From the NCBI GenBank assembly GCA_900321035.1, contig ONUH01000006.1, positions 1 to 64,000 on the forward strand: DNA of 64,000 nt. Reading direction: 5' to 3'. The translations under genes and the position numbers were made by a program. Position 1 is the stretch's first letter. Every line of letters begins with the position of its first letter. The DNA is from an uncultured Selenomonadales bacterium. Lineage in GTDB: Bacteria; Bacillota; Negativicutes; Selenomonadales; Selenomonadaceae. The notes under the pieces were generated by a model. It was given only the letters and a program-made list of their open reading frames with translations. It made no database searches and was not told the origin of the DNA. Below, one piece after another: positions 1 through 64,000 of this stretch.

Positions 1-42
1 CTTACTGAAGCATGTGCCGTGGAGGGATGCCAACTCTGTTTC

Positions 43-372
43 CTATTGTTTAGGCACTGCCGCCAGGAAGTCAAGTGGCTCTGTCCCTGAGTTGATTAAA
101 CTGTGGGAATGCCCCTCGGGACAGTAGTTGCATTGACCAGCATGGATAGGGGTTGAAGTACCGTCGTCAATAAGTGTTCCTTCGCCGCTTGTAATGAAGA
201 TAAATTCACAGCTGCCTTCGTGTGTGTGCAGTCCGATGCTTGCTCCGGGCACAAGGCGTGCCTGTATGATGCGGGTTGTGCCGTCCCAGTACATTTTTGC
301 TTCCATGTGTTTTTCGCCGCCCTTGAAATTCGCCAGCCAATTCTCGTCCATCGCCTTAAAATCCAGCTTCAT
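43..372 (-). CDS. Small single-domain cupin protein
   Basis: The 109-residue protein is one cupin barrel. Both cupin motifs are visible: GLHTHEGSCEFIFITSG at about residues 47-63 supplies the His-x-His and Glu metal ligands, and CPEGHSHSLIN at about 84-94 supplies the third His. There is no signal peptide or second domain, so it is probably cytoplasmic and metal-binding; the substrate cannot be told. Its ATG overlaps the stop of the hydrogenase protease gene upstream by 4 nt (ATGA), so it is the last gene of the hypA-hypB-hyaD operon. That suggests a role connected with nickel or hydrogenase maturation, but this is context only. It could equally be a passenger enzyme. Confidence 0.85.
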   Translation of the reverse strand: MKLDFKAMDENWLANFKGGEKHMEAKMYWDGTTRIIQARLVPGASIGLHTHEGSCEFIFITSGEGTLIDDGTSTPIHAGQCNYCPEGHSHSLINSGTEPLDFLAAVPKQ

Positions 373-935
373 TGATTATCTTCCTTTCGCTGCAAAACTA
401 CGCCCCAACGTGAGAGTTCTTCCGCAGCCATCGCCGCCGCTTCCGAAATACGTGGCTCCATTTCCTTTGAAAGCGAAAGCCCCGCTTTGAGGCTTTTCGG
501 CTCCGCACCGATCACAACGACCTCGCCGATGGGTTTTCCCGTAACTTCGAGGAACGTCAATACGTCCTGCACGCCGATCTCATGAGCCGACAGCTTTTCG
601 CGGAAGTGCGCCTTGACCTCGTCATCCACGAGTCTTCGGCATCGTCCGTCGGCGCCGCCCTCTTTCAGCGCGTCTAAGATCAGGAGTTTTTCCGTCCCGG
701 TCACGAACCGCAACAGCTCCATGCCCAGCACGCCGCCGTCCAGGACCTGCACATCGTCGGGAAAATCATAGGCCGCGTCCAAAGTCTCCGCCACCCGAAC
801 ACCGAAGCCCTCATCCGAGAGCAATACATTCCCGACGCCCAGCACCGTGACACGGGGCGGCGCCAGGAAATCCGGCGCCTCGTCCCTTTGGATCAGACTG
901 CCGCCTTTGCCCGACAAATCCACCGCATCGCTCAT
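369..935 (-). CDS. hyaD: [NiFe]-hydrogenase maturation endopeptidase, HyaD/HybD family (peptidase M52)
   Basis: This family removes the C-terminal tail of the [NiFe]-hydrogenase large subunit once nickel is inserted. The N-terminal region carries the family signature VLGVGNVLLSDEGFGVRVAE, with the nickel-sensing acidic residue in DEGFGV. HEIGVQDVLTFLE and VIGAEPKSLKAGLSLS are typical of the HyaD branch. An upstream in-frame ATG at 977 exists, but the start at 935 is preferred: it overlaps the hypB stop as ATGA and follows a GGGAAGG ribosome-binding site inside hypB. The likely substrate is HyaB (48374-50290), whose DPCMACATH is followed by a 24-residue tail. The gene therefore sits about 47 kb from its probable target. 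Confidence 0.92.
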   Translation of the reverse strand: MSDAVDLSGKGGSLIQRDEAPDFLAPPRVTVLGVGNVLLSDEGFGVRVAETLDAAYDFPDDVQVLDGGVLGMELLRFVTGTEKLLILDALKEGGADGRCRRLVDDEVKAHFREKLSAHEIGVQDVLTFLEVTGKPIGEVVVIGAEPKSLKAGLSLSKEMEPRISEAAAMAAEELSRWGVVLQRKEDNQ

Positions 936-1597
936 ACCGCGCCTTCCCTTTTCCCTTTGACCTTCCCGCGAAGCCAATCAAACCATACGTCCATCCCGTC
1001 GCCCTTCGTCGCGGAAATCGGCAATACCGCCGCGCCGGGATGAATCGTTTTTATATCCTCTGTCGCCTGCGGCAAATCAAAATTCGTGAACGGCAAAAGG
1101 TCGGTCTTGTTGATCAGCGCCACCGCGGACTCCTTGAACATCAGCGGATATTTCATCGGCTTGTCGTCGCCCTCGGTCACCGACAGCACCACCGCCTTCG
1201 CGTCCTCGCCCAGCGCGAACTCTGCCGGGCAGACGAGATTGCCGACATTCTCGATCACGATTAAATCCAGATCGTCAAGCTTGAGGGACTGCAACGCCTT
1301 TTCCACCATCGCCGCATCGAGATGACAGCCGCCCGCCGTATTGATCTGCACTACCTGCGCACCGCAAGCGCCGATACGGTCGGCGTCCTTCGACGTAAAA
1401 AGATCGCCTTCGATCACGGCGATCCGCATCTCCCCGGACAGCGCGCAAAGCGTTGCCTCCATCAGCGTCGTCTTCCCCGATCCGGGCGATCCCATCAGGT
1501 TCAGCACGAAAATACGGCGCGCCGCGAAATCCGCTTTCATCGCGTCCGCCAGCGCGTCGTTCTTTCCCAGGATATCCTGCATAACATTTACTTCCAT
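932..1597 (-). CDS. hypB: Hydrogenase nickel-incorporation GTPase HypB
   Basis: HypB is a SIMIBI-class GTPase that delivers nickel to the [NiFe]-hydrogenase large subunit together with HypA. The P-loop GSPGSGKTTL lies near residue 36. Switch elements EGDLFTSKDADRI and the metal-site region AGGCHLDAAMV follow, then the NKTD base-specificity motif near residue 163. The N-terminal His-rich nickel-storage stretch of some HypB proteins is absent, so this is the short form. The start ATG at 1597 has GGAG upstream; a second in-frame ATG lies five codons in. The gene lies 4 nt after hypA and overlaps hyaD by 4 nt, a tight operon. hypC, hypD, hypE and hypF are not in the window. Confidence 0.97.
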   Translation of the reverse strand: MEVNVMQDILGKNDALADAMKADFAARRIFVLNLMGSPGSGKTTLMEATLCALSGEMRIAVIEGDLFTSKDADRIGACGAQVVQINTAGGCHLDAAMVEKALQSLKLDDLDLIVIENVGNLVCPAEFALGEDAKAVVLSVTEGDDKPMKYPLMFKESAVALINKTDLLPFTNFDLPQATEDIKTIHPGAAVLPISATKGDGMDVWFDWLRGKVKGKREGAV

Positions 1598-1601
1598 AAT
1601 A

Positions 1602-1940
1602 TTATTCCATCTCCAAATACTCTACCCGAAGCTCGCGTCCGCTTACAAGCGCAAGCCCTCCGCCGCAGGCTGGGCAAATAAAATTGTATTTCTCGACCGG
1701 CTGCTCACGGCCGCACGCGCCGCACCGTCCGACCAGCGGCACACGCTTCACCGAAAGCTCCGCGTTTTCCGCCAAAGTTCCCTGCGCGAGCGACGAAAAA
1801 CAAAACCGTAGCGCATCCTCCTCGACGCCCGCCATCTCCCCGATCAGCAGCCCGATTTTCAGGATACGGGCCGAGTTTTCCTTCGCCGCCTGTTCCTTCG
1901 CAATATCCAGGATTCCCTCGGCAATCGCCATTTCATGCAT
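1602..1940 (-). CDS. hypA: Hydrogenase nickel-incorporation metallochaperone HypA
   Basis: This is a 112-residue HypA/HybF nickel metallochaperone. The N-terminal MHEMAIAEGILDIA includes the invariant His2 that binds nickel with Glu3. The C-terminal half holds the structural zinc site as two CxxC pairs, RCGACGRE and CPACGGG. Length and residue spacing match the family. It is the first gene of the operon hypA-hypB-hyaD-cupin, and the region between it and apeB (1941-2092) is the divergent promoter region for both. Confidence 0.97.
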   Translation of the reverse strand: MHEMAIAEGILDIAKEQAAKENSARILKIGLLIGEMAGVEEDALRFCFSSLAQGTLAENAELSVKRVPLVGRCGACGREQPVEKYNFICPACGGGLALVSGRELRVEYLEME

Positions 1941-2092
1941 TGGAATTTCCCGCCCCGCCGATTATTTTCCGTTCCCATTATACCACGCCCCCCGCTTCCG
2001 GTCTATGCTCTTCGCCGGTTTCGATAGCGCCGCGCGAAAAAATATGCTATCATGGTGAAAAATCTTCATTATTATAGGAGGCGTCTTTTCCT

Positions 2093-3361
2093 ATGTTCCA
2101 AGAACTTTTGGCGTTCATTGCCCAAGCGCCGTCGCCCTGCCATACCGTACGCGCAGGCGAGGCGATGCTGACGGAAGCGGGCTTCTCTCCCCTCGCGTGG
2201 GGCAAGCCCTGGCTCCTTGCACCGGGCGGCCGGTATTACACAAAAGCCTTCGGCTCTTCGCTCTTGGCCTTCACCGTTGGCTCGAACAGCCAGCGCGGGC
2301 TTCGCATCGCCGCTGCCCACACCGATTTTCCCGGATTCCGCGTAAAAACTTCGGCAGGACTTGCAAAGGACGGCTACGGCCTTGTGAACGTAGAACCTTA
2401 CGGCGGATTGATGCTCTCGAGCTGGCTCGACCGTCCGCTGTCGCTGGCGGGACAGATCGTCCTGCGGGGCAAAGACGCATTCTCACCGGAAGTCTGCCTG
2501 TTCGACTTCGCACGCCCTCTGCTGACCATTCCCCGGCTCGCCATTCACCTTGACCGAAAAGTTAACGAAGGAGAAAAGCTGGACCGCCAGAAATCCATGA
2601 CGCCGCTCGCCTCCTTGCTGAAAGAAGAAATCGGCGGCGAATTCTTCCTGGAAAAGCTCGCCAGGGAAATCGGCCGTGCACCCGAAGACGTCCTCGCCTA
2701 TGACTTGAACGTCTATCTCGCGGAGCCAGGGGCGCTCCTCGGCTTCGACGGCGAATTCATTTCCGCCCCGCGCCTCGACAATCTGACTTCCGTGCACGCC
2801 TGCCTTTCCGCTTTAACGGCGTCGTCCGCGGAAAACGGTATCCACGTCGTTTCTCTCTTTGACCACGAGGAAGTGGGCAGCCGTACAAAGCAAGGTGCCG
2901 ATTCCAGTCTGCTCCCGCACTTTTTGGAAGCCGTCTATCGCGGCCTCTCCCTGGACGCCGACGACCTCGCCGACGACCTCGCGCAGGGCTTCCTCCTCTC
3001 CGTGGACGCCGCCCACGGCCTGCACCCGAATTACGAGGACAAAGCCGATCCGACAAACCGCCCGCGCCTCGGGCAGGGGCTCGTCATAAAACGCGCCGCC
3101 AGCCAGTCTTACGCCGGTGACGCAACAGCCTCCGCCGTCGTCTCCGCTCTTTGCGAAGCCCACGAAATTCCTTTCCAATGCTTTGCGAACCGCTCCGATA
3201 TTCCCGGCGGCTCCACGCTTGGCTCCTTGGTCTCCGCCCGACTCGGCGTCCGCGCGCAGGACGTCGGCGTGCCGCTGCTCGCCATGCACTCCGCACGGGA
3301 ACTGATGGCCGCCGCCGACCTGGACGCGCTGACCCGCCTTCTCTCCGCGTTTTTTGCCTGA
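2093..3361 (+). CDS. apeB: M18-family aspartyl aminopeptidase
   Basis: The 422-residue protein is a cytosolic zinc aminopeptidase of family M18, which prefers N-terminal acidic residues. The metal-ligand and catalytic motifs are in order: AAHTDFPGFRVK (first His, about residue 75), SAPRLDNLTSVHA (bridging Asp), DHEEVGS (catalytic Glu and ligand Glu), SVDAAHGLHPNYEDK, and a final ligand His in MHSARELM. A strong AGGAGG ribosome-binding site at 2078-2083 fixes the start. The gene stands alone, divergent from hypA, and is followed at once by the rpsF promoter. A role in peptide turnover is inferred from the family. Confidence 0.95.
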   Translation: MFQELLAFIAQAPSPCHTVRAGEAMLTEAGFSPLAWGKPWLLAPGGRYYTKAFGSSLLAFTVGSNSQRGLRIAAAHTDFPGFRVKTSAGLAKDGYGLVNVEPYGGLMLSSWLDRPLSLAGQIVLRGKDAFSPEVCLFDFARPLLTIPRLAIHLDRKVNEGEKLDRQKSMTPLASLLKEEIGGEFFLEKLAREIGRAPEDVLAYDLNVYLAEPGALLGFDGEFISAPRLDNLTSVHACLSALTASSAENGIHVVSLFDHEEVGSRTKQGADSSLLPHFLEAVYRGLSLDADDLADDLAQGFLLSVDAAHGLHPNYEDKADPTNRPRLGQGLVIKRAASQSYAGDATASAVVSALCEAHEIPFQCFANRSDIPGGSTLGSLVSARLGVRAQDVGVPLLAMHSARELMAAADLDALTRLLSAFFA

Positions 3362-3386
3362 CAGAAATGTCGAAAACCACTTTTCC

Positions 3387-3416
3387 TTGACAAACTCTCC
3401 TCCAAGGCATTATAAT
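3387..3416 (+). promoter_or_regulatory. Sigma-A-type promoter of rpsF-ssb-rpsR
   Basis: A perfect TTGACA (3387-3392) and perfect TATAAT (3411-3416) are separated by 18 nt. The spacer begins AACTC and ends GGCAT. The same spacer ends recur at the two promoters before the decarboxylase gene (21017-21046, 21097-21126) and, less closely, at the hydG locus (42516-42545). Confidence 0.85.
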
Positions 3417-3466
3417 TCTTTGGTCGAATGGGTTTAAAATGTTATCCGATATTTTGAGCCTTCCCT

Positions 3467-3488
3467 GCTTGCTCCCATGAGGGCAAGC
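3467..3488 (+). promoter_or_regulatory. Hairpin in the rpsF 5' leader, possible S6:S18 autoregulatory element
   Basis: An 8-bp stem GCTTGCTC / GGGCAAGC closes a 6-nt loop, 12 nt before the rpsF ribosome-binding site. Leaders of rpsF-ssb-rpsR operons in many bacteria carry an S6:S18-binding hairpin. Position fits, but the conserved bulge was not confidently identified, so the assignment is tentative. Confidence 0.35.
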
Positions 3489-3514
3489 CAATAGTCCAAA
3501 GAGGAGGTGATTTC

Positions 3515-3856
3515 GTGAGAAAGTACGAAGTCATATTTATCGTGAGGCCGCTGGAGGACGAGGCGACGGAAGCCGTCATCGAAAAGTTCTCCAAGCTGAT
3601 TGCAAACAACGGCGGCACCATTGATAAAGAAGACCGTTGGGGCCGGCGCAAGCTCGCCTATCCGATCAAAGACTGCGCAGACGGCTACTACTGCCTGTTC
3701 TACGTGTCCTGCGAGCCGGATTGCGTAAAGGAATGCGACCGCGTCATGAAGATTACCGACGATGTGCTCAAGCACATGATCGTGAAGTCGGAAGGCGTCG
3801 AGGAAGAAGCCGCCAAAACCGAAGCCGCGCCTGAAGCGACGGCGGAGGAAGAGTAA
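3515..3856 (+). CDS. rpsF: 30S ribosomal protein S6
   Basis: S6 binds S18 in the platform of the 30S subunit. The 113-residue sequence begins MRKYEVIFIVRP, the classic S6 start, and contains WGRRKLAYPIKDCADGYY, the conserved central strand. The C-terminus is an acidic Glu/Ala tail. The start is a GTG with a near-perfect GAGGAGGTGA ribosome-binding site. It is first in the conserved operon rpsF-ssb-rpsR, with 29 nt to ssb. Confidence 0.98.
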   Translation: MRKYEVIFIVRPLEDEATEAVIEKFSKLIANNGGTIDKEDRWGRRKLAYPIKDCADGYYCLFYVSCEPDCVKECDRVMKITDDVLKHMIVKSEGVEEEAAKTEAAPEATAEEE

Positions 3857-3885
3857 GAGTACGACAGTCAGGAAGGGGCATTTCC

Positions 3886-4326
3886 ATGAATAAAGTGATT
3901 TTGATGGGCCGCCTCGCACGTGATCCCGAGCTTCGCACCACGCAATCGGGCCGCCAGATGGCGCGCATGACGATTGCCGTCGATCGCCGCATCAGCCGGG
4001 CGAATGCACAGCCCGGACAGCAGACGGCAGACTTCATCAGTTTGGTGGCTTGGGAACGCACGGCGGAATTTGCCGAGAAATACCTTAACAAAGGCAGCCA
4101 GATTCTGATAGAAGGCCGCATCCAGACGGGAAGCTATGAAGCGCAGGACGGCACGAAACGGTACACCACCGACGTGATTGTCGAGCGAATCGAATTCGCC
4201 GGCTCCCGTTCCCAAAGCGCCCCGGACGGCGGTTTCGCGCCAAGGAACCCCGCTCCCGCAGGTCCGTCCCCGGCTGCGCCCTCCTTTGACAATGCTCCGA
4301 TTGCTGACGAGGATATTCCGTTTTAA
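3886..4326 (+). CDS. ssb: Single-stranded DNA-binding protein
   Basis: The N-terminal OB fold starts MNKVILMGRLARDPELR and runs to about residue 105, with the usual SLVAWERTAEFAEKYLNKG. A Pro/Ala/Gly-rich linker follows, ending in the acidic tip DEDIPF that recruits replication and repair partners. The 146-residue length is normal. It lies between rpsF and rpsR, the usual order. Confidence 0.98.
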   Translation: MNKVILMGRLARDPELRTTQSGRQMARMTIAVDRRISRANAQPGQQTADFISLVAWERTAEFAEKYLNKGSQILIEGRIQTGSYEAQDGTKRYTTDVIVERIEFAGSRSQSAPDGGFAPRNPAPAGPSPAAPSFDNAPIADEDIPF

Positions 4327-4340
4327 AGGAGGAATGAACC

Positions 4341-4574
4341 GTGATCAGACGTGACAGAAGCCGTCGTCCCCGCAAGAAAGTCTGCTCTTTCTGCGTGGAC
4401 AAGGTAGATCACATCGACTATAAGGACGCGGGCAAGCTCCGCCGCTTCATCACGGAGCGCGGAAAAATCCTGCCCCGCCGTATCTCGGGCAACTGCGCCA
4501 AGCATCAGCGCCAGGTAACGCTGGCTATCAAGCGCGCGCGCAACATCGCCCTGCTGCCGTTCACGGCAGAATAA
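4341..4574 (+). CDS. rpsR: 30S ribosomal protein S18
   Basis: This is a 77-residue basic protein with the S18 core [20 protein letters not shown] and the C-terminal [11 protein letters not shown]. The N-terminus carries CSFC and a later Cys/His pair, the arrangement of zinc-binding (C+) S18 variants. The start is GTG with AAAGGAGG upstream. It is last in the rpsF-ssb-rpsR operon and is followed 10 nt later by a strong terminator. Confidence 0.98.
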
Positions 4575-4584
4575 TCCCGATACA

Positions 4585-4615
4585 AAAAAGAGAGCCGCGA
4601 GGCTCTCTTTTTTTA
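4585..4615. terminator. Bidirectional rho-independent terminator
   Basis: A 7-bp stem GAGAGCC / GGCTCTC with a GCGA loop is flanked by six A on the left and seven T on the right. It lies between the convergent rpsR and L,D-transpeptidase genes and can serve both. Confidence 0.9.
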
Positions 4616-4633
4616 CGTCATTTTGCTTTTCCT

Positions 4634-5344
4634 TCAGATTTTCCAATCCGCTGCGGTTTCCGGCGAAAGTTTTCTCAGATCGCCGATGACGACCACGCAG
4701 TCCGGACGAACCTTCTGCATCACGAAACGCATATCGGCCACAGGAATAGCGACGCATCCGCCCGTATACGGCTTGTACGGGCCAAAGCAGTGAAGGAAGA
4801 TGGCGGAACCGAGGCCCGGCGTTCCGGCTTCATTGTAGCTGATATTCATGGCGTAGGTATAATGCGGATCGTAGTCCACGATGTGCTCGCTGGCCTCGGT
4901 ATCAAGGCCGGGCAGTTCGCGGACGTCCGCCATTTGGTTGTACTTCATGCCTGGACGGTCATCGCCCGACCAGTAGATATTCTCGTCCACCTGCGTATAG
5001 GGAATGGCGCAGCCGGGGTCCTCCGCGATGCCGAAAGCGGCGTTGAATCGGAACGTCCCCACCGGCGTCATGCCGTCGCCCTCTTTCGTCTTTCCCAGCC
5101 CTCCCTTGCCGATGAATCCGGGGGTGGTCATCAGTACGTGCCACTCGCCTGCTTGATCCTTTTCGTGCAGGGAAATCCAAGCGGTGGTCTTGCCGACTCC
5201 GGCGACAACAAAAAGCTGGTTCGCGGTCTTCGCCTGCGGCAGTTTCGTCACCCACTCCGGCGACGCCGCCGACTCCGCGGCTCCGGCAACGCTGAACGCT
5301 GCCAAGACCAGCAGCGCACACAATACCGCACAAATTTTCTTCAT
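4634..5344 (-). CDS. Secreted L,D-transpeptidase (YkuD) family protein
   Basis: The 236-residue protein has a Sec signal peptide (MKKICAVLCALLVLAAFSVA) and a YkuD catalytic domain. GDGMTPVGTFRF marks the domain core. HCFGPYKPYTGGCVAIP near residues 192-208 holds the catalytic His and Cys in the (S/T)xGC arrangement. Such enzymes form 3-3 peptidoglycan cross-links or anchor proteins to the wall; some are catalytically related but act elsewhere. It faces the rpsR operon tail to tail. Its upstream side is occupied by the foldback repeat B1. Confidence 0.9.
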   Translation of the reverse strand: MKKICAVLCALLVLAAFSVAGAAESAASPEWVTKLPQAKTANQLFVVAGVGKTTAWISLHEKDQAGEWHVLMTTPGFIGKGGLGKTKEGDGMTPVGTFRFNAAFGIAEDPGCAIPYTQVDENIYWSGDDRPGMKYNQMADVRELPGLDTEASEHIVDYDPHYTYAMNISYNEAGTPGLGSAIFLHCFGPYKPYTGGCVAIPVADMRFVMQKVRPDCVVVIGDLRKLSPETAADWKI

Positions 5345-5390
5345 AGTTCTGTCCCTCCTCGCAGAATCGCATTGCGTTTTCCTATTACAC

Positions 5391-6003
5391 AGTGAAACAT
5401 TTTTCAGGTTTTATTTTCTTTTGCGAAAGATTTTTGCCATGGCTTGTACGATTACACTTATTCGTCGTTAGTGAATTATCTTGGCGGGGCTTCGCCCCCG
5501 TCACAGTCCAGTGGACTGTGACGAGCCTCCCCACACAAGGGGAGAGCCCCTTGTGAATCCCCCAGGAAGGCCCTGCGGGGCCAAGATTCCGCGGGGAAAG
5601 CCTGAAACAGCTTATCGGATAAGTTATCCCGCGACTAAGCCTCTTAGCGGCTTAAAGTTTAGCCCGTTTTACAAAATTAGGTGTTTGCGCCGCGAAACCC
5701 AAACCGACAAACACGGGCTAAAGTCAAAGTTATCAATAGCTTTCTCGCGGGATGAACGAATCTTAAAGTTATTTTCTCCTTTGACCGCGGATTCCCGGCT
5801 CCGCAGAGCCCTAAGGAGGGTTCCAAAGGGAGGAACGCCCTTTGCAGGGTCCGCAGGGGCGGCGCCCCTGCAAATTATATTTGCAGTCGCAAATATAATT
5901 TTATTAACCAAAAAGAAAAAATCGAAAAATGTTTCACGTGATTAGAAACGCTTGGAAGCGTCAGCCTGTTAACGTTTCTTATGCAGGCGAAGCCTGTAAC
6001 AAT
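5391..6003. repeat. Foldback repeat element B, copy 1
   Basis: This non-coding stretch forms a large imperfect inverted repeat. Ends are GTGAAACATTTTTC on the left and GAAAAATGTTTCAC on the right (5921-5938). Inside, GATTCCGCGG / CCGCGGATTC, TCCCGCGA / TCGCGGGA and GTTTAGCCCG / CGGGCTAAA pair in nested order. The left arm carries a 25-bp palindrome (5499-5523). Beyond the right end, 5939-6003 repeats in inverted form the arm found left of copy 2 (45372-45440). Copy 2 shares interior order and orientation. No protein gene is evident; the open frames here have no start signals or recognizable sequence. Confidence 0.75.
5499..5523. repeat. 25-bp palindrome, family P, copy 1
   Basis: This is a perfect 12-1-12 inverted repeat with arm CGTCACAGTCCA. 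Related copies lie at 22598, 35703 and 45869; paired positions change together between copies. Confidence 0.8.
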
Positions 6004-6045
6004 CAAACATAACCAAGTTTTGCTGAATTTACATACAACTTGTTA

Positions 6046-6079
6046 TAAAAAGGGGATGCCGGACGGCTCCCCTTTTTTT
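6046..6079. terminator. Rho-independent terminator after the crotonase-family gene
   Basis: An 8-bp stem (GGGGA plus GCC, one bulged base, against GGC plus TCCCC) is flanked by A-tract and T-tract. It ends transcription of the minus-strand gene that stops at 6083. Confidence 0.8.
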
Positions 6080-6082
6080 CGC

Positions 6083-6862
6083 CTATTTCCCCTTAAACAC
6101 CGGCGCGCGCTTTTCCGAGAACGCCTTGACGCCTTCTTTGAAGTCCTCGGTACCCAAGAGCGCGGACATGGCCATCGCCTCGTAAGTCAGCGTGTCGTCG
6201 AGAGAAGCGCCGTAGTTGTTGATTTCCTTCTTCATCATGGCGAGAGCCAGCGGCGCACCCGCGGCGATCTGCTTTGCAACGCCCATAACGCCCTCCCGGA
6301 GCGCCTCCTGCGTAAACACGCCGTTGACGAGGCCGATGGCCATCGCCTCATGCGCCTCCACCGGACGCGCGGTAAACATCAGCTCTTTGGCTTTCGCCAG
6401 CCCCACGGTCTTCGCCAGGAAATAATAGCCGCCGCAATCGGGGGCAAGGCCGACGCTGGCAAAACTCTGGATGAATTTCACGCCTTCGGCGGCATAGCAA
6501 AGGTCGCAGGCAATGGCGATATTGAAGCCCGCGCCTGCCGCTACGCCGTTCACCATCGCGATGACGGGCTTCGACATGGCGTGGATCAAGCGGACGATCA
6601 TTCCGGCCTGCGCGACGAAACGGCGGCGCTCCTCCGTCGTCTTGAGGTTGTCCAGCGCGCCGAGGTCGCCGCCCGCGCAGAACGCACGCCCTTCGCCCGT
6701 CAGCACGACAACGCGCACTTCCGGGTCATGCTCCGCCTCATGCAGCTTCGCGATCCACCCGTTGATGAGATCGAGGCTCATGGAGTTCAGGCTTTTCGGA
6801 CGGTTCAGCGTGAGAACGGCGACGCCGCCTTCTTTTTCGTACTTGATAACTTCCTCCGGCAT
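6083..6862 (-). CDS. Enoyl-CoA hydratase/isomerase (crotonase) family protein
   Basis: The 259-residue protein is one crotonase domain. The oxyanion-hole elements are present: GRAFCAGGDLGAL near residue 60 and VNGVAAGAGFNIAIACD near residue 105. GLAPDCGGYYFLAKTVG follows, where the first catalytic Glu of classical hydratases is not evident and an Asp precedes the Gly pair, as in PaaG-type isomerases. It could therefore be a hydratase or a double-bond isomerase acting on an acyl-CoA. No acyl-CoA dehydrogenase or thiolase lies beside it, so the pathway is open. It is transcribed alone, with a terminator 4 nt after its stop. Confidence 0.85.
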   Translation of the reverse strand: MPEEVIKYEKEGGVAVLTLNRPKSLNSMSLDLINGWIAKLHEAEHDPEVRVVVLTGEGRAFCAGGDLGALDNLKTTEERRRFVAQAGMIVRLIHAMSKPVIAMVNGVAAGAGFNIAIACDLCYAAEGVKFIQSFASVGLAPDCGGYYFLAKTVGLAKAKELMFTARPVEAHEAMAIGLVNGVFTQEALREGVMGVAKQIAAGAPLALAMMKKEINNYGASLDDTLTYEAMAMSALLGTEDFKEGVKAFSEKRAPVFKGK

Positions 6863-7038
6863 AAAATTTCACTCCTTTATTGATAATTGAAAATCAACTG
6901 TTATATTCATATTTCGACGCGACGCAAAAAAATCCTTTCAAGAATTGCAAAGAAGTATATCGACGTATCGCGCCGAACAAATTTCCATGGGATAGACTGA
7001 CGACAACGACGCCTTTGGAAATTTTGCAAGCGAGACAC

Positions 7039-7069
7039 AAAAAACCCGAAGCCGAAGCTTCGGGTTTTT
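7039..7069. terminator. Terminator downstream of tRNA-Glu
   Basis: An 8-bp stem CCCGAAGC / GCTTCGGG with a CGAA loop is flanked by A and T tracts. It lies directly 3' of the minus-strand tRNA. The interval 6863-7038 holds no recognizable gene. Confidence 0.88.
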
Positions 7070-7080
7070 AAATTACAACT

Positions 7081-7155
7081 TGGTGACTCCTAGGGGATTC
7101 GAACCCCTGAACCCGCCGTGAGAGGGCGGTGTCTTAACCACTTGACGAAGGAGCC
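7081..7155 (-). tRNA. tRNA-Glu (anticodon CUC)
   Basis: Read on the minus strand, the 75-nt gene begins GGCTCCTTCGTCAAGTGG and ends with encoded CCA. The acceptor stem, D arm, anticodon stem CCGCC/GGCGG with loop CTCTCAC, and T arm AGGGGTTCGAATCCCCT all fold. Anticodon CUC reads GAG. It lies about 50 nt downstream of gltX, its own synthetase, in the same direction. Confidence 0.97.
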
Positions 7156-7205
7156 GTTCATTATATTACACGGCTTCCTCTAAAATGTCAAGATTTTTTT
7201 ATCCG

Positions 7206-8654
7206 TCAGGAAAGTTTCGCCGCCGCCTTTTCAATGCGCGCCAAAGATTCCTCTCTGCCCAACAGATACAGCAGTTCCGTGACGCCGCCGGGGGTCACTT
7301 TCTGCCCCGACAGGGCGATACGGAGCGGCCACATAACCGTCCCCAGCTTATAGCCGCTTTCGTCGATATAGCCATGCAGCGCGGCGTCAATCGTCTCCGG
7401 CGTCCACTCCGAAACGGCCTGCAGCGCCTCCTTCGCGGCGGGCAGGATTTGGGCGGCCAGCTCCGGGGTGACTTTGTTCTTCTTGTTCGGGAAGAGGTCC
7501 ACGCCGTATTCCGGCAGCGTGCGGAAAAAGGCAATCATGTCCGCGATCTCGCCGAAACGCGCGACCCGCGTCCGCAGAATCGCGGCGAGATACGGCCATT
7601 TCTTTTTGAGCTCGTCCGTCAGTTCCCCCGCGAAGGGCAGCGCGGCGGCGGCAAATTTCTCGTCGCTCATGGCCTTGAAATATTCGCCGTTGAACCAGTC
7701 CAGCTTCGCGTAATCGAAAACGGCGGGGGACTTGCTCAGTCCTTCAAGCGAGAATACCTTCGCCATTTCCTCCATCGAAAAGATTTCCTGATCGGACTTC
7801 GGGCTCCAGCCCAGGAGCGCCACGTAATTCGTAATCGCCTCCGGCAGATAGCCCGCGGCGACGAGCTCGGCGAAGCTGGTGGCGCCGTGACGCTTCGACA
7901 GCTTCGAGACGGAGCCGTCCTCGTTCTTGCCCATGACGGGCGCCAGATGCACGAAAACCGGCGGCTCCCATCCGAACGCTTCATAAAGCTGCACATGCTT
8001 CGGCGTGGAAGTGATAAACTCCGTGCCGCGAATGACATGGGAAATTCCCATCAAATGGTCGTCGATGACGTTGGCGAAGTTGTACGTCGGCATGCCGTCC
8101 CGCTTCAGGAGCACCTGATCCTCCAGCTCGCTGTTCTCGATGGAAATATTGCCGTGCACGACGTCAAAAAACGTGGTCGTCCCGGTCAGCGGCATTTTTT
8201 GGCGGATGACGTAGGGATCGCCGTTTTTCAGATGACGCTCAATCTCTTCCGGCGCGAGGTCGCGGCAGTGCCTGTCATAGCCGCCGAAGCTCTTTTCCCC
8301 GTCCTTCGCCGCCCCTTCTTCATGAGAGCAGAAGCAGCGGTATGCAAAGCCTTTCTCGATGAGCTCCTCCGCGTATTTCTTGTATATCTCCATGCGCTCG
8401 CTCTGCACATAAGGGCCGCAGTCGCCGCCGACGTCCGGTCCCTCGTCGGGCACGATATGCGCCGCCGCCAGCGTGTCCTGGATGAATTTCACCGCGTCCG
8501 CGACATACCGCGCGCGGTCGGTGTCCTCGATGCGAAGCAGAAAATCGCCGCCCTGCGCCTTCGCGAAAAGATACGCGTAAAGCGCCGTGCGAAGATTGCC
8601 GATGTGCATATACCCCGTCGGGCTCGGGGCGAAACGAGTTCGTACTTTGGCCAA
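7206..8654 (-). CDS. gltX: Glutamyl-tRNA synthetase
   Basis: This is a class I aminoacyl-tRNA synthetase that charges tRNA-Glu, cytosolic. FAPSPTGYMHIGNLRTALY contains the HIGH-type motif and VSKLSKRHGA the KMSKS loop. The anticodon-binding helical domain fills the C-terminal third. The chosen start is a TTG at 8654, because GGAGG lies 8 nt before it and the protein then begins MAKVRTRFAPSP as in the family. An ATG five codons upstream (8669) overlaps that ribosome-binding site and has none of its own. The tRNA-Glu(CUC) gene follows. Whether this enzyme also charges tRNA-Gln (non-discriminating) cannot be judged here. Confidence 0.97.
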   Translation of the reverse strand: MAKVRTRFAPSPTGYMHIGNLRTALYAYLFAKAQGGDFLLRIEDTDRARYVADAVKFIQDTLAAAHIVPDEGPDVGGDCGPYVQSERMEIYKKYAEELIEKGFAYRCFCSHEEGAAKDGEKSFGGYDRHCRDLAPEEIERHLKNGDPYVIRQKMPLTGTTTFFDVVHGNISIENSELEDQVLLKRDGMPTYNFANVIDDHLMGISHVIRGTEFITSTPKHVQLYEAFGWEPPVFVHLAPVMGKNEDGSVSKLSKRHGATSFAELVAAGYLPEAITNYVALLGWSPKSDQEIFSMEEMAKVFSLEGLSKSPAVFDYAKLDWFNGEYFKAMSDEKFAAAALPFAGELTDELKKKWPYLAAILRTRVARFGEIADMIAFFRTLPEYGVDLFPNKKNKVTPELAAQILPAAKEALQAVSEWTPETIDAALHGYIDESGYKLGTVMWPLRIALSGQKVTPGGVTELLYLLGREESLARIEKAAAKLS

Positions 8655-8750
8655 GATCAAAACCTCCATGAAGGAAGCGCCGACGAATGAACGGCTTCCT
8701 TATAAAATCAATTCATATTATTTTACACCAAGGAAAGACGACAGACAAGA

Positions 8751-8786
8751 CAAAAACGAGCCCCGGCGAAAATACCGGAGCTCGTT
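8751..8786 (-). terminator. Terminator after ndh
   Basis: Read on the minus strand, GAGCTCCGG and CCGGGGCTC pair around TATTTTCG and are followed by GTTTTTG. It lies 65 nt downstream of the ndh stop. Confidence 0.75.
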
Positions 8787-8851
8787 CATTTTATGCAATC
8801 GTCGAATACGTCGAGCCGAAACCCTTTCACAAGCCGTCCGGCCTTTCCTCG

Positions 8852-10123
8852 TCAAACGTCCGTCATTTTCGTGTCGCTGATGACGCGGCCGAGCCGCAGG
8901 CCGAACAGGAAATTCCAGAACCATTTATAGGCGACCGTCATGTTCGTATACGTACCCGCGAGGCGCATCAGGTGCACGACCATCCACGCGACCCACGCGA
9001 AAAAGCCTTTCATCTTCATATTGTCCATCGCGACGACGGCGTGGCCGCGGCAAATCGTCGCCATAGCGCCCACGTCCTTGTACGTAAACTCGGAGAGCTT
9101 CGCGGCCGGGTCTTTGATCAGGCGCTTGAGATTCTCCACGCAGGTCTCCGCCTGTTGTGTCGCCACCGGCGCCACCGTCGCCAGCGGGCGGCCGTCCTGC
9201 ACAAAATTCGCGCAGTCGCCGATAGCGAAAATCTCGGGAAAGCCTTTGACCTGAAGCGTTTTCTCCACCACGACGCGCCCCGCACGGTCAGTCTCCGCGC
9301 CAAGATTCTTGACGAAGGAAACGGCCTTGACGCCTGCCGCCCAAATGACGGTTTTCGTCGGGATGACGCTGCCGTCTTTCAGCTTCAGTTCCTCGCCGTC
9401 ATAATCCATGACCTGCGTGGAAACTCGGACGTCAACTTTCCGAATATCCCGAAGCACGCGCATCGTCTCCTGCTGCAGCTCGTCGGGCATCATCGCCAGC
9501 ACATGGTCCATCGCTTCCACCAAAACGACCTTCGTTTCGGAAAAATCAAGGTCGTGGTACTCATAGGCCATGACGCCGTATATCAGCTCGGACAGCGCGC
9601 CCGCGCACTCCACGCCCGTCGGACCGCCGCCGACGCATACGAAAGTCAGCATACGGCGGCGCTCCGCTTCGTCTTCGCACTTCGTGGCCCGCTCGAACAT
9701 CCGCAGAACATGATTGCGGATCGCCACGGCCTCCTGCAGCGTCTTCATGCCGAAGGAATGTTTCGCGACGTTCTCCATGCCGAAGAAATTCGTCATCGCG
9801 CCCGCCGCCAGCACCAAATAATCGTACGACACTTCTCCCTGGTCGGTAATCAGCACCCGGTTCTCGGCGTCGAAATCCTCCGCGTGCGCCATGAAAAAAC
9901 GGACGTTCTTCGTGTTGCGGAAAAACGCGCGAATCGGATATGCGATCTCGTTCTCGTCCAGTTCCGACGTGGAAAGCTGGTACAACAGCGGCTGAAACAC
10001 GTGGAAATTGTTTCTGTCGATAATCGTAACGTCCACCGGCAGCTTCGCCAGCTTCTGCGCCACCTTGACGCCGCCGAAGCCGGCGCCCACGACGACGATA
10101 TGCGGTCTCTTGTTGTCTGTCAT
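8852..10123 (-). CDS. ndh: Type II NADH dehydrogenase (NDH-2 family)
   Basis: NDH-2 is a peripheral membrane flavoprotein that passes electrons from NADH to quinone without pumping. Two Rossmann motifs are visible: VVVGAGFGGVKVAQKL near residue 10 (FAD) and FVCVGGGPTGVECAGAL near residue 160 (NADH). FAIGDCANF marks the second FAD contact. The C-terminal stretch KGFFAWVAWMVVHLMRLAG and the following hydrophobic helix suit membrane attachment. An open frame extends upstream to 10384, but the start at 10123 has AGGGGA 8 nt before it, a promoter upstream, and gives the family's usual length. It implies a quinone pool, which also suits HyaC. Confidence 0.93.
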   Translation of the reverse strand: MTDNKRPHIVVVGAGFGGVKVAQKLAKLPVDVTIIDRNNFHVFQPLLYQLSTSELDENEIAYPIRAFFRNTKNVRFFMAHAEDFDAENRVLITDQGEVSYDYLVLAAGAMTNFFGMENVAKHSFGMKTLQEAVAIRNHVLRMFERATKCEDEAERRRMLTFVCVGGGPTGVECAGALSELIYGVMAYEYHDLDFSETKVVLVEAMDHVLAMMPDELQQETMRVLRDIRKVDVRVSTQVMDYDGEELKLKDGSVIPTKTVIWAAGVKAVSFVKNLGAETDRAGRVVVEKTLQVKGFPEIFAIGDCANFVQDGRPLATVAPVATQQAETCVENLKRLIKDPAAKLSEFTYKDVGAMATICRGHAVVAMDNMKMKGFFAWVAWMVVHLMRLAGTYTNMTVAYKWFWNFLFGLRLGRVISDTKMTDV

Positions 10124-10196
10124 AAAAATCAGTCCCCTACTTGTACAAAGAGCAATGTAATCACGCTCGCCGCCAAGGCGGCGAAAACTGTTGCTA

Positions 10197-10224
10197 AGTA
10201 TATCATATTTATAAGAAAAAGCAA
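10197..10224 (-). promoter_or_regulatory. Probable ndh promoter
   Basis: On the minus strand, TTGCTT and TATACT are 16 nt apart, about 75 nt before the ndh ATG. The leader between contains the perfect hairpin CGCCGCC-TT-GGCGGCG near 10170. Confidence 0.55.
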
Positions 10225-10299
10225 GCAACGCTTCGGAAAATGCTTCGCCGCTCTCCTGCCGCCGGCTGCTCGGTCTTCCGTTCCCATAAGGAGGAACGC

Positions 10300-10333
10300 A
10301 AAAAGCCCCGCGCGCAATCGCTCCCGCGCGGGA
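10300..10333 (-). terminator. Terminator after the hexokinase gene
   Basis: Read on the minus strand, CCCGCGC and GCGCGGG form a GC stem around a 12-nt loop, followed by GCTTTTTG. It is about 40 nt after the hexokinase stop. Confidence 0.8.
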
Positions 10334-10373
10334 CCATCCAACCGAAAGGACATATCTTTTAATGAAAGTATCT

Positions 10374-11636
10374 TTATTTTTCAATCATCGAGGCCGCCAG
10401 CGCCGCGCCGAGAGAAGCGCCGCCCGTGACCTGCCAGACCTGGACGTGCCTGGCGTCGTCGCCTAAGAGCTCCTTCAACGCTTCGTGAAGCGTCGCGCGC
10501 GCCATGGACATGTGCGTGAAGAAGGAACCTTCGACAGCGATATTCTTTCCTTCGTCGTCGCCGGCGCTGCCGACATGACGCAAAATGCCCGCGTACACGG
10601 CCGCTGCGATGCGCGCCGAACGCCGCACGATGGCTTCCGCCAACGCGATGCTCTCCCGGACCTGTTCCTCTGTCAGGGAATCGTTTGCCATGCGCTGCAG
10701 CAGCCCCTGATCGTCTCCCCGGATAATATGATAAATATCCTCGCCCGTCACGGCAGGGAACGTCTCGCCCACGACGTCCCCCAACGCCTGCGAGAAAAGC
10801 GCGCCCACATAGCGTCCCGACACCATCTTTTCCAACAGCTGCGAGCCCGGCTTCTCCGACGCCTTATCCAAAGCCGCGTCATACTCGTTTTGGTCGAACC
10901 AGCCGAAATTGCCCGCTTCCAGATTCATGACCATCGGCGGCTTCGCCCCGCCGAACTTCTCCAAGTAACAGGCGTTGAACCCTGTCGCGTAGATCGAGCC
11001 GATCACCACGTCGTCCCATTGATACGCCGCCGACAGCATCACCGCCACCGTGTCGTTCAGTATCGCCGTCGGCCGCACATTGTTCATCCCGCGCGCCTGC
11101 ATGGCCTCGTTCAGCCGCTCGTTGATCCAATGCCCTTCCACGTCGGGCACCGACAATTCCTTCGTCCAGGAAAGCAGCCGGGCGTCCTTCGGCGACTCCT
11201 GGAAAGCGGGAAAAGAAAACGTATGCCCGAGCCGATACGGCGTCTCACGGTCGCCGCCGATAACCGAATCGACAATCTCGGCGATGAAACCGAAAAGCCC
11301 CTTCGCCGTCTCCCCGCCGTTCGCGTGATTGTACCGCCCCGGAACAATCAGCGGATGCGCCACGCACGCCGACCGCTCGTACTTCCCGCCGCCAAACAGC
11401 CGCACGCGCTCCGCCCTTACGTTCGTTCCGCCGAAATCAAGGGCGATGAAATCCCCCTGCTCGTCCCCCGTCGGCAATCCCAAATAAGACGGCAGCGGGT
11501 TCAGCGTCGACGACTTGTCGCCCGCGATCCCTTTTTCCAGCTCGCTGCGGAAAACTTCCGAAGCGGCAACGAGTTCCTCCGACCCGAAGGAAAAAGCCTC
11601 AATGGCGTTTTTCGCTTTCCGTTCGTTCCACTTCAC
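10374..11636 (-). CDS. Eukaryote-type hexokinase family protein
   Basis: Hexokinase phosphorylates glucose and other hexoses with ATP. The 420-residue sequence follows the eukaryotic hexokinase fold rather than the short bacterial ROK or Glk types. PSYLGLPTGDEQGDFIALDF leads into the phosphate-1 motif LDFGGTNVRAERV (about residue 66). LGHTFSFPAFQ is the sugar-binding signature. AILNDTVAVMLSAAY near residue 195 holds the catalytic Asp. GGASLGAALAAS near the C-terminus is the adenosine-binding loop. Length fits a single hexokinase half as in yeast, slightly short. No other sugar genes adjoin it, so its carbohydrate is not indicated. The family assignment is strong; the preferred hexose is unknown. 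Confidence 0.9.
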   Translation of the reverse strand: MKWNERKAKNAIEAFSFGSEELVAASEVFRSELEKGIAGDKSSTLNPLPSYLGLPTGDEQGDFIALDFGGTNVRAERVRLFGGGKYERSACVAHPLIVPGRYNHANGGETAKGLFGFIAEIVDSVIGGDRETPYRLGHTFSFPAFQESPKDARLLSWTKELSVPDVEGHWINERLNEAMQARGMNNVRPTAILNDTVAVMLSAAYQWDDVVIGSIYATGFNACYLEKFGGAKPPMVMNLEAGNFGWFDQNEYDAALDKASEKPGSQLLEKMVSGRYVGALFSQALGDVVGETFPAVTGEDIYHIIRGDDQGLLQRMANDSLTEEQVRESIALAEAIVRRSARIAAAVYAGILRHVGSAGDDEGKNIAVEGSFFTHMSMARATLHEALKELLGDDARHVQVWQVTGGASLGAALAASMIEK

Positions 11637-11665
11637 AGCCCCATCTCCTCTGCCAAACTGAATGT

Positions 11666-13051
11666 TTATTGCTGCTCCGCAATCGCCGCGTCATCGCCCG
11701 ACGATTCTTCTTCCTCGCCGATCTCCTCATGCTCCTCCGCCAGCTCTTTGCTCAGCCGGATGAGGACCCGGGTGACGCGCACGCCTTCCACTTCCTCGAC
11801 GAAGAACGCGTTGCCGTCCAGCCAGGCGAACTGCCCGACCTTCGGCGGCGTCTCACCCTGCGCATAGACCCAGCCGCCGATGGTATCGACGTTGTCCACG
11901 TCAAGGGAAAGCTCCAATATATCGTTGATCTCGTCGATGGGGAGCTTTGCGTCCACAGAATAAATCAACGGACCGCGGCGCTCCACCACCGGACGCTCCT
12001 CGTCAAACTCGTCCTGAATATCGCCGACGATTTCCTCCACGATGTCCTCGACCGTCACCATGCCCGCCGTGCCGCCGTACTCGTCGACGACGATGGCAAG
12101 CTGCGCGCGGTTCTTTTGCAGCGTCTTCAGCAGCCGCGAAACGGCCATCGTCTCCGGCACGATGAAAGCCTGCCGCGCCATCAGCCGCAGGTTCGGCGTC
12201 TTGCCGCGGCGAAGCGGCTCCATCAAATCCTTGATATGCAGGAACCCGATGATATGATCCTTGTCCTCGCGGCAAATCGGGTAGCGCGTCATCTGCTCCC
12301 GGATCGCCAAATCGACGTTTTCCTGGATGCTCCTCTCCAAATAGAGGCAGACCATGTCCGCCCGCGGAATCATGATATCCCGCACTTCCTTGTCCGAAAA
12401 ATCGAAGACGTTGTCCACGAAGTCAAATTCCGTCTTGTCGATGTAGCCCTTTTTCCGGCTCTCTTCCATCAAGAGACGGATTTCCGTCTCGGAATGAGCG
12501 TCGCCGCCGTCCATGGAAACGTCGATGCCCATGAAGCGGTGGATAATCCAGTTGGCGAAATGATTCAGGAACCAGACGAACGGATACGTCAGCCGCTGAA
12601 AGAGCAGGAGCGGCAGCGACGTCATCAGCAGCATATCCAGCGGGCGCACGATGGAAACGTTCTTCGGCACCAGCTCGCCGAGGATGATATGCGCCGCCGT
12701 GATCAGGGAAAACGCCACGGCAAACGCCGCCGTATCGACGCCCGCGCCGGTCACGCCCACGGCGGCCATCGGCGCCCGCAGAAGCTCCGCCAAAAATGGC
12801 TCGCCGATCCAGCCGAGAGCCAGCGACGCCAGCGTAATGCCAAGCTGCGTCACCGAAAGCGACACGTCCATCTGATCGACGAGGTGCTTCGCGTATTCCG
12901 CGCGCTTGTCCCCCTTCGCGATCAGCTCCTCCAGCTGCGAGAGACGCACCTTGACAATCGTGAACTCCGCCGAAACGAAAAAGCCGTTCAGCGCGATAAA
13001 GATGACAATCAACAAAAAATTTACGACAACTGTAACGCCGTCCAAAAACAA
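11666..13051 (-). CDS. CNNM/CorC (HlyC) family membrane protein with CBS pair
   Basis: The order is as in this family of proposed divalent-metal (Mg2+/Co2+) efflux or regulatory proteins: an N-terminal DUF21 domain (residues about 1-200) with several membrane helices, for example VVVNFLLIVIFIALNGFFVS; a CBS-domain pair (about 215-335), ending with VVDEYGGTAGMVTVEDIVEE; and a C-terminal CorC_HlyC domain from about residue 350. The last 25 residues are strongly acidic. The gene starts 29 nt upstream of the hexokinase gene and may share its transcript, though no functional link is obvious. Older names call these haemolysins, which is probably misleading. Confidence 0.92.
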   Translation of the reverse strand: MFLDGVTVVVNFLLIVIFIALNGFFVSAEFTIVKVRLSQLEELIAKGDKRAEYAKHLVDQMDVSLSVTQLGITLASLALGWIGEPFLAELLRAPMAAVGVTGAGVDTAAFAVAFSLITAAHIILGELVPKNVSIVRPLDMLLMTSLPLLLFQRLTYPFVWFLNHFANWIIHRFMGIDVSMDGGDAHSETEIRLLMEESRKKGYIDKTEFDFVDNVFDFSDKEVRDIMIPRADMVCLYLERSIQENVDLAIREQMTRYPICREDKDHIIGFLHIKDLMEPLRRGKTPNLRLMARQAFIVPETMAVSRLLKTLQKNRAQLAIVVDEYGGTAGMVTVEDIVEEIVGDIQDEFDEERPVVERRGPLIYSVDAKLPIDEINDILELSLDVDNVDTIGGWVYAQGETPPKVGQFAWLDGNAFFVEEVEGVRVTRVLIRLSKELAEEHEEIGEEEESSGDDAAIAEQQ

Positions 13052-13070
13052 AAACCCCCAAAATACTATT

Positions 13071-13211
13071 CTTGCCTTCCCCTCTGGGGAAGGTGGCAGC
13101 CCGAAGGGCTGACGGATGAGGTCTCGCGACGTAAGACTGTTAGAAGCGCAGCTTTTTTGGAAACCTCACCCACCGCCTGCGGCGGTCCCCCCTCCCCATA
13201 GGGGAGGGCAA
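13071..13211. repeat. Palindromic intergenic repeat A, copy 1
   Basis: The unit starts CTTGCCTTCCCC and ends GGGGAGGGCAAT, near-inverted termini. Each end carries hairpins: AGCCC-GAA-GGGCT after the left end and ACCGCC-TGC-GGCGGT before the right end, with GGATGAGGT and ACCTCACCCACC facing each other. The centre is variable. It fills the gap between the topB 3' end and the CorC-family gene. No gene lies in 13052-13256. Confidence 0.8.
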
Positions 13212-13256
13212 TGTATGATACTTTTATATCAATTTTATTTTATAACGAACTCGGCT

Positions 13257-15686
13257 TTACGGCAAGACGGGCCTCCCGTTTGCGTCGTCGTACGTCGCCG
13301 TGCAGGAAGGATAATTCGAGCAGCCCCAGAAACCGCCGTTTTTCCCGCGCACGAAACGAAGAGAACCTTCCTTGCAGTGCGGACAGAGGAACTTGCTCTT
13401 CCTCTCCGGCGTCCCCATGCGCTCCATCGGCGCAGCAGAATATTTCGGCTTGTCGCCCCATCTCGGACGCGCCTGCGGCGAAGCCGGCCGTCCCCCGTAA
13501 GAGCTGACGGAAAGGTTCGGCTGATACTCGGCGAGGAACGCCGCCATCTCCTCCTCGCTGAGTCCCGGCGCGCTGCTTTGCCAATCGCTTTGCGAAACGC
13601 TTTTCCGGGGATTCGGCGCGGACGGCGCGCGAAAATCGTCGGACGACACCGTGCGCGGCGCGCCCGCCCGGGCCGAAACCCGGGACAGATCCGGCTTCCC
13701 TTCCCGATCCGGCGCGGTCATCCGGCAGCGCGGAAAATTCGTGCAGCCCCAGAACGCGCCGTTTTTCCCCTGCTTCTTCGTCAGCACGCCCCGTCCGCAG
13801 CGCGGGCATTTCGTCTCTTCTTCCGCCGCCGGAAGCACGGCCGTTGCCGCCGCGCCGCAAAGAGCGCGGGTGAACGCGATCTGCTCGTCCAGGAACGCGT
13901 CGAGCGTTCCCTCGCCCTCCGCCATCGCGTGGAGCGCGTCCTCCCACACGGCGGTCTTGTCGGGATACGTCATATCCTCCGGCAGCGAATCGACGAGAAA
14001 CTCCGCCGCCGCCGTCGGCGTCAGCACCTTTTTCTTCCCCGCCGCCTGCAAAAACCGTCGCCGGATCAAATCGTCGATAATCGTCGCCCGCGTCGCCTCA
14101 GTGCCGATGCCCGACACCGCGCGCAGCGTCTTCTTCGCCGCCTCGTCCCGCACGAATTTGTGGATGTCCTTCATCGCCGCCAATAGCGTGGATGGCGTAA
14201 ACCGCTGGGGCGGCTTCGTTTCCTTCTCCGCAAGTTTTCCCGACTGCCACGCCGCCGCGTCCTTTTTCTTCATCGCTGGAAGCTCTCCGCTTTCCTCGTT
14301 CTCCTCGCCCTCGGGCTTCTCGGCGTTCTTGCCCGCGTAAAGCGCTTTCCATCCCGCATCGCGCACCACGCGGCCGCTGGCCGTGAACCGCTCCCCGGCG
14401 AAAGAAATCTCCACCTTCGTCTGGTCATAAACGTGCACGGGATAAAACTGGGCAAGATACGCCTGCGCGATCAGGAAATAAATATTCCGCTGCATCGGCG
14501 TCAGCGTATCCAGCTTCACCTTCACCGTCGTCGGGATGATTGCGTGGTGCGCGGTAATCTTCTTGTCGTTCCACGCGCGGCTCTTGACCTTCGCGTCCGC
14601 GCCGCCCGCCCATGCCGCCAGCTGTTCATCGCCCGTCTGCGCCAAATTGGCGAGAATCGTCCCCGCCGCGCGGAACTGGTTCGTCGGCAAATACTCGCAG
14701 TCCGAACGCGGATAGGTCGTCAGCTTCCGCTCGTAAAGCTGCTGCGCCGTGTCGAGGACCTGCTGCGGCTCGTAGCCGAACCGTTTGCCCGCCAGGACCT
14801 GAAGCGTCGAGAGCGCGAACGGGAGCCGCTGGGGCTCTTCTTTTTTTGCTTTCTTGTAATCGACGACGACGCCCTGTTCTCCCGCATCCTTCGCCGCCGA
14901 AAACGCCGCCAGCTTTTCCTCCGCCGCGTCCCTGTCCACGAGCCGCCCTTCGCTGTCGAGGCCGCGCTGCTCCTCCGAGGGCTTCCACGCCGCCGCGAAG
15001 TTTCCGTTTTTATGCGCGAACTCCGCCTTGATCGAATAATGCTTGACAGGATGGAAATCCTTGATTTCCCGCTCCCGCCGCACCACGAGGGCCAGCGTCG
15101 GCGTCTTGACCCGTCCGATGGGCAGCACCGTTTTTCGTCCCGCACGCCGCGCCGCCAACGTATAAGCGCGGGAAAGATTCATGCCGATCAGCCAATCCGC
15201 CCGGGCGCGGGCCAGCGCCGACATTTTCAGCGGCGCGAAATCCCGGTTGTCGCGAAGGTCGGCCAGGGCCTCCTTCACGCTCTTCTCGTCGAGCGCGTTC
15301 AAAAGCAGCCGCTTCACCGGCTTTTTGTTGCCGACGAAGTCCAGCACCTCGTCCACTAATAGCTGCCCCTCCCGATCCGGGTCGCCCGCGTGGACGATCT
15401 CGTCGGCCTTCGCGATCAGATTCTTCACGATCCCGAACTGCTGCGCGCTGGATTCGGAAATAATCAGCTTCCACGTCTCCGGCACGATAGGCAGCACGTT
15501 CTCCGTCCATTTTTTATAGGCCGCGTCGTACTCCTCCGGCTCCGCCTGCCGCAGGATGTGGCCGTAACACCAGGTCACGATGCCTTCCGCCGTCTCGATG
15601 AAGCCGTTGCCGCTCCGCGCCGGCCCTTTCAGGCATTTCGCGATCTCGCGGCCCATGCTCGGCTTCTCCGCGATATATAAACGCAT
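13257..15686 (-). CDS. topB: DNA topoisomerase III
   Basis: This is a type IA topoisomerase that decatenates and relaxes single-strand-containing DNA. The TOPRIM domain starts RLYIAEKPSMGREIAKCLKG and includes the acidic HAGDPDREGQLL. The catalytic Tyr lies in TTYPRSDCEYLP near residue 320. Two C-terminal zinc-finger-like modules follow: CPRCGRGVLTKK...GCTNFPRC and CPHCKEGSLRF...GCSNYPSC. A Ser/Pro-rich linker separates them. The start at 15686 gives the canonical MRLYIAEKPS and follows AGGGATGG; a longer frame upstream has no support. At about 809 residues it is a long TopB, owing to the two finger modules. Confidence 0.95.
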   Translation of the reverse strand: MRLYIAEKPSMGREIAKCLKGPARSGNGFIETAEGIVTWCYGHILRQAEPEEYDAAYKKWTENVLPIVPETWKLIISESSAQQFGIVKNLIAKADEIVHAGDPDREGQLLVDEVLDFVGNKKPVKRLLLNALDEKSVKEALADLRDNRDFAPLKMSALARARADWLIGMNLSRAYTLAARRAGRKTVLPIGRVKTPTLALVVRREREIKDFHPVKHYSIKAEFAHKNGNFAAAWKPSEEQRGLDSEGRLVDRDAAEEKLAAFSAAKDAGEQGVVVDYKKAKKEEPQRLPFALSTLQVLAGKRFGYEPQQVLDTAQQLYERKLTTYPRSDCEYLPTNQFRAAGTILANLAQTGDEQLAAWAGGADAKVKSRAWNDKKITAHHAIIPTTVKVKLDTLTPMQRNIYFLIAQAYLAQFYPVHVYDQTKVEISFAGERFTASGRVVRDAGWKALYAGKNAEKPEGEENEESGELPAMKKKDAAAWQSGKLAEKETKPPQRFTPSTLLAAMKDIHKFVRDEAAKKTLRAVSGIGTEATRATIIDDLIRRRFLQAAGKKKVLTPTAAAEFLVDSLPEDMTYPDKTAVWEDALHAMAEGEGTLDAFLDEQIAFTRALCGAAATAVLPAAEEETKCPRCGRGVLTKKQGKNGAFWGCTNFPRCRMTAPDREGKPDLSRVSARAGAPRTVSSDDFRAPSAPNPRKSVSQSDWQSSAPGLSEEEMAAFLAEYQPNLSVSSYGGRPASPQARPRWGDKPKYSAAPMERMGTPERKSKFLCPHCKEGSLRFVRGKNGGFWGCSNYPSCTATYDDANGRPVLP

Positions 15687-15895
15687 TTTCTCACCATCCC
15701 TAAGGAAACATGACCACGTCAAGCCGTAACCCTGCCAAGGTTTTTTCAGTGTTTCCCTAAGATTATACCATGCAACGCAAACAAAAAACTACCATTCCAA
15801 AAAGAAGCAAAGAGATTCCTCAATGATTTCTTTACAAATCGCCGCCAAACGGATAAAATTTTCATATAGATGAAGCAGGCAGGAGCGTGAGAAAG

Positions 15896-16276
15896 ATGGC
15901 GGAAGATAAAAAGGAACTCCTCATCGTGGACGACGACGAGTCGTACCTGAAGCTGATCAAGAAATGGATGAGCGACGCCTACAAAGCGACGGCGGTGAAG
16001 TCCGGCGTCCAGGCTTTGAAATTCCTCGAAGGCCACAGGCCGGACCTCGTCCTGCTGGATTTCGAGATGCCGGAGCTTAACGGCGGCGACGTCCTGCAAA
16101 AGATGCGGGAAAAGCCGGAGACGGCGGACATTCCCGTATTCTTCCTGACGGGCAACGCCGACCCCGAATTCCTCGAGAAAATCGCGGAGCTGGACCCCGA
16201 CGGCTATCTTTTGAAAACCATGCGGCGGAGCGAGATTGTCTCCGCCGTGGATGTGTTTTTCGCGAAAACGCCTTGA
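15896..16276 (+). CDS. Stand-alone response-regulator receiver (CheY-like)
   Basis: The 126-residue protein is a single REC domain with no output domain. LLIVDDDESYLKL supplies the acidic pocket, LLDFEMPELNG the phosphoacceptor Asp, FFLTGN the switch Thr, and GYLLKT the conserved Lys. The start ATG at 15896 is 10 nt after AGGAG; the upstream GTG abuts that site and is unlikely. It lies just before the hybrid kinase gene and probably shares its transcript. It may act as a phosphate shuttle or by protein contact with a partner not seen here. Confidence 0.9.
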   Translation: MAEDKKELLIVDDDESYLKLIKKWMSDAYKATAVKSGVQALKFLEGHRPDLVLLDFEMPELNGGDVLQKMREKPETADIPVFFLTGNADPEFLEKIAELDPDGYLLKTMRRSEIVSAVDVFFAKTP

Positions 16277-16323
16277 TTTCATAATCGTATTATTTGCTTT
16301 TGTCCGCAAAGGAAGTGATCCGT

Positions 16324-19300
16324 GTGCGAAAAATCCTCTTCTTGGCGCTCGCCTGTCTGCTTTTTGCGCTGGCGCGGCCCGTCTTTGCCGAAACGCCCCC
16401 GACGCCCGTCAAGGTCGGCTATTTCGAAAACGAGATATTTCAGGAGGGCGCCGAGAAGGGCGCTATCCGTCGCGGCTACGCCTATGAATATTACCGCAAG
16501 CTCTCCGAGTACACGGGCTGGGAGTACGAATATGTCTACGGCAGCTTTTCCGAACTGTACCAAATGCTCTTGGATGGAAAAGTCGACCTCCTGGCGGGAC
16601 TGGCGAAGACGGAGGAGCGGCAGGGCGTCATCGGCTACCCCGAGGCTCCGATGGGCAGCGAAACCTACAATATGGTGAAACACCGCGCCGACGACAGCAT
16701 CACCACGACGTTTTCCACCCTTTCCGGGAAAAAGATTGGCGTACTGGACAGCGCGATGGTAGGCGCGCTCCAACGGTTCCTCGCGCAGCAGGCCATTTCC
16801 GCCGAAGTCGTGACCTATCCGACCCATCAGGAAATGCTGGACGATTTCGACGAAAACAAAATCGACGCGCTGGTGGCGGAAAGCGACGGAACCTACGACA
16901 GGCCAAACGCGGCGCTCCTTTACCCATTCGGCTCCACGGATTATTACCTTTGCGTCAATTCGCGCCGGCCTGACCTTTTGGCGGCGCTCAATCAGGCGCA
17001 GAATCAGCTCGCGGTGGAGGAACCGAACTATATCAATTCCCTGCGGATCAAGTATTACGCGTCCAGCATCGCCAGCCGCGCGCTGTCCGACGCGGAAAAA
17101 GAATGGCTCAAAGATCACCGCGTCCTTCGTATGGGCTATCTGAACCATTACCTGCCTTACAGCGACACGGACGCTGACGGCGCCGTCACGGGGCTTGTCC
17201 AAGCCCTCGTTCCCCAAATTCTGGAAGAACTCGGCGTCAGTTCGCTGAATATTTCCTATCAGGGCTATGACAGCTACACTGCCATGATCGCCGACGTGGA
17301 CGGCGGGAAAATCGACGCGGCCTTCCCCGTGGGCGGCGGGCTGTTTTTCTCGGAGGAAAGCGGCATCTGCCCGTCGAACCCCGTGGTCTCCTCCGCTACG
17401 GACCTGGTTTTCAAAGGAGACTACAGCGACAAAACCCTTGCGACATTTGCGGTGAACGAGAACAACCGCATGCAGTATTACTACGTCAAAACGCACTTCC
17501 CCAACGCCAGGATTCTCTTCTTCCCTTCCATCGAGGACTGTCTGGACGCCGTGCTGGAGGGGAAAGCCTCCTGCGCCACGCTGAACGGCCTGCGGGCGAA
17601 CGACATTCTGAAAAACCGCCGTTTTCGCGGCCTTTCCATCAAACAAAGCAATCGGCCCGACGACCGCTCCTTTGGCGTGCGCATCGGCAACGAGGGCCTT
17701 TTGAAGCTTCTGAACCGGGGCGTGAACATCATCGGCAGGGATCGCATGGAAAGCCTCGCCTATTGGTACGTCGACGGGCTTCATACACAGTCCATGCTTG
17801 ACGTGCTGATGGACAATCTCTGGCTTTTAGCCTTGGCAGCGGCGGTGGTGTCCCTCCTGGTGGCGGCGTTTCTGGCGCGTGAGTCCGCCCAGGCGAAGCG
17901 GCATAAGGAAGAGCTCATCGTCTCCAACGAGCGGCTCGCCGCAGCCGCACGGGAAGCGGAAAGCGCCAACCAGGCGAAAACGTATTTCCTCTCCACCATG
18001 TCGCATGACATCCGCACGCCCATGAACTCCATCCTCAGCATGAACGAAATGGTACTGCGGGAATGCGACAACGAGGACATCCTGCGCTATTCCCAGTATA
18101 TCCGCTCGTCGGGCAACACGCTTTTGGGCCTCATCAACGACATCCTGGACTTTTCCAAGATGGAGGCGGGAAAGCTGGACATCATTCCCGTGGACTACGA
18201 AATTTCCTCCGTGCTCAACGATCTCGTGAACATGACGAAGACGAAAGCGGACGAGAAGGGACTGCAGCTTCGGCTGAACATCGACAGCGATATGCCGAAC
18301 TCCCTCCGGGGCGACGAAATCCGCATCAAGCAGGCCGTGACCAATATCCTGACCAACGCGGTGAAGTACACGAAAGAGGGCACGGTCACATTCAGCATCG
18401 GCTACGACAAAATCCCGGAGGATCCGGACGCCATCCTGCTGAAAATCAGCGTGGCGGACACCGGCGTCGGCATCAAGCAGGAAGACATCGGGAAAATGTT
18501 CGACGCGTTCCAGCGGATTGACGAAACGAACAACCACAACATCGAGGGAACGGGCCTCGGCATCACCATCACGCAGAGCCTGCTTCAACTGATGGGGAGC
18601 CGTTTGGAGGTGGAAAGCGAGTACGGGAAAGGCTCGGTCTTCCGCTTCGCCGTTCGCCAGCAGGTGGTGAAATGGGACAAGGTCGGCGATTACGAAGCGG
18701 CGTTCCGGCGGTCCATCGCGGAACGGAAACGGTATGCGCAAAAATTCACCGCGCCGGACGCCCACATCCTCGTAGTGGACGACACGCCCGTGAACCTCAT
18801 CGTGTTCCAAAGCCTGCTGAAGCATACGAAAGTCCAGATCGACACGGCGGAAAGCGCGGACGAATGCATTGCGCTTGCCGGGCAAAACCCCTACGACGTC
18901 ATTTTCCTCGACCACATGATGCCCTACAAAGACGGCATAGAGGCCATGAAGGAACTGAAATCCATGAAGGGTACTCCCAACGTGGAGACGCCGATGATCT
19001 GTCTGACGGCCAACGCCATCTCCGGCATGAGGGAAACCTACCTGATGGCGGGATTCGACGATTACCTGACGAAACCCATCGACCCGGACAGTCTGGAAGA
19101 GACCATCATCCGCTACCTGCCCAAGGAAAAGCTCATGTCCGCCGAGGAAAGCGGCGGGGCGCCGGAAGAAACCCTTCCGCCGTTTCTCTACGGCATTGAC
19201 GGGCTCGACGTCTCGAAAGGGCTGAAGCACATCGGAAGTGCCGAAGCCTATCTGGAAACGGCGACGTCCTATGCGGAGACGGCGGCGCACACGGCGGACG

Positions 19301-19773
19301 AGATCGAGCGTTACTGGACGGCCGGCGATTTGGAAAACACCACCATCAAAGTCCACGGGCTGAAATCCAGCTCCAAAGTCATCGGCGCCATGGAGCTCGG
19401 TCTTTTGGCCGAATCCTTGGAAAAAGCGGGCCGCGCGGGCGACACGGAAACCCTGCGGGCAAATATTGACCGCCTCCTGGCGGACTACCGCAGGCTCGGG
19501 AAAGAACTCTCGCCGTTGCTCCATCCGAAAGAGGACGCTGCGGAGGAAAAGCCCCCCATGTCCGAGGAAAAGCTGCGGGAGATATACCAATCGCTGAAGG
19601 ACTACGCGGAAGCCTTCGACTACGACAAAATGGAGGAAGCGGGAAACCTTTTGGGCGAGTATAGCGTCCCCGAATCGGAACGGGAGCGCGTCGCCGCCAT
19701 CCGAAAAGCCATCGCGGATTTCGACTACGACGACGTCCCGAAGCTGTTGGAAGGAAGCCCGCTTTTGGCGTAG
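16324..19773 (+). CDS. Hybrid sensor histidine kinase with two periplasmic SBP domains, REC and HPt
   Basis: The 1149-residue protein has a signal peptide (RKILFLALACLLFALARPVFA). Two SBP_bac_3-type ligand-binding domains follow (about residues 27-260 and 270-485), then one membrane helix (NLWLLALAAAVVSLLVAAFL, about 500-520). A HisKA domain comes next with STMSHDIRTPMNS (His near 561), then HATPase, a receiver domain (LVVDDTPVNL, LDHMMPYKDG, about 812-930) and an HPt domain with VHGLKSSSKVIGA (His near 1010). About 70 residues beyond the HPt are of unknown role. The GTG start has AAGGAAG upstream and opens the signal peptide; a TTG ten codons earlier is possible. This is a BvgS/EvgS-like phosphorelay; the ligand is not inferable. 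Confidence 0.93.
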   Translation: MRKILFLALACLLFALARPVFAETPPTPVKVGYFENEIFQEGAEKGAIRRGYAYEYYRKLSEYTGWEYEYVYGSFSELYQMLLDGKVDLLAGLAKTEERQGVIGYPEAPMGSETYNMVKHRADDSITTTFSTLSGKKIGVLDSAMVGALQRFLAQQAISAEVVTYPTHQEMLDDFDENKIDALVAESDGTYDRPNAALLYPFGSTDYYLCVNSRRPDLLAALNQAQNQLAVEEPNYINSLRIKYYASSIASRALSDAEKEWLKDHRVLRMGYLNHYLPYSDTDADGAVTGLVQALVPQILEELGVSSLNISYQGYDSYTAMIADVDGGKIDAAFPVGGGLFFSEESGICPSNPVVSSATDLVFKGDYSDKTLATFAVNENNRMQYYYVKTHFPNARILFFPSIEDCLDAVLEGKASCATLNGLRANDILKNRRFRGLSIKQSNRPDDRSFGVRIGNEGLLKLLNRGVNIIGRDRMESLAYWYVDGLHTQSMLDVLMDNLWLLALAAAVVSLLVAAFLARESAQAKRHKEELIVSNERLAAAAREAESANQAKTYFLSTMSHDIRTPMNSILSMNEMVLRECDNEDILRYSQYIRSSGNTLLGLINDILDFSKMEAGKLDIIPVDYEISSVLNDLVNMTKTKADEKGLQLRLNIDSDMPNSLRGDEIRIKQAVTNILTNAVKYTKEGTVTFSIGYDKIPEDPDAILLKISVADTGVGIKQEDIGKMFDAFQRIDETNNHNIEGTGLGITITQSLLQLMGSRLEVESEYGKGSVFRFAVRQQVVKWDKVGDYEAAFRRSIAERKRYAQKFTAPDAHILVVDDTPVNLIVFQSLLKHTKVQIDTAESADECIALAGQNPYDVIFLDHMMPYKDGIEAMKELKSMKGTPNVETPMICLTANAISGMRETYLMAGFDDYLTKPIDPDSLEETIIRYLPKEKLMSAEESGGAPEETLPPFLYGIDGLDVSKGLKHIGSAEAYLETATSYAETAAHTADEIERYWTAGDLENTTIKVHGLKSSSKVIGAMELGLLAESLEKAGRAGDTETLRANIDRLLADYRRLGKELSPLLHPKEDAAEEKPPMSEEKLREIYQSLKDYAEAFDYDKMEEAGNLLGEYSVPESERERVAAIRKAIADFDYDDVPKLLEGSPLLA

Positions 19774-19796
19774 CGGAAAAGCAAAAAACCATAAAA

Positions 19797-19834
19797 ATCG
19801 CCCGACGAGAACAAATAGTTTTCGTCGGGCGATT
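19797..19834. terminator. Strong bidirectional terminator
   Basis: A 13-bp stem AATCGCCCGACGA / TCGTCGGGCGATT (one offset) surrounds a 12-nt loop. It is flanked by A-tract and T-tract between two convergent genes. Confidence 0.88.
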
Positions 19835-19839
19835 CGTTT

Positions 19840-20820
19840 TTATTTTTCAGCCGCCGTCTGGTATGCCGCCGCTGCCGCCGTCAGGCTCACCGCCTTGACA
19901 GCCTCCGAGCGTTGACGGATTTGGGGAGCGTCGAGACGCTTCGCCGCCTGCAGCTCGTCCTCGGGCATTTCCTTATACTGCTCGGACTTCATGAAATCCC
20001 GCCACTCCGACTGCAAGTGACGAAGCACAAGCAGAATCAGCGGATCGTCGAATTCCGTGTCTTGGCTTGTCTGCCGGAGGGTCGCCGTCGCGTCCTTGTT
20101 CTCCTGCGCGACGTCCGCTTCCATCTCACAGCCTGCGTCCGCTTCATTGCCCACAGCATCCGCCGCCATACTTTCCGTTCCCGCTGTCGCGCCTGCCGCC
20201 CCGGCTGAAACAGTTTCCGCAGAAACATTCTCTGTCCCCGCGGCGACTCCGGCGTCCAATGCCGCTGCACTGCCCTCAGCGTTCACAGCCGCGTCCGCAG
20301 TCGCACCGCCCGCATCCCCCGCGCCGAACGCCTCTCCTCCGCCGGAGGAACCGCCGGCGGTTCCGCCTCCGCCGCCGATATTGCCGGTCAGCGACGCCGC
20401 CGCATTCGCGTAGGCAATCGCCACCGCGCGCTGCGCCTCCGCCTTCGTCTTCGCCGACTTCAGCGCGCGCGCCAGTTTCTCGCGCTCCTCCATCGTCGTT
20501 TTTGCCTTTTCGTAAAGCTCTTCATCGTGCCGGCGCAGATATTCCAATTCCTGCGGCGAAAGCTTCTTGCCGCGCCGGAGTTTTTGCTTGATGCCGCTCT
20601 TCTTCGTCGCCGCCGTCCGGTCGTCTTCCTTTTTCGACTTTTCCAGCGAAAGCTCGACGAAAGACTTCGGCGCGGTCCGACGCGGCTCCTGCGCCTTCAC
20701 AAAGGAACTTCTCGCGTCCTTCCAGTCAAAAGCTTCGCCGGTCGTGACCTTCTGCTTCGCGGACTTCTTGAGCTGATACTGCTTCGTATAGGAATGCAGC
20801 GTCCCGATGGCCTCAAACAT
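19840..20820 (-). CDS. Unknown protein with Ala/Gly-rich low-complexity centre
   Basis: I do not recognize this 326-residue protein. Residues about 1-130 are basic and helical, with KKLSPQELEYLRRHDEELYE followed by a probable coiled coil. Residues about 145-245 are low-complexity Gly, Ala, Ser and Thr. The last 80 residues are again helical, with DDPLILLVLRHLQSEWRDFM. No signal peptide or membrane helix is visible, so it is probably cytoplasmic. Codon use resembles the GC-rich neighbours. It is flanked by a terminator and by the duplicated promoter region of the decarboxylase gene. Confidence 0.75.
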   Translation of the reverse strand: MFEAIGTLHSYTKQYQLKKSAKQKVTTGEAFDWKDARSSFVKAQEPRRTAPKSFVELSLEKSKKEDDRTAATKKSGIKQKLRRGKKLSPQELEYLRRHDEELYEKAKTTMEEREKLARALKSAKTKAEAQRAVAIAYANAAASLTGNIGGGGGTAGGSSGGGEAFGAGDAGGATADAAVNAEGSAAALDAGVAAGTENVSAETVSAGAAGATAGTESMAADAVGNEADAGCEMEADVAQENKDATATLRQTSQDTEFDDPLILLVLRHLQSEWRDFMKSEQYKEMPEDELQAAKRLDAPQIRQRSEAVKAVSLTAAAAAYQTAAEK

Positions 20821-20938
20821 GGCAACAACCTCCCTGTTCCCTGATTCTAAAAATCTGTCCGTAGTCCTTCCTTATTATATTATAGCACGCCTGCGCTCCT
20901 TTGCAAAGAAACACTTGTGTATACAGAGAAAACGGATC

Positions 20939-21118
20939 ATAACTCGGCGGATATATTCCGCCCCGCTGTGGCGCAAAGCCACTCCTGAAGGAAATGCCGC
21001 AGAGGAGATTTTGCCTTTGACAAACTCGGAACTATGGCATTATAACTCGGCGGACATAGTCCGCTTCGTTGAAATGCCGCTGAGGAGAGTTTGTCTTTGA
21101 CAAACTCTGAATAAAGGC
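20939..21118 (+). repeat. Tandemly duplicated promoter module upstream of the decarboxylase gene
   Basis: Two units (20939-21038 and 21039-21118) align: each has ATAACTCGGCGG plus a palindrome (GCGGATATATTCCGC, GCGGACATAGTCCGC), then GAAATGCCGC-GAGGAGA, then CTTTGACAAACTC and GGCATTATAA. Unit 1 has an extra 20-odd nt including the hairpin GTGGC-GCAAA-GCCAC. Each unit ends in a full promoter. The rest of the gap (20821-20938) holds nothing recognizable. Confidence 0.8.
21017..21046 (+). promoter_or_regulatory. Promoter P1 of the decarboxylase gene (upstream copy)
   Basis: TTGACA and TATAAC are 18 nt apart, with spacer AACTC...GGCAT. The palindrome GCGGAC-ATA-GTCCGC starts 4 nt after the -10. 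Confidence 0.65.
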
Positions 21119-21126
21119 ATTATAAT
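21097..21126 (+). promoter_or_regulatory. Promoter P2 of the decarboxylase gene (proximal copy)
   Basis: Perfect TTGACA and TATAAT are 18 nt apart. The -35 lies in the right arm of the perfect inverted repeat GAGTTTGTC-TTT-GACAAACTC (21088-21108), a likely operator. Confidence 0.8.
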
Positions 21127-21172
21127 ACTTTTGTTTTGGAATCCATAGCAAAAATATTATAGGAGGCTCATC

Positions 21173-22438
21173 ATGCCAAAGAAAGTATTTCCTGTCTCCC
21201 AGGACAAATTAGAAGAAATCATCCGGCGCTATCCGACGCCGTTCCATATCTACGACGAGGCGGCCATCCGCAAGAACCTCCGCCGGCTTTTCAAGGCCTT
21301 CTCCTGGGCGCCGTCCTTCCGCGAGCATTTCGCGGTCAAGGCCACGCCGAACCCGTATATCCTGCGGCTGCTCGCCGAGGAAGGCGCGGGCGCGGACTGC
21401 AGCTCCCTCGCCGAGCTTTTGCTGGCGGAAATGGCCGGCATCCGCGGCGAGAAAATCATGCTGACCTCCAACGACACCCCCGCCGACGAATTCCAAAAGG
21501 CGCGGGAACTCGGCGCCATCGTCAACCTGGACGACATCACCCATATCGACTACCTCGAAAAATGCGCGGGCTTCCCCGACTGCCTCTCTTTCCGCTACAA
21601 TCCCGGCAGCCTCGTCACGGGCAACGACATCATCGGCAAGCCGGAGGAAGCGAAATACGGCCTGACCCACGACCAGCTCATCGAAGCGTACCGCATCGCA
21701 AAGGAGCGCGGCGTCAAGCGGTTCGGCCTGCACTGCATGATCATCTCCAACGAGCTGAACGCCAACTCCTTCATCGAAACGGCGAAGCTGATGTTCCACA
21801 CCGCCGTGGAAATCAAGGAAAAATTGGGCGTCAGCCTCGAATTCGTCAACCTCGGCGGCGGCGTCGGCATCCCCTACCGCCCGGAGGAAGAATCGGTCGA
21901 CTTGGAATATGTCGGCGAAGGCATCCATAAAGCCTATCAGGAAATCATCGTCCCGGCGGGCCTCGACGGTCTCGCCATCGCCATGGAGCTGGGCCGCGCC
22001 ATCACCGGCCCCTACGGCTGGCTCGTCGCCACCGCCATCCATGAGAAAAAGACCTACAAGGACTACATCGGCCTCGACGCCTGCATGGCGAACCTGATGC
22101 GTCCCGCCATGTACGGCGCCTACCATCATATCGTCGTCGTCGGCAAGGAGGACGCCTTCTGCGACCACGTCTATGACGTCACCGGATCGCTCTGCGAGAA
22201 CAACGACAAATTCGCCATCGACCGCAAACTACCGGAAATCGAGATTGGCGACCGCCTCGTCATCTTCGACGCCGGCGCCCACGGCCATGCCATGGGCTTC
22301 AACTACAACGGCAAGCTCCGCAGCGCGGAACTCCTGCTGAAGGAGAACGGCGACGTGCAGCTCATTCGCCGCGCCGAAACCATCGACGACTACTTCGCCA
22401 CGCTGACCTTCGACGGCTCCGAATTTGGAAAGAAATAA
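21173..22438 (+). CDS. lysA: Group IV PLP decarboxylase, probably diaminopimelate decarboxylase
   Basis: The 421-residue protein is a fold-type III PLP enzyme. FREHFAVKATPNPYILRLL carries the PLP Lys, NLGGGVGIPYRP the Gly-rich phosphate loop, and ELGRAITGPYGWLV the PLP-contacting Glu region. The active-site Cys is in GSLCENNDKFAIDR, and DAGAHGHAMGFNYNGK closes the domain. The CE-x-D-x-F/A pattern fits diaminopimelate decarboxylase (last step of lysine synthesis) better than ornithine or lysine decarboxylases. DAGAHG differs from the usual DAGAYG, so a different amino-acid substrate remains possible. AGGAGG fixes the start. Two tandem promoters precede it. Confidence 0.82.
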   Translation: MPKKVFPVSQDKLEEIIRRYPTPFHIYDEAAIRKNLRRLFKAFSWAPSFREHFAVKATPNPYILRLLAEEGAGADCSSLAELLLAEMAGIRGEKIMLTSNDTPADEFQKARELGAIVNLDDITHIDYLEKCAGFPDCLSFRYNPGSLVTGNDIIGKPEEAKYGLTHDQLIEAYRIAKERGVKRFGLHCMIISNELNANSFIETAKLMFHTAVEIKEKLGVSLEFVNLGGGVGIPYRPEEESVDLEYVGEGIHKAYQEIIVPAGLDGLAIAMELGRAITGPYGWLVATAIHEKKTYKDYIGLDACMANLMRPAMYGAYHHIVVVGKEDAFCDHVYDVTGSLCENNDKFAIDRKLPEIEIGDRLVIFDAGAHGHAMGFNYNGKLRSAELLLKENGDVQLIRRAETIDDYFATLTFDGSEFGKK

Positions 22439-22477
22439 AACGCGATTTATTACTTCGGCCATTAAAATTCATGAAAT

Positions 22478-22641
22478 CTTGCCTTCCCCTTTGAGGGGAA
22501 GGTGGCGCGCGAAGCGCGACGGATGAGGTGTTAAGACGTAGCGATAAACATAAGCGCAACGCTGTTTCCACCTCCCCCACCGCCTACGGCGGTCCCCCGT
22601 GACAGTCCATTGGACTGTCACGCCCTCAAGGGGAGGGCAAG
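22478..22641. repeat. Palindromic intergenic repeat A, copy 2
   Basis: Termini are CTTGCCTTCCCC and GGGGAGGGCAAG. The left hairpin reads GCGCGC-GAA-GCGCG and the right ACCGCC-TAC-GGCGGT. A family P palindrome is nested near the right end. Confidence 0.85.
22598..22622. repeat. 25-bp palindrome, family P, copy 2
   Basis: Perfect 12-1-12 palindrome with arm CGTGACAGTCCA, nested inside repeat A copy 2. Confidence 0.8.
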
Positions 22642-22735
22642 GTATTTTGTGGCGATATTTAATGGCAGGAGTAATAGGACGCATTAAAAGAGAAACTCGG
22701 GCTGGCATGAACACTTCGACTGATTTTAGCCATAC

Positions 22736-22778
22736 AAAAAACCGTTGTCTCCCATGCTCGGGAGACAGCGGTTTTTTT
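22736..22778 (+). terminator. Terminator downstream of the decarboxylase gene
   Basis: An A-tract, a stem AACCG-TGTCTCCC / GGGAGACA-CGGTT and a run of seven T. A sister structure with the same layout lies at 23114-23157. The whole interval 22642-23314 carries no recognizable gene. Confidence 0.8.
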
Positions 22779-22898
22779 CGCGCTGTTCTTCATCCGATTT
22801 TTCTTTTGCTTCGCAAAAATATGCGGAATCACTTTATGAAATTTCGGAAGGAAATGCCGGAATCACGCGGAAAATCAAAAATTGTCGCAATATTTAAT

Positions 22899-22978
22899 AC
22901 TGAAAATTTTGTTCCCGATTGTATAAAATTTTCAGTGTAGTGAAAATTTTGTTCAAAGCTGTAAAAAATTTTCAGTAG
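22899..22978. repeat. Two tandem AT-rich inverted repeats upstream of the serine recombinase
   Basis: Two adjacent units each have arms CTGAAAATTTTG / AAAATTTTCAG (first, 22900-22935) and GTGAAAATTTTG / AAAATTTTCAG (second, about 22941-22975), with about 12 nt between arms. They resemble recombinase subsites in size but this is not established. Confidence 0.6.
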
Positions 22979-23113
22979 GATTTTTTCTCAATAAGCCGAA
23001 TCGAGGACGCGGAACCGATGGAAAACACAGCGTTTTCTCCATCGCCTCCCGATCCAAAAAATAAAATTGATACGAAAAAACTACGACAGATTTTATCGCT
23101 TTCAAAACCATAT

Positions 23114-23157
23114 AAAAAATCCGCTGCTTCCCGCACATCGGGAGGCAACGGATTTTT
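23114..23157 (+). terminator. Second terminator-like hairpin before the recombinase gene
   Basis: AAAATCCG-TGC-TCCC pairs with GGGA-GCA-CGGATTTT around a short loop, followed by five T. It parallels the hairpin at 22736-22778 in layout but with different stem sequence. Confidence 0.7.
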
Positions 23158-23314
23158 CATTTTCAAACCATTTGATTTTATTACGTTTAGCGAGGCTCAA
23201 AATTTTTGAGGTAAGAAATTCCGATTTTCTGATTTTCTGACTTCAAAATTTTTCGTTTGATGTTTTAATGGACTTCCACAAGCCAGTCACAACCGACACA
23301 GGAGGGATATTGTC

Positions 23315-23923
23315 ATGAAACAAAAAACATACGGCTACATCCGCGTTTCCACGCGGGAGCAGAACGAAGACCGCCAGCGCATCGCCATGCGGGAATTCGG
23401 CGTGCCGGAAAACTGCCTCTACCTTGACAAGCAATCCGGCAAAAACTTCGACCGCCCCGCATGGAAAAAGCTCATGCGTGTCCTCCGCGCAAACGACACG
23501 CTCGTCGTCAAAAGCATCGACCGTCTCGGACGCAGCTATATGGACGTCCTTGAAACATGGCGCACGCTCACCGCCAAAAAAGGCGTTTCCATCGTCGTCC
23601 TCGACACGTCCCTGCTGGACACGCGCACCGCCCGCGATCTGACCGGCACCTTCATCTCCGATCTCGTCCTCCAATTCTCCTCCTACTTCGCACAGCTTGA
23701 ACGCGAATTCAACCGCCAGCGCCAAGCCGAAGGAATCCATGCCGCCAAAATACGCGGCGTAAAATTCGGGCGCCCACGCAAACACCCGCCCCAGGCATTT
23801 ATAGAACTTCACCGGCAATGGAGAGCTGAACGAATTTCCATACGCCTTGCCGCCAAACAGCTTGGCGTCGCCCCCAACACCTTCCGGAAATGGGCGCAGC
23901 AAGCAGAACGCAACGAACTGTAA
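23315..23923 (+). CDS. Small serine recombinase (resolvase/invertase family)
   Basis: The 202-residue protein has an N-terminal resolvase catalytic domain: YGYIRVSTREQNEDRQ with the nucleophilic Ser, VVKSIDRLGRSYMDVLETW with the catalytic Arg residues, and the E-helix LEREFNRQRQAEGIHAAKIR. The C-terminal domain is a helix-turn-helix (RLAAKQLGVAPNTFRKW). Length fits the Tn3-resolvase/Gin class. No transposase is nearby, so it may be a domesticated or remnant resolvase, or an invertase acting on local sites. It stands at the border of the AT-richer accessory region. GGAGG precedes the ATG. Confidence 0.93.
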   Translation: MKQKTYGYIRVSTREQNEDRQRIAMREFGVPENCLYLDKQSGKNFDRPAWKKLMRVLRANDTLVVKSIDRLGRSYMDVLETWRTLTAKKGVSIVVLDTSLLDTRTARDLTGTFISDLVLQFSSYFAQLEREFNRQRQAEGIHAAKIRGVKFGRPRKHPPQAFIELHRQWRAERISIRLAAKQLGVAPNTFRKWAQQAERNEL

Positions 23924-23930
23924 CCACATG

Positions 23931-23974
23931 AAAAGCCCCGTTCAAAAAAGCACGCTTTTTTGAACGGGGTTTTT
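23931..23974 (+). terminator. Terminator after the serine recombinase gene
   Basis: AAAAGCCCCGTTCAAAAAAGC pairs with its complement ending in GGGGTTTTT, a very stable hairpin with a 2-nt loop. Its inner part recurs at 24100-24122. Confidence 0.85.
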
Positions 23975-24099
23975 CATAACACAATTTCGGAATTGTGTTT
24001 CAATTTAGGAATATCATAACATACTTTATCGTCGCAAACAATTTAATTTCCATTAGAAATTCATTGTCGTTCATTTAATTTCCATTAAAAATCGCTGAA

Positions 24100-24122
24100 C
24101 AAAAAAGCGTGCTTTTTTGAAC
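24100..24122 (+). promoter_or_regulatory. Hairpin in the leader of the first ankyrin gene
   Basis: CAAAAAAGC-GT-GCTTTTTTG repeats the inner stem of the terminator at 23931-23974, 28 nt before the ankyrin start codon. A direct repeat TTTAATTTCCATTA (24040 and 24074) lies just upstream. It could attenuate transcription or be a relic of duplication. Confidence 0.45.
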
Positions 24123-24149
24123 ACTATCAGCACACGGGGAGGCAGTCCA

Positions 24150-25607
24150 ATGAAGCAAAACATCAACAAATTCTGTGCGGCAACGACCATCGCCGCCGTC
24201 CTTCTGTCGGCGTCGCCGCTTGCGACGCCCGTTGCACACGCGGGCTGGGGAAGTGTCATCGGCGGCGTAATCGGCGGCATACTGAACGGAGGCGGAAGCG
24301 GCGGGAGCAGCGGCGGCGGAAACGGCGGCGGATCGCTTGGCGGATTGTCGAATCAACAGCACGCCCATCCTCATCCAAACGATAATGAAAAGCTGTTCAT
24401 GCTGGCAGTGGAAAAAAATGATATTGGCACAGTCGGTGAAATGTTAAATGCGGGTGTTGATGTGAACGGCGTTTATCCAAGTTTGTATTATAGTTCTTAT
24501 AATCGACGAGGTAAAACCGCTTTAATGATAGCTATTCAACAAAATAATCGGGACATGATGCAATTCCTGTTAGAAAATGGGGCAGATATAACTGGATTTT
24601 ATATGTATGACAATCGACATATATCATATTTGGAATATGTCATGTCGTTGAATAGTTTGAATCACGGCTATGATAACATTGAACTTGCACAATTCTTGAT
24701 TGACTGGGGAGCCGATATTAACGGTTATTCTGATCGTGGCTCTGTTGGGGAAAAAAATATACCAATAGATAATTTCCCAAGTTCCATTAATGATGTTTAC
24801 GAAAATGACGATTGTGTTCGTGTTCAATTTCTGCTCGAGCATGGCGCTTACACTGAAAATAGGGGATTTGATGGAAATACACCATTTCTCAGAGCCGTCG
24901 AATACAAATTTGTGAAATTAATGAACCTCTTGGCTGACGGTGGCGCAAATATCAACGCGAAAGACAAAAAAGGCCGAAATGCATTGCAAATCGCGCTCGA
25001 CAAGAATGATCTTCAACTCTATAAAGAAGTGCAGGACATCATGGCGCGTGGTCAGCAGCCGTCCCAATATCAGCCCTCCCAGCCGCAAACGCAGCGCCGT
25101 ACACCTGAAAGCAGCGGCAACGTTTCCGGCGACGATGAACTGATACTCGTTGAAAAAAACACGAATCAAAAAGCAAATATTCAGGAACTCAACAAAGTTT
25201 TTGATATTTTAATTCAAGCGTCAAAAGATGAAACCAATGCATTAAATGAGTTCAATAGCTACACAAGCAAGATCAATCCAGAAAAAATAACCGTTGCAGA
25301 TCGTTCGATTCCCTCACAAAAAATGGTTGACGCCATGAAAAGAATCAAGGAGTCAACCAATCCGCAAAAAGTCTTGGCAGGGATGGAACACTGCACACTT
25401 GAGGAAAAGGATACTTTTAGCGACTTGTTGCAAATCATGTGTACCAGATATGAGAAAGTTATCGGTTACTTTAGCATCCTTGCAACCGAACGGGACTTAA
25501 CTTCAACAGAAAAACAGCAAGTTAAATCAATGATGGCGGAGTCGCAGTCTCTGCAAAAAAGTATTGATGATATTTGGACCCGTATCACCAAGATGTACAA
25601 TCGGTAA
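24150..25607 (+). CDS. Secreted ankyrin-repeat protein with C-terminal helical domain
   Basis: The 485-residue protein begins with a signal peptide (TTIAAVLLSASPLATPVAHA) and a Gly-rich stretch to about residue 60. Four to five ankyrin repeats follow: NDIGTVGEMLNAGVDVNG, NNRDMMQFLLENGADITG, IELAQFLIDWGADINGY and KFVKLMNLLADGGANINA. From about residue 330 a charged helical domain of unknown family continues to the end. Ankyrins mediate protein contacts, so a periplasmic or surface scaffold is plausible. The start at 24150 follows GGGGAGG. A close relative lies at 26374-27318, lacking the last domain. The middle is clearly AT-richer than core genes here. Confidence 0.85.
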   Translation: MKQNINKFCAATTIAAVLLSASPLATPVAHAGWGSVIGGVIGGILNGGGSGGSSGGGNGGGSLGGLSNQQHAHPHPNDNEKLFMLAVEKNDIGTVGEMLNAGVDVNGVYPSLYYSSYNRRGKTALMIAIQQNNRDMMQFLLENGADITGFYMYDNRHISYLEYVMSLNSLNHGYDNIELAQFLIDWGADINGYSDRGSVGEKNIPIDNFPSSINDVYENDDCVRVQFLLEHGAYTENRGFDGNTPFLRAVEYKFVKLMNLLADGGANINAKDKKGRNALQIALDKNDLQLYKEVQDIMARGQQPSQYQPSQPQTQRRTPESSGNVSGDDELILVEKNTNQKANIQELNKVFDILIQASKDETNALNEFNSYTSKINPEKITVADRSIPSQKMVDAMKRIKESTNPQKVLAGMEHCTLEEKDTFSDLLQIMCTRYEKVIGYFSILATERDLTSTEKQQVKSMMAESQSLQKSIDDIWTRITKMYNR

Positions 25608-25635
25608 AAAAGATAATAGCTGAAAGGCGGCAACA

Positions 25636-26340
25636 ATGATGGATACAATTGTTTTCATTCTATTGATATTAGTAGGCTTTTTTGTCTTTTCTTACAACCG
25701 CTTACAGAAAAGCGCTCAGAATGTCAAGAAATGGCAATCGAACATCTTAGCGCTGCTCCAAAAATATGCGGATTGCATCAACAAATTGCAGGAAATCGTG
25801 GGCAACTACGCCGCGCATGAAAAATTAGTCCATCTGACCGTTTCCAACAACCTTACGGAAATGGTGAAGACCACCAACAATGCAATGATCAATATCCAGG
25901 CGCTGGCGCAAAGCTATCCTGCATTACAGGCAAACCAAAACTTTCAATCGCTGATGTGGGAGGTCTCAAACATCCAAACACAACTACAGCAGTGTCGTTT
26001 TACTTACAATGAAGCGGTTTCCGTTTATAATGGGCTTATTTCGACCATCCCCGAAGTCCTTTATGCGAAATCGCTTAACTTCAATGAGGCTCCATATTAC
26101 AACCCGGAGAAGGAAGCAGAATTGGAAACCTTTACGACAGACGACGGAACTGCACTGAAAGAACTTCTGCATAAAGGAGCAAGCATGACAATGGACGTCG
26201 CGCAGACCGCGAAAAACAGCCTGCAATCAGCCGTACAGCGTCAAACGGGTAAGGAATCCGGCACAAACGGTCAAGATGCCGCTGCGCCAAAGGCATCAAC
26301 TAACCCACCCCCGATAGGAGAAAATACTACGAAAAAGTAA
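25636..26340 (+). CDS. LemA-like membrane protein
   Basis: The 234-residue protein has one N-terminal membrane helix (DTIVFILLILVGFFVFSYNRL) followed by a long LemA-type helical domain: QKYADCINKLQEIVGNYAAHE, then FTYNEAVSVYNGLISTIPEV, matching the LemA 'YN' helix. The C-terminal 70 residues are polar and unordered. LemA proteins are of uncertain function in the cell envelope. It lies between two ankyrin genes in the same direction. It differs strongly from the conventional LemA at 35798-36349, so it is not a recent copy. Confidence 0.8.
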   Translation: MMDTIVFILLILVGFFVFSYNRLQKSAQNVKKWQSNILALLQKYADCINKLQEIVGNYAAHEKLVHLTVSNNLTEMVKTTNNAMINIQALAQSYPALQANQNFQSLMWEVSNIQTQLQQCRFTYNEAVSVYNGLISTIPEVLYAKSLNFNEAPYYNPEKEAELETFTTDDGTALKELLHKGASMTMDVAQTAKNSLQSAVQRQTGKESGTNGQDAAAPKASTNPPPIGENTTKK

Positions 26341-26373
26341 TTCGTCAGGAAATCTGAAAGGAAGAATAGACTG

Positions 26374-27318
26374 ATGAAAAAACGATTCTTTATCGCATTG
26401 ATTCTTGTGGTAGTCGTGGCGGCAGCATTGCCCCTCGCTATTCCTGCCGTCCAGCAAGCGGGATTTGGTAACGTATTTAATGGCTTAATAGGCGGAAACG
26501 GCAATGAAAGCAACAAAACAACCGCTGAAACGCCAGCCCCTGCACCAGGATCAAAAAAAGAAACAACCGCAAAACAAGATGGCAACACGAACGGCGCTCC
26601 CTCCGCCAGTGAACTATCGAACCAAAAGCACGCGCACCAAAATCCCACCGCAGATGAAAAACTATTCATTTTGGCGGTGAAGAACAACGACATCGGGACG
26701 GCGACCCAAATGTTGAAAAAAGGGGTAGACGTCGATGGTGTATGGCCCGGAACCGGTTCTTATTCGTCCAGCGCGACCGCCTTTTCCATTGCGTTGCAGG
26801 GAAAAAATATGGATATGCTGCAATTTCTTCGTCAAAACGGCGCGGACGTCAACGGCTACTACGATTACAACAACAATCGCTATTGCTATTTGGAATGTGC
26901 GACAAGATCGGCATCCACGGATATCAGCATCATTCAGTTTCTGTTGAACGAAGGAGCCGACGTCAATGGATACACAAGCAGGAACGATGGCGTAAAAGTC
27001 ATGGCCATTGACAACTGTGCAAGAAGAAAATCACCGGAACGTGATACTCCCGTAGTACAGCTTTTAATAGAAAAAGGCGCATATCTTGAAAACAAGGATG
27101 CAGAAGGCTTTACTCCATTTTTAAAATCCATCGATCACAATAACATTGTACTGGCGCGTGTATTTGCCGCTGAGGGCGCCGACCTTGGCGCAAAGGACAA
27201 AAAAGGACGGGACGGACTTCAAATCGCCATTGACAACAATAATCTTCAACTTTATAAGGATGTGCAGGAAATCATGAACCAAGGACAAAAACCGTCCAAG
27301 TACCGTCCTTCCAAGTAA
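26374..27318 (+). CDS. Secreted or membrane-anchored ankyrin-repeat protein, paralogue of the 24150 gene
   Basis: The 314-residue protein has an N-terminal hydrophobic segment (FIALILVVVVAAALPLAIPA), a polar linker, then ankyrin repeats: NDIGTATQMLKKGVDVDG, KNMDMLQFLRQNGADVNGYY, ISIIQFLLNEGADVNGYTS and NIVLARVFAAEGADLGAKDK. Repeat order, the NQKHAH-NPTADEKLF entry and the YKDVQEIM ending match the first ankyrin protein, but the C-terminal helical domain is missing. The pair is an old duplication with a LemA-like gene between. GAAAGGAAG precedes the start. Confidence 0.85.
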   Translation: MKKRFFIALILVVVVAAALPLAIPAVQQAGFGNVFNGLIGGNGNESNKTTAETPAPAPGSKKETTAKQDGNTNGAPSASELSNQKHAHQNPTADEKLFILAVKNNDIGTATQMLKKGVDVDGVWPGTGSYSSSATAFSIALQGKNMDMLQFLRQNGADVNGYYDYNNNRYCYLECATRSASTDISIIQFLLNEGADVNGYTSRNDGVKVMAIDNCARRKSPERDTPVVQLLIEKGAYLENKDAEGFTPFLKSIDHNNIVLARVFAAEGADLGAKDKKGRDGLQIAIDNNNLQLYKDVQEIMNQGQKPSKYRPSK

Positions 27319-27349
27319 TAATATTTCGAGCCTTAAAGATCGTTCCTTA

Positions 27350-27492
27350 CTTGCCCTCCCCTTGAGGGGAGGGTGGCAGCCCGCAGGGCTGACGGGTGAG
27401 GTGGAAAGACGTAGCGATTGGCGCGGGCATAATAACGTCGCGAGACACCTCATCCACCGCTAAAGCGGTCCCCCTTCCCCTCGGGGGCAAGC
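27350..27492. repeat. Palindromic intergenic repeat A, copy 3
   Basis: Ends are CTTGCCCTCCCC and GGGGGCAAG. Hairpins are AGCCC-GCA-GGGCT and ACCGCT-AA-AGCGGT; the latter changes a C-G pair of other copies to T-A. It separates the ankyrin gene from the next gene set. Confidence 0.85.
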
Positions 27493-27613
27493 CAAGATAT
27501 CGTGACTTTTATTAGCCAAAGTAATATTAATGGGTAAATTCAATGTCAGCAATGCTGCGTCGGCAGCGGCGAAAGATAAAGTACAAAATACACCAAGAAA
27601 GGCGGAAAACAAT

Positions 27614-28111
27614 ATGGACACCAATGAAAATACCAAAAAATTTTGCATGAAATGCGGAGCTGAACTTGAACCGGATGCGGTATTCTGCTCCTCATGCGGC
27701 ACAAAGCAAGATAAAGGAGAGGCCGCAGGGACTGTTGCTGCAAATACTCCTCCAATGGCTCCCGTCGTGCCAATGGTCACGCCACCCCCGCAAGGATTTC
27801 CACCGCAACCACAAGGCTATCAGCAGCAACCGATGTATTCGCAGCCCCAGCCGCAAATGATTATCGCCCAATCGCCAAAAAGCATGGGACTTGCATTGAT
27901 TCTCTCGTTTTTATTCGGCCCTTTAGGGCTTTTATATGCGACTGTTAAGGGCGGCCTGATTATGATTTGCGTAGCAGTCGTTCTTGTTCCCTTGACGTTA
28001 GGCTTTGGCTACTTTATTACCGTTCCCGTGAGCATGGCTTGGGCCTACTCGGCGGTAGAAAAATACAACAGGCAGTTAATGCTTGGGCAAATGCCGCCGC
28101 AAGGCTTTTGA
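27614..28111 (+). CDS. Zinc-ribbon membrane protein
   Basis: The 165-residue protein starts with a zinc ribbon (KFCMKCGAELEPDAVFCSSC), continues with a Pro/Gln-rich linker (GFPPQPQGYQQQPMYSQPQP), and ends with hydrophobic segments (GLALILSFLFGPLGLLY and MICVAVVLVPLTLGFGY). The C-terminal region resembles small membrane domains often fused to such ribbons. The start at 27614 has AAAGGCGG upstream; an ATG at 27530 lacks a ribosome-binding site. It is one of three zinc-ribbon genes in the cluster. Function unknown. Confidence 0.75.
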   Translation: MDTNENTKKFCMKCGAELEPDAVFCSSCGTKQDKGEAAGTVAANTPPMAPVVPMVTPPPQGFPPQPQGYQQQPMYSQPQPQMIIAQSPKSMGLALILSFLFGPLGLLYATVKGGLIMICVAVVLVPLTLGFGYFITVPVSMAWAYSAVEKYNRQLMLGQMPPQGF

Positions 28112-28188
28112 TATTCATATTGTTGGAAACGCCAGAAGCTAAAATAAACATATCGCTTGTGGAAGAGCACGTTGTTGGAGGGATTGTA

Positions 28189-28740
28189 ATGCGAAATTAT
28201 CTAAAAATCCAATTATTTGTGCTGCTGATGATGACATTATTATCTGCGGCCGCTTTTGCCGAAAGCCCATATCCTGAAACTTTAGAGGATGGCAATCTCG
28301 TCTTGGTTGACGCCCATATGGGTGTTGGCCGATATGCGGACAGAGGATCTGTCGTCGTTCAGCAATATGCACCGCCGGAATACCAGATTGCAATCAATGT
28401 TGTAACCGTTACATTTTCTGAAGAGTATTACAAGCAATATAAAACGTACGTTGGAAGCCCCTATACAATCGGCCGTGCAGGCCTCTTTCAATTCCGCTAT
28501 GACTGGAATCGGAAGGTTGTTTATCGTTATTCAGGACGTGATGACTCATGGAAAATGTGGGATATCAATCGTCAACATACCCATGCAGACGGGGATCCGC
28601 TAATCCCGAACGCGGCGGAAGTCGCTTTTGTATCCGCCTATAACATGCGTTTCTTTGATGATACGGAAGGCTATAACCCAGTGCTTAAAAGGAATTTGCG
28701 CGTCATCAAAGAAGAGTTTTATGCGCGACTTGGAATTTGA
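28189..28740 (+). CDS. Secreted protein of unknown function
   Basis: I do not recognize the 183-residue product. It has a signal peptide (FVLLMMTLLSAAAFAES). The mature part begins with LVLVDAHMGVGRYADRGS and is rich in Tyr and Trp, ending RNLRVIKEEFYARLGI. No Cys is present. The start at 28189 follows GGAGGG. It lies between two zinc-ribbon membrane protein genes on the same strand, and composition is AT-rich like its neighbours. Confidence 0.7.
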   Translation: MRNYLKIQLFVLLMMTLLSAAAFAESPYPETLEDGNLVLVDAHMGVGRYADRGSVVVQQYAPPEYQIAINVVTVTFSEEYYKQYKTYVGSPYTIGRAGLFQFRYDWNRKVVYRYSGRDDSWKMWDINRQHTHADGDPLIPNAAEVAFVSAYNMRFFDDTEGYNPVLKRNLRVIKEEFYARLGI

Positions 28741-28827
28741 TCTGTATCTAATAAGGTGCTGATGGCTGAGGATTTTTCGCCGCAGAGTTTTTGATGCTTG
28801 CAACTAAGAAGAAAAGAGGAAATTCAA

Positions 28828-29985
28828 ATGGAAACTGATGCTAAAAAGTTTTGCGCCAAATGCGGCGCGGAGCTTGAGGACGACGCGCTTTTCTGCTCGG
28901 AGTGTGGTACGCCATTACCCAAACAAGAGGAAACGCCGCAAAACGAAACTCCGATGGAAGGAGCTTCGGAACCTCCGCAAGCCGAAATCACGAAAGAAGA
29001 GCCTATAAAAACGGAAGCAGTGCAGGACGAAAAGACGGCGGAATCTTCCGAGACAGCGACAACCATTCCTGAAAATAGCGCACACAAAGAAGAAGCGCAT
29101 GTGGAAGAGCAACCTGTAGCGGAAACTCCTGTCGCAGAAGCTCCAAGCAAAGAGACGCCCGCAAAACCAATAGCCCCTGCGCCGCAAGCGGTCTCTGCGC
29201 CAGCAGCGCAGCCCGCGCAGAAATTCTGCCTCCATTGCGGAGAACCGCTTCCGATGGACGCCATGTTTTGCCAAAAATGCGGCACACGGCAGGAAGCGCA
29301 GCCTCAACAATCGAACACGCCGCTTACTCAGCCGCAAGGAAACGCTGCCGCCGCACCGACGAATCCAGCCCCATCAGCGAGCAATATCAACATCGACGTG
29401 GAAGCTTTCAAGGCGGGCGTCAATAAAGGCGGATTGAATCATGCCCTTCTGGGGGCTTCCGTGCTCGCAGGCATTTCCGTTTTTCTGCCGTTAGTAAATG
29501 TTGCAGGGATGGCAAATCTGAAGCTGATGGAGATCAGCAGTTTGCTTGCCGTCTTGATTCTTGCCGTTGCGGCAGGAACCGCGTATTCGTCCATGCTCGG
29601 GAAATATGAGATTCCTGTCATCACGGGGCACGGTCTCCTATTTGTCCTTTTGTTTGGTATATTCAAATATCAAAGCAAGCTGAGCGATATGGAAGCCAAT
29701 TTCTGGACCGCATTAGCCAAGAACGCCTTTCGGGCAGATTGGGGATTTTATCTCATGCCGATTGCCGTCCTTGGCCTAATCGTCGTTGGTCTGATGGCAA
29801 GCCTCCAACAGGCGGGGCAACCCACTGAACTGAATTTCCTGGTTGCCCGTTGGAAACAAATCATGCTCCAGCCGGTACAAATCCACACTTTCAAATTTCA
29901 AGGCATTGCCTATGCGCTTGTGATCGCACTTTTGCTGATATTTGCCGCCATGCAATCCAGCGGTGCAAAACAGCTTGGACTGTAG
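28828..29985 (+). CDS. Double zinc-ribbon membrane protein with acidic linker
   Basis: The 385-residue protein has two zinc ribbons, KFCAKCGAELEDDALFCSEC near residue 6 and KFCLHCGEPLPMDAMFCQKC near residue 132. They are separated by about 100 residues of Glu/Pro/Thr/Ala-rich linker. At least four membrane segments fill the C-terminal half, for example LLGASVLAGISVFLPLVNV and FYLMPIAVLGLIVVGLM. The preferred start at 28828 follows AGAGGAA. It likely bridges the cytoplasm and membrane; the partner is unknown. The lipoprotein gene starts 11 nt after its stop, so they are probably co-transcribed. Confidence 0.75.
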   Translation: METDAKKFCAKCGAELEDDALFCSECGTPLPKQEETPQNETPMEGASEPPQAEITKEEPIKTEAVQDEKTAESSETATTIPENSAHKEEAHVEEQPVAETPVAEAPSKETPAKPIAPAPQAVSAPAAQPAQKFCLHCGEPLPMDAMFCQKCGTRQEAQPQQSNTPLTQPQGNAAAAPTNPAPSASNINIDVEAFKAGVNKGGLNHALLGASVLAGISVFLPLVNVAGMANLKLMEISSLLAVLILAVAAGTAYSSMLGKYEIPVITGHGLLFVLLFGIFKYQSKLSDMEANFWTALAKNAFRADWGFYLMPIAVLGLIVVGLMASLQQAGQPTELNFLVARWKQIMLQPVQIHTFKFQGIAYALVIALLLIFAAMQSSGAKQLGL

Positions 29986-29995
29986 GAGGCCTATC

Positions 29996-31480
29996 ATGGA
30001 AAAGCGAACACGGAACATTCTGCTTTGGCTTATTTGCGCCTGTTGCCTGTTGGCCAGTGGATGCGCGAAGGTTGCTCAAAGCGTGACGGTGAATGAGGAC
30101 GGCTCTGTCGATACTGTATTTATGGTTGCCGGACCAGAGGGCATAAAAAAAGAAATTGAAAAAGAATTTACAAAAATGCAAGCGGATGATATGCGTCCCG
30201 TACATGATGCCGCAACCGGTTGGGACGGCTACGAAGCGGGATTCCACGACGCCAATCTTTCCGCTTTTCTCCAACACACGCTTTCGTTCCAAAACATAGA
30301 CAAGAAGCAGTACGAAATCAAGACGCAACCGGGCTGGCTCTATGACGCCTATGCGTTTCGTGCCTTTTTCCCCGGCGACAAAAACTCAATGTCGTCACGC
30401 AATGATTACAACCCGAATGATCCGAATCGCCCCCGATATGAATTTACATTGAAGCTGCCCTATGCCAGCGAAACGAACAACGCGGACACCGTGTCCGAGG
30501 ATGGAAGAACGCTCTATTGGGATTTGGCGGCGGCACTTTCCAAGCACGGCATTGAGGCGGATGTGAAAGTGGAATTTCGCATTTGGAATCTTCAACATAT
30601 CGCAATCACGGCTGTCGTACTTGTGGCGCTCGCCTTCCTGTGCTTCCGTACATGGCGGAAAAGCCCGCTTGGCGAAGCGGACAGCGCCAACCAAAAAAAT
30701 ATTGCCGTCGTCTGTGGTGCACTGCTTGTTGCGGGAATAGGCTGGTGCGCTTATTCTGTCCTGCAATTCCCAACGTTGGCAATGGGAGAAGCTATCGTTT
30801 CCGATGCGGAAGCTAAAAAAGCGGAGCAAAGCCAGAGATTCTTTTCGTTCCTTCCGGCTTTCGGCGGCGAAGTGGATACAAGCGACGTCAAAGCGGAATC
30901 GAAACAAATCCCGCAGGGCAAGCTGACCTATCCGGTTGTCGTTTTGGAAAACCAAAAGGCGGCTGCAGATATCAATCAAGATATCAAGTCATTTGTCGAT
31001 AAGTTTGTCGAAGATGTTGCCGGCGCTCAGTTGAAAGGAGCCAACCTAACTTACGATGTGCGAGGAAACGCGGAAGACTATATATCCATTGTTCTAAATA
31101 AAAAACGAATTGACAAAAACGACAAGGAACGGATTTCATACCATGGCTTGGTATACAACAAAAAGAACGGGCGGCGAATGTCCCTGGAGGATTTTCTCCG
31201 TTTGAGCCGCGAGGACGTCTTACAGGAAGCCAAACAGGAGCTTTACGTTTACGACAAAATGGAAACAGGAACGATACAGTTTAAGCGTGATGAAGCGGCA
31301 TGGATAGAAGATTCCAGACCAAAGATACCGGAAAATTTCTTCTTGGACGATCGCGGAAATCTGCTCCTTCTGTTTCCAGTTGGATATTTGGCAAAAATCG
31401 AAAAGGGAGCGACCTGCGTAAAATTCACGCCGTACAGTATCTTGAAACTCAAACGCGCCATTGGGATTCTTGCGAAATAA
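29996..31480 (+). CDS. Lipoprotein with LppM-like and DUF3298-like regions
   Basis: The 494-residue protein has a lipoprotein signal ending LLASGC. The first domain starts VTVNEDGSVDTVFMVAGPEG and resembles LppM/DUF3153 envelope domains. It ends in a membrane helix (IAITAVVLVALAFLCF), with a second helix near GALLVAGIGWCAYSVL. The C-terminal 200 residues (YPVVVLENQKAAADINQDIK, FFLDDRGNLLLLFPVGYLA) resemble the DUF3298/RsiV-type extracytoplasmic domain. Families are assigned by eye and are tentative. The gene follows the double zinc-ribbon gene by 11 nt with TAGGAGG upstream. Confidence 0.7.
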   Translation: MEKRTRNILLWLICACCLLASGCAKVAQSVTVNEDGSVDTVFMVAGPEGIKKEIEKEFTKMQADDMRPVHDAATGWDGYEAGFHDANLSAFLQHTLSFQNIDKKQYEIKTQPGWLYDAYAFRAFFPGDKNSMSSRNDYNPNDPNRPRYEFTLKLPYASETNNADTVSEDGRTLYWDLAAALSKHGIEADVKVEFRIWNLQHIAITAVVLVALAFLCFRTWRKSPLGEADSANQKNIAVVCGALLVAGIGWCAYSVLQFPTLAMGEAIVSDAEAKKAEQSQRFFSFLPAFGGEVDTSDVKAESKQIPQGKLTYPVVVLENQKAAADINQDIKSFVDKFVEDVAGAQLKGANLTYDVRGNAEDYISIVLNKKRIDKNDKERISYHGLVYNKKNGRRMSLEDFLRLSREDVLQEAKQELYVYDKMETGTIQFKRDEAAWIEDSRPKIPENFFLDDRGNLLLLFPVGYLAKIEKGATCVKFTPYSILKLKRAIGILAK

Positions 31481-31500
31481 ACTTGATGGAGGTTTTGAAA

Positions 31501-32022
31501 ATGAAACGACTTTTGATGATTTGTTGCGCTGTACTGTTGCTTTGTCAAACGACGGCATTTGCGGCGAATTATATCCCAAAAGAAGAATTATGCATCGGCG
31601 GTATCAGTCTTGATTGTCCACTGGGATATGTGAAAGAAGTTTATGGAGAACCAACGGAAGTCATTCGCAGGGAACACAAAACAAATTCGGGAAAAATCGG
31701 AACCCTTCACTATATAACCTATAAATATTCGGACACGTTTGTAATTCAAGGCGTATTTAGTGACCGCAGGCCACAAGGAGAAGATGAAGCGCGCATTAGA
31801 TTCATTTATATAAAAGACAATTCCCTATCGACCCCCAGCGGCTTCACAGTGGGGATGCCTTATTCAGCAGTAGCGGAAATGTTTGGAGAAGAACGCAAAA
31901 TTACACGTCAAGGCCATACGATGTATGCATATACGACGGATAGAGGCGGTTTCTTTGAATTGGCGTTTTTTGTTGATAATGCAAACACAATAACGGCAAT
32001 TCAAGTGTCGAGCCAAGAATAG
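31501..32022 (+). CDS. Secreted tandem-paralogue protein, copy 1
   Basis: The 173-residue product has a signal peptide (RLLMICCAVLLLCQTTAFA). The mature part contains two similar motifs, CPLGYVKEVYGEPTEV and VGMPYSAVAEMFGEER, spaced about 80 residues apart. This G-x-P/xxxV-x-x-x-(Y/F)GE pattern recalls SmpA/BLIP-like folds, but that is a guess. The next gene is a clear paralogue. GGAGG precedes the ATG, 20 nt after the lipoprotein stop. Confidence 0.72.
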   Translation: MKRLLMICCAVLLLCQTTAFAANYIPKEELCIGGISLDCPLGYVKEVYGEPTEVIRREHKTNSGKIGTLHYITYKYSDTFVIQGVFSDRRPQGEDEARIRFIYIKDNSLSTPSGFTVGMPYSAVAEMFGEERKITRQGHTMYAYTTDRGGFFELAFFVDNANTITAIQVSSQE

Positions 32023-32055
32023 TAAAGATTCCTTGCGAATTGGAGGCATTAAAAT

Positions 32056-32568
32056 ATGAAGCGGATTTTGATGCTTTGTTGCGCTGTGTTACTGATTAAC
32101 CAAACAATGGCTTTTGCGGGTAGCCAGTTGCCAAAAGAAGAGCTTTATCTTGGAGGACTGCACGTCGGTTATCCAATGGGATATGTGAAAAGCCTTTACG
32201 GAGAACCCCCCCAAAAGAAATGGCAAGAAGACAGGCGCCATCCTCGAACCGTAGTCTATTACATAACCTATGAATATTCTCCCACGTTTCGAGTTATCGG
32301 ACGTACAACAAAAGGACAAAGCTATGAAGATGAACAGAATGCAAGGGTTTATTCCGTCAGTATAAAAGATAATTCTTTATCGACTCCAAGCGGAATCGCT
32401 GTCGGCATGCCTTATAGAGCTGTGGCAGAACTTTTTGGGGAAACAAAAAAGATGACCTTCCCCGACGGCCAGGATTTTTATATGTATAGCTTTCGTGGTT
32501 CGGATATGTACTTTGATGTTAATGCCGAAGGAATCATTACCGAAATCCATATATCTCCGCAAGATTAA
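32056..32568 (+). CDS. Secreted tandem-paralogue protein, copy 2
   Basis: The 170-residue protein is co-linear with the preceding gene product: the same signal peptide type (MKRILMLCCAVLLINQ), PMGYVKSLYGEPPQK, SIKDNSLSTPSGIAVGMPYR and the C-terminal ITEIHISPQD against ITAIQVSSQE. The block DNSLSTPSG is identical in both, while the middle has diverged. It is a local gene duplication whose products probably share a fold and site of action outside the inner membrane. Confidence 0.72.
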   Translation: MKRILMLCCAVLLINQTMAFAGSQLPKEELYLGGLHVGYPMGYVKSLYGEPPQKKWQEDRRHPRTVVYYITYEYSPTFRVIGRTTKGQSYEDEQNARVYSVSIKDNSLSTPSGIAVGMPYRAVAELFGETKKMTFPDGQDFYMYSFRGSDMYFDVNAEGIITEIHISPQD

Positions 32569-32591
32569 TTTGAATACAGGAGCGTGATTCA

Positions 32592-34284
32592 ATGGCGAAG
32601 ATTTGCAAGCATTGCGGCAATGAATTGAAAGAAGGAACGAAATTCTGCGCGAAGTGCGGTACGCCGACAGGCACTGTGGAAAGCGCCCCAGCAGCACCGA
32701 ACGCTTGGACTTGCCCCGCCTGCGGGCATGAAAACACGAAAGGGAAATTCTGCGCCAAATGCGGCGGCGGAAAGCCGGAAGAAGCCCCACCTGTTCCAGT
32801 CGAAGCACCGGCGACCCCGGCAGAACCGCCCGCGCCGCAACCGGACGTCAAGAGTGTCGAAGCCGCGCCGCCAAGCAGTTCCCAGGATGCATGGACTTGT
32901 ACCGCCTGCGGGCATGAAAACACGAAAGGGAAATTCTGCGCCAGGCGGTGGGAAGCCGGAAGAAGCCCCACCTGTTCCGGTCGAAGCACCGGTGGCTCCG
33001 ACAGAACCGCCTGCGCCGCAACCAGAGGACAAGAGCATCGACGCCGCGCCGCCAAGCGCCTCCCCGGATGCATGGACGTGTCCCGCCTGCGGGCATGAGA
33101 ACGCGAAGGGAAAATTCTGCGCCAAATGCGGCGGCGGAAAACCAGCGGAAACTCCGACGGCTCCGACAGGAGCGCCCACGCCACCGAGTGAAACTAAAGC
33201 TGCGGCAGAGCCACCCAGCCCACCGCCTGAAATGCAGGCTGCCGCTCCTCCCCCGCCGGGAATGCCGAAGGCCGCGCCGACGGAGAACATCCAAGGCGGC
33301 GCCATCCCGCAGGCTCCCGAGCAAGCCTCGAAGCCCCGCAGCAAAAAGCCGCTCATCCTCCTTGCCGTGCTGGCCGTGGTGGCAATCGCGGTCTTTTTCG
33401 GCAGTGGGAAGATGATCGATTCTTACTATGCTTCGAAGGCGGAGGAATGCGCCGCCATCCTGACGGAAAGCAAATCGCTGCTGGACAGTCTCTCGGGGAT
33501 TCCCGGAGACGCGGCTTCGGACGATGTGAAGAAGGTCGCGGAGGGACTGGCGAAAAACGCGGATAAGCTAAACTCTATCCGAAGCGGCATTATCGGGAAA
33601 TTGCCCCGAAATCCGCAGCAGGAGAAAACCTGGGACGCCATCGGGAAGAATGCCGAGATGCTTTCCAAAGCGGCCGCGATCGTGCAGTCGCAGGAACGCG
33701 CTTTTGCCCCCATGAGTATTAAGCGTTTTTCCGCTCTCTGCGACGAGTGCATGGCGAAATGGGACGAGGCGAACACGGCATCCACCTATGCCACGGTGAA
33801 AAATCAACCTCTTTCCGACCTGATTCCCTACGCGGACATCAAAAAGGATTTGCAGACGTACCGACGGAACAAGCAGGCCTTTGATGCCAAGCACGCGCAG
33901 GAGAAGTACAATGAGGAACGGAAAAAGCATCAGGAGCAGCACAACGAGCTGAAAAAGAAGTCCGAAGTCGTATTCCTGGCGGACAACGCTTATAAAAACG
34001 GAAGCGACCTCATTTTGTCGGGCCGATTTTACAACGGAACCGGCGATCTCGTGACGAGCATCATGGATATGCAGATCGACCTCAAGGTTTCGCTGTTCGG
34101 CACTGAAGTCCAAAGCCTGAAGGACGAGCCTTTCTCTCTCCAGTTGTCGGGGTTGCGGCTTATGCCGCAGCAGACCACGGACGTTGTACAGCTTCGGTTG
34201 CCGGGGAAAGCCCCCGAAGAGGATTTCAACGAGTTTGAGGAGCATGTGCACAAAATCCGCTGGAGTCGGATGAAAGCGCGATAG
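32592..34284 (+). pseudogene. Zinc-ribbon membrane protein gene interrupted by a frameshift
   Basis: The 5' frame (32592-33098) encodes a zinc ribbon (ICKHCGNELKEGTKFCAKC) and then Cys-ribbon modules WTCPACGHENTKGKFCAKC. The second module loses frame at about 32943, where AATGC present in the other modules is missing (GCGCCAGGCGG against GCGCCAAATGCGGCGG). The 3' frame (open to 34284) resumes with GGGKPEEAPPVPVEAP and a third module. It then has a Pro-rich linker, a membrane helix (PLILLAVLAVVAIAVFF), a helical domain rich in Lys/Ala, and a C-terminal domain ending KIRWSRMKAR. Restoring 5 nt gives one continuous protein of about 565 residues. As it stands, the gene is broken unless frame is restored by recombination, ribosomal shifting or an assembly correction. 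Confidence 0.8.
32703..33150 (+). repeat. Tandem 186-bp coding repeat encoding zinc-ribbon modules
   Basis: Three units start at 32703, 32889 and 33070. Unit 1 is 186 nt, unit 2 is 181 nt (the 5-nt deletion) and unit 3 diverges after about 80 nt. Units 1 and 2 are nearly identical over long stretches, enough for homologous recombination or slippage between them. Confidence 0.85.
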
Positions 34285-34297
34285 GAGGTTTGAGGAT

Positions 34298-35041
34298 ATG
34301 AAAAAAGTACGGATATTTCTGCTCACATTGATTTGTCTCGCTGCATTTTCACTTTCGACGGCCTTCGCGGGTTCGTTCTCGATGCTGGCTTCGACCGGCC
34401 CATTGCAGCTCAGCAACAATCAGGCATGGAAAAAGGAGTACCAGACGGACATCGGCAAATTCAAGATCAGCTTTCGCAAAATGTGGAACAGGTCCGAGGA
34501 AAAGAAGTACCATTTGTTTATCGAGTGGAACAATAAGCGCATCCTGGACGGCTATTGCCCGTCCAACAGTACCGGGTACAGCTTCAAGATTTTTCAGGAT
34601 CAGCAGACGTCCCGCCTTTTTGTCGCGTTGGAAACGCGCTCCCGCATTGTGATGATGGGGTATGACCCGGTAGCCAACCGGCTGGAAAAGTACATGGACA
34701 GCAAAGATTATTACAGCAAGCGTGGAAACCCGCGTTTGCTGCTCGACCCGGACAAGGATTTGCTGCTTTCCTTTATCGGGAACGGCTATGGAATCCCGAC
34801 AAACTACAAATTGTTTTGGGACGCCGAAAGGAATTGGTTCGGCTATAAGGACGTGACGGAACATCCCGCAGAGCCGGAACCGAACGCGTCGGACTACGAG
34901 CCGCAGTACGAGCCGGAATATGAAGCTCCGCAGTATGAAACGCAGACCACCGAGAGCCAGCCCTCCGGCAGCGCCCCGACAGAACCGGCTTCCACCGGCG
35001 AGCTTTTCTACCCCGAGGAGGAAATTGTCACCGGAAGTTGA
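34298..35041 (+). CDS. Secreted protein with acidic repeat tail
   Basis: The 247-residue protein has a signal peptide (FLLTLICLAAFSLSTAFA). The mature part is a globular domain of unknown family (FKISFRKMWNRSEEKKYHLF, RLFVALETRSRIVMMGYD). The tail is acidic and repetitive (YEPQYEPEYEAPQYE), then Ser/Thr/Pro-rich. It lies 13 nt after the broken zinc-ribbon gene and is followed by a terminator. It is therefore the last gene of the accessory set that starts at 24150 or 27614. I do not recognize the family. Confidence 0.72.
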   Translation: MKKVRIFLLTLICLAAFSLSTAFAGSFSMLASTGPLQLSNNQAWKKEYQTDIGKFKISFRKMWNRSEEKKYHLFIEWNNKRILDGYCPSNSTGYSFKIFQDQQTSRLFVALETRSRIVMMGYDPVANRLEKYMDSKDYYSKRGNPRLLLDPDKDLLLSFIGNGYGIPTNYKLFWDAERNWFGYKDVTEHPAEPEPNASDYEPQYEPEYEAPQYETQTTESQPSGSAPTEPASTGELFYPEEEIVTGS

Positions 35042-35048
35042 TATGATG

Positions 35049-35076
35049 AAAAGCTCCGCACTTCGCGGAGCTTTTT
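35049..35076. terminator. Terminator closing the accessory gene set
   Basis: GCTCCGC / GCGGAGC stem with an ACTTC-type loop, flanked by A4 and T5. Confidence 0.85.
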
Positions 35077-35169
35077 CTATGGGTATATTTTCCCTTTAGA
35101 CTCCGCTTTCATTTTGTTGTATAATCAATTTACAAAGAAAACTTGGAAATTTGACGAGGAGGAATCAAA

Positions 35170-35526
35170 ATGGCGGCGACAGCGGCATTAGGACGAAAAA
35201 TTGTCAGCATATCGTCCAAGCGGCAAATCACCATCCCGCAAAAATTCTTTCACGCGCTTCGTTTCGATTCGGAGGCGGAATGCATTTTGAAAAATGGGGA
35301 GCTTGTGCTGCGCCCCTCCCGCCCCGCACCTGCGGAGGATTTTTCCGAGGAGATTCTTGCAGAATTAATCGCACAAGGATTGTCCGGAGAAAAATTGCTT
35401 GCCGCGTTTCGCGAAAAACGCGCGAAGGTTCGCACCGCAGTTCAGACCATGCGCAACGATGCGGCGAAGGCTGCCAAGGGTGAAGGCAAATATGCCACAA
35501 TGGCCGACGTGTTCGAGAAGAGGTAA
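35170..35526 (+). CDS. AbrB/SpoVT-type DNA-binding protein, orphan antitoxin-like
   Basis: The 118-residue protein carries an N-terminal SpoVT-AbrB swapped-hairpin domain (SISSKRQITIPQKFFHALRF, then CILKNGELVLRPSR). The C-terminal helical part (FSEEILAELIAQGLSGEKLL) is typical of antitoxins and transcription regulators of this type. No toxin gene follows; repeat A copy 4 begins 18 nt after the stop. It could be a solitary regulator or the remnant of a toxin-antitoxin pair. GAGGAGG precedes the ATG, and a TATAAT lies near 35121. Confidence 0.82.
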   Translation: MAATAALGRKIVSISSKRQITIPQKFFHALRFDSEAECILKNGELVLRPSRPAPAEDFSEEILAELIAQGLSGEKLLAAFREKRAKVRTAVQTMRNDAAKAAKGEGKYATMADVFEKR

Positions 35527-35544
35527 ATCAGATTACTCTTAACA

Positions 35545-35745
35545 CTTGCCTTCCCATTGAGGGGAGAAACGTGCCAGTGGCACGTTTTGCAGTCCAAGGG
35601 ACTGTTGCTTGGCAGCTCGCAGGGCTGACGGATGGATGTAACAGGCAACGTTGAACACAAACGTGACGCCCTTCCACCTCACCCACCGCCTCCGGCGGTC
35701 CCCGTGATAGTCCACTGGACTATCGCGTCCCTCAAGGGGAGGGCC
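35545..35745. repeat. Palindromic intergenic repeat A, copy 4, with two nested palindromes
   Basis: This is the longest A copy: CTTGCCTTCCCA to GGGGAGGGCC. The left end has insertions AACGTGCCA-GT-GGCACGTT and a degenerate P-like palindrome (GCAGTCC-AAG-GGACTG). The right end has ACCGCC-TCC-GGCGGT and a family P palindrome at 35703. The interval 35527-35797 holds no gene. Confidence 0.8.
35703..35727. repeat. 25-bp palindrome, family P, copy 3
   Basis: Arms CGTGATAGTCCA and TGGACTATCGCG pair fully if one G-T pair is allowed. The C-G pair of other copies is T-A here. Confidence 0.75.
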
Positions 35746-35797
35746 TGAGTTCGGTGAAATCTAAGCTTGCAATAAGATGTGGAAAGGATGACTTATC

Positions 35798-36349
35798 ATG
35801 CATATTCTCGGCGTTATTTTAGGCGTTCTGCTTTTGATCGGCGGCTCGTGCATCGGCACTTACAATTCGCTGAAGACAGCGTACATCGAGGTGGGCGCGC
35901 AGTACGGCCAGGTGGAGAACCAAATCCAGCGGCGGGCCGACCTGATTCCGAATCTGGTCAACACGGTCAAGGGCTATATGAAATATGAAGAAAACGTGCT
36001 GAAGGAAGTCACCGACGCGCGCTCGCGGGTCATGGGCGCGAAAACCCCGGAAGAAATGGCCGCGGCGAATGACCAGCTTTCCGGCGCGCTCGGCCGCTTG
36101 ATCGCGGTGGCAGAGAACTATCCGAACCTGAAAGCGGACGCACACTTCACGGAGCTGATGCGCGAGATTGCGGGAACGGAAAACCGTATCGCGGTGGCAA
36201 GGCGGGATTACAATGAAGCCATCAAGCGATACAACGTGAAAATAGAGACCTTCCCCGGCAATCTGTTCGCTGGTATGCTGGGCTACTCGCCGATGAAGCA
36301 GTTTGCCGCGGAGGAATCGGCCCACGCCGTGCCGAAGGTTCAGTTTTAG
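35798..36349 (+). CDS. lemA: LemA family protein
   Basis: The 183-residue protein is a typical LemA: short N-terminal membrane helix (ILGVILGVLLLIGGSCIG), then YNSLKTAYIEVGAQYGQVEN, RRADLIPNLVNTVKGYMKYE, and the C-terminal DYNEAIKRYNVKIETFPGNL. The function of LemA is not settled; genes for it often sit beside TPM-domain proteins, as here (36731-37591). GGAAAGGATG lies upstream of the ATG. The gene is GC-rich again, marking the end of the AT-richer accessory block. Confidence 0.95.
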   Translation: MHILGVILGVLLLIGGSCIGTYNSLKTAYIEVGAQYGQVENQIQRRADLIPNLVNTVKGYMKYEENVLKEVTDARSRVMGAKTPEEMAAANDQLSGALGRLIAVAENYPNLKADAHFTELMREIAGTENRIAVARRDYNEAIKRYNVKIETFPGNLFAGMLGYSPMKQFAAEESAHAVPKVQF

Positions 36350-36363
36350 GACGAGCGGGACTT

Positions 36364-36696
36364 ATGGAAGACATGTTGACGGACGTCCTGGTGTACCTTG
36401 TCTTCATCGCGGGCGTCGTCCTTTTCCTGCTTTTATTCCGGCTGATTGCCTGCACGATTGCCAACCTGATTCTTCTCGTGGTCTGGTGGTGCCTGTACCT
36501 CCTGACCTCCGGCGCTGTCGACTGGCGGGATGACTTGGTGGGCGGCAGTTTCTTCGGCCCTTGGATCGACGTCTTTTCCAACGGCTGGCGGGGGCTGTTG
36601 AAAGGGTTGGTATACGGCGGCGGAAGCAGCGGCTCGTCGGGCAAAGGTTCCGGCGGCGGCAGCTCCGGAGGAGGCGGCTCGTCCGGCGGATGGTGA
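36364..36696 (+). CDS. Small membrane protein with Gly/Ser-rich tail
   Basis: The 110-residue product has two hydrophobic segments (VLVYLVFIAGVVLFLLLFRL and CTIANLILLVVWWCLYLL). A short loop and a low-complexity tail rich in Gly and Ser end in SSGGW. The motif LLTSGAVD and the tail also occur in the next gene product, suggesting the two share a common C-terminal module. It lies between lemA and the TPM gene in a probable operon. No known family recognized. Confidence 0.7.
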   Translation: MEDMLTDVLVYLVFIAGVVLFLLLFRLIACTIANLILLVVWWCLYLLTSGAVDWRDDLVGGSFFGPWIDVFSNGWRGLLKGLVYGGGSSGSSGKGSGGGSSGGGGSSGGW

Positions 36697-36730
36697 TTGT
36701 AAGAGTGGAGTGTTGAGAGTGAAGAGTGGA

Positions 36731-37591
36731 ATGAAAAAAGCGTTCTCGTTTTTGATATTCCTGTTTGCATGGCTGATGCTTTTGCCCTCCTGCCTTGCCG
36801 AGTGGCCGGTCCCTCCCCCGCCGACGCAGGATATTTATCTTGTGGACGACGCAAATATGGTGGAGCCCGGAGACCGGGAGAAAATCCTCGCCATGGGCCG
36901 AGACCTTGACCGTGCGACGAAGGCGCAGGTCGTCGTGGTGACGATGACTTCCCTCGGGTCGGACAGCATCGAGAATTACGCGAACCGGCTGTTCCGCAAA
37001 TGGGGCATCGGCGACAGGACGAAAAACAACGGCGTGCTGCTTCTGATCGCGAAAGAGGACCGCAAGTTCCGCATCGAGGTGGGCTACGGGCTGGAGGGCG
37101 CGATTACCGACGGCTATGCCGGCTCTGTGCTGGACGGCATGAAATCGGATTTCCGCAGCGGCAAATATTCGCCCGCCATTGTCGCCGCTTACGGCAAGCT
37201 GACGCAAAAAGCATACGAGGCGGAAAACATGGCCGCGCCGGAGAACGTGGGCGCCGCCACCACCGTGACAAACGCCGCGCCGTCTTCCTCGGAGGAGGAT
37301 GAAGAGTGGACCTGGCCGGAGCTTTTGCTCGGCATTCCTATCGGTCTCCTTCTGATCGGCGCGCTGTTTTGGTGCCTTTGGCAAATGCTTCGCTTGGTCT
37401 TCATGCTGTTCGCGCTTTTGCTGTTCCTTCTGACTTCCGGCGCCGTCGATTTGACCGATCTCATCCACATCAGCGGCGGCGGCGGAGGCGGCGGTTTTTC
37501 CGGCGGCGGAGGCGGTTTCTCCGGCGGGGGGGGCGGCGGAGGTTTCGGCGGCGGAAGCTCCGGAGGAGGCGGCTCGTCCAGCGGCTGGTGA
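36731..37591 (+). CDS. TPM-domain (YgcG-like) membrane protein
   Basis: The product has a signal peptide (AFSFLIFLFAWLMLLPSCLA), then a TPM domain (residues about 25-150): VDDANMVEPGDREKIL, TKAQVVVVTMTSLGSDSIE, NNGVLLLIAKEDRKFRIEVG and YGLEGAITDGYAG. A membrane helix pair follows (LLLGIPIGLLLIGALFWCLW, LVFMLFALLLFLLTSGAVD). The tail is almost pure Gly, Ser and Phe, ending SSSGW. TPM domains are linked to membrane-protein turnover or act as phosphatases in some settings; the role here is unknown. The start at 36731 is chosen for the signal peptide; TTG at 36710 is an alternative. An eight-G run at about 37528 in the tail may slip. Confidence 0.85.
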   Translation: MKKAFSFLIFLFAWLMLLPSCLAEWPVPPPPTQDIYLVDDANMVEPGDREKILAMGRDLDRATKAQVVVVTMTSLGSDSIENYANRLFRKWGIGDRTKNNGVLLLIAKEDRKFRIEVGYGLEGAITDGYAGSVLDGMKSDFRSGKYSPAIVAAYGKLTQKAYEAENMAAPENVGAATTVTNAAPSSSEEDEEWTWPELLLGIPIGLLLIGALFWCLWQMLRLVFMLFALLLFLLTSGAVDLTDLIHISGGGGGGGFSGGGGGFSGGGGGGGFGGGSSGGGGSSSGW

Positions 37592-37649
37592 CGCCCTTGC
37601 CGGAATGGTTTCCGCAATGCCGCGTCTGACAAAACATAGGAAATCATGT

Positions 37650-37686
37650 AAAAGCTATGGAAGATTTTCACTTCCATAGCTTTTTT
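37650..37686. terminator. Terminator after the lemA/TPM operon
   Basis: An AAAGCTATGGAAG / CTTCCATAGCTTT stem with a 7-nt loop, flanked by A and T tracts. Confidence 0.88.
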
Positions 37687-37699
37687 GATATACTTGCTA

Positions 37700-37728
37700 T
37701 TCACTTTTTTATATCCTTGTGTTATAAT
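37700..37728 (+). promoter_or_regulatory. Probable promoter of the TAXI-TRAP operon
   Basis: TATAAT (37723-37728) is perfect; the -35 TTCACT 17 nt upstream is weak. It lies about 40 nt before the binding-protein start. Confidence 0.5.
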
Positions 37729-37768
37729 CACATACAGAATTTACGGAACTGTATTAGGAGGAATGATT

Positions 37769-38746
37769 ATGAAAAAAACATACTTCGGAAAACTCGCATC
37801 GATTTGCGCGCTCCTCATGATTGCGACGATGGTTCTCGTCGGCTGCGGCGGAGGCGGCGGCGAAAAGAAGAGCGACAGCAAGAAGTTCCTCAATATCGCC
37901 ACGGGCGGCACGGCGGGCACGTATTACCCGATCGGCGGCGCGATGGCGGAAATCCTGAACAAGTCCATCCCCGGCATGAACGCCAGCGCGCAGTCCACGG
38001 GCGCGTCGGTGGCGAACATCAATATGCTGAAAGACGGCTCCGTCGATCTCGCCATTGTGCAGAATGACCTCACCTATTACGCGTCGAACGGCACCGAAAT
38101 GTTCAAGGATAAGAAGATGGACAATCTGCGCGGTATCGCGACGCTGTATCCCGAGACCTGCCAGATCGTGACGCTTCAGGACAGCGGCATCGAGACGGTA
38201 GCTGATTTCCGCGGCCGCCGCGTAGCAGTCGGCGCTGCGGGCAGCGGCACCGAGGCGAACGCCCGTCAGATCATGGAGGCCTATGGCGTGGCCTATGCCG
38301 ACATCACGGTGCAGTACCTCTCCTTCGGCGAGGCTGCAAGCGCACTGAAGGACGGGAACGTGGACGTGGCTTTCGTCACTGCCGGTTATCCGACGGCGGC
38401 CATCCAGGACATCGCTTCCCAGCGCAAGGTTCGTCTGATTCCGGTGGACGCCGCCACAGCGGACCGCCTGATTGCGAAATATCCGTTCTACACGAAGACG
38501 AAAATCCCCGCGGGCACTTACGCAGGCTTTGACCAGGACGTCTCCGCCGTATCCGTCATGGCGATGCTCGTCACCACGGACAAGATGGACGACGCTCTCG
38601 GCGGCGAAATCGCGAAAGCGCTCTTCTCGAATCTCGATCGCCTGAAAGCCGCGCATTCCGTCGGCAAACTGATTACGAAGGAAGGCGCGATGAACGGCAT
38701 GTCCGTTAAGATGAACGGCGGCGCGGAGCAGTTCTTCAAGAAATGA
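37769..38746 (+). CDS. TAXI-family TRAP transporter solute-binding lipoprotein
   Basis: The 325-residue protein captures a carboxylate-type solute outside the inner membrane for a TRAP permease. The signal ends in a lipobox (MVLVGCGG), unlike the soluble proteins of many Gram-negatives. The TAXI fold is shown by NIATGGTAGTYYPIGGAMA, AQSTGASVANINMLKDG, VGAAGSGTEANARQIMEAYG and DVAFVTAGYPTAAI. The start at 37769 has AGGAGG 7 nt before it; the ATG two codons earlier is too close. Its stop overlaps the DUF1850 start (ATGA), and the fused permease follows. The substrate is not shown by the sequence. Confidence 0.95.
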   Translation: MKKTYFGKLASICALLMIATMVLVGCGGGGGEKKSDSKKFLNIATGGTAGTYYPIGGAMAEILNKSIPGMNASAQSTGASVANINMLKDGSVDLAIVQNDLTYYASNGTEMFKDKKMDNLRGIATLYPETCQIVTLQDSGIETVADFRGRRVAVGAAGSGTEANARQIMEAYGVAYADITVQYLSFGEAASALKDGNVDVAFVTAGYPTAAIQDIASQRKVRLIPVDAATADRLIAKYPFYTKTKIPAGTYAGFDQDVSAVSVMAMLVTTDKMDDALGGEIAKALFSNLDRLKAAHSVGKLITKEGAMNGMSVKMNGGAEQFFKK

Positions 38747-39264
38747 GACGCAAAGCAACAGCGGAAGGAAAAAGACGGGCGTTTTTCAACGCCCGTTTCT
38801 TCTTGCTTGTCGCCGTCATCGCGCTCGCATTGCTGTGGACGGCGACGCGCCCCCGTCTGGCCGTGATCGCGGAAGACGGTCTTCTGGCCTCCTGCCCCGC
38901 CGACGCGGGCACGGAGTTTTCGACGCGCTTTATTCATTCGGTACAGAAAACGCCGGTGGAGGAATTTTTCGCGGTAAACAACGCTCGGGACGGATTTGTC
39001 CTGCTGCGGACGCGCTACCGTTCCTTCGGCGTGGGGCTCCCCTTCCTGCCTACGGACGGATCTTTCCGGCGCGAGGGCGACGCCTTCGTCATGGACGGCA
39101 TGAACCGGCCCCTGCCGGAAATCCAGTTCCGGCCCGGCCTGTCCACCGATCTGAAAATCACGCTGCCGGATGAGGAAATCCTGCTCGCCGACCGTGTCCC
39201 CATCGGCAGTCTCGTCCGCGTGGCCATCCTGCCGCGCTGGCGTCTCTGGACGAATCTTTGGTAA
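38743..39264 (+). CDS. DUF1850 protein of a TAXI-TRAP operon
   Basis: The 173-residue product has one N-terminal membrane helix (FFLLVAVIALALLWTATRP) and a DUF1850 domain: FIHSVQKTPVEEFFAV, RTRYRSFGVGLPFLPTDGSF. DUF1850 genes typically lie between TAXI binding proteins and fused TRAP permeases, exactly as here, and are presumed accessory transport factors. The start overlaps the preceding stop by 4 nt. Confidence 0.9.
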   Translation: MRRKATAEGKRRAFFNARFFLLVAVIALALLWTATRPRLAVIAEDGLLASCPADAGTEFSTRFIHSVQKTPVEEFFAVNNARDGFVLLRTRYRSFGVGLPFLPTDGSFRREGDAFVMDGMNRPLPEIQFRPGLSTDLKITLPDEEILLADRVPIGSLVRVAILPRWRLWTNLW

Positions 39265-39294
39265 CCGAAACTACCCGGAAAGGGCTGAATTTGT

Positions 39295-41211
39295 ATGACG
39301 ACCGACAACCATCATCAACAATTGGCGGATGACGCGCTGAAAAAATACGACAAGGAATCGAACGCCTTTGAGCATACGGGCTTCATGGCGAAATTCGTTT
39401 CCGCGCTGGCCATCTGCTTTTCCGTGTTCCAGCTCTACACGGCGGTCTTCGGCGTGCTTGACGCCCAGCTGCAGCGGGCCGTGCATTTAGGGTTTGGCCT
39501 TGCTTTGGTGTTTTTGCTGTACCCCACTTTCTCAAAAACCAAAGAAAAAGGGCTGCACATTCTCGACTATGTGCTGGCATTCTTGGGCGCGGCGGCGCCC
39601 GCCTATCTGGTCATCGAATACAAGGAGCTGGTGCTGCGCGCCGGAACGGTGACGGACACGGACTTTTTCGTGGGGCTCGTCGGCGTGCTGCTTGTCATCG
39701 AGGCCACGCGGCGCGTAGTCGGCATCCCGATGGTCTGCGTCGTGCTGCTGTTTCTCACATACGCCTTTCTCGGCCCGGATATGCCCAGCATGCTTGCCCA
39801 TCGCGGTCTGACGCCTCAGCAGTTGGTGGGGCATCTGTTCTACACCACCGAGGGCATTTTCGGCATCCCCTTGGGCGTTTCCTCGACCTTCATCTTCCTT
39901 TTCATCCTGTTCGGCGCGTATCTTGAATCCACGGGCCTCGGGAAATTCTTCATCGACCTGGCGAACGCGATCGCGGGCTGGGCCAGCGGCGGCCCGGCGA
40001 AAGTGGCCGTGCTTTCCAGCGGGCTCATGGGCACCGTCTCCGGCAGCTCCGTCGCGAACGTGGCGGGCACGGGCAGCTTCACGATCCCGATGATGAAAAA
40101 GCTGGGCTACGACAAAGAATTCGCAGGCGCAGTGGAAGCGGCGGCCTCCACCGGCGGACAGCTGATGCCCCCGGTCATGGGCGCGGCGGCGTTCCTCATG
40201 GCGGAGTTCGTCGGCGTTCCCTATGTGGAGATAGTGAAGGCCGCGGTCATTCCCGCCGCCCTTTATTTCACCGGCGTTTGGCTCGGCGTCCACTTCGAGG
40301 CGAAGCGCAAGAATCTGAAAGGCATGCCCCGCGAGGAGCTGCCCAAGGCTTGGGACATTTTCCGTGAGCGCGGCCATTTGGCGCTGCCGCTGGTCGTCAT
40401 CGTTTACCTGCTGGTCTCCGGCTATACGCCGATGCGCGCGGCGCTATTCGCCATCGTGCTCTCGATCTTGGCGTCCAGCCTGCGGAAGTCCACGCGCATG
40501 CGGCCCATCGACGTCGTCATCGGGCTGGAAAAAGGCGCGAAGGCCGTCCTCGGCGTGCTGGTGGCCTGCGCCTCGGCGGGCATCATTATCGGCGTCGTCA
40601 CGAAAACGGGCGTCGGCCTGAAGCTCGCCTCCGCGCTGCTTTCCTTCGCGGGCGGCATGATGCTCCCGACCATGTTCTTCACGATGATCACGGCGCTGCT
40701 CCTCGGCATGGGCGTCCCCACTACGGCAAACTACGTCATCACCTCGACGATTGCCTCTCCGGCGCTGGTGCAAATGGGCATCCCGGTACTCGCGGCCCAC
40801 ATGTTCGTCTTTTACTTCGGCATTATCGCCGACGTCACGCCGCCTGTCGCTCTTGCCGCATACGCAGGCGCGGCCATCAGCGGCGGCAACGCGCTGAAGA
40901 CCGGCGTGAACGCATCGAAGCTGGCAATCGCCGCATTCATCATCCCGTATATCTTCGTACTGTCCCCGGTCATCCTGATGATCGACGCGACGCCCTTGGC
41001 GCTCGCCACGACCCTCGTCACCGCGATGATCGGCATGATCGCTCTCTCGTCGTCGCTGATCGGACATCTGGTCACGGACATGAACCTCGTGGAACGCGTC
41101 GTGCTGTTCGCCGGGGGACTGCTGATGATTATTCCCGGCATGGTCACCGACCTCGGCGGCTTCGCCGTTTTCGCCCTCTCCATTCTTGTGCAGAAACGGC
41201 GGCAGAAATAG
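39295..41211 (+). CDS. TRAP transporter permease, fused small and large subunits
   Basis: The 638-residue inner-membrane protein joins the 4-helix (DctQ-like) and 12-helix (DctM-like) parts, the TAXI-associated '4TM/12TM' form. Sequence marks include VLLVIEATRRVVGIPMV, FGAYLESTGLGKFF, SGLMGTVSGSSVANVAGTG and SFTIPMMKKLGYDKEFAGAV, the last two being hallmarks of this family. LLGMGVPTTANYVI and VTPPVALAAYAGAAISG follow near the end. It uses the ion gradient for uptake of the solute bound by the TAXI protein encoded upstream. Last gene of the operon; a repeat A element overlaps its stop codon. Confidence 0.96.
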   Translation: MTTDNHHQQLADDALKKYDKESNAFEHTGFMAKFVSALAICFSVFQLYTAVFGVLDAQLQRAVHLGFGLALVFLLYPTFSKTKEKGLHILDYVLAFLGAAAPAYLVIEYKELVLRAGTVTDTDFFVGLVGVLLVIEATRRVVGIPMVCVVLLFLTYAFLGPDMPSMLAHRGLTPQQLVGHLFYTTEGIFGIPLGVSSTFIFLFILFGAYLESTGLGKFFIDLANAIAGWASGGPAKVAVLSSGLMGTVSGSSVANVAGTGSFTIPMMKKLGYDKEFAGAVEAAASTGGQLMPPVMGAAAFLMAEFVGVPYVEIVKAAVIPAALYFTGVWLGVHFEAKRKNLKGMPREELPKAWDIFRERGHLALPLVVIVYLLVSGYTPMRAALFAIVLSILASSLRKSTRMRPIDVVIGLEKGAKAVLGVLVACASAGIIIGVVTKTGVGLKLASALLSFAGGMMLPTMFFTMITALLLGMGVPTTANYVITSTIASPALVQMGIPVLAAHMFVFYFGIIADVTPPVALAAYAGAAISGGNALKTGVNASKLAIAAFIIPYIFVLSPVILMIDATPLALATTLVTAMIGMIALSSSLIGHLVTDMNLVERVVLFAGGLLMIIPGMVTDLGGFAVFALSILVQKRRQK

Positions 41212-41310
41212 CCCTCCCCTCTGGGGAGGGGGGACCGCCGCAGGCGGTGGGTGAGGTCTTTCGCACTTTCAATAAGCCCTCATCCGTCATCCCCTTTGGG
41301 TAAGGCCACC
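41211..41310. repeat. Palindromic intergenic repeat A, copy 5 (inverted, shortened)
   Basis: The repeat is in reverse orientation: GCCCTCCCC-TCT-GGGGAGGG, then ACCGCC-GCA-GGCGGT, GGGTGAGGT, and a degenerate far end CCTCATCCGTCATCCCC. It abuts the stop codon of the TRAP permease gene. Confidence 0.75.
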
Positions 41311-41350
41311 AAAACCGCGCCCTTGTTTCGGACACGGGCGCGGTTCTTTT
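41311..41350 (+). terminator. Terminator after the TRAP operon
   Basis: AACCGCGCCC / GGGCGCGGTT stem with a 13-nt loop, then CTTTT, just before the hydrolase gene. Confidence 0.75.
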
Positions 41351-42337
41351 ATGAAACGGCAGATGACTGATTTGAAAAAAACTTGGCTCGCCGTCCTGCT
41401 GACGGCGATATTCACCGCGCTTTTCACGGCGGCTGCGCTCTCTGCAGGAGCGGCATACGTTGCCGGCTGTTTTTTCATCGACCTCGCGCTGAAGCGCGGG
41501 ACCGCGTCCAACCCTGACGCGCCGCCCGCCATTTTCCGCAGCGCCATCGAGGGCAACGGCAGATCCATCCGCCCCGCGCCGAAGCCGAACTTCGACGCGG
41601 AAAGCTGGACGCTTCGCTCCTTCGACGGCCTCACGCTCCGCGCCACGCATTTCGAGCCGGAGCAGGACAGCCGCCGCTGGGTGCTACTGCTCCACGGCTA
41701 CGGACTGACGCAGGCGCATGTATGGAGCTACGCGGCCGCGTACCTCGCCCACGGCTACCATGTCCTGACGCCCGACCTCCGCGCCTCGGGCGCGAGCGAT
41801 GGCGTCTATACCACCATGGGGGCTTTGGAGTCGCGCGACGCCGCAGACTGGGCACGGCGCATCGTCTCCGCCGACCCGGACGCGCGCATCGTGCTGCACG
41901 GGGTTTCCATGGGCGCGGCGGCGGTCATGCTCGCGGCGGGGGAAAAGAATCTCCCCGCGAACGTCTCCGCCGTCGTCGAGGACAGCGGCTACGCCAACAT
42001 CTACGACCTTTTCGCCCTCGAGCTCGACAAGCTCCTCTCCCTGCCTGCCTATCCGCTGCTCGACGCCGCCGACCTCGTCTGCGAGCGCCGCGCGGGCTTC
42101 TCCTTCCGAAAGGCGGCGCCCGTCGAAGCCGTCCGGCGTTCCCGTCTGCCGATTCTCTTCATTCATGGAACCGCCGACCGCCTCGTCCCCTTTTCCATGA
42201 TGCAAACGCTCTACGAAGCCTCCCCTTCCCCGAAGAAGGAAACGCTCGTCATCGACAAGATCGGCCACGGCGCGCTCTATCAGGCGAAAAATTATTTCCC
42301 CACGGTATTCCGGTTCACGGACAAATGGACGGACTGA
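41351..42337 (+). CDS. Membrane-anchored alpha/beta hydrolase
   Basis: The 328-residue protein has an N-terminal membrane helix (WLAVLLTAIFTALFTAAAL) and an alpha/beta-hydrolase domain. The oxyanion and nucleophile motifs are LLLHGYGLTQ and LHGVSMGAAA (Ser), the acid is in FIHGTADRLVPF, and the His in IGHGALYQ. The layout matches bacterial BAAT/serine aminopeptidase S33-like proteins. Substrate unknown. The ATG lies immediately after the terminator with no obvious ribosome-binding site; a start a few codons further in (41363, MTDLKK) is possible. Confidence 0.85.
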   Translation: MKRQMTDLKKTWLAVLLTAIFTALFTAAALSAGAAYVAGCFFIDLALKRGTASNPDAPPAIFRSAIEGNGRSIRPAPKPNFDAESWTLRSFDGLTLRATHFEPEQDSRRWVLLLHGYGLTQAHVWSYAAAYLAHGYHVLTPDLRASGASDGVYTTMGALESRDAADWARRIVSADPDARIVLHGVSMGAAAVMLAAGEKNLPANVSAVVEDSGYANIYDLFALELDKLLSLPAYPLLDAADLVCERRAGFSFRKAAPVEAVRRSRLPILFIHGTADRLVPFSMMQTLYEASPSPKKETLVIDKIGHGALYQAKNYFPTVFRFTDKWTD

Positions 42338-42345
42338 ACAAGAAT

Positions 42346-42386
42346 TAGTCAATTACGATTTGGCAAATCATAATTGACTATTTTTT
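42346..42386. terminator. Terminator after the hydrolase gene
   Basis: TAGTCAATTACGATT / AATCATAATTGACTA stem with one mismatch, a 5-nt loop and six T. The following 42387-42515 holds no recognizable feature. Confidence 0.85.
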
Positions 42387-42515
42387 CGCCTTTCTCCCCG
42401 CCTTTCCGGTTGTCGCGAGATTCCCCTGCGCCTCGCGCTGCGCCGTCTCTGTAACGAACGGCGGCTGCGCGTTTTCCTTTCGCCTCCGGAAACCGCCGAT
42501 CAAAAAAATTTGCCT

Positions 42516-42545
42516 ATGGCAAAATCGGACCATTTGCGTTATAAT
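42516..42545 (+). promoter_or_regulatory. Promoter of the hydG locus, member of the shared promoter family
   Basis: TATAAT (42540-42545) is perfect. ATGGCA stands 18 nt upstream at the -35 position, inside the inverted repeat TTTGCC-TAT-GGCAAA. The spacer shares 12 of 18 positions with the upstream decarboxylase promoter. Confidence 0.65.
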
Positions 42546-42549
42546 ACTT

Positions 42550-42678
42550 CAAAGCAAGGCGGAAGGCCCGAATCTGTCGCAAAATCGCTTTTTCTGCACA
42601 GATTCTTTCTGACGCCGAGCGCGGGAAAAATGCACACCCAAACTCCCTGCGACGCCTTGCGGGGGGTTTTTATTTTTT
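42550..42678 (+). ncRNA. Structured leader RNA with terminator before the hydG operon
   Basis: About 130 nt lie between the promoter and the first gene's ribosome-binding site. GCAAGGCG (42554-42561) is exactly complementary to CGCCTTGC (42653-42660), closing a domain that contains a second perfect stem GAATCTGT / ACAGATTC (42570-42577, 42598-42605). A terminator hairpin CTCCCTGC / GCGGGGGG (42643-42666) with a U tract uses the same 42659-42660 bases and puts CGCCTT in its loop. The two structures exclude each other, as in a riboswitch or attenuator. I could not match it to a known class. A small regulatory RNA ending at this terminator is the alternative. Confidence 0.55.
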
Positions 42679-42706
42679 CACGCAACGATATATGGGGGGA
42701 TTCATT

Positions 42707-42967
42707 ATGGAAAACAGAGTGGCCTTGATCGGCATCATCGTCAGCAACCGTTCCGCGGCGGAGAAGATGAACGCAATCCTGCACGAGTATGGGGACTACA
42801 TCATCGGGCGCATGGGCGTTCCGTACAAGAAGCGCGGCATTTCCGTCATCAGCGTCGCGCTGGACGCTCCGGCGGACGTGGTCAGCGCCCTGTCCGGCAA
42901 GCTCGGCGCGCTGAAAGACGTCAGCACGAAGACGGTCTATACGAAGACCTCCGACGAGGAGGAGTGA
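42707..42967 (+). CDS. TM1266-type putative regulator of the iron-only hydrogenase system
   Basis: The 86-residue protein is a small ferredoxin-like/ACT-type domain: RVALIGIIVSNRSAAEKMNA, HEYGDYIIGRMGVPY and GISVISVALDAPADVVSALS. It matches the TM1266 (NikR-C-like) family, often encoded beside [FeFe]-hydrogenase maturases and called an iron-only hydrogenase system regulator, though the ligand is unknown. The start at 42707 follows GGGGGGA; an upstream in-frame ATG (42692) would overlap that site. It ends 5 nt before hydG and is surely co-transcribed with it. Confidence 0.88.
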   Translation: MENRVALIGIIVSNRSAAEKMNAILHEYGDYIIGRMGVPYKKRGISVISVALDAPADVVSALSGKLGALKDVSTKTVYTKTSDEEE

Positions 42968-42972
42968 CTGCC

Positions 42973-44403
42973 ATGGAAAACTGGAAATACGATCCGAAAT
43001 CCCCGCACGCCGAGGAATTCATTCATCACGGCGAGATCACGGACACCCTCGCCTACGCCGAGGAAAATAAGTCGAACCGCGAACTGATCGAGGGGCTTTT
43101 GAACCGCGCCGCTGACTGCAAGGGACTGACCCACCGTGAGGCTGCGGTACTTCTCGCCTGCGATCAGCCCGATCTGAACGAGAAAATGTTCTCGCTGGCG
43201 AAAAAAATCAAGGAAGAGCTGTACGGGCAGCGCATCGTGCTGTTCGCGCCGCTGTATCTGTCGAATTACTGCATCAACAGCTGCGTCTATTGCCCGTATC
43301 ACGCGAAGAACAAGAACATTCGCCGCAAGAAGCTGACGCAGGAGGAAATCCGCCGCGAAGTCGTCGCGCTCCAGGACATGGGACATAAGCGTCTCGCGCT
43401 GGAGACCGGCGAGGACCCTGTAAACAACCCGATCGAGTACGTGCTGGAAAGCATTAAGACCATTTACTCCATCAAGCATAAAAACGGCGCGATCCGGCGC
43501 GTCAACGTCAATATCGCCGCGACGACGGTGGAGAATTACCGCCGCCTGAAAGAGGCGGGTATCGGCACGTACATCCTTTTCCAGGAAACGTATCACAAGG
43601 AGAATTATGAAAAGCTGCACCCCGCCGGACCGAAGCACGACTACGCATGGCACACGGAGGCCATGGACCGCGCCATGGAGGGCGGCATCGACGACGTGGG
43701 CTGCGGCGTGCTGTTCGGGCTGAATCTGTACCGCTATGATTTCGTCGGGCTCCTGATGCACGCCGAGCATTTGGAGGCCGTGCACGGCGTCGGGCCGCAC
43801 ACTATCAGCGTGCCGCGCATCCGCCCCGCCGACGACATCGATCCTTCCGCGTTTTCCAACGCCATCGACGACGACACCTTCGCGAAGCTCGTCGCGGTCA
43901 TCCGCATCGCCGTGCCATACACGGGCATGATCGTCTCGACGCGGGAATCGCAGGAGAGCCGCGAGCGCGTCCTCGACCTCGGCATCTCGCAGATCTCCGG
44001 CGCGTCCTGCACCAGCGTCGGCGGCTACGAGAAGAAGGAGCGCCCAGAGGAAAATTCCGCCCAGTTCGATGTGAACGACACGCGGACGCTGGACGAGGTC
44101 GTCCAGTGGCTCCTCGATCTCGGCTATGTGCCGAGCTTCTGCACGGCCTGCTACCGCGCGGGACGCACCGGCGACCGTTTCATGGCGCTTTGCAAGAGCG
44201 GGCAGATCAAGAACTGCTGCCTGCCCAACGCATTGATGACGCTGAAGGAATACCTGGAGGACTACGCCAGCGAGGAAACGCAGAAGAAAGGCGAGGCGGT
44301 CATCAAGGCGCAGATGGAGGAAATCCCCAACCCGGCAGTCCGCGCGAAAGCGGCGGAATACCTGAAAGAGCTGCACGACGGCATGAGAGATTTCCGGTTC
44401 TGA
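42973..44403 (+). CDS. hydG: [FeFe]-hydrogenase H-cluster radical SAM maturase HydG
   Basis: HydG is a radical-SAM tyrosine lyase that makes the CO and CN ligands of the H-cluster. The radical-SAM motif CINSCVYCPY lies near residue 99. FQETYHKENYEKLHP, typical of HydG/ThiH, is present. The HydG-specific C-terminal cluster site is CTACYRAGRTGDRFM plus a later Cys in KNCCLPNA, which distinguishes it from ThiH. The 476-residue length is normal. The ATG at 42973 has GAGGAGGAG upstream. hydE, hydF and a hydrogenase hydA are absent from the window, so the maturation genes are split in this genome. Confidence 0.96.
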   Translation: MENWKYDPKSPHAEEFIHHGEITDTLAYAEENKSNRELIEGLLNRAADCKGLTHREAAVLLACDQPDLNEKMFSLAKKIKEELYGQRIVLFAPLYLSNYCINSCVYCPYHAKNKNIRRKKLTQEEIRREVVALQDMGHKRLALETGEDPVNNPIEYVLESIKTIYSIKHKNGAIRRVNVNIAATTVENYRRLKEAGIGTYILFQETYHKENYEKLHPAGPKHDYAWHTEAMDRAMEGGIDDVGCGVLFGLNLYRYDFVGLLMHAEHLEAVHGVGPHTISVPRIRPADDIDPSAFSNAIDDDTFAKLVAVIRIAVPYTGMIVSTRESQESRERVLDLGISQISGASCTSVGGYEKKERPEENSAQFDVNDTRTLDEVVQWLLDLGYVPSFCTACYRAGRTGDRFMALCKSGQIKNCCLPNALMTLKEYLEDYASEETQKKGEAVIKAQMEEIPNPAVRAKAAEYLKELHDGMRDFRF

Positions 44404-44410
44404 CATTTTC

Positions 44411-44455
44411 TGAGGCAAGACGGCGAGCCACGCTTGCGGTCCTGCCTCAGTTTTT
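44411..44455 (+). terminator. Terminator after hydG
   Basis: TGAGGCA / TGCCTCA, reinforced by inner pairs, followed by GTTTTTC. Confidence 0.75.
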
Positions 44456-44488
44456 CTTTCCGGACAAAAGAAAAAAGAAGGTGTTTTT

Positions 44489-44734
44489 TTGACCGTCGAG
44501 GAATATACCGAGATCTGCCTGCGCTTCGCCGAGGACACGAAAAACGACGGCGCCCTCGACGACGGACGCTTTTTCGTCACCTATCGCGGCGGCTGGACGT
44601 CAAGCTGCGACAACGCCCACGGCGGCGTCGGCGTAGGCTGGGCCTTCGGCGAAAGCGAGGCGGAGATTCGCCGGCTCGCGCCGCAAAAATTCGAAGAATT
44701 TGCGAAAATGACAAAAGCGCGCCCCTCTCCATGA
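44489..44734 (+). CDS. Small unknown protein (81 residues)
   Basis: I do not recognize this small, acidic and soluble product. It begins TVEEYTEICLRFAEDTKND and contains FFVTYRGGWTSSCDNAHGG and GWAFGESEAEIRRLAPQKFE. The start is an inferred TTG after AAGGTG and a T-run, so the exact N-terminus is uncertain. It is downstream of the hydG terminator and ends before a weak hairpin (GCGC-GCCC / GGGCGC, 44712-44751). It may be an independent small gene. Confidence 0.55.
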   Translation: MTVEEYTEICLRFAEDTKNDGALDDGRFFVTYRGGWTSSCDNAHGGVGVGWAFGESEAEIRRLAPQKFEEFAKMTKARPSP

Positions 44735-44833
44735 GCTGGGCGCATTTTTTGTCCGTCTAAAATCCCTATTAACTTTTCCCGAAAATGATTCGATATATAA
44801 ATGAATGCATATATCGAAAGAGAGGGAATAGCC

Positions 44834-45289
44834 ATGACCGATACATCCCTGCGGACGCAGAACAGGATGCCCGACGCGGCTTCTTTGTCCGAGACCGCGC
44901 CCCGCGCCGCACGGCAGGAAAAGAAGAGCGACGTCACGAAGACCTACGCGGAAATCCTCGCCGGAAAGCTGGCTTCTATCAAAGATGACTTGGAACGCAT
45001 GGAGAAAGAGCGCGAAGATATCGAGGACATCGACACGCTGCGCCGCGACGCAGAGGAACGCGGCACGCTCCGACCCGCCGCCGAAACGCCGGAAACGATC
45101 CGGCGCGTGATGGGCGACGGCACGATTCTCGTCATGACGACGGAAAACGGCAAGATCGTCGATCAATACCGCAAGAAGCCGCGCCTCGTCCCCGTTTCCA
45201 ACGCCGCCGCGCCTCCGAACGCGCCGACCTCGGAAAAAGTCAAAATGGAGCCGGCGCAAAATCTCCTCGATTTCTTGAACTTCGCATAA
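44834..45289 (+). CDS. Unknown soluble protein with central coiled coil
   Basis: The 151-residue protein has a disordered N-terminus, a charged helix (LASIKDDLERMEKEREDIED), and a C-terminal part with VMGDGTILVMTTENGKIVDQ that may form a small beta unit, then NLLDFLNFA. No signal or membrane segment. The ATG at 44834 follows AGAGGGA. A promoter-like TTAACTTTTCC with TATATAAAT lies upstream. No family recognized. Composition is GC-rich like core genes. Confidence 0.7.
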   Translation: MTDTSLRTQNRMPDAASLSETAPRAARQEKKSDVTKTYAEILAGKLASIKDDLERMEKEREDIEDIDTLRRDAEERGTLRPAAETPETIRRVMGDGTILVMTTENGKIVDQYRKKPRLVPVSNAAAPPNAPTSEKVKMEPAQNLLDFLNFA

Positions 45290-45727
45290 GCGCTGATGGA
45301 GACGGCACCCGCCGCAGCATGAAGGGGATGCGATATGTCAGCGATGCTTCCAGCGTATTTTCAGGTTATGTTCGAATGTTACAGGCTTCGCCTGCATAAG
45401 AACCGCTAAAAAGCTGACGCTTTCAAGCGTTTCTAATCACGTGAAACATTTTGAGATTGGTTTTATTTTTTTGCGAAAGGTTATGACAGTGGCTTATACG
45501 ACTATTTATCATTGTTTAATTGATTTGGCGGGGCTTCGCCCCTCCAACCCTCCCCACAAAGGGGCCTACGTCCCCTTTTGAAACCCCTGAAAGGCCCTGC
45601 GGGGCCAGGATTCCGCGGTGAAAGCTCAGAAAAACTTTTAGGTTCGTTTATCCCGCGATTCAGCCTCTTGATGACTTATGCTTTAGCCCATTTTTGCGGA
45701 TTCAGGTTTTCGCAGAACCAAAAATAG

Positions 45728-45779
45728 CCTTCCCCTTGAGGGAAAGGTGGCAGCCCGAAGGGCTGACGGATGAGGTGTA
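45728..45779. repeat. Half of repeat A inserted in foldback repeat B2
   Basis: Only the left half is present: GCCTTCCCC, AGCCC-GAA-GGGCT, GACGGATGAGGTG. It interrupts the loop of B2 relative to B1, showing that A sequences move into other repeats. Confidence 0.75.
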
Positions 45780-45868
45780 TGGCTAAACTTTAAGTCGCCA
45801 AGTGGCTTAGTCGCGGGATGAACTATCCGATAAGCTGTTTTGAGCTTTCACCGCGGAATCTCGGGCCC

Positions 45869-45893
45869 CGTAACAGTCCAGTGGACTGTTACG
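45869..45893. repeat. 25-bp palindrome, family P, copy 4
   Basis: Perfect 12-1-12 palindrome with arm CGTAACAGTCCA, nested in the right arm of B2. Confidence 0.8.
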
Positions 45894-46027
45894 GCCCCTC
45901 TGGGGAACCGCGAGGGCTCTCCCTCGCGTGGGAGAGGATGTAAAGGGGAGGGCGACGCCCTCCCCTTTGACTACACGAAAACGTTTCACGTTAAACATTT
46001 TCAAATGAAGAAACCGAAACAACAGAC

Positions 46028-46072
46028 AAAAAACATCCCGTCGGGAAGAAATTCTCTCCCGACGGGATGTTT
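46028..46072. terminator. Terminator after the tyrosine recombinase gene
   Basis: ACATCCCGTCGGGA / TCCCGACGGGATGT stem around a 9- to 10-nt loop with flanking A and T tracts. Confidence 0.88.
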
Positions 46073-46074
46073 GT

Positions 46075-47061
46075 TTAGTCCCGATACATCTTCCCCAGCG
46101 GATTATCCTTGAACAGCGTCCCCTGCTCGATGTACCGGTGTACCATTTTTTCCGATTTGTGCCGCGTTTGGCGCATGATGTCGAGGACGCCGATGTCATG
46201 CTGGGCGGCGCTTGTCGCGAAGCCCCGGCGAAGGCTGTGGCCTGCGAACTGCGCTTCGTCGAAGCCCGCCATTTTCGCGTATTTTTTCACAATCAGCGCG
46301 ACGGATTTGTCGGAAAGCGGCGCGTCGCGAAGCTCCCCGTTCCGTTTGAAGGCGCGGAACAGCGGCCCCGTTTTCAGCCCCGCGCGGCTCACCCAGTCCC
46401 GAACGGCGCGGGCAGCGCAGATGGATGCTTCCGGCGCGAAGGGAATCGCGACGCTGCTGCCTTTTCCCGTTTGGTCGCCTTTCGCTCTCGGGATGAAAAC
46501 GACGAGACCCTGCGGAGAAAACGTCAGGTTCTCCACCTGCACGGCGACAAGCTCCGAGCGGCGGAACGCGCCGGCAAAGCCCAAAAGAATCAGCGCGCGG
46601 TCGCGAAGCGTCGGCAGGCTGTCCCCCTGAAAGCAGTCCGCCAGGAGGGGCAGCGTCTCCAAAAGGATCGGCGACTTGCCCTGCTGAAACGTCCCTTTCT
46701 CGCGCCGGATAGAGGCCACCGCCGCCCGCACGACGCCGTTCTTGGCTGGGTTCTTTTCCCCGTCATAGCCCGCCGCGATATGGTTTTCCGAAATGGCGGT
46801 CACGCGGCGCGCGACGGTATTCGCACGCGCGTTGTCCGCAAGGTCGCTGACGTAGTTCACGATCGTCTCCGGCTCGGCGGGCAGCGGCGTTTTTTCATGC
46901 GCCGCGCACCAGTCCATGAAGTCGCGCCAGTCGGCGTCATACGCCTTGACCGTGTTCTCCGCCTTCGACCGGTTCAGCCGCCGCTTGCTCTTCTCCGAAA
47001 GCGCCTCGTTTTGTTCGATTGCCTGATTGTCCCGCAGGAAAAAATCTCCGCCCTTTTCCAT
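46075..47061 (-). CDS. Tyrosine-type site-specific recombinase/integrase
   Basis: The 328-residue protein has a SAM-like N-terminal core-binding domain (AENTVKAYDADWRDFMDWC) and a catalytic domain. The active-site residues are visible: Arg in GFAGAFRRSELVAV, Lys in RAKGDQTGKG, HSLRRGFATSAAQ (His and Arg), and TRHKSEKMVHRYIEQG (His and nucleophilic Tyr). Length is close to XerC/D or simple integrases, with a longer N-terminus. No phage or ICE genes adjoin it and no tRNA attachment site is close. It could be a relic integrase or a housekeeping-type recombinase. GGAGG is 5 nt before the ATG. Confidence 0.93.
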   Translation of the reverse strand: MEKGGDFFLRDNQAIEQNEALSEKSKRRLNRSKAENTVKAYDADWRDFMDWCAAHEKTPLPAEPETIVNYVSDLADNARANTVARRVTAISENHIAAGYDGEKNPAKNGVVRAAVASIRREKGTFQQGKSPILLETLPLLADCFQGDSLPTLRDRALILLGFAGAFRRSELVAVQVENLTFSPQGLVVFIPRAKGDQTGKGSSVAIPFAPEASICAARAVRDWVSRAGLKTGPLFRAFKRNGELRDAPLSDKSVALIVKKYAKMAGFDEAQFAGHSLRRGFATSAAQHDIGVLDIMRQTRHKSEKMVHRYIEQGTLFKDNPLGKMYRD

Positions 47062-47093
47062 CTGTTCCTCCGTGCATGCGTTCTTTTTCGACC

Positions 47094-47122
47094 ATTATAT
47101 ATACCGCATGCGAATTAATCAA
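47094..47122 (-). promoter_or_regulatory. Promoter of the tyrosine recombinase with paired GCATGCG sites
   Basis: On the minus strand, TTGATT and TATAAT are 17 nt apart. GCATGCG occurs in the spacer (47106-47112) and again downstream of the start (47074-47080), 32 nt apart, a candidate operator pair. The rest of 47123-47282 is AT-rich with no clear gene. Confidence 0.6.
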
Positions 47123-47282
47123 TATACATAAAAAAATGAATAGAAAAGAAGGATTTTCTTCATCTATGTCAAAATAATAAATAAGTATGATTTCGTTTTC
47201 CGGCAGTTTCGCATAGCATCGTCTGTCTATGCACGCCGAAATTTCCGAGAATCCAAACGACATGGCACAAGGGGGAAGCGCT

Positions 47283-48377
47283 GTGGAAAAACGGGAAAGC
47301 TTATGGGAAGCCTACCTCCGGCGGGGATTGAGCCGCCGCAGCTTCATCAAAGGGTGCGTCGCATTGACGAGCCTGATGGGGCTTTCGACAGACATGGTCT
47401 CGAAAGTTGTGGAGGCGGCGGAGAAGAAACCGCTTCCGGTCGTGATTTGGCTGCACGGCCATGAATGCACGGGCTGCGACGAAGCCTTTATCCGCTCCGC
47501 GTCGCCGCTGGCGTCCGACCTTGTGCTTTCGAGCATCGCGCTCGAGTACGATCATCTTTTGAGCGCGGCCTGCGGCGAGCCCTTTGAGCGTCATTTGGAG
47601 GAAACGATAAAGAAATATTGGGGCAATTACATTTTGGCGGTAGAGGGCGCGGTCTCGACGACGGACAACGGCGTTTACTGCATGTCCGGCGGCAAGCCCT
47701 TCGTCGATACGTTCCAGCGCGTCGCCAAGGGCGCGATGGCGATCATCGCTTACGGCACCTGCGCGGTGTCGGGCGGCATCCAGGGCGCGAAGCCGAATCC
47801 GACCGGCTCCAGCGGCGTCGGCCATTACACCGGCACGAAGCCCATCGTGAACGTCCCGGGCTGCCCGCCGATTCCCGAGGTCATGACCGGCGTGGTCATG
47901 CACGTGGCCCTGTTCGGCAAGCTGCCGCCGCTTGACAGCGAGAACCGCCCGAAGCAGTTCTTCGGCAACCGCATCCACGACACCTGCTATCGCCGCCCGT
48001 TCTTTGACGCGGGTATGTTCGCGGACCGTTACGACGACGCGGGCGCGAAGGCGGGCTGGTGCCTTTACCGCCTCGGCTGCCGGGGGCCGGAGACTTACGC
48101 CTCCTGCGGCAACCTGCGCTGGTATCAGGGCATGAGTTATCCGATTCAGTCGGGCGCGGCCTGCATAGGCTGCGCGAACAGCAATTTCTGGGATTCCGGC
48201 GCATCCTTCTCGGAGCGTCTGCCGAAATACGGCCCGCTGGGCGACGTGGACACCATCGGCGCGGGCCTCGCTATCGCCTCGACGGCGGGCGTCGCTCTCC
48301 ACGGCGCGATGAGCGTCATCCAAAAGCAAAAGCGCGCAGCCGAAGAAGCCGAAGCAGAGGGAGGAGCGCATAAATGA
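47283..48377 (+). CDS. hyaA: [NiFe]-hydrogenase small subunit with Tat signal
   Basis: The small subunit carries the Fe-S relay of a membrane-bound uptake hydrogenase. A twin-arginine signal (LSRRSFIKGCVALTSLMGLS) directs export of the folded complex. Cluster ligands: HECTGCDE, GTCAVSGG and PGCPPIP (proximal), then Cys and His residues in HDTCYRRPFFDAGMFADRYD, GWCLYRLGCRGPETYASC and CIGCANSNFWD. The proximal site has Gly where O2-tolerant enzymes have two extra Cys, so a standard oxygen-sensitive type is expected. GTG at 47283 follows AGGGGGAAG; ATGs at 47262 and 47229 are less supported. It overlaps hyaB by 4 nt. Confidence 0.95.
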   Translation: MEKRESLWEAYLRRGLSRRSFIKGCVALTSLMGLSTDMVSKVVEAAEKKPLPVVIWLHGHECTGCDEAFIRSASPLASDLVLSSIALEYDHLLSAACGEPFERHLEETIKKYWGNYILAVEGAVSTTDNGVYCMSGGKPFVDTFQRVAKGAMAIIAYGTCAVSGGIQGAKPNPTGSSGVGHYTGTKPIVNVPGCPPIPEVMTGVVMHVALFGKLPPLDSENRPKQFFGNRIHDTCYRRPFFDAGMFADRYDDAGAKAGWCLYRLGCRGPETYASCGNLRWYQGMSYPIQSGAACIGCANSNFWDSGASFSERLPKYGPLGDVDTIGAGLAIASTAGVALHGAMSVIQKQKRAAEEAEAEGGAHK

Positions 48378-50290
48378 AACATGTAACGATTGATCCGGTC
48401 ACGCGCATCGAGGGACATCTGCGCGTGGAAATGACGGTGGACGAAGGCAGCGGCAAGGTCACGGACGCACTTTCCAGCGGCACGGCCTGGCGCGGCCTCG
48501 AACTCATCATGAACGGCCGCGACCCCCGGGACGCCTGGGCGTATATCCAGCGCATCTGCGGCGTCTGCACGACGGCCCACGCGCTGGCGTCGGTGCGTGC
48601 CGTCGAGGACGCGCTCGGCATCAAGATTCCGAAGAACGCCAATTATATCCGCAATATCATGGCGGCGTCGCTGACGGTGCAGGACCATATCGTCCATTTC
48701 TACCACCTGCACGCCCTCGACTGGGTCAGCCCCGTCGAGGCGCTGAAGGCCGACCCCGCGGCGACGGCGAACCTGCAAAACACGGTGCTGAACGCCTACC
48801 AGCTCCCCTTCCGCGCGCCGAACACCTCAGACACCGAGGCGTACCCGAAAGCGTTCCCGGAAGCGACGCCCGCTTATTTCAAGGCCATCAAGGACAAGGT
48901 GCAGGCAATCGTCCAGAGCGGGCAGCTCGGCATCTTCGCCGCCCAATGGTGGGACCATCCCGACTATCAGCTTTTGCCGCCTGAGGTTCACTTGATGGCG
49001 GTGGCGCATTACTTGGAAATGCTCGACAAGCAGCGTGAGCTCGTCACGCCCCACGTCGTTTTCGGCGGCAAGAACCCGCACCCGCACTACATCGTCGGCG
49101 GCATGCCCTGCTCGATTTCCCTCGAGGACGGCAACGCCCCGGTGAACACGGCGCGTCTCGCCATCGTCGACCGGGCGATCAATCTTGCCCGCACCCTTTC
49201 CAACACCTTCTATCTGCCCGACCTGCTCGCCATCGGTCATCTGTATGTCCAAAAGGGCATGACGGACGGCGGCGGTCTCGCGAAGACGCGGGTACTGGGC
49301 TTCGGCGCGTACCCGATGGACGCATACTCCGGCACGGCGAACGGCGATTTCTTCCGTCAGTGCCTGATCCGCTGCAACGGCGTCGTCGAGAATTTCGGCG
49401 CGGGCGCGGCGCAGGCGAAATTCACCCCGCTGACGGCGGAAGACCTCAGCAACCCCGAAGCCTTCAACGAAGGCGTCGCGCACGCCTGGTACGAATATCC
49501 GGGGGCGAAAGCGGACAAGGCGCTCCATCCTTGGGACGGCGTCACCGAAGCAAAATTCACCGCGCCGAAGGTCGGCACGCCCACCGACTGGAAGGAGCTC
49601 GACGAGAAGAGCAAGTATTCGTGGCTCAAGACGCCGAAATGGCACGGTAAGCTCTGCGAAGTCGGACCGCTGGCGCGCTATATCATTATCTACACCCGCG
49701 CCCAGCAGGGCATGCTGCCTGACCCGACATGGGCGGAAAAAATGATGATCGATCAAATCGACGCCGTGTCGAAGGTGCTGAACCTGCCGCCTCACGTTTG
49801 GCTGCCGACGATGGTTGGCCGTACCGCGGCCCGCGCGCTCGACGCGCAGCTCAACGCGGAAATCGCGAAATTCTTCTTCGACCAGCTCATCGCCAACCTC
49901 AAAGCCGGCGACACGCAGGTCGCGAACATGGCGAAATGGGAGCCTTCCGAATGGCCGAAAATGGCGAAGGGCGTCGGCCTCTACGAAGCGCCGCGCGGCG
50001 CGCTCAGCCACTGGGTAAACATTGAGAGCGGCTCCATCACGAATTACCAGTGCATCGTGCCGACGACGTGGAACGCCTGCCCGCGCGACGATAAGGCGGG
50101 GCACGGCGCCTACGAGGCGGCGATGATGGACACCCGGGTCAAGGTGCCCGACAAGCCGCTGGAAATCGCCAAGGTCGTCCGCTCCTTCGACCCGTGCATG
50201 GCGTGCGCGACGCACATTTACAACCCTGAGGGCGAAAAGCTCCGGGTCGTCACCACCGATCCCTACACGGGAACCCGCGTCGAATCGTGA
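48374..50290 (+). CDS. hyaB: [NiFe]-hydrogenase large subunit
   Basis: The 638-residue catalytic subunit holds the Ni-Fe(CN)2CO site. The N-terminal ligand pair is in RICGVCTTAH (about residues 56-65) and the C-terminal pair in DPCMACATH (about 606-614). A tail of 24 residues follows this His; it should be removed by the HyaD-type protease (369-935) after nickel insertion. GHLRVEMTVDEGSGKV near the start is typical. The group fits membrane-bound H2-uptake hydrogenases (group 1). It is encoded in the order small-large-cytochrome, and the start overlaps hyaA (ATGA). Confidence 0.97.
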   Translation: MKHVTIDPVTRIEGHLRVEMTVDEGSGKVTDALSSGTAWRGLELIMNGRDPRDAWAYIQRICGVCTTAHALASVRAVEDALGIKIPKNANYIRNIMAASLTVQDHIVHFYHLHALDWVSPVEALKADPAATANLQNTVLNAYQLPFRAPNTSDTEAYPKAFPEATPAYFKAIKDKVQAIVQSGQLGIFAAQWWDHPDYQLLPPEVHLMAVAHYLEMLDKQRELVTPHVVFGGKNPHPHYIVGGMPCSISLEDGNAPVNTARLAIVDRAINLARTLSNTFYLPDLLAIGHLYVQKGMTDGGGLAKTRVLGFGAYPMDAYSGTANGDFFRQCLIRCNGVVENFGAGAAQAKFTPLTAEDLSNPEAFNEGVAHAWYEYPGAKADKALHPWDGVTEAKFTAPKVGTPTDWKELDEKSKYSWLKTPKWHGKLCEVGPLARYIIIYTRAQQGMLPDPTWAEKMMIDQIDAVSKVLNLPPHVWLPTMVGRTAARALDAQLNAEIAKFFFDQLIANLKAGDTQVANMAKWEPSEWPKMAKGVGLYEAPRGALSHWVNIESGSITNYQCIVPTTWNACPRDDKAGHGAYEAAMMDTRVKVPDKPLEIAKVVRSFDPCMACATHIYNPEGEKLRVVTTDPYTGTRVES

Positions 50291-50302
50291 GGAGGGATTC
50301 GC

Positions 50303-51016
50303 ATGCAACATGACAACATGAAGATCCAAAAACGACGGGAATACTACCTGTTCAGCCCGTGGCTCCGCATCTTCCACTGGGTCATGGTGGACTCGATCAT
50401 CGTGCTTTTCGTGACGGGCATCCTGATCGGCAAGCCGCTCGAGATCATGGCTTTGGAGCCGACGCAGACCAGCATGCTGATGAACTGGGTGCGAAACATC
50501 CACTTCCTCGCGGCCTATGCGTTTTGCGCATCCTTTATCCTGCGCATCTACGGCTTCATCACCAACAAGGGCGACCGCCTTTTCCCGCGCTTTTGGGAAG
50601 GACGTTTCTACGCCGACACCATCGACGTCGCGCTCCACTATATGCTGCTGAAGCGGTTTCACCGTTCGTACCTTAGAAATCCTTTGGCGCGCATGTCCTA
50701 CGCCGGACTTTATGTGCTGGTCGCGATCGAGGTTTTAACCGGCTTCGCGATGTACTATATGACGAACCCCGACGGAATCGGTGCGTCGCTCTTCGGCTGG
50801 GTGAACGTCTGGCTCGGCGGCGAGATGATGACGCACCTCGTCCATCATTACACCGCATGGGCAATCGTCCTGTTCACCTCCGGCCACCTTTACATGGTCA
50901 CGAGAGCGGAGTTTATGGAAGGCGAGAGCGAAGTCTCCAGCATGTTCTCCGGCTCGAAGCTGTTGGAGCACGTTCCGGTGGACGCTTCCGACGTTGACGT
51001 CACGGAAAAAGTATAA
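50303..51016 (+). CDS. hyaC: Ni/Fe-hydrogenase b-type cytochrome subunit
   Basis: The 237-residue protein is a four-helix di-haem cytochrome b that anchors HyaAB and sends electrons to quinone. SPWLRIFHWVMVDSIIVLFV, IHFLAAYAFCASFILRIYG, MSYAGLYVLVAIEVLTGFAM and HHYTAWAIVLFTSGHLYMV are the helices, with His residues in helices 1, 2 and 4 as expected for haem ligation. It ends the hyaABC operon, 12 nt after hyaB with GAGGAGGG upstream; a terminator follows. Confidence 0.95.
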   Translation: MQHDNMKIQKRREYYLFSPWLRIFHWVMVDSIIVLFVTGILIGKPLEIMALEPTQTSMLMNWVRNIHFLAAYAFCASFILRIYGFITNKGDRLFPRFWEGRFYADTIDVALHYMLLKRFHRSYLRNPLARMSYAGLYVLVAIEVLTGFAMYYMTNPDGIGASLFGWVNVWLGGEMMTHLVHHYTAWAIVLFTSGHLYMVTRAEFMEGESEVSSMFSGSKLLEHVPVDASDVDVTEKV

Positions 51017-51023
51017 CGACGAC

Positions 51024-51060
51024 AAAGACGCTTTCCGCAAAAACGCGGAAGCGTCTTTTC
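51024..51060 (+). terminator. Terminator after hyaABC
   Basis: AAAGACGCTTTCCGC / GCGGAAGCGTCTTT stem with a short A-rich loop and TTTTC. Confidence 0.85.
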
Positions 51061-51138
51061 TTTTCCTATTTTCTTTCTGTCGCATTCCTGCTATTATATA
51101 GGAGTAATACATTCCCTATATCGAAAGGACGATACCCT

Positions 51139-52191
51139 ATGCCAGATTCCCTATACGGCGGGCGCAGACCGCAGCTCTTGGCTGTAGACGACGACAACAT
51201 GAATCTGATGATGATTTCACGGGCGTTCAAAGACGAAGCGGACGTGGCGACCGCTCCCTCCGGCCCGGAAGCCATCTCGTGGCTGGCTTCCAATGAAGCC
51301 GACCTCATCATGCTTGATTTTCGCATGCCCGTCATGGATGGGTTCGACGTACTGCGCGTATTGAAAAACAACCCGAAGACCGCCGACATTCCGGTCATCA
51401 TGCTGACCGGCGATATCAGCGTAGAGTTGGAAGCAAAGGGCTTCGTCGCGGGCGCCACCGATTTCGTACGCAAGCCGTTCATCCCCGACGTCATGCGCCA
51501 GCGCGTGCGGCGCGTGCTCCGTTATGAATATCTGCAGGACCATCTGGAACACGAAGTCCAGCGACAGACCGCTCTCGCGGAAAAACGGCTGGAAGACAGC
51601 CAGGAACTGTTCAGGGAAATGGCCGTCGCCCTCGCCAAGACCATCGACGCCAAGGACGCCTACACCCACGGCCATTCCGAACGCGTCGCGACTTACGCGC
51701 GCATGCTCGCGAAACAGGCCGGGGACGATGAAGAGGCACAGGAACGAATCTATTACATGGGCCTTCTGCACGACATCGGAAAGATCGGCGTCGCCGGAAC
51801 CATCATCAATAAGACCAGCCGACTGGACGACGATGAATTCCATTCCATCCAGTCCCACACCATTATCGGCTCCGAGATCCTGAGCACGATCAGCCAATTT
51901 CCGGACCTCTCCATCGGCGCCCGCTCCCACCATGAGCGTTACGACGGCAAAGGCTACCCGGACAAGCTGGCGGGCGAAGCGATTCCCCGCCCGGCTCGGA
52001 TTATCGCCGTCGCCGACACTTACGACGCCATGACCTCCAGCCGCAGCTACCGAAAGGGACTGCCGCAGGACGTCGCCCGCGCCGAGATTGAGAAAGGGAA
52101 AGGCACGCAGTTCGATCCCGAATTTGCAGACCTGATGATCACGCTGATCGACAACGACAAGGATTTCACCATGCGCAGCCATGAAGAATAG
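51139..52191 (+). CDS. Response regulator with HD-GYP domain (probable c-di-GMP phosphodiesterase)
   Basis: The 350-residue protein has an N-terminal receiver (LLAVDDDNMNLMMI, LIMLDFRMPVMDGFD, VIMLTGD, FVRKPF), a coiled-coil link (LEHEVQRQTALAEKRLEDSQ), and an HD-GYP domain. AYTHGHSERVATYA, GLLHDIGKIGV, HHERYDGKGYPDKLAG and ARIIAVADTYDAMTSSRSYR carry the metal and GYP residues. This layout degrades c-di-GMP in response to phosphorylation. The cognate kinase is not adjacent; the hybrid kinase at 16324 is one candidate. metF follows 14 nt downstream. Confidence 0.95.
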   Translation: MPDSLYGGRRPQLLAVDDDNMNLMMISRAFKDEADVATAPSGPEAISWLASNEADLIMLDFRMPVMDGFDVLRVLKNNPKTADIPVIMLTGDISVELEAKGFVAGATDFVRKPFIPDVMRQRVRRVLRYEYLQDHLEHEVQRQTALAEKRLEDSQELFREMAVALAKTIDAKDAYTHGHSERVATYARMLAKQAGDDEEAQERIYYMGLLHDIGKIGVAGTIINKTSRLDDDEFHSIQSHTIIGSEILSTISQFPDLSIGARSHHERYDGKGYPDKLAGEAIPRPARIIAVADTYDAMTSSRSYRKGLPQDVARAEIEKGKGTQFDPEFADLMITLIDNDKDFTMRSHEE

Positions 52192-52205
52192 AAAGGAGCT
52201 TTCCC

Positions 52206-53072
52206 ATGCCTACGAACGAGGAACGGCAACGCGCCATCTTTTCTTTTGAAATCTTCCCGCCGAAACGGGACATGCCCATCGACACCGTCTATCGCACCCT
52301 CGACGAGCTGACGGACCTCGCGCCGGACTTCATCAGCGTCACCTGCGGCGCGGGCGGCTCGGCGGACGGCTCGAACAACCGGACCATCGAAGTCGCCTCG
52401 GCCATACAGAACAAATACCACCGCGAAGGCATCGCGCATCTGCCCTGCATCCATTTCAGCCGCGCCGACGTGATAGCCATGTTGGACAAGCTGGAAGAGA
52501 ACGGCGTGCGGAAAATCCTCGCGCTGCGCGGCGACCGTGTGGAAGGGCTGACGCCAAAAGAGGACTTTCACCACGCCAGCGACCTCGTCGCCTTCATCCG
52601 CGCCCTCACGAAGGACCGCTTCCAGATTTTTGCCGCCTGCTACCCCGAGGGACACACCGAAGCGCCCGACCTCGACACGGATATCCGCAACCTGCGCAAG
52701 AAAGTGGATGCGGGCGTTGACCGCTTGATTTCCCAGCTCTTCTTTGACAACGAATTCTTTTATGAATTCCTGGACAAGGCCCGAGCCGCCGGAATCACCG
52801 TCCCCATCGAAGCGGGCATCATGCCCATCACGAACAAGAAGCAGATCGAGCGCATGGTGACGCTCTGCGGCGCGACGCTGCCGCGAAAATTCCAGCGCGT
52901 GCTGGCGAAATACGAATCCCAGCCGGAAGCCCTGCGGGACGCGGGCATCGCCTTCGCCACCGAGCAGATCGTAGACCTCCTCGCCCACGGCGTGGACGGC
53001 ATCCATCTCTACACCATGAACAATCCCTACATCGCCCGAAAAATCAGCGAGACCGTCCGCACGCTGCTGTAA
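52206..53072 (+). CDS. metF: 5,10-methylenetetrahydrofolate reductase
   Basis: The 288-residue FAD enzyme makes 5-methyl-THF for methionine synthesis or C1 metabolism. FSFEIFPPKRDM near the start holds the catalytic Glu. SVTCGAGGSADGSNNRTIEV, LALRGDR and FFDNEFFYEFLDKARAAG are characteristic. The 14-nt gap to the HD-GYP gene suggests one transcript, an odd pairing. AGGAGC precedes the ATG. Terminator follows. Confidence 0.96.
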   Translation: MPTNEERQRAIFSFEIFPPKRDMPIDTVYRTLDELTDLAPDFISVTCGAGGSADGSNNRTIEVASAIQNKYHREGIAHLPCIHFSRADVIAMLDKLEENGVRKILALRGDRVEGLTPKEDFHHASDLVAFIRALTKDRFQIFAACYPEGHTEAPDLDTDIRNLRKKVDAGVDRLISQLFFDNEFFYEFLDKARAAGITVPIEAGIMPITNKKQIERMVTLCGATLPRKFQRVLAKYESQPEALRDAGIAFATEQIVDLLAHGVDGIHLYTMNNPYIARKISETVRTLL

Positions 53073-53086
53073 TCCCAGACATACGA

Positions 53087-53123
53087 AAAGCGCACGACCT
53101 TTTACAGATCGTGCGCTTTTTCT
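53087..53123. terminator. Bidirectional terminator between metF and the flavodoxin gene
   Basis: AAAAGCGCACGA / TCGTGCGCTTTTT stem with an 11-nt loop. Confidence 0.88.
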
Positions 53124-53129
53124 ATGCCG

Positions 53130-53609
53130 TTATACGCCGAGGCCGCTGACCCAATCGGCCAGCTCCTTCGCCGACGGATTGCCGTTCAGGATCTTGCCCT
53201 CGTGGATTTCCGCTTTCGGCGCGCAAGCCTTCAGTTGCTCCACCGCCTTGCCGAATCCGCTGCCGCCCGACGTCGCGAACAGGATGACTTTCTTGCCCGC
53301 GAAATCATAGCTTTCCATAAACGTGCGGATAATCGCCGGCGCCGTGTACCACCAAATCGGAAACCCGACAAATACCACGTCGTGCCCCGCCACGTCCGCG
53401 TCCTTGTCCGCCAAAGCGGGACGCGAATCCGTGCTCTGCATCTCGACGCTGCTCCGCGACGTTTTATCCTTCCAGTTCAGATCGGCGTCCGTATAAAGCG
53501 TCTCCGGGCGGATCTCGTAAAGGTCGACCCCCACCGCCCCGGCGAGATTCTTAGCGACCTTCGCGGTCACGCCGCTGGCGGAAAAATACGCGACAAGTTT
53601 CTTGCTCAT
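53130..53609 (-). CDS. Flavodoxin-family protein
   Basis: The 159-residue protein is a flavodoxin-like FMN domain. LVAYFSASGVTAKVAKNLA is the phosphate loop, VVFVGFPIWWYTAPAIIRTF the isoalloxazine-contact loop and LFATSGGSGFGKAVEQL the third strand. The Trp-Trp-Tyr pattern and YEIRPETLYTDADLNW resemble the flavodoxin_4/NADPH-dependent group rather than short electron carriers. The start at 53609 follows GGGAGG; a frame six codons longer is possible. It is divergent from no neighbour and monocistronic. Confidence 0.88.
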   Translation of the reverse strand: MSKKLVAYFSASGVTAKVAKNLAGAVGVDLYEIRPETLYTDADLNWKDKTSRSSVEMQSTDSRPALADKDADVAGHDVVFVGFPIWWYTAPAIIRTFMESYDFAGKKVILFATSGGSGFGKAVEQLKACAPKAEIHEGKILNGNPSAKELADWVSGLGV

Positions 53610-53678
53610 AAACATTCCTCCCCGCAAATGATGTTCGCTTGCACTATCATACCACAGACGCGCTCCGCAATCCAGCGT

Positions 53679-54527
53679 TCAGACGCCGCCCCTGATTTCT
53701 CCCGCCGCGCAGCAGAATAGGAACGCCGCTGCATCCATGGCCACGACGGTCGCCCCGACGGGCGTCCCCGCCAGGACGGAAAGCAGGATGCCGGAAAGCG
53801 CGCAGAGGACGGAGAGGACCGCCGAACAGACGGTGACGGAGAAAAAAGTATGGAAGAGCCGCATGGACGAAAGCGCGGGAAAGATGACGAACGCGGAAAT
53901 CAGGAGCGAGCCGACAAGATTCATCGCCAGCACGATGATGACGGCGACGACGACGGCGATGATCAGGTTGTACCGCCCCGCGTTGGTACCGACGGCCCGG
54001 GCGAAGTCCTCGTCAAAGGTGACGGCGAAAATCTTTTGGTAAAACAAGACGAAAATCAGCAGGATGACGACGGACAGCGCGACGGAAAGCCATACCTCCT
54101 GCTTCGTCAGCGTGAGAATGGAGGTGGAGCCGAACAGGGTGCTGCACACGTCGCCGGAGACGTTGGCCGAGGCGGAAAAGAGGTTCATCAATAGATAGCC
54201 GAAGGCCAGCGAGGTGACGGAGATCATCGCGATGGCGGCGTCCCCTTTGATTTTCGCTTCTTTCCCCGCGCGGAGCAGGAGCACGGCGGCGACGAGGGTG
54301 ATCGGCAGCACGACGGTCATCCGGTTCGTCATGCCGAGGACGGCGGCGACGGAAAGCGCGCCGAAGGCCACGTGGGAAAGGCCGTCCCCGATGAAGGAAA
54401 ACCGTTTCAGCACCAGCGTCACGCCCAAGAGCGAGGAGCAAAGGGCGATGAGCACGCCCACGATCACCGCGTACCGCACGAACGGAAACTCCATATACAT
54501 CGCAAGCTTCGCGAATATTTCGTTCAT
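53679..54527 (-). CDS. znuB: Zinc ABC transporter permease
   Basis: The 282-residue membrane protein has eight or so helices of the ABC-3 (zinc/manganese) permease family: YAVIVGVLIALCSSLLGVTL, FSFIGDGLSHVAFGALSVA, GDAAIAMISVTSLAFGYLL and LVGSLLISAFVIFPALSSMR. FIGDGLSHVAFG is a conserved family stretch. The start at 54527 overlaps the znuC stop (ATGA) and has AGGAGGAG upstream; a longer open frame toward 54926 is just the antisense-like extension over znuC. Last gene of zur-znuA-znuC-znuB. Confidence 0.94.
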   Translation of the reverse strand: MNEIFAKLAMYMEFPFVRYAVIVGVLIALCSSLLGVTLVLKRFSFIGDGLSHVAFGALSVAAVLGMTNRMTVVLPITLVAAVLLLRAGKEAKIKGDAAIAMISVTSLAFGYLLMNLFSASANVSGDVCSTLFGSTSILTLTKQEVWLSVALSVVILLIFVLFYQKIFAVTFDEDFARAVGTNAGRYNLIIAVVVAVIIVLAMNLVGSLLISAFVIFPALSSMRLFHTFFSVTVCSAVLSVLCALSGILLSVLAGTPVGATVVAMDAAAFLFCCAAGEIRGGV

Positions 54528-55231
54528 CGCGTCTCCTCCTTCCCGTCCAGGGAAAACGCGCTCTGCCTGTCGCGCAGATATTCGTCCCGCGTGCCGAAGA
54601 ATCGCCGCCGCCCCAAATGCAGGATATGGGTCGCGTAAGGCAGCGCCTCCGTGACGTCGTGGGTAATCATCAGGATCGTGACGCCGGACTGATGCAGTTC
54701 TTCGATAACGCGGTACATATCGGCTGTGACGACGGGGTCGAGGCCGGAGACCGGCTCGTCGAGGAGCAGCAGCTTTTGCGTGGCGCAGAGAGCGCGCGCC
54801 AACAGGACGCGCTGCTGCTGCCCGCCGGAAAGGTCGCGGTAGCAGCGGTCGGCAAGGTCTGCGACGCCCATGCGCTCCATATTGCGCGCCGCCAATTCCT
54901 TTTCCTCCCGATGATAGAAAGGCCAAAGCCCCATGCGCCCCTGACAGCCGGACAGGACGATTTCCCGCACGGAGGCAGGAAAATCCCGCTGCACGTCGGT
55001 TTGCTGGGAAAGGTAGCCTATTTCCCGCTGCCGCAGGCCGTCGCCGAACGCCACGCGTCCGGAAAGGGGCGTATGAAGTCCCAAAATCGTCTTCATCAGC
55101 GTGGACTTGCCCGCGCCGTTCTCGCCGACGACGCAGAGATACATCCCGGCGTCCACGGAGAAGGTCAGGCCTTCGACGATCGTTTCGCCCCCGTAGCCGA
55201 GGGTCAGGTTTTCGCAGACAATTTGCGGCAT
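54524..55231 (-). CDS. znuC: Zinc ABC transporter ATP-binding protein
   Basis: The 235-residue ATPase has the Walker A motif GENGAGKSTLMKTI, Q-loop in LSQQTDVQRDFP, signature LSGGQQQRVLLARAL, Walker B LLLLDEPVSGLDP and the H-loop ILMITHDVTEA. It powers uptake through ZnuB. The ATG abuts the znuA stop with no spacer, and overlaps znuB by 4 nt, so the three transport genes are translationally linked. Confidence 0.95.
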   Translation of the reverse strand: MPQIVCENLTLGYGGETIVEGLTFSVDAGMYLCVVGENGAGKSTLMKTILGLHTPLSGRVAFGDGLRQREIGYLSQQTDVQRDFPASVREIVLSGCQGRMGLWPFYHREEKELAARNMERMGVADLADRCYRDLSGGQQQRVLLARALCATQKLLLLDEPVSGLDPVVTADMYRVIEELHQSGVTILMITHDVTEALPYATHILHLGRRRFFGTRDEYLRDRQSAFSLDGKEETR

Positions 55232-56341
55232 TTATTTCAGCGCTTCCTTCAATACGTCCAGATTCTTCCGCATGACGCCGAGATAGTTTTCTCCGGTGAC
55301 AGGCTTCTCCCCTTTCGTGGACTGCATGGAGTCGAGGGCGAGAATTTTCCGGTCGTGCTTTGCCGTATTGTAGAGAATCGTCTCCGCGACTTTACGGGAG
55401 CCGCCCTCGATGGTGAGAATGGCGGGAAGATTCAACTCGTCCAGCTTCGCCGCCAGAAACGCGATGGTCTCAAAACTCGCTTCGGTCTCGGCGGAGCAGC
55501 CGGGAAAAGCGGCGTAATATTTCAGACCGTAATCGTCGACAAGATAGCGGAACGGGAATCTGTCGCCGAACAACAGCGTCTTTTTCGGGGAGGCGGCGAC
55601 GGCCAGCTCGTATTCTTTATCGACGGCGGCCAGCTTCCCGCGGTACGCTTCGGCGTTCGCCCTGTACGCTTCCGCGTGGGAGGCGTCGGCGCGGACCAGC
55701 GCGTCGGCGATGGCGTTCACGCAGAGCGCGGCGTTTTTCAGCGAGAGCCAGATATGTTCGTCGTATTCTTCGTGATGTTTATGATTGTCGTGTTTATGCT
55801 CGTCGTGTTTATGGTCTTCATGCTTATGCTCGTCGTGTTTGTGGTCGTCATGCTTATGGTCGTCCTTGTCATGGTCATCGTGCTTGTGGCCGTCCTTGTC
55901 GTGGTCATGGTGATGATGCGCCTCCATGCCCTCCACGGCTTCCTCGCGCTTCGCGCGGTCGCCGAGCACGTCCATCAAACGGACGGCGACCATATTCTTA
56001 TTGACGGCCGCTTTGCGGGCGTCCTCCACCCAGGCGTCGGATTCGCCGCCCACATAAATCAACACGTCGCAGGAGGAGAGCTTCATGATGTCCTCCGCCG
56101 TAGGCTGATAACTGTGCATATCCACGCCGTTCCGCAGGAGCAGCGTCAGTTCGGTATCCTTCACCTCGCCGCCCAGGATTTCCTTCGTCCAATCGTAAAG
56201 CGGGTAAATCGTCGTGACAATCTTCAATTTCTTGGGCTCGTCCTTTTTCTCGGGCGCGTTCGCGGTTTGGGACCCGCAGCCGCCTAAAAACGCCGCCAGC
56301 GCCAGCGCGCAAAGCAGCAGGGAAATCAGTTTCTTCATCAT
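55232..56341 (-). CDS. znuA: Zinc-binding lipoprotein ZnuA with a very long His/Asp loop
   Basis: The 369-residue protein is a cluster A-I metal-binding protein. The signal ends in a lipobox (FLGGCGS). IVTTIYPLYDWTKEILGG, GVDMHSYQPTAEDIMKL and EHIWLSLKNAALCVNAI contain metal-ligand His residues, and TIEGGSRKVAETI the last acidic ligand. Between residues about 140 and 197 lies a loop of repeated (D/E)HKH(D/E) units (HKHDDHDKD, HKHDEHKHEDHKH), with over 20 His. Such loops are common in ZnuA but this one is unusually long and regular. Two adjacent ATGs (56341, 56338) are possible starts. Confidence 0.94.
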   Translation of the reverse strand: MMKKLISLLLCALALAAFLGGCGSQTANAPEKKDEPKKLKIVTTIYPLYDWTKEILGGEVKDTELTLLLRNGVDMHSYQPTAEDIMKLSSCDVLIYVGGESDAWVEDARKAAVNKNMVAVRLMDVLGDRAKREEAVEGMEAHHHHDHDKDGHKHDDHDKDDHKHDDHKHDEHKHEDHKHDEHKHDNHKHHEEYDEHIWLSLKNAALCVNAIADALVRADASHAEAYRANAEAYRGKLAAVDKEYELAVAASPKKTLLFGDRFPFRYLVDDYGLKYYAAFPGCSAETEASFETIAFLAAKLDELNLPAILTIEGGSRKVAETILYNTAKHDRKILALDSMQSTKGEKPVTGENYLGVMRKNLDVLKEALK

Positions 56342-56356
56342 AAGACCTCCGTATGG

Positions 56357-56752
56357 TTATTTACAATCCGCACACAACCCGTAAAGAACCGTCCGTCTCG
56401 GATCGACGGTGAAATCGTGCTCCCCGGAAATATGCTTCTGCATATCCTCGAACTGACCGCAGCGGATATGCAGGAGCCGCCCGCAGCGCTCGCATTTGCA
56501 GTGGACGAACGGCGCGTCCGTCGGCTGGTCGCCCACGTATTCAAAGCAGGCGGCGCTGTTTTCATCGACGATGTATTTGCGCAGTACGCCCTCGCGTACC
56601 AGCGCGTCCACCTGACGGTAAAGCGTCGTCGTCCCGATGGGCTCTCCCCGCCCTTCGAAATGCGCGCGAATCTCCGCCACCGTGATATGCTTGCCGCGCC
56701 GTGTCTCCAAATACTCCATCAGCGCTTCTTTGTGTTTTGTTTTGTATTTCAT
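56357..56752 (-). CDS. zur: Fur-family metalloregulator, probably Zur
   Basis: The 131-residue repressor has a winged-helix domain (MEYLETRRGKHITVAEIRAHF, GTTTLYRQVDALVREGVLRK) and a C-terminal dimerization domain. The structural zinc site is two CxxC pairs: CKCERCGRLLHI and CADCK. Position at the head of znuACB and two matching palindromes at its promoter identify it as Zur by context; a Fur or PerR role is not excluded by sequence alone. GGAGCG precedes the ATG. Under high zinc it should repress its own operon. Confidence 0.9.
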   Translation of the reverse strand: MKYKTKHKEALMEYLETRRGKHITVAEIRAHFEGRGEPIGTTTLYRQVDALVREGVLRKYIVDENSAACFEYVGDQPTDAPFVHCKCERCGRLLHIRCGQFEDMQKHISGEHDFTVDPRRTVLYGLCADCK

Positions 56753-56770
56753 CGCAACGCTCCTTAAAAA

Positions 56771-56841
56771 AGAAAATGGAAACCGTTTTCTATTTTAGCA
56801 GGCAAATTTTTTCCTGTCAATGAATATGGAAACGATTTCCA
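56771..56841 (-). promoter_or_regulatory. zur-znuACB promoter with two palindromic operators
   Basis: On the minus strand TTGACA (56815-56820) and TAAAAT (56792-56797) are 17 nt apart. One palindrome, AGAAAATGG-AAA-CCGTTTTCT, covers the start side (56771-56791). The other, TGGAAA-CGA-TTTCCA, lies just upstream of the -35 (56827-56841). Both share ATGGAAAC. They are candidate Zur boxes. Confidence 0.75.
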
Positions 56842-56853
56842 AATTCCCCGCGC

Positions 56854-56888
56854 AAAAAAATGCCCCGTCCTGTTCTTCGCCAGGACGG
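56854..56888 (-). terminator. Terminator after the phosphoribosyltransferase gene
   Basis: CCGTCCTG / CAGGACGG stem with an 8-nt loop, followed on the minus strand by GGCATTTTTTT. Confidence 0.82.
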
Positions 56889-56904
56889 AGCTGAGTTTCG
56901 TAAG

Positions 56905-57456
56905 TTATTCCGCTTTGAACAACGGCATGGACGCCAGGAAGATGATGTCCGTCCGGTTGGCGGCGTCGCCCTCCGCCACGGCGGCGGCCTGACCGACGAC
57001 GGTGCCGCCCGCTTTTTCCGCCAGATTCCGCAGCGCCTTCATGGAGCCGCCCAAACTAATGACGTCGTCCAGCAGCAGCACGCGTTTCCCCTTGATGAGG
57101 GCAGCGTCCTCCTGCATCAGATACAGCCGCTGCTTGCCCAATGTCGTAATGGACTCATCCTCCACGAACAGGGGATCCTCCATGTACGCCTTGACGGATT
57201 TGCGCGCCGTCACATACCGGTTGTGCCCCATCAGGCGGGCCAGTTCTTCCGCCAGCGGGATGCCCTTCGTCTCGGCGGTCATAATGATTTCCGTGTCCTT
57301 CGGAACTTTCTCCAGCAGCGCCTCCGCGCATTTCTCCGCCAGCTCCACATCCCCCAGCACTACAAAAGCCGCGATCGCCTTTGTGTCCGAAAGATTCAAG
57401 ATCGGGAGCTGCCGTGTGCAGCCCGCGATGTGCAATTCATGAAACCGTTTCGCCAT
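56905..57456 (-). CDS. Phosphoribosyltransferase, adenine phosphoribosyltransferase-like
   Basis: The 183-residue type I PRTase has the PRPP-binding motif RVLLLDDVISLGGSMKAL. TEIIMTAETKGIPLAEELAR is the Apt-like hood and pyrophosphate region. VTARKSVKAYMEDP follows as in adenine or xanthine enzymes, and the N-terminus is divergent. It likely salvages a purine base; adenine versus xanthine cannot be decided by eye. It stands between the zur operon and araD on the same strand, with its own terminator. Confidence 0.85.
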   Translation of the reverse strand: MAKRFHELHIAGCTRQLPILNLSDTKAIAAFVVLGDVELAEKCAEALLEKVPKDTEIIMTAETKGIPLAEELARLMGHNRYVTARKSVKAYMEDPLFVEDESITTLGKQRLYLMQEDAALIKGKRVLLLDDVISLGGSMKALRNLAEKAGGTVVGQAAAVAEGDAANRTDIIFLASMPLFKAE

Positions 57457-57524
57457 AAACCTTTCCCCCTGTTCCTATCTGCCTTCGACATACCGCAAGG
57501 CCATATATGCGCGCTTCGCGCCCG

Positions 57525-58223
57525 CTAACCGCGCTGCCCGTAATAGGCGTTCCGGCCGTGTTTCCTCTTATAATGCTTATCTAAAATATATTGGGGCATC
57601 TCGGCTTCAGGATTCAGCCGCAGCGTCTTCAGCGCCATTTCGGCCACAGCCTCCATCACCACGGCATGGTAAACGGAAGCCGCGGCGTCTTTCCCCCAGG
57701 CAAACGGGCCGTGGTTCCTGACCAGCACGCCGGGAACCGCCATCGGGTCCAGCTTCCGCTCCGCGAAACATTCCACGATGACCTCGCCGGTGTTCCGCTC
57801 GTAAGCTTCCTCCACTTCCGCCTCCGTCAACTCCCTGGTGCAGGGAACCTCGCCGTAAAAATAGTCGGCGTGGGTAGTGCCCAACGCGGGAATGTCCATG
57901 CCCGCCTGCGCGAACGCGACGGCGCTGACGGAATGGGTATGCGTGACGCCGCCGAGAGCGGGAAACGCCCGGTAAAGCTCCAAATGCGTCGGCGTATCCG
58001 AGGACGGACTGTATCTTCCTTCCACCCTGTCGCCGGTCTCGAGGTCTACCACCACCATGTCTTCCGGCTTCATGCCGTCGTACGGCACACCGGAGGGCTT
58101 GATCACCATCAGGTTCTCCTTCCGGTCGGCGCCGCTGACGTTGCCCCAGGTGTAAATCACGACGCCCCGCCGCACCAGTTCGAGATTCGCTTCGCAAACC
58201 TGTTCCTTCAATGTCTCCAGCAT
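57525..58223 (-). CDS. araD: L-ribulose-5-phosphate 4-epimerase (AraD/UlaF family)
   Basis: This is a zinc-dependent class II aldolase-fold epimerase of 232 residues. GVVIYTWGNVSGADR starts the phosphate site, IKPSGVPYDGM follows, and the metal ligands lie in GGVTHTHSVSAVAFAQ and VRNHGPFAWG. The C-terminal KHYKRKHGRNAYYGQ is diagnostic of the AraD/UlaF/SgbE branch. It interconverts L-ribulose-5-P and D-xylulose-5-P. The gene is 7 nt after the ABC ATPase gene and probably in that operon, with no arabinose isomerase or kinase near by. Confidence 0.93.
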   Translation of the reverse strand: MLETLKEQVCEANLELVRRGVVIYTWGNVSGADRKENLMVIKPSGVPYDGMKPEDMVVVDLETGDRVEGRYSPSSDTPTHLELYRAFPALGGVTHTHSVSAVAFAQAGMDIPALGTTHADYFYGEVPCTRELTEAEVEEAYERNTGEVIVECFAERKLDPMAVPGVLVRNHGPFAWGKDAAASVYHAVVMEAVAEMALKTLRLNPEAEMPQYILDKHYKRKHGRNAYYGQRG

Positions 58224-58230
58224 CGCGTTT

Positions 58231-59292
58231 TCACTCTCCGCTTTCCGTAATGACGTGCGTCCTGTCGGCGCGGAAATACATCCAGACTTTGCCCTCGAAA
58301 ATCCGTCGGCCGGGATCGAAGATGTCGGCGAGCCATTCGCGGCCGGTGGCGTCTTTCAGGAAGTAGCGTACCTTTTCCCCGAGGAACATGCTGTACGACA
58401 CCTCCACGGGCAGGACGTTCTCCGCCTCCGCCTCGTCCTCGGTGTCGGCCAGCCGGATGGACTCGGGACGGACGGACAGCGTGACGGTTCCCGCGGGGCA
58501 TACGGCGTCCGCCATCAGCGTCGTGTCGCCGTACGACACGATGAGGGCGTCGTTCCCCTCCACCTCTACAAGATTCGTGGTGCCGATGAAGTCCGCCACG
58601 AAGGGCGTGCGGGGCGCAAAATAGATTTCATGGGGCGTCCCCTGCTGATGCAGATGCCCTTTCTGCATGATAATGACGGAATCGGACATGGAAAGGGCTT
58701 CCTGCTGGTCGTGGGTGACGTAGATCGTCGTCAGCCCCATATCCCGCTGGATGGCCCGAAGCTCCACCCGCACGGATTCACGCAGCTTCGCGTCCAAGTT
58801 GGAAAGCGGCTCGTCCAAAAGCAGCACGTCCGGCTTCATGACGAGGGCGCGGGCCACGGCTACGCGCTGCTGCTGGCCGCCGGACATCTGGTTCGGATAG
58901 CGGTCGCCCATGCCTTTCAGCTGCATGAGCTTCAGCGCGTCCTCCACCCTTTTTTTCACCTCGGACTCGTCCAGATGGCGGACATGGAGGCCGTAGGCGA
59001 CGTTTTCATAAACGGTCATATGGGGAAAGAGCGCGTACTCCTGAAAAACCATGGCGGTATTCCGCGCATAGGGCGGGATGTGCTCGATCTGCCGTCCCGC
59101 GAGCGTGATGGAGCCGCCGTCCGGTTCGTAGAAGCCCGCGATCATGCGCAGGATCGTGGTCTTGCCGCAGCCCGACGGGCCCAGCAGCGTGACGAAATCC
59201 CCCTTCTTCACCTGAAAGCTCACGTCGTGAATTACCTGGGTGCTGCCGAAGAACTTGTTGATATTTTTCAATTCCATTACAATTTCAGCCAT
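58231..59292 (-). CDS. ABC transporter ATP-binding protein, FbpC/PotA-like
   Basis: The 353-residue ATPase has Walker A GPSGCGKTTILRMIAG, signature QMSGGQQQRVAVARAL, Walker B VLLLDEPLSNLDAKLRE and the H-loop IYVTHDQQEALSMSD. A C-terminal TOBE-type domain (from about residue 240: LSVRPESIRLADTE) is typical of FbpC, PotA and phosphonate or sugar-phosphate importers. It energizes the permease encoded upstream (59362-61023). araD follows within 7 nt, hinting at a carbohydrate substrate. Confidence 0.93.
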   Translation of the reverse strand: MAEIVMELKNINKFFGSTQVIHDVSFQVKKGDFVTLLGPSGCGKTTILRMIAGFYEPDGGSITLAGRQIEHIPPYARNTAMVFQEYALFPHMTVYENVAYGLHVRHLDESEVKKRVEDALKLMQLKGMGDRYPNQMSGGQQQRVAVARALVMKPDVLLLDEPLSNLDAKLRESVRVELRAIQRDMGLTTIYVTHDQQEALSMSDSVIIMQKGHLHQQGTPHEIYFAPRTPFVADFIGTTNLVEVEGNDALIVSYGDTTLMADAVCPAGTVTLSVRPESIRLADTEDEAEAENVLPVEVSYSMFLGEKVRYFLKDATGREWLADIFDPGRRIFEGKVWMYFRADRTHVITESGE

Positions 59293-59361
59293 CGTCGTTC
59301 CTCCTCATGGCATATCGTTTCATTAAGATTATGCGCCGTAGCGAGCGTATGCATCATACGC

Positions 59362-61023
59362 CTATAAATCGAAAATATTGATCTGGTCGCGCAGGATGAG
59401 CTTTGCGAGGCCAAAGGTCAGGAAGATCGTGAGCATCATGCCGACAGCGGTAGCGCTGGCGACGGTCAAAAAGCCCTGATTGGCGAGGCTCATGATGTTG
59501 ATGGAAGCCAGATTCCATTCGGGCGAGATGAGAAAGATGACGGTGCTGAGCGTATTCATCGACCGCATGAAGGAATAGACGAAACTCACGGAAAGCGAGT
59601 TCTTCAGCATCGGAACGATAATCTTCCAAAAGGTGGTCAGGCTGTCCGCGCCGAGATTCGTGGACGCCTGCTCCAGGGATTTCTCGATCTGTGAGAGGCC
59701 CGAGACCGCCTGCCGGTAGCCTACCGGGAGCTGACGCAGCGTCATACCGACGACGACGATGACCAGCGTTCCGGTCATTTCCAGCGGACCGGAATTGAAG
59801 GCCATGATCAGCGCGAGACCGATGAAGGTACCCGGCAGCGACACCGGCAGCATGGCGAGGAAATCCATGACCGCCCGCCCCGGGAACCGGCGGCGCAGCG
59901 TGAGGAAGGCCAGCGCGATGCCGAGGAGCGTAGTGAATACGGCGGTCGTCATGGAGGCCATCCAGCTGTTCTTCAGCGAGGAGGACTGCAGGACGCCCTC
60001 GATGAAGTAGTCCATGGTAAAGGTGTAGTCAAAGCCGAACGTCCGCGTAAACGCGAAGAGGCAGACGACGCCGATGATCAGCAGGATGGAAAGGGAAATG
60101 AAGCAGCAGAACGCAAACAGCATCCAACGCACCGCGGGGCTCACCGTGACCCGGGTAAGGCCGGCAACCGGCTTGCCGGTGACGGTAACGTAGGAATTCT
60201 TTTCCAGATAATAGCGCTGAATGAAGAAGACGATCAGCGTCGGAATGACGAGGAAGACGGAAAGCACGGCGCCCATGGGGAGATTCCATGCCCCCACCAC
60301 CTGCGCGTAGGCCTCCGTCGCCAATACGTGATAATTCGCCCCGACAAGCATCGGATTGCCGAAGTCGGCGAGGCTGTTGATGGCGACCAGCAGGAAGGCG
60401 CTGGCGAGACCCGGCGTCGCCAGCCGCAGTGTGACCGTGCGGAAGAGATAGAAGCCCTTGGCGCCCAAATTTTGCGCCGCCAATTCCAAATTCGGGCTGA
60501 TGGATTTCAGGACGCCCGAGATCGTGATATAGGCCAGCGGGAAAAAGGCGATGGTCTGTACCACCCAAAGGCCGAACCAGCCGTAAAGGTCGACTTTCAA
60601 ATCCAAAAGGTTGTAAGTGATGAAGCCGCGCCTCCCGAACAGCATGATAAAGGCAAGACCCGAAACCACCGTGGGCGCCATGGAGGGCAACAGCGCAACG
60701 ACCTGGAAGAACCGCCGTCCCGGCAGGTCGGTGTAATTCATCGCGTATGCGTAGAGGAATCCCATGACCATCGCGGACGCCGTCGATAAAAGGGAAGAAA
60801 AGAGCGTATGGACAAAAGCCTCCTGGAATTCCTTGCCCGTGATGGCCAGCGCCCAATCCAGCGCCGACGGCACCAGGATGAGCTTGATAAACGGATAAAT
60901 GATAAAGACCGCAAACATCAAAAAGAGCAGTCCGATGGCCAGCAGAAGCTGCGGCTCGCGGCGAAGCGCACGAATCTCCGACGCCCAGCCCGTCTGCTCA
61001 CGGCCGGCAGAAGCTGCCTGCAT
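59362..61023 (-). CDS. ABC transporter permease with two fused membrane domains (FbpB-like)
   Basis: The 553-residue protein has two BPD_transp_1 domains, each with six or so helices. The first half contains SMAPTVVSGLAFIMLFGRRG and NLGAKGFYLFRTVTLRLATP, the EAA-type coupling loop. The second contains SLPGTFIGLALIMAFNSGPL and STNLGADSLTTFWKIIVPML, the second EAA loop. Fusion of both permeases is usual in iron(III), hexose-phosphate and aminoethylphosphonate importers. It lies between the binding-protein and ATPase genes; the 279-nt gap on its upstream side has no gene, only a short GGAACC-GT-GGTTCC hairpin near 61293. Confidence 0.93.
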   Translation of the reverse strand: MQAASAGREQTGWASEIRALRREPQLLLAIGLLFLMFAVFIIYPFIKLILVPSALDWALAITGKEFQEAFVHTLFSSLLSTASAMVMGFLYAYAMNYTDLPGRRFFQVVALLPSMAPTVVSGLAFIMLFGRRGFITYNLLDLKVDLYGWFGLWVVQTIAFFPLAYITISGVLKSISPNLELAAQNLGAKGFYLFRTVTLRLATPGLASAFLLVAINSLADFGNPMLVGANYHVLATEAYAQVVGAWNLPMGAVLSVFLVIPTLIVFFIQRYYLEKNSYVTVTGKPVAGLTRVTVSPAVRWMLFAFCCFISLSILLIIGVVCLFAFTRTFGFDYTFTMDYFIEGVLQSSSLKNSWMASMTTAVFTTLLGIALAFLTLRRRFPGRAVMDFLAMLPVSLPGTFIGLALIMAFNSGPLEMTGTLVIVVVGMTLRQLPVGYRQAVSGLSQIEKSLEQASTNLGADSLTTFWKIIVPMLKNSLSVSFVYSFMRSMNTLSTVIFLISPEWNLASINIMSLANQGFLTVASATAVGMMLTIFLTFGLAKLILRDQINIFDL

Positions 61024-61302
61024 AGTATCACCTCATATAGGAACCGCTGCACAAGTCACGCCCGAAACAGTCCTCCGGACGGTTTCACCTTTGCCGGATC
61101 TTTTTTCGCCATGCTGCTCTTGCCTGACGAGAACTCCCCCGGCAGGATTCCGGCCTGACTTGTCCATCGTTTCCCAAAGAATAAGAGTGAAGCGGAGGGG
61201 AAAGTCCAGAGACGACGCTTCCGCCATTTCTCCGTACTCTTCACTCCCCACGCTTCACTCTGTCAGTTTCTTTTCGAGATTTTTATGGAACCACGGTTCC
61301 GC

Positions 61303-62352
61303 TTAGAGCCCCGCGAACTTCGCCGTGAGAGCGTCCTTCTCCTTGCCGGCCTTCGCGAAATCATAATCCTTGTAAAGAGGCAGCTCGTTCAGCGGCTTGC
61401 TGCCCGCCGGCGTAATGGACTTCGGGTTGCAGGCGATGCCGTTCGCCGTCTTGACCATCGCGTCGCCGGCTTCCTTCGACATCATGTAGTCGATGAAAGC
61501 GTTCGCGGCAGCGTCATGCGGCGCGCCCTTCAGCTTCGAGACACCGCAGAGCGTCCAGCCCGCGTTCGGGAATACCGTGCTGATAATCTTCTGGCCTTTG
61601 TTGCTGACGTTCATCTGGTCGGACAGGAAATTCACCGTGATCAGGAACTCGCCCGCGCCGCACTTCTGCGCCGGCGTGAAACCGGACGGCGTAAGCTGCG
61701 CCACGTTCGCCTTGATGCCCTTCAGGAGCTCCAGACCTTTCTCCTCGCCCATGCACTGCACGACGGAAGTGAGGAAGGTGCTGCCCGTTCCGGATTTCGC
61801 CGGATCCGGCATGATGATCTCGCCCTTGAACGCCGGATTCAGGAGATCCTCCAGCTTCGTGGGCATCTCCACCTTGCCCTTGAACTCTTTGTTGAAACGC
61901 GCCTCGTTCACGCCGATGGCCAGCGTCTCCAGATACGTGCCTTTCCAGAAGCCGTCTTTATCCACATAGGCGGCCGGCAGATTCTTCTCGTCCGGCGACG
62001 TGTACTTCGTCGTGATGCCCTCGGCCTTCATCTTCTCATGAGCGTCAATGGTGCCGCCCAACCAGACGTCGGCTTTCGGCGCATCCTTCTCCGCGATCAG
62101 ACGCGCAACGGCCTCGCCGGTCGGCAGGCGGATGAATTTCACTTCGCAGCCCGTCTTCTCTTTGAAGCCCTTCGCCAGCTCCTTCGTCGTGTCCTCATGG
62201 AAAGAGACGTACAAGACGACTTCTTTTCCCTTGAGAGACTGCTCCGCCTTGGCATCCTTCGGCTTCTCTCCCCCGCCGCCGCCTCCGCAGCCAATCGCGG
62301 TCAGCATACAGGCACCTGTCAGGAACGCCGCTGCCATCTTCTTGAAATTCAT
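61303..62352 (-). CDS. ABC transporter substrate-binding lipoprotein (FbpA/AfuA-like)
   Basis: The 349-residue protein has a lipobox (LTAIGCGG) followed by a Gly run. The mature fold starts VVLYVSFHEDTTKELAKGF, the family pattern for iron(III)/organophosphate binding proteins. LPTGEAVARLIAEKDAPKAD, IMPDPAKSGTGSTFLTSVVQ and NGIACNPKSI are conserved. The two C-lobe Tyr residues that bind ferric iron in FbpA are not evident, which argues against iron. The start at 62352 has AGGGGAG 9 nt before it; two earlier in-frame Met are less placed. First gene of the operon with the permease, ATPase and araD. Confidence 0.9.
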   Translation of the reverse strand: MNFKKMAAAFLTGACMLTAIGCGGGGGGEKPKDAKAEQSLKGKEVVLYVSFHEDTTKELAKGFKEKTGCEVKFIRLPTGEAVARLIAEKDAPKADVWLGGTIDAHEKMKAEGITTKYTSPDEKNLPAAYVDKDGFWKGTYLETLAIGVNEARFNKEFKGKVEMPTKLEDLLNPAFKGEIIMPDPAKSGTGSTFLTSVVQCMGEEKGLELLKGIKANVAQLTPSGFTPAQKCGAGEFLITVNFLSDQMNVSNKGQKIISTVFPNAGWTLCGVSKLKGAPHDAAANAFIDYMMSKEAGDAMVKTANGIACNPKSITPAGSKPLNELPLYKDYDFAKAGKEKDALTAKFAGL

Positions 62353-62398
62353 TTCATCCATCTCCCCTTTCAGATAATTCTTACAATCACCTGCCTTC

Positions 62399-62426
62399 AT
62401 TATATCATCTGCCCGTCAGAAAACAA
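62399..62426 (-). promoter_or_regulatory. Probable promoter of the ABC-araD operon
   Basis: On the minus strand TATAAT (62399-62404) is perfect, with TTGTTT 16 nt upstream. The rest of the divergent gap to 62675 shows no gene; it should hold the promoter of the sensor gene on the plus strand. Confidence 0.6.
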
Positions 62427-62675
62427 GAGGGATTTCCGCCCACGCTTCGGAGAAAATTGACCCGAAATTCCTGCGCCGCGCCGTAAACCGCCGTTCCTCG
62501 AACGCATGCCGCGATGCGCCGGCAGATCACATTTTCATTCCCCGGCAAGGGCTTCCTATAAAAAAACATAAATCATCGATTTCGTGCATTTTTTTCTCGC
62601 TTTGAAAAGGATATATCCATACGGTGCAGAATATATAAATAAGGTTTGCATTGTTCGCGATGGGAGATGTTTTCT

Positions 62676-64000
62676 GTGAAATCCGCGGGGCAGAAAGAAT
62701 TCATGAAGGAAGCTGTCATCGGCTGCGTCATTGTCGCCGCCATTCTTTTATTCGGTACCATCATCACGGGCAGGAACGCCAGCGAGGACACGGAATCCGC
62801 CGTCCACGCGGTGAGCCTGATGTATCTCGACGAGCTGGCGGAACGCCGCGCGCAGGTCGTTTCCTCTACGCTGGCGGGCTATGCCGCCAACATGGACGCC
62901 GCCGTCGGGCTGCTCACAACCGACGACTTGGCCAGCGTGGCAAAACTGCAGGCGTACCAGGCGCGCATGAAGCAGCTCTACGGGCTGGAAAAATTCGCCT
63001 TCGTGGACAGCGACGGCCTGATCTACACCTCCCGGGGCACGCGGACAGATATCCAGCTTTACAAATTCGACTACAACCATATCGCGGGACCGGAAGTCTC
63101 CCTGAAAAACGCGGACGGCGCGAAAAAAGCCGTCATCGCCATGCCGGTGGACCGTCTGTCGCTGGAAGGGAAAACGCTGGTCGCCTGCTTCATGGAGATT
63201 GACATGGGCCGTATGCTTCGGAGTCTTTCCCTGCAAACGGACAACAACAACACTACATTCTGCAACATATACACCCGTAAGGGCTCGGCGCTGTCGGACA
63301 TGGTGCTCGGCGGCCTCGCCAGCGAGGACAATCTCCTGGAAGCGCTCGGGCACGCGGAGTTCAAGAAAGGACATTCCTTCCAGTCGGTGGCGGCGGACTT
63401 CGAGGACGGCAGGGCCGGCGTGGTGTCCTTCACTTACGGCACGATCCGGGAGACGCTTTGCTATGTGCCGATCAAGGGAACGGATTGGATGCTCACCTAT
63501 CTTGTGCGGGACAGCGTCATCAACGAACAGATCAGTCCGATTGCCGACGGGATTGCCCGTCGCAGTCTCGCACAATCCGCGCTGACGGCGGTCGCTCTCT
63601 TAGCGGTGTTCGCCGTTCTCTACATGCAATCCCGACGAGCCGCCCAGATGACGCTGGAGAAGGAGGTCTCCGAAGCCGAGAACCGGGGCAAGCAGCAGGA
63701 ACTGGAGGAACAGCTTGCGCTGCAGGAGGAGCTTTTGGCGCAGGAGCAAAACAAGGCGCAGCAGGAAAACGTCATCAATTCCCTTGCCGCCAATTACCGA
63801 AGCGTCTACTACGTCGACCTCGACACTGACGACGCGGTATGTTACCGCGCGGACGATCCCTTGGAGGACGCGCCGAATCTTGGCGAGCACTTCCCGTATC
63901 ATCAGAAATTCACCTCCTATGGCGAACGATTTGTCAATCCGGAATATCAGGGCGAATTCTTCCGCTTCATCGAGCCGGGGGAGATTCGTCGTCATCTGGC
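62676..64000 (+). CDS. Membrane sensor protein with extracytoplasmic domain, partial (runs off the window)
   Basis: The frame is open from a GTG at 62676 (GGGAG 9 nt before) to the window end, at least 441 residues. The first membrane helix is AVIGCVIVAAILLFGTIITG. An extracytoplasmic domain follows (residues about 35-290), with KFAFVDSDGLIYTSRGTRTD and LLTYLVRDSVINEQ-like ends of a Cache-type fold. A second helix (SALTAVALLAVFAVLYMQ) comes at about residue 300. Then a long coiled coil rich in Gln and Glu, and the start of a PAS-like unit (VYYVDLDTDDAVCYR). The output domain lies beyond the edge; histidine kinase or GGDEF are both likely. The ABC operon is divergent. Confidence 0.85.
   Translation, partial: MKSAGQKEFMKEAVIGCVIVAAILLFGTIITGRNASEDTESAVHAVSLMYLDELAERRAQVVSSTLAGYAANMDAAVGLLTTDDLASVAKLQAYQARMKQLYGLEKFAFVDSDGLIYTSRGTRTDIQLYKFDYNHIAGPEVSLKNADGAKKAVIAMPVDRLSLEGKTLVACFMEIDMGRMLRSLSLQTDNNNTTFCNIYTRKGSALSDMVLGGLASEDNLLEALGHAEFKKGHSFQSVAADFEDGRAGVVSFTYGTIRETLCYVPIKGTDWMLTYLVRDSVINEQISPIADGIARRSLAQSALTAVALLAVFAVLYMQSRRAAQMTLEKEVSEAENRGKQQELEEQLALQEELLAQEQNKAQQENVINSLAANYRSVYYVDLDTDDAVCYRADDPLEDAPNLGEHFPYHQKFTSYGERFVNPEYQGEFFRFIEPGEIRRHL

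Follow-up and report, generated by a model that had tools for sequence, protein, structure and literature searches.

A conserved attenuator-like leader RNA upstream of TM1266 and hydG, with TM1266 as its candidate effector

Genes and features at the hydG locus

Within the window, the whole 64-kb stretch of DNA analysed here, the genes of a TM1266 family protein and of the hydrogenase maturase HydG follow a promoter and a structured leader (Table 1). Both gene identities given in the original prediction were borne out by their family models. The product of the first gene scored 112.9 bits against TIGR03959 (cut-off 60.8) and 111.2 bits against PF21699 (cut-off 27), and is a relative of the solved structure 2nzc. 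The promoter reads ATGGCA-18-TATAAT with its 3' end at 42545. In all eight leaders aligned from this genus (the window and seven further genomes), the -10 box was located 6-8 nt upstream of the GCAA at the start of the conserved motif; transcription is therefore expected to start just 5' of the motif, which would open the transcript. In the window, RNA polymerase would start at about 42551-42553.

Several other elements were observed around the operon. The palindrome TTTTGCC-TAT-GGCAAAA covers the -35 region in the window (42508-42524) and in loci L235 and L002, and recurs at two places in genome G008, ahead of hydG and within a similar promoter of a parA-like gene; it is possibly an operator. 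A long palindrome, TAGTCAATTA..TAATTGACTA, located at 42343-42380 and 3' of an alpha/beta hydrolase gene, is probably the terminator of that gene. Subunits resembling those of [NiFe]-hydrogenases are encoded at 47229-50290, 3 kb 3' of hydG, and hydE is unlinked to hydG (G000:C11:133636-134622) and has no such leader.

Table 1 Features of the TM1266-hydG leader and operon in the window.
Feature	Position	Strand	Remarks
Promoter	42508-42545	+	Palindrome TTTGCC-TAT-GGCAAA over the -35 region; TATAAT at 42540-42545
GCAAGGCG	42554-42561	+	5' strand of both the motif helix and the antiterminator
GAAGG, conserved half of the tandem-GA element	42562-42566	+	Invariant in eight leaders; word also present in the wider motif
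Apical-loop insertion, lineage-specific, with the 8-bp hairpin GAATCTGT/ACAGATTC	42567-42605	+	Window and G003 only
CUGA-CGCC-GA-GC, 3' strand of the motif	42609-42620	+	Partner of GC-AA-GGCG-GA-AG; invariant but for one G/A site in eight leaders; CUGA also present in the wider motif
GCGCGGG, invariant	42619-42625	+	Can pair with the terminator 5' arm CCCUGCG (42645-42651)
Intrinsic terminator and T-rich tract	42640-42678	+	Stem 42640-42669, loop CGCC 42653-42656
CGCCUUGC, antiterminator partner of GCAAGGCG	42653-42660	+	Overlaps the terminator loop and 3' arm
TM1266 family protein, 86 aa	42707-42967	+	TIGR03959, PF21699; proposed trans-acting factor
hydG, [FeFe]-hydrogenase H-cluster radical SAM maturase	42964-44403	+	TIGR03955, 927 bits (cut-off 312)

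The leader adopts two mutually exclusive folds

The leader had been proposed to switch between two mutually exclusive folds, and this held: GCAAGGCG is the exact reverse complement of CGCCTTGC (42653-42660), and the terminator stem competes for the same bases. Some details of the proposal needed revision. The terminator exists, its stem comprising 13 pairs at 42640-42669 in place of the predicted 42643-42666; it shares TTGC (42657-42660) with the antiterminator, not only 42659-42660; and of the CGCCTT described as trapped in its loop, CGCC lies in the loop and TT belongs to the stem. The predicted 8-bp hairpin is present as well, GAATCTGT (42570-42577) being the exact reverse complement of ACAGATTC (42598-42605), and is conserved only in the window and genome G003.

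Folding of RNAs of increasing length separated the two states. An RNA ending at 42660 adopted the antiterminator fold (-36.2 kcal/mol), and one ending at 42676 adopted the motif plus terminator (-47.7 kcal/mol vs -37.6 kcal/mol for the antiterminator). Since the terminator state of the full-length RNA is about 10 kcal/mol more stable than the antiterminator state, switching must be kinetic. A lone 8-nt complement is common by chance, being found in 162 of 3000 dinucleotide shuffles of the leader. What exceeded chance was the fold energy of the leader (z -3.2 to -3.4), the retained antiterminator pairing, and the fact that all eight leaders conserve the flanking sequence.

Conservation of the motif within the genus

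All eight leaders of this rumen-type genus of Selenomonadaceae share GCAARGCGGAAGG, a loop and UNCUGACGCCRAGCGCGGGAAAA directly 3' of the -10 box, in surroundings that vary. The conserved element is a helix with a tandem G-A mismatch on either side (CU-GA/GA-AG), and it is kept where the terminator sequence changes. In the six leaders other than those of the window and G003 the loop measures 3-4 nt, and the GAATCTGT/ACAGATTC stem was consequently rejected as a core element; lacking a counterpart in these six relatives, it is a lineage-specific loop insertion of recent origin, which the window has in common with its closest relative alone.

The antiterminator partner is CGCCUUGC in the window, G003 and G010, GCCUUGC in G004, and UUUGC plus CCGC in the remaining leaders. 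A G-to-A change in the upstream strand of G002 (locus L016; GCAAG to GCAAA) is matched by a C-to-U change in the terminator (UUUGC), a compensated change that loses one pair of the motif helix. At the same locus of a further genome of the genus, G008, the leader and the TM1266 gene are both absent, and the promoter abuts a hydG that is 97% identical. A partial match to the genus leader model was also recorded elsewhere in the window, at 13338-13377 on the reverse strand (GCAAGG...GCGCGGGAAAAAC, E 1e-5).

A wider CUGA/GAAGG motif precedes TM1266 genes

Upstream of TM1266 genes in other Negativicutes, Clostridium frigoris, C. yunnanense, Victivallis vadensis and others, a motif of common layout was found, CUGA - stem - RA - RGG loop CCY - GA - stem' - GA - AGG, usually with UCG/CGA flanks. 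It represents a strongly covarying RNA of ~50 nt distributed in Negativicutes, Clostridia and Victivallis. A covariance model built from 14 sequences (R1) gave strong and specific matches in Negativicutes and Clostridia (E about 1e-24 to 1e-11), and a broader model (R2) added more. In the model-fitted alignment 97.7% of cells were paired, as against 35-62% in slid versions; doubly changed cells numbered 41 vs 8.2 +/- 2.3 in shuffles, and compensatory changes affected 7 of the 11 pairs. Of 128 distinct TM1266 upstream regions, 24 contained the motif according to a plain descriptor independent of these models, the controls giving 0-2 per set in ten shuffled sets and 0 on the reverse complement. 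A relaxed half-site was present in 29 of 77 further regions; shuffles gave 5.4, with 9 as the highest count, and the reverse strand gave 2. This bias to one strand indicates an RNA element. No hyd or TM1266 gene lies 3' of the weak model matches at L144-L150, L162, L164-L168 and L181-L184, which were therefore discounted as chance. More distant TM1266 upstream regions carry half-sites of the form CUGA-stem-RAGGG, sometimes as a tandem pair (L190, L191, L197, L201-L203, L206, L208, L210); the motif family extends beyond the models constructed here.

The motif is pseudo-twofold, a single helix with a tandem G-A mismatch at either end, and the window leader relates to the common layout by strand order. 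The CU-GA/GA-AG end is the open base of the helix in the common layout. In the window genus the order is reversed, so that the GAAGG strand comes before the CUGA strand and the loop closes this end. Described as strands CU-GA-stem-RA and RA-stem'-GA-AG-G in one helix, the wider motif is present in the window leader with its strands permuted. The permuted descriptor occurred once in the 64-kb window, at the leader, and in 0 of 3000 leader shuffles. R1 and R2, which describe the common layout, gave no match near 42554, as expected for a permuted strand order, and a model of the window-type layout (R3) matched only the genus and weak chance sequences, leaving other genera unmatched. In several Negativicutes leaders a hairpin with the window layout lies on the 5' side of the common core, and the stem of this hairpin covaries (GUUGU/GCGGC, AUCGU/ACGGU, UCCGU/ACGGA); the window genus therefore seems to retain the first domain only. 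From architecture, position and shared words, we infer that the window leader is homologous to the wider motif, which falls short of proof of common ancestry because R1 and R2 miss the window and R3 misses the other genera.

The motif tracks TM1266 rather than hydG

Among 100 relatives, genomes with a full-length class-A hydG were counted. The leader was present in 18 of the 19 Negativicutes hydG genomes with an adjacent TM1266 gene, including a weak match in G084 (E 0.018) and a leader between TM1266 and hydG in G098, and in none of the 18 with hydG but without TM1266 (Fisher p 1e-9; counted by genera, 11/12 vs 0/12, p 1e-5). TM1266 is encoded by each of the 13 genomes of the phylum sample that gave a clear match (R2 E < 1e-5), against a base rate of 213/398. 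The motif tracks the TM1266 gene, not hydG. Tyrosine, SAM, iron or hydrogenase status, suggested as the signal on the grounds that HydG follows, were accordingly not supported: hydG-only Negativicutes lack the motif, which is found ahead of hydE-hydF, of nitrogenase-like genes and of an ABC transporter as well.

Given the split in co-occurrence and the double loss in G008, the foremost candidate for a trans-acting factor is TM1266. The leader and the gene are adjacent, so that one deletion can remove both, and the association may reflect operon inheritance. Conserved basic residues of TM1266 (R4, R35, K65, K75 and K80) are compatible with RNA or ligand binding and prove neither.

Genes directly 3' of strong matches include TM1266-hydG, TM1266-hydE and TM1266-hydE-hydG, and TM1266-nifH-like-nifDK-like genes are found behind the motif as well. 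At L152 it precedes hydE-hydF in a unit without TM1266. An SsuA-like ABC transporter follows TM1266 at L169, L179 and L180 and follows the motif directly at L163, a weaker match later taken into R2. Autoregulation of the TM1266 transcript only was rejected as too narrow in view of L152 and L163.

Three loci (L172, L173 and L176, in G160, G225 and G039) carry the leader motif, in a diverged form at L176, then TM1266 and NifH-like and NifDK-like genes, with HypF further on in L172; here a nitrogenase-like operon is tied to a hydrogenase regulator. The transporter of L163, L169, L179 and L180 is SsuA/NMT1-like (IRxGGLKGPTxMGMV), and its substrate could reveal the signal. In G047, a histidine kinase that carries a PocR sensory domain comes after the second copy of TM1266 with its leader motif (L171).

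Search for known RNA families

With Rfam 15, the sole above-threshold match in the window was a tRNA at 7084-7155, and no cis-regulatory family was matched. Twenty related loci gave no match above the gathering threshold, and a permissive search of the window leader and L023 returned nothing credible, in agreement with the earlier remark that the sequence could not be matched to a known riboswitch class. Two sub-threshold matches were rejected: a histidine leader (E 5.6, score 15.7 vs a gathering score of 49), and the miRNA MIR169, which fell on the unrelated palindrome at 42335-42393. In the literature searched, in which subscription journals were partly covered and an earlier mention is possible, no leader RNA of hydG, hydE or TM1266 was described and RNA binding by TM1266 was not reported. 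With neither an Rfam match nor a description in this literature, the leader RNA is uncatalogued.

Proposed mechanism and alternative explanations

The counterpart of the conserved AAGGC(G) strand of the common layout is (C)GCCUU, located in the terminator further 3'; in the window AAGGCG faces CGCCUU. The pairing of the common layout is formed in 85.7% of cells vs 34-48% when slid, with a summed z of -7.6 over 39 leaders, and covariation in it did not exceed that of shuffles. Of the three stems put forward for a covariation check, one, the 8-bp hairpin, is not conserved. An intrinsic terminator stands ahead of the first gene, nearly all related leaders have one, and the conserved alternative pairing excludes it. 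The architecture of a controlled terminator and antiterminator is thus well supported, by conservation, by covariation of the shared motif and by the same logic in many genomes, and we consider it very probable that the leader is a conserved, uncatalogued regulatory attenuator RNA.

Because the motif strand is also the antiterminator strand in both layouts, a stabilised motif should favour termination. The first RNA made would fold into a compact helix with two tandem G-A mismatches (GC-AA-GGCG-GA-AGG / UCU-GA-CGCC-GA-GC). If this fold were held, GCAAGGCG would be hidden, the terminator at 42640-42669 would form, and TM1266-hydG would not be transcribed; if not, GCAAGGCG would capture the emerging CGCCUUGC, the terminator would be disrupted and transcription would continue. 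The most likely holding factor would be TM1266 itself, acting as a feedback repressor; we take it to be a small protein of the NikR/ACT-like type. It may also be the sensor of a hydrogenase-maturation signal, and the status of hydrogenase maturation could be what it senses. Autoregulated attenuation by TM1266 is the best explanation of the comparative data and is favoured over a metabolite riboswitch, although we would grant it no better than an even chance; that TM1266 operates the leader is an equally balanced proposition.

A metabolite or ion riboswitch is the most serious competitor, if a rather unlikely one. The tandem-GA helix would bind a small ligand of [FeFe]-hydrogenase cofactor assembly and so cause termination, TM1266 being merely a frequent first gene of the regulon. 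The units without TM1266 (hydE-hydF at L152 and the transporter at L163) fit this reading, as do the control of biosynthesis and uptake by one element, typical of riboswitches, and the strong conservation of unpaired positions. It is at odds with the absence of the motif from all hydG-only Negativicutes, with the presence of TM1266 in every motif-bearing genome of the phylum sample, and with a core of about 35 nt that is a simple pseudo-symmetric hairpin. Binding by another RNA-binding protein, or by the ribosome in leader-peptide attenuation, is improbable: short ORFs do cross the leader region and the histidine-leader match points the same way, but that match is far below its gathering score, inspection of the eight leaders by eye revealed no conserved short ORF, start or run of regulatory codons, and conservation follows RNA structure. 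Slightly less probable still is a constitutive partial terminator that fixes a low, signal-free read-through. The terminator is indeed very stable, yet such a device would need neither the conserved, covarying CUGA/GAAGG helix nor the conserved complementarity to the upstream strand, and the motif persists while the terminator sequence changes.

A broader reading, held with less confidence than the role of TM1266 at the leader and with more than the riboswitch, is that TM1266 proteins are unrecognised small RNA-binding attenuation regulators. They would act through a pseudo-twofold tandem-GA helix in two circularly permuted layouts, and would thereby tune operons for [FeFe]-hydrogenase maturation, nitrogenase-like operons and transporter operons among anaerobes.

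Comparison with known systems

Regulation of [FeFe]-hydrogenase active-site assembly in anaerobes is poorly known, and no target has so far been assigned to the putative regulator TM1266; the conserved RNA switch that precedes its gene is a direct candidate. Binding of the leader by TM1266 would reveal a new type of RNA-binding regulator, and binding by a metabolite a novel class of riboswitch tied to H-cluster assembly. Going by the motif, the regulon probably also includes an SsuA-like transporter and nitrogenase-like operons. The window protein belongs to the TM1266 family (TIGR03959/PF21699), which is annotated as putatively regulating iron-only hydrogenase systems; in the literature searched neither a target nor an RNA partner had been put forward for the family, and the leader RNA is proposed here.

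Like transcription-terminating riboswitches, the leader sets an aptamer-like conserved element against an antiterminator, in a regulon with biosynthesis and transport genes; unlike them, it matches no Rfam class and co-occurs strictly with one protein gene. Protein-controlled attenuators and antiterminators, such as those of PyrR and LicT/SacY, often have the controlling protein encoded by the operon. In the B. subtilis rplJL leader, attenuation is likewise controlled by a protein of the operon, L10 (PMC4538822). As in all of these systems, the fate of an intrinsic terminator is decided by a structured leader element that overlaps the antiterminator strand; the RNA motif, the putative binder (the TM1266 family) and the hydrogenase-maturation regulon are different. 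In Caldicellulosiruptor, hydG is controlled by the DNA-binding redox repressor Rex (PMC6391272). Regulation is at transcription in both cases, whereas the element in the window resides in the RNA leader.
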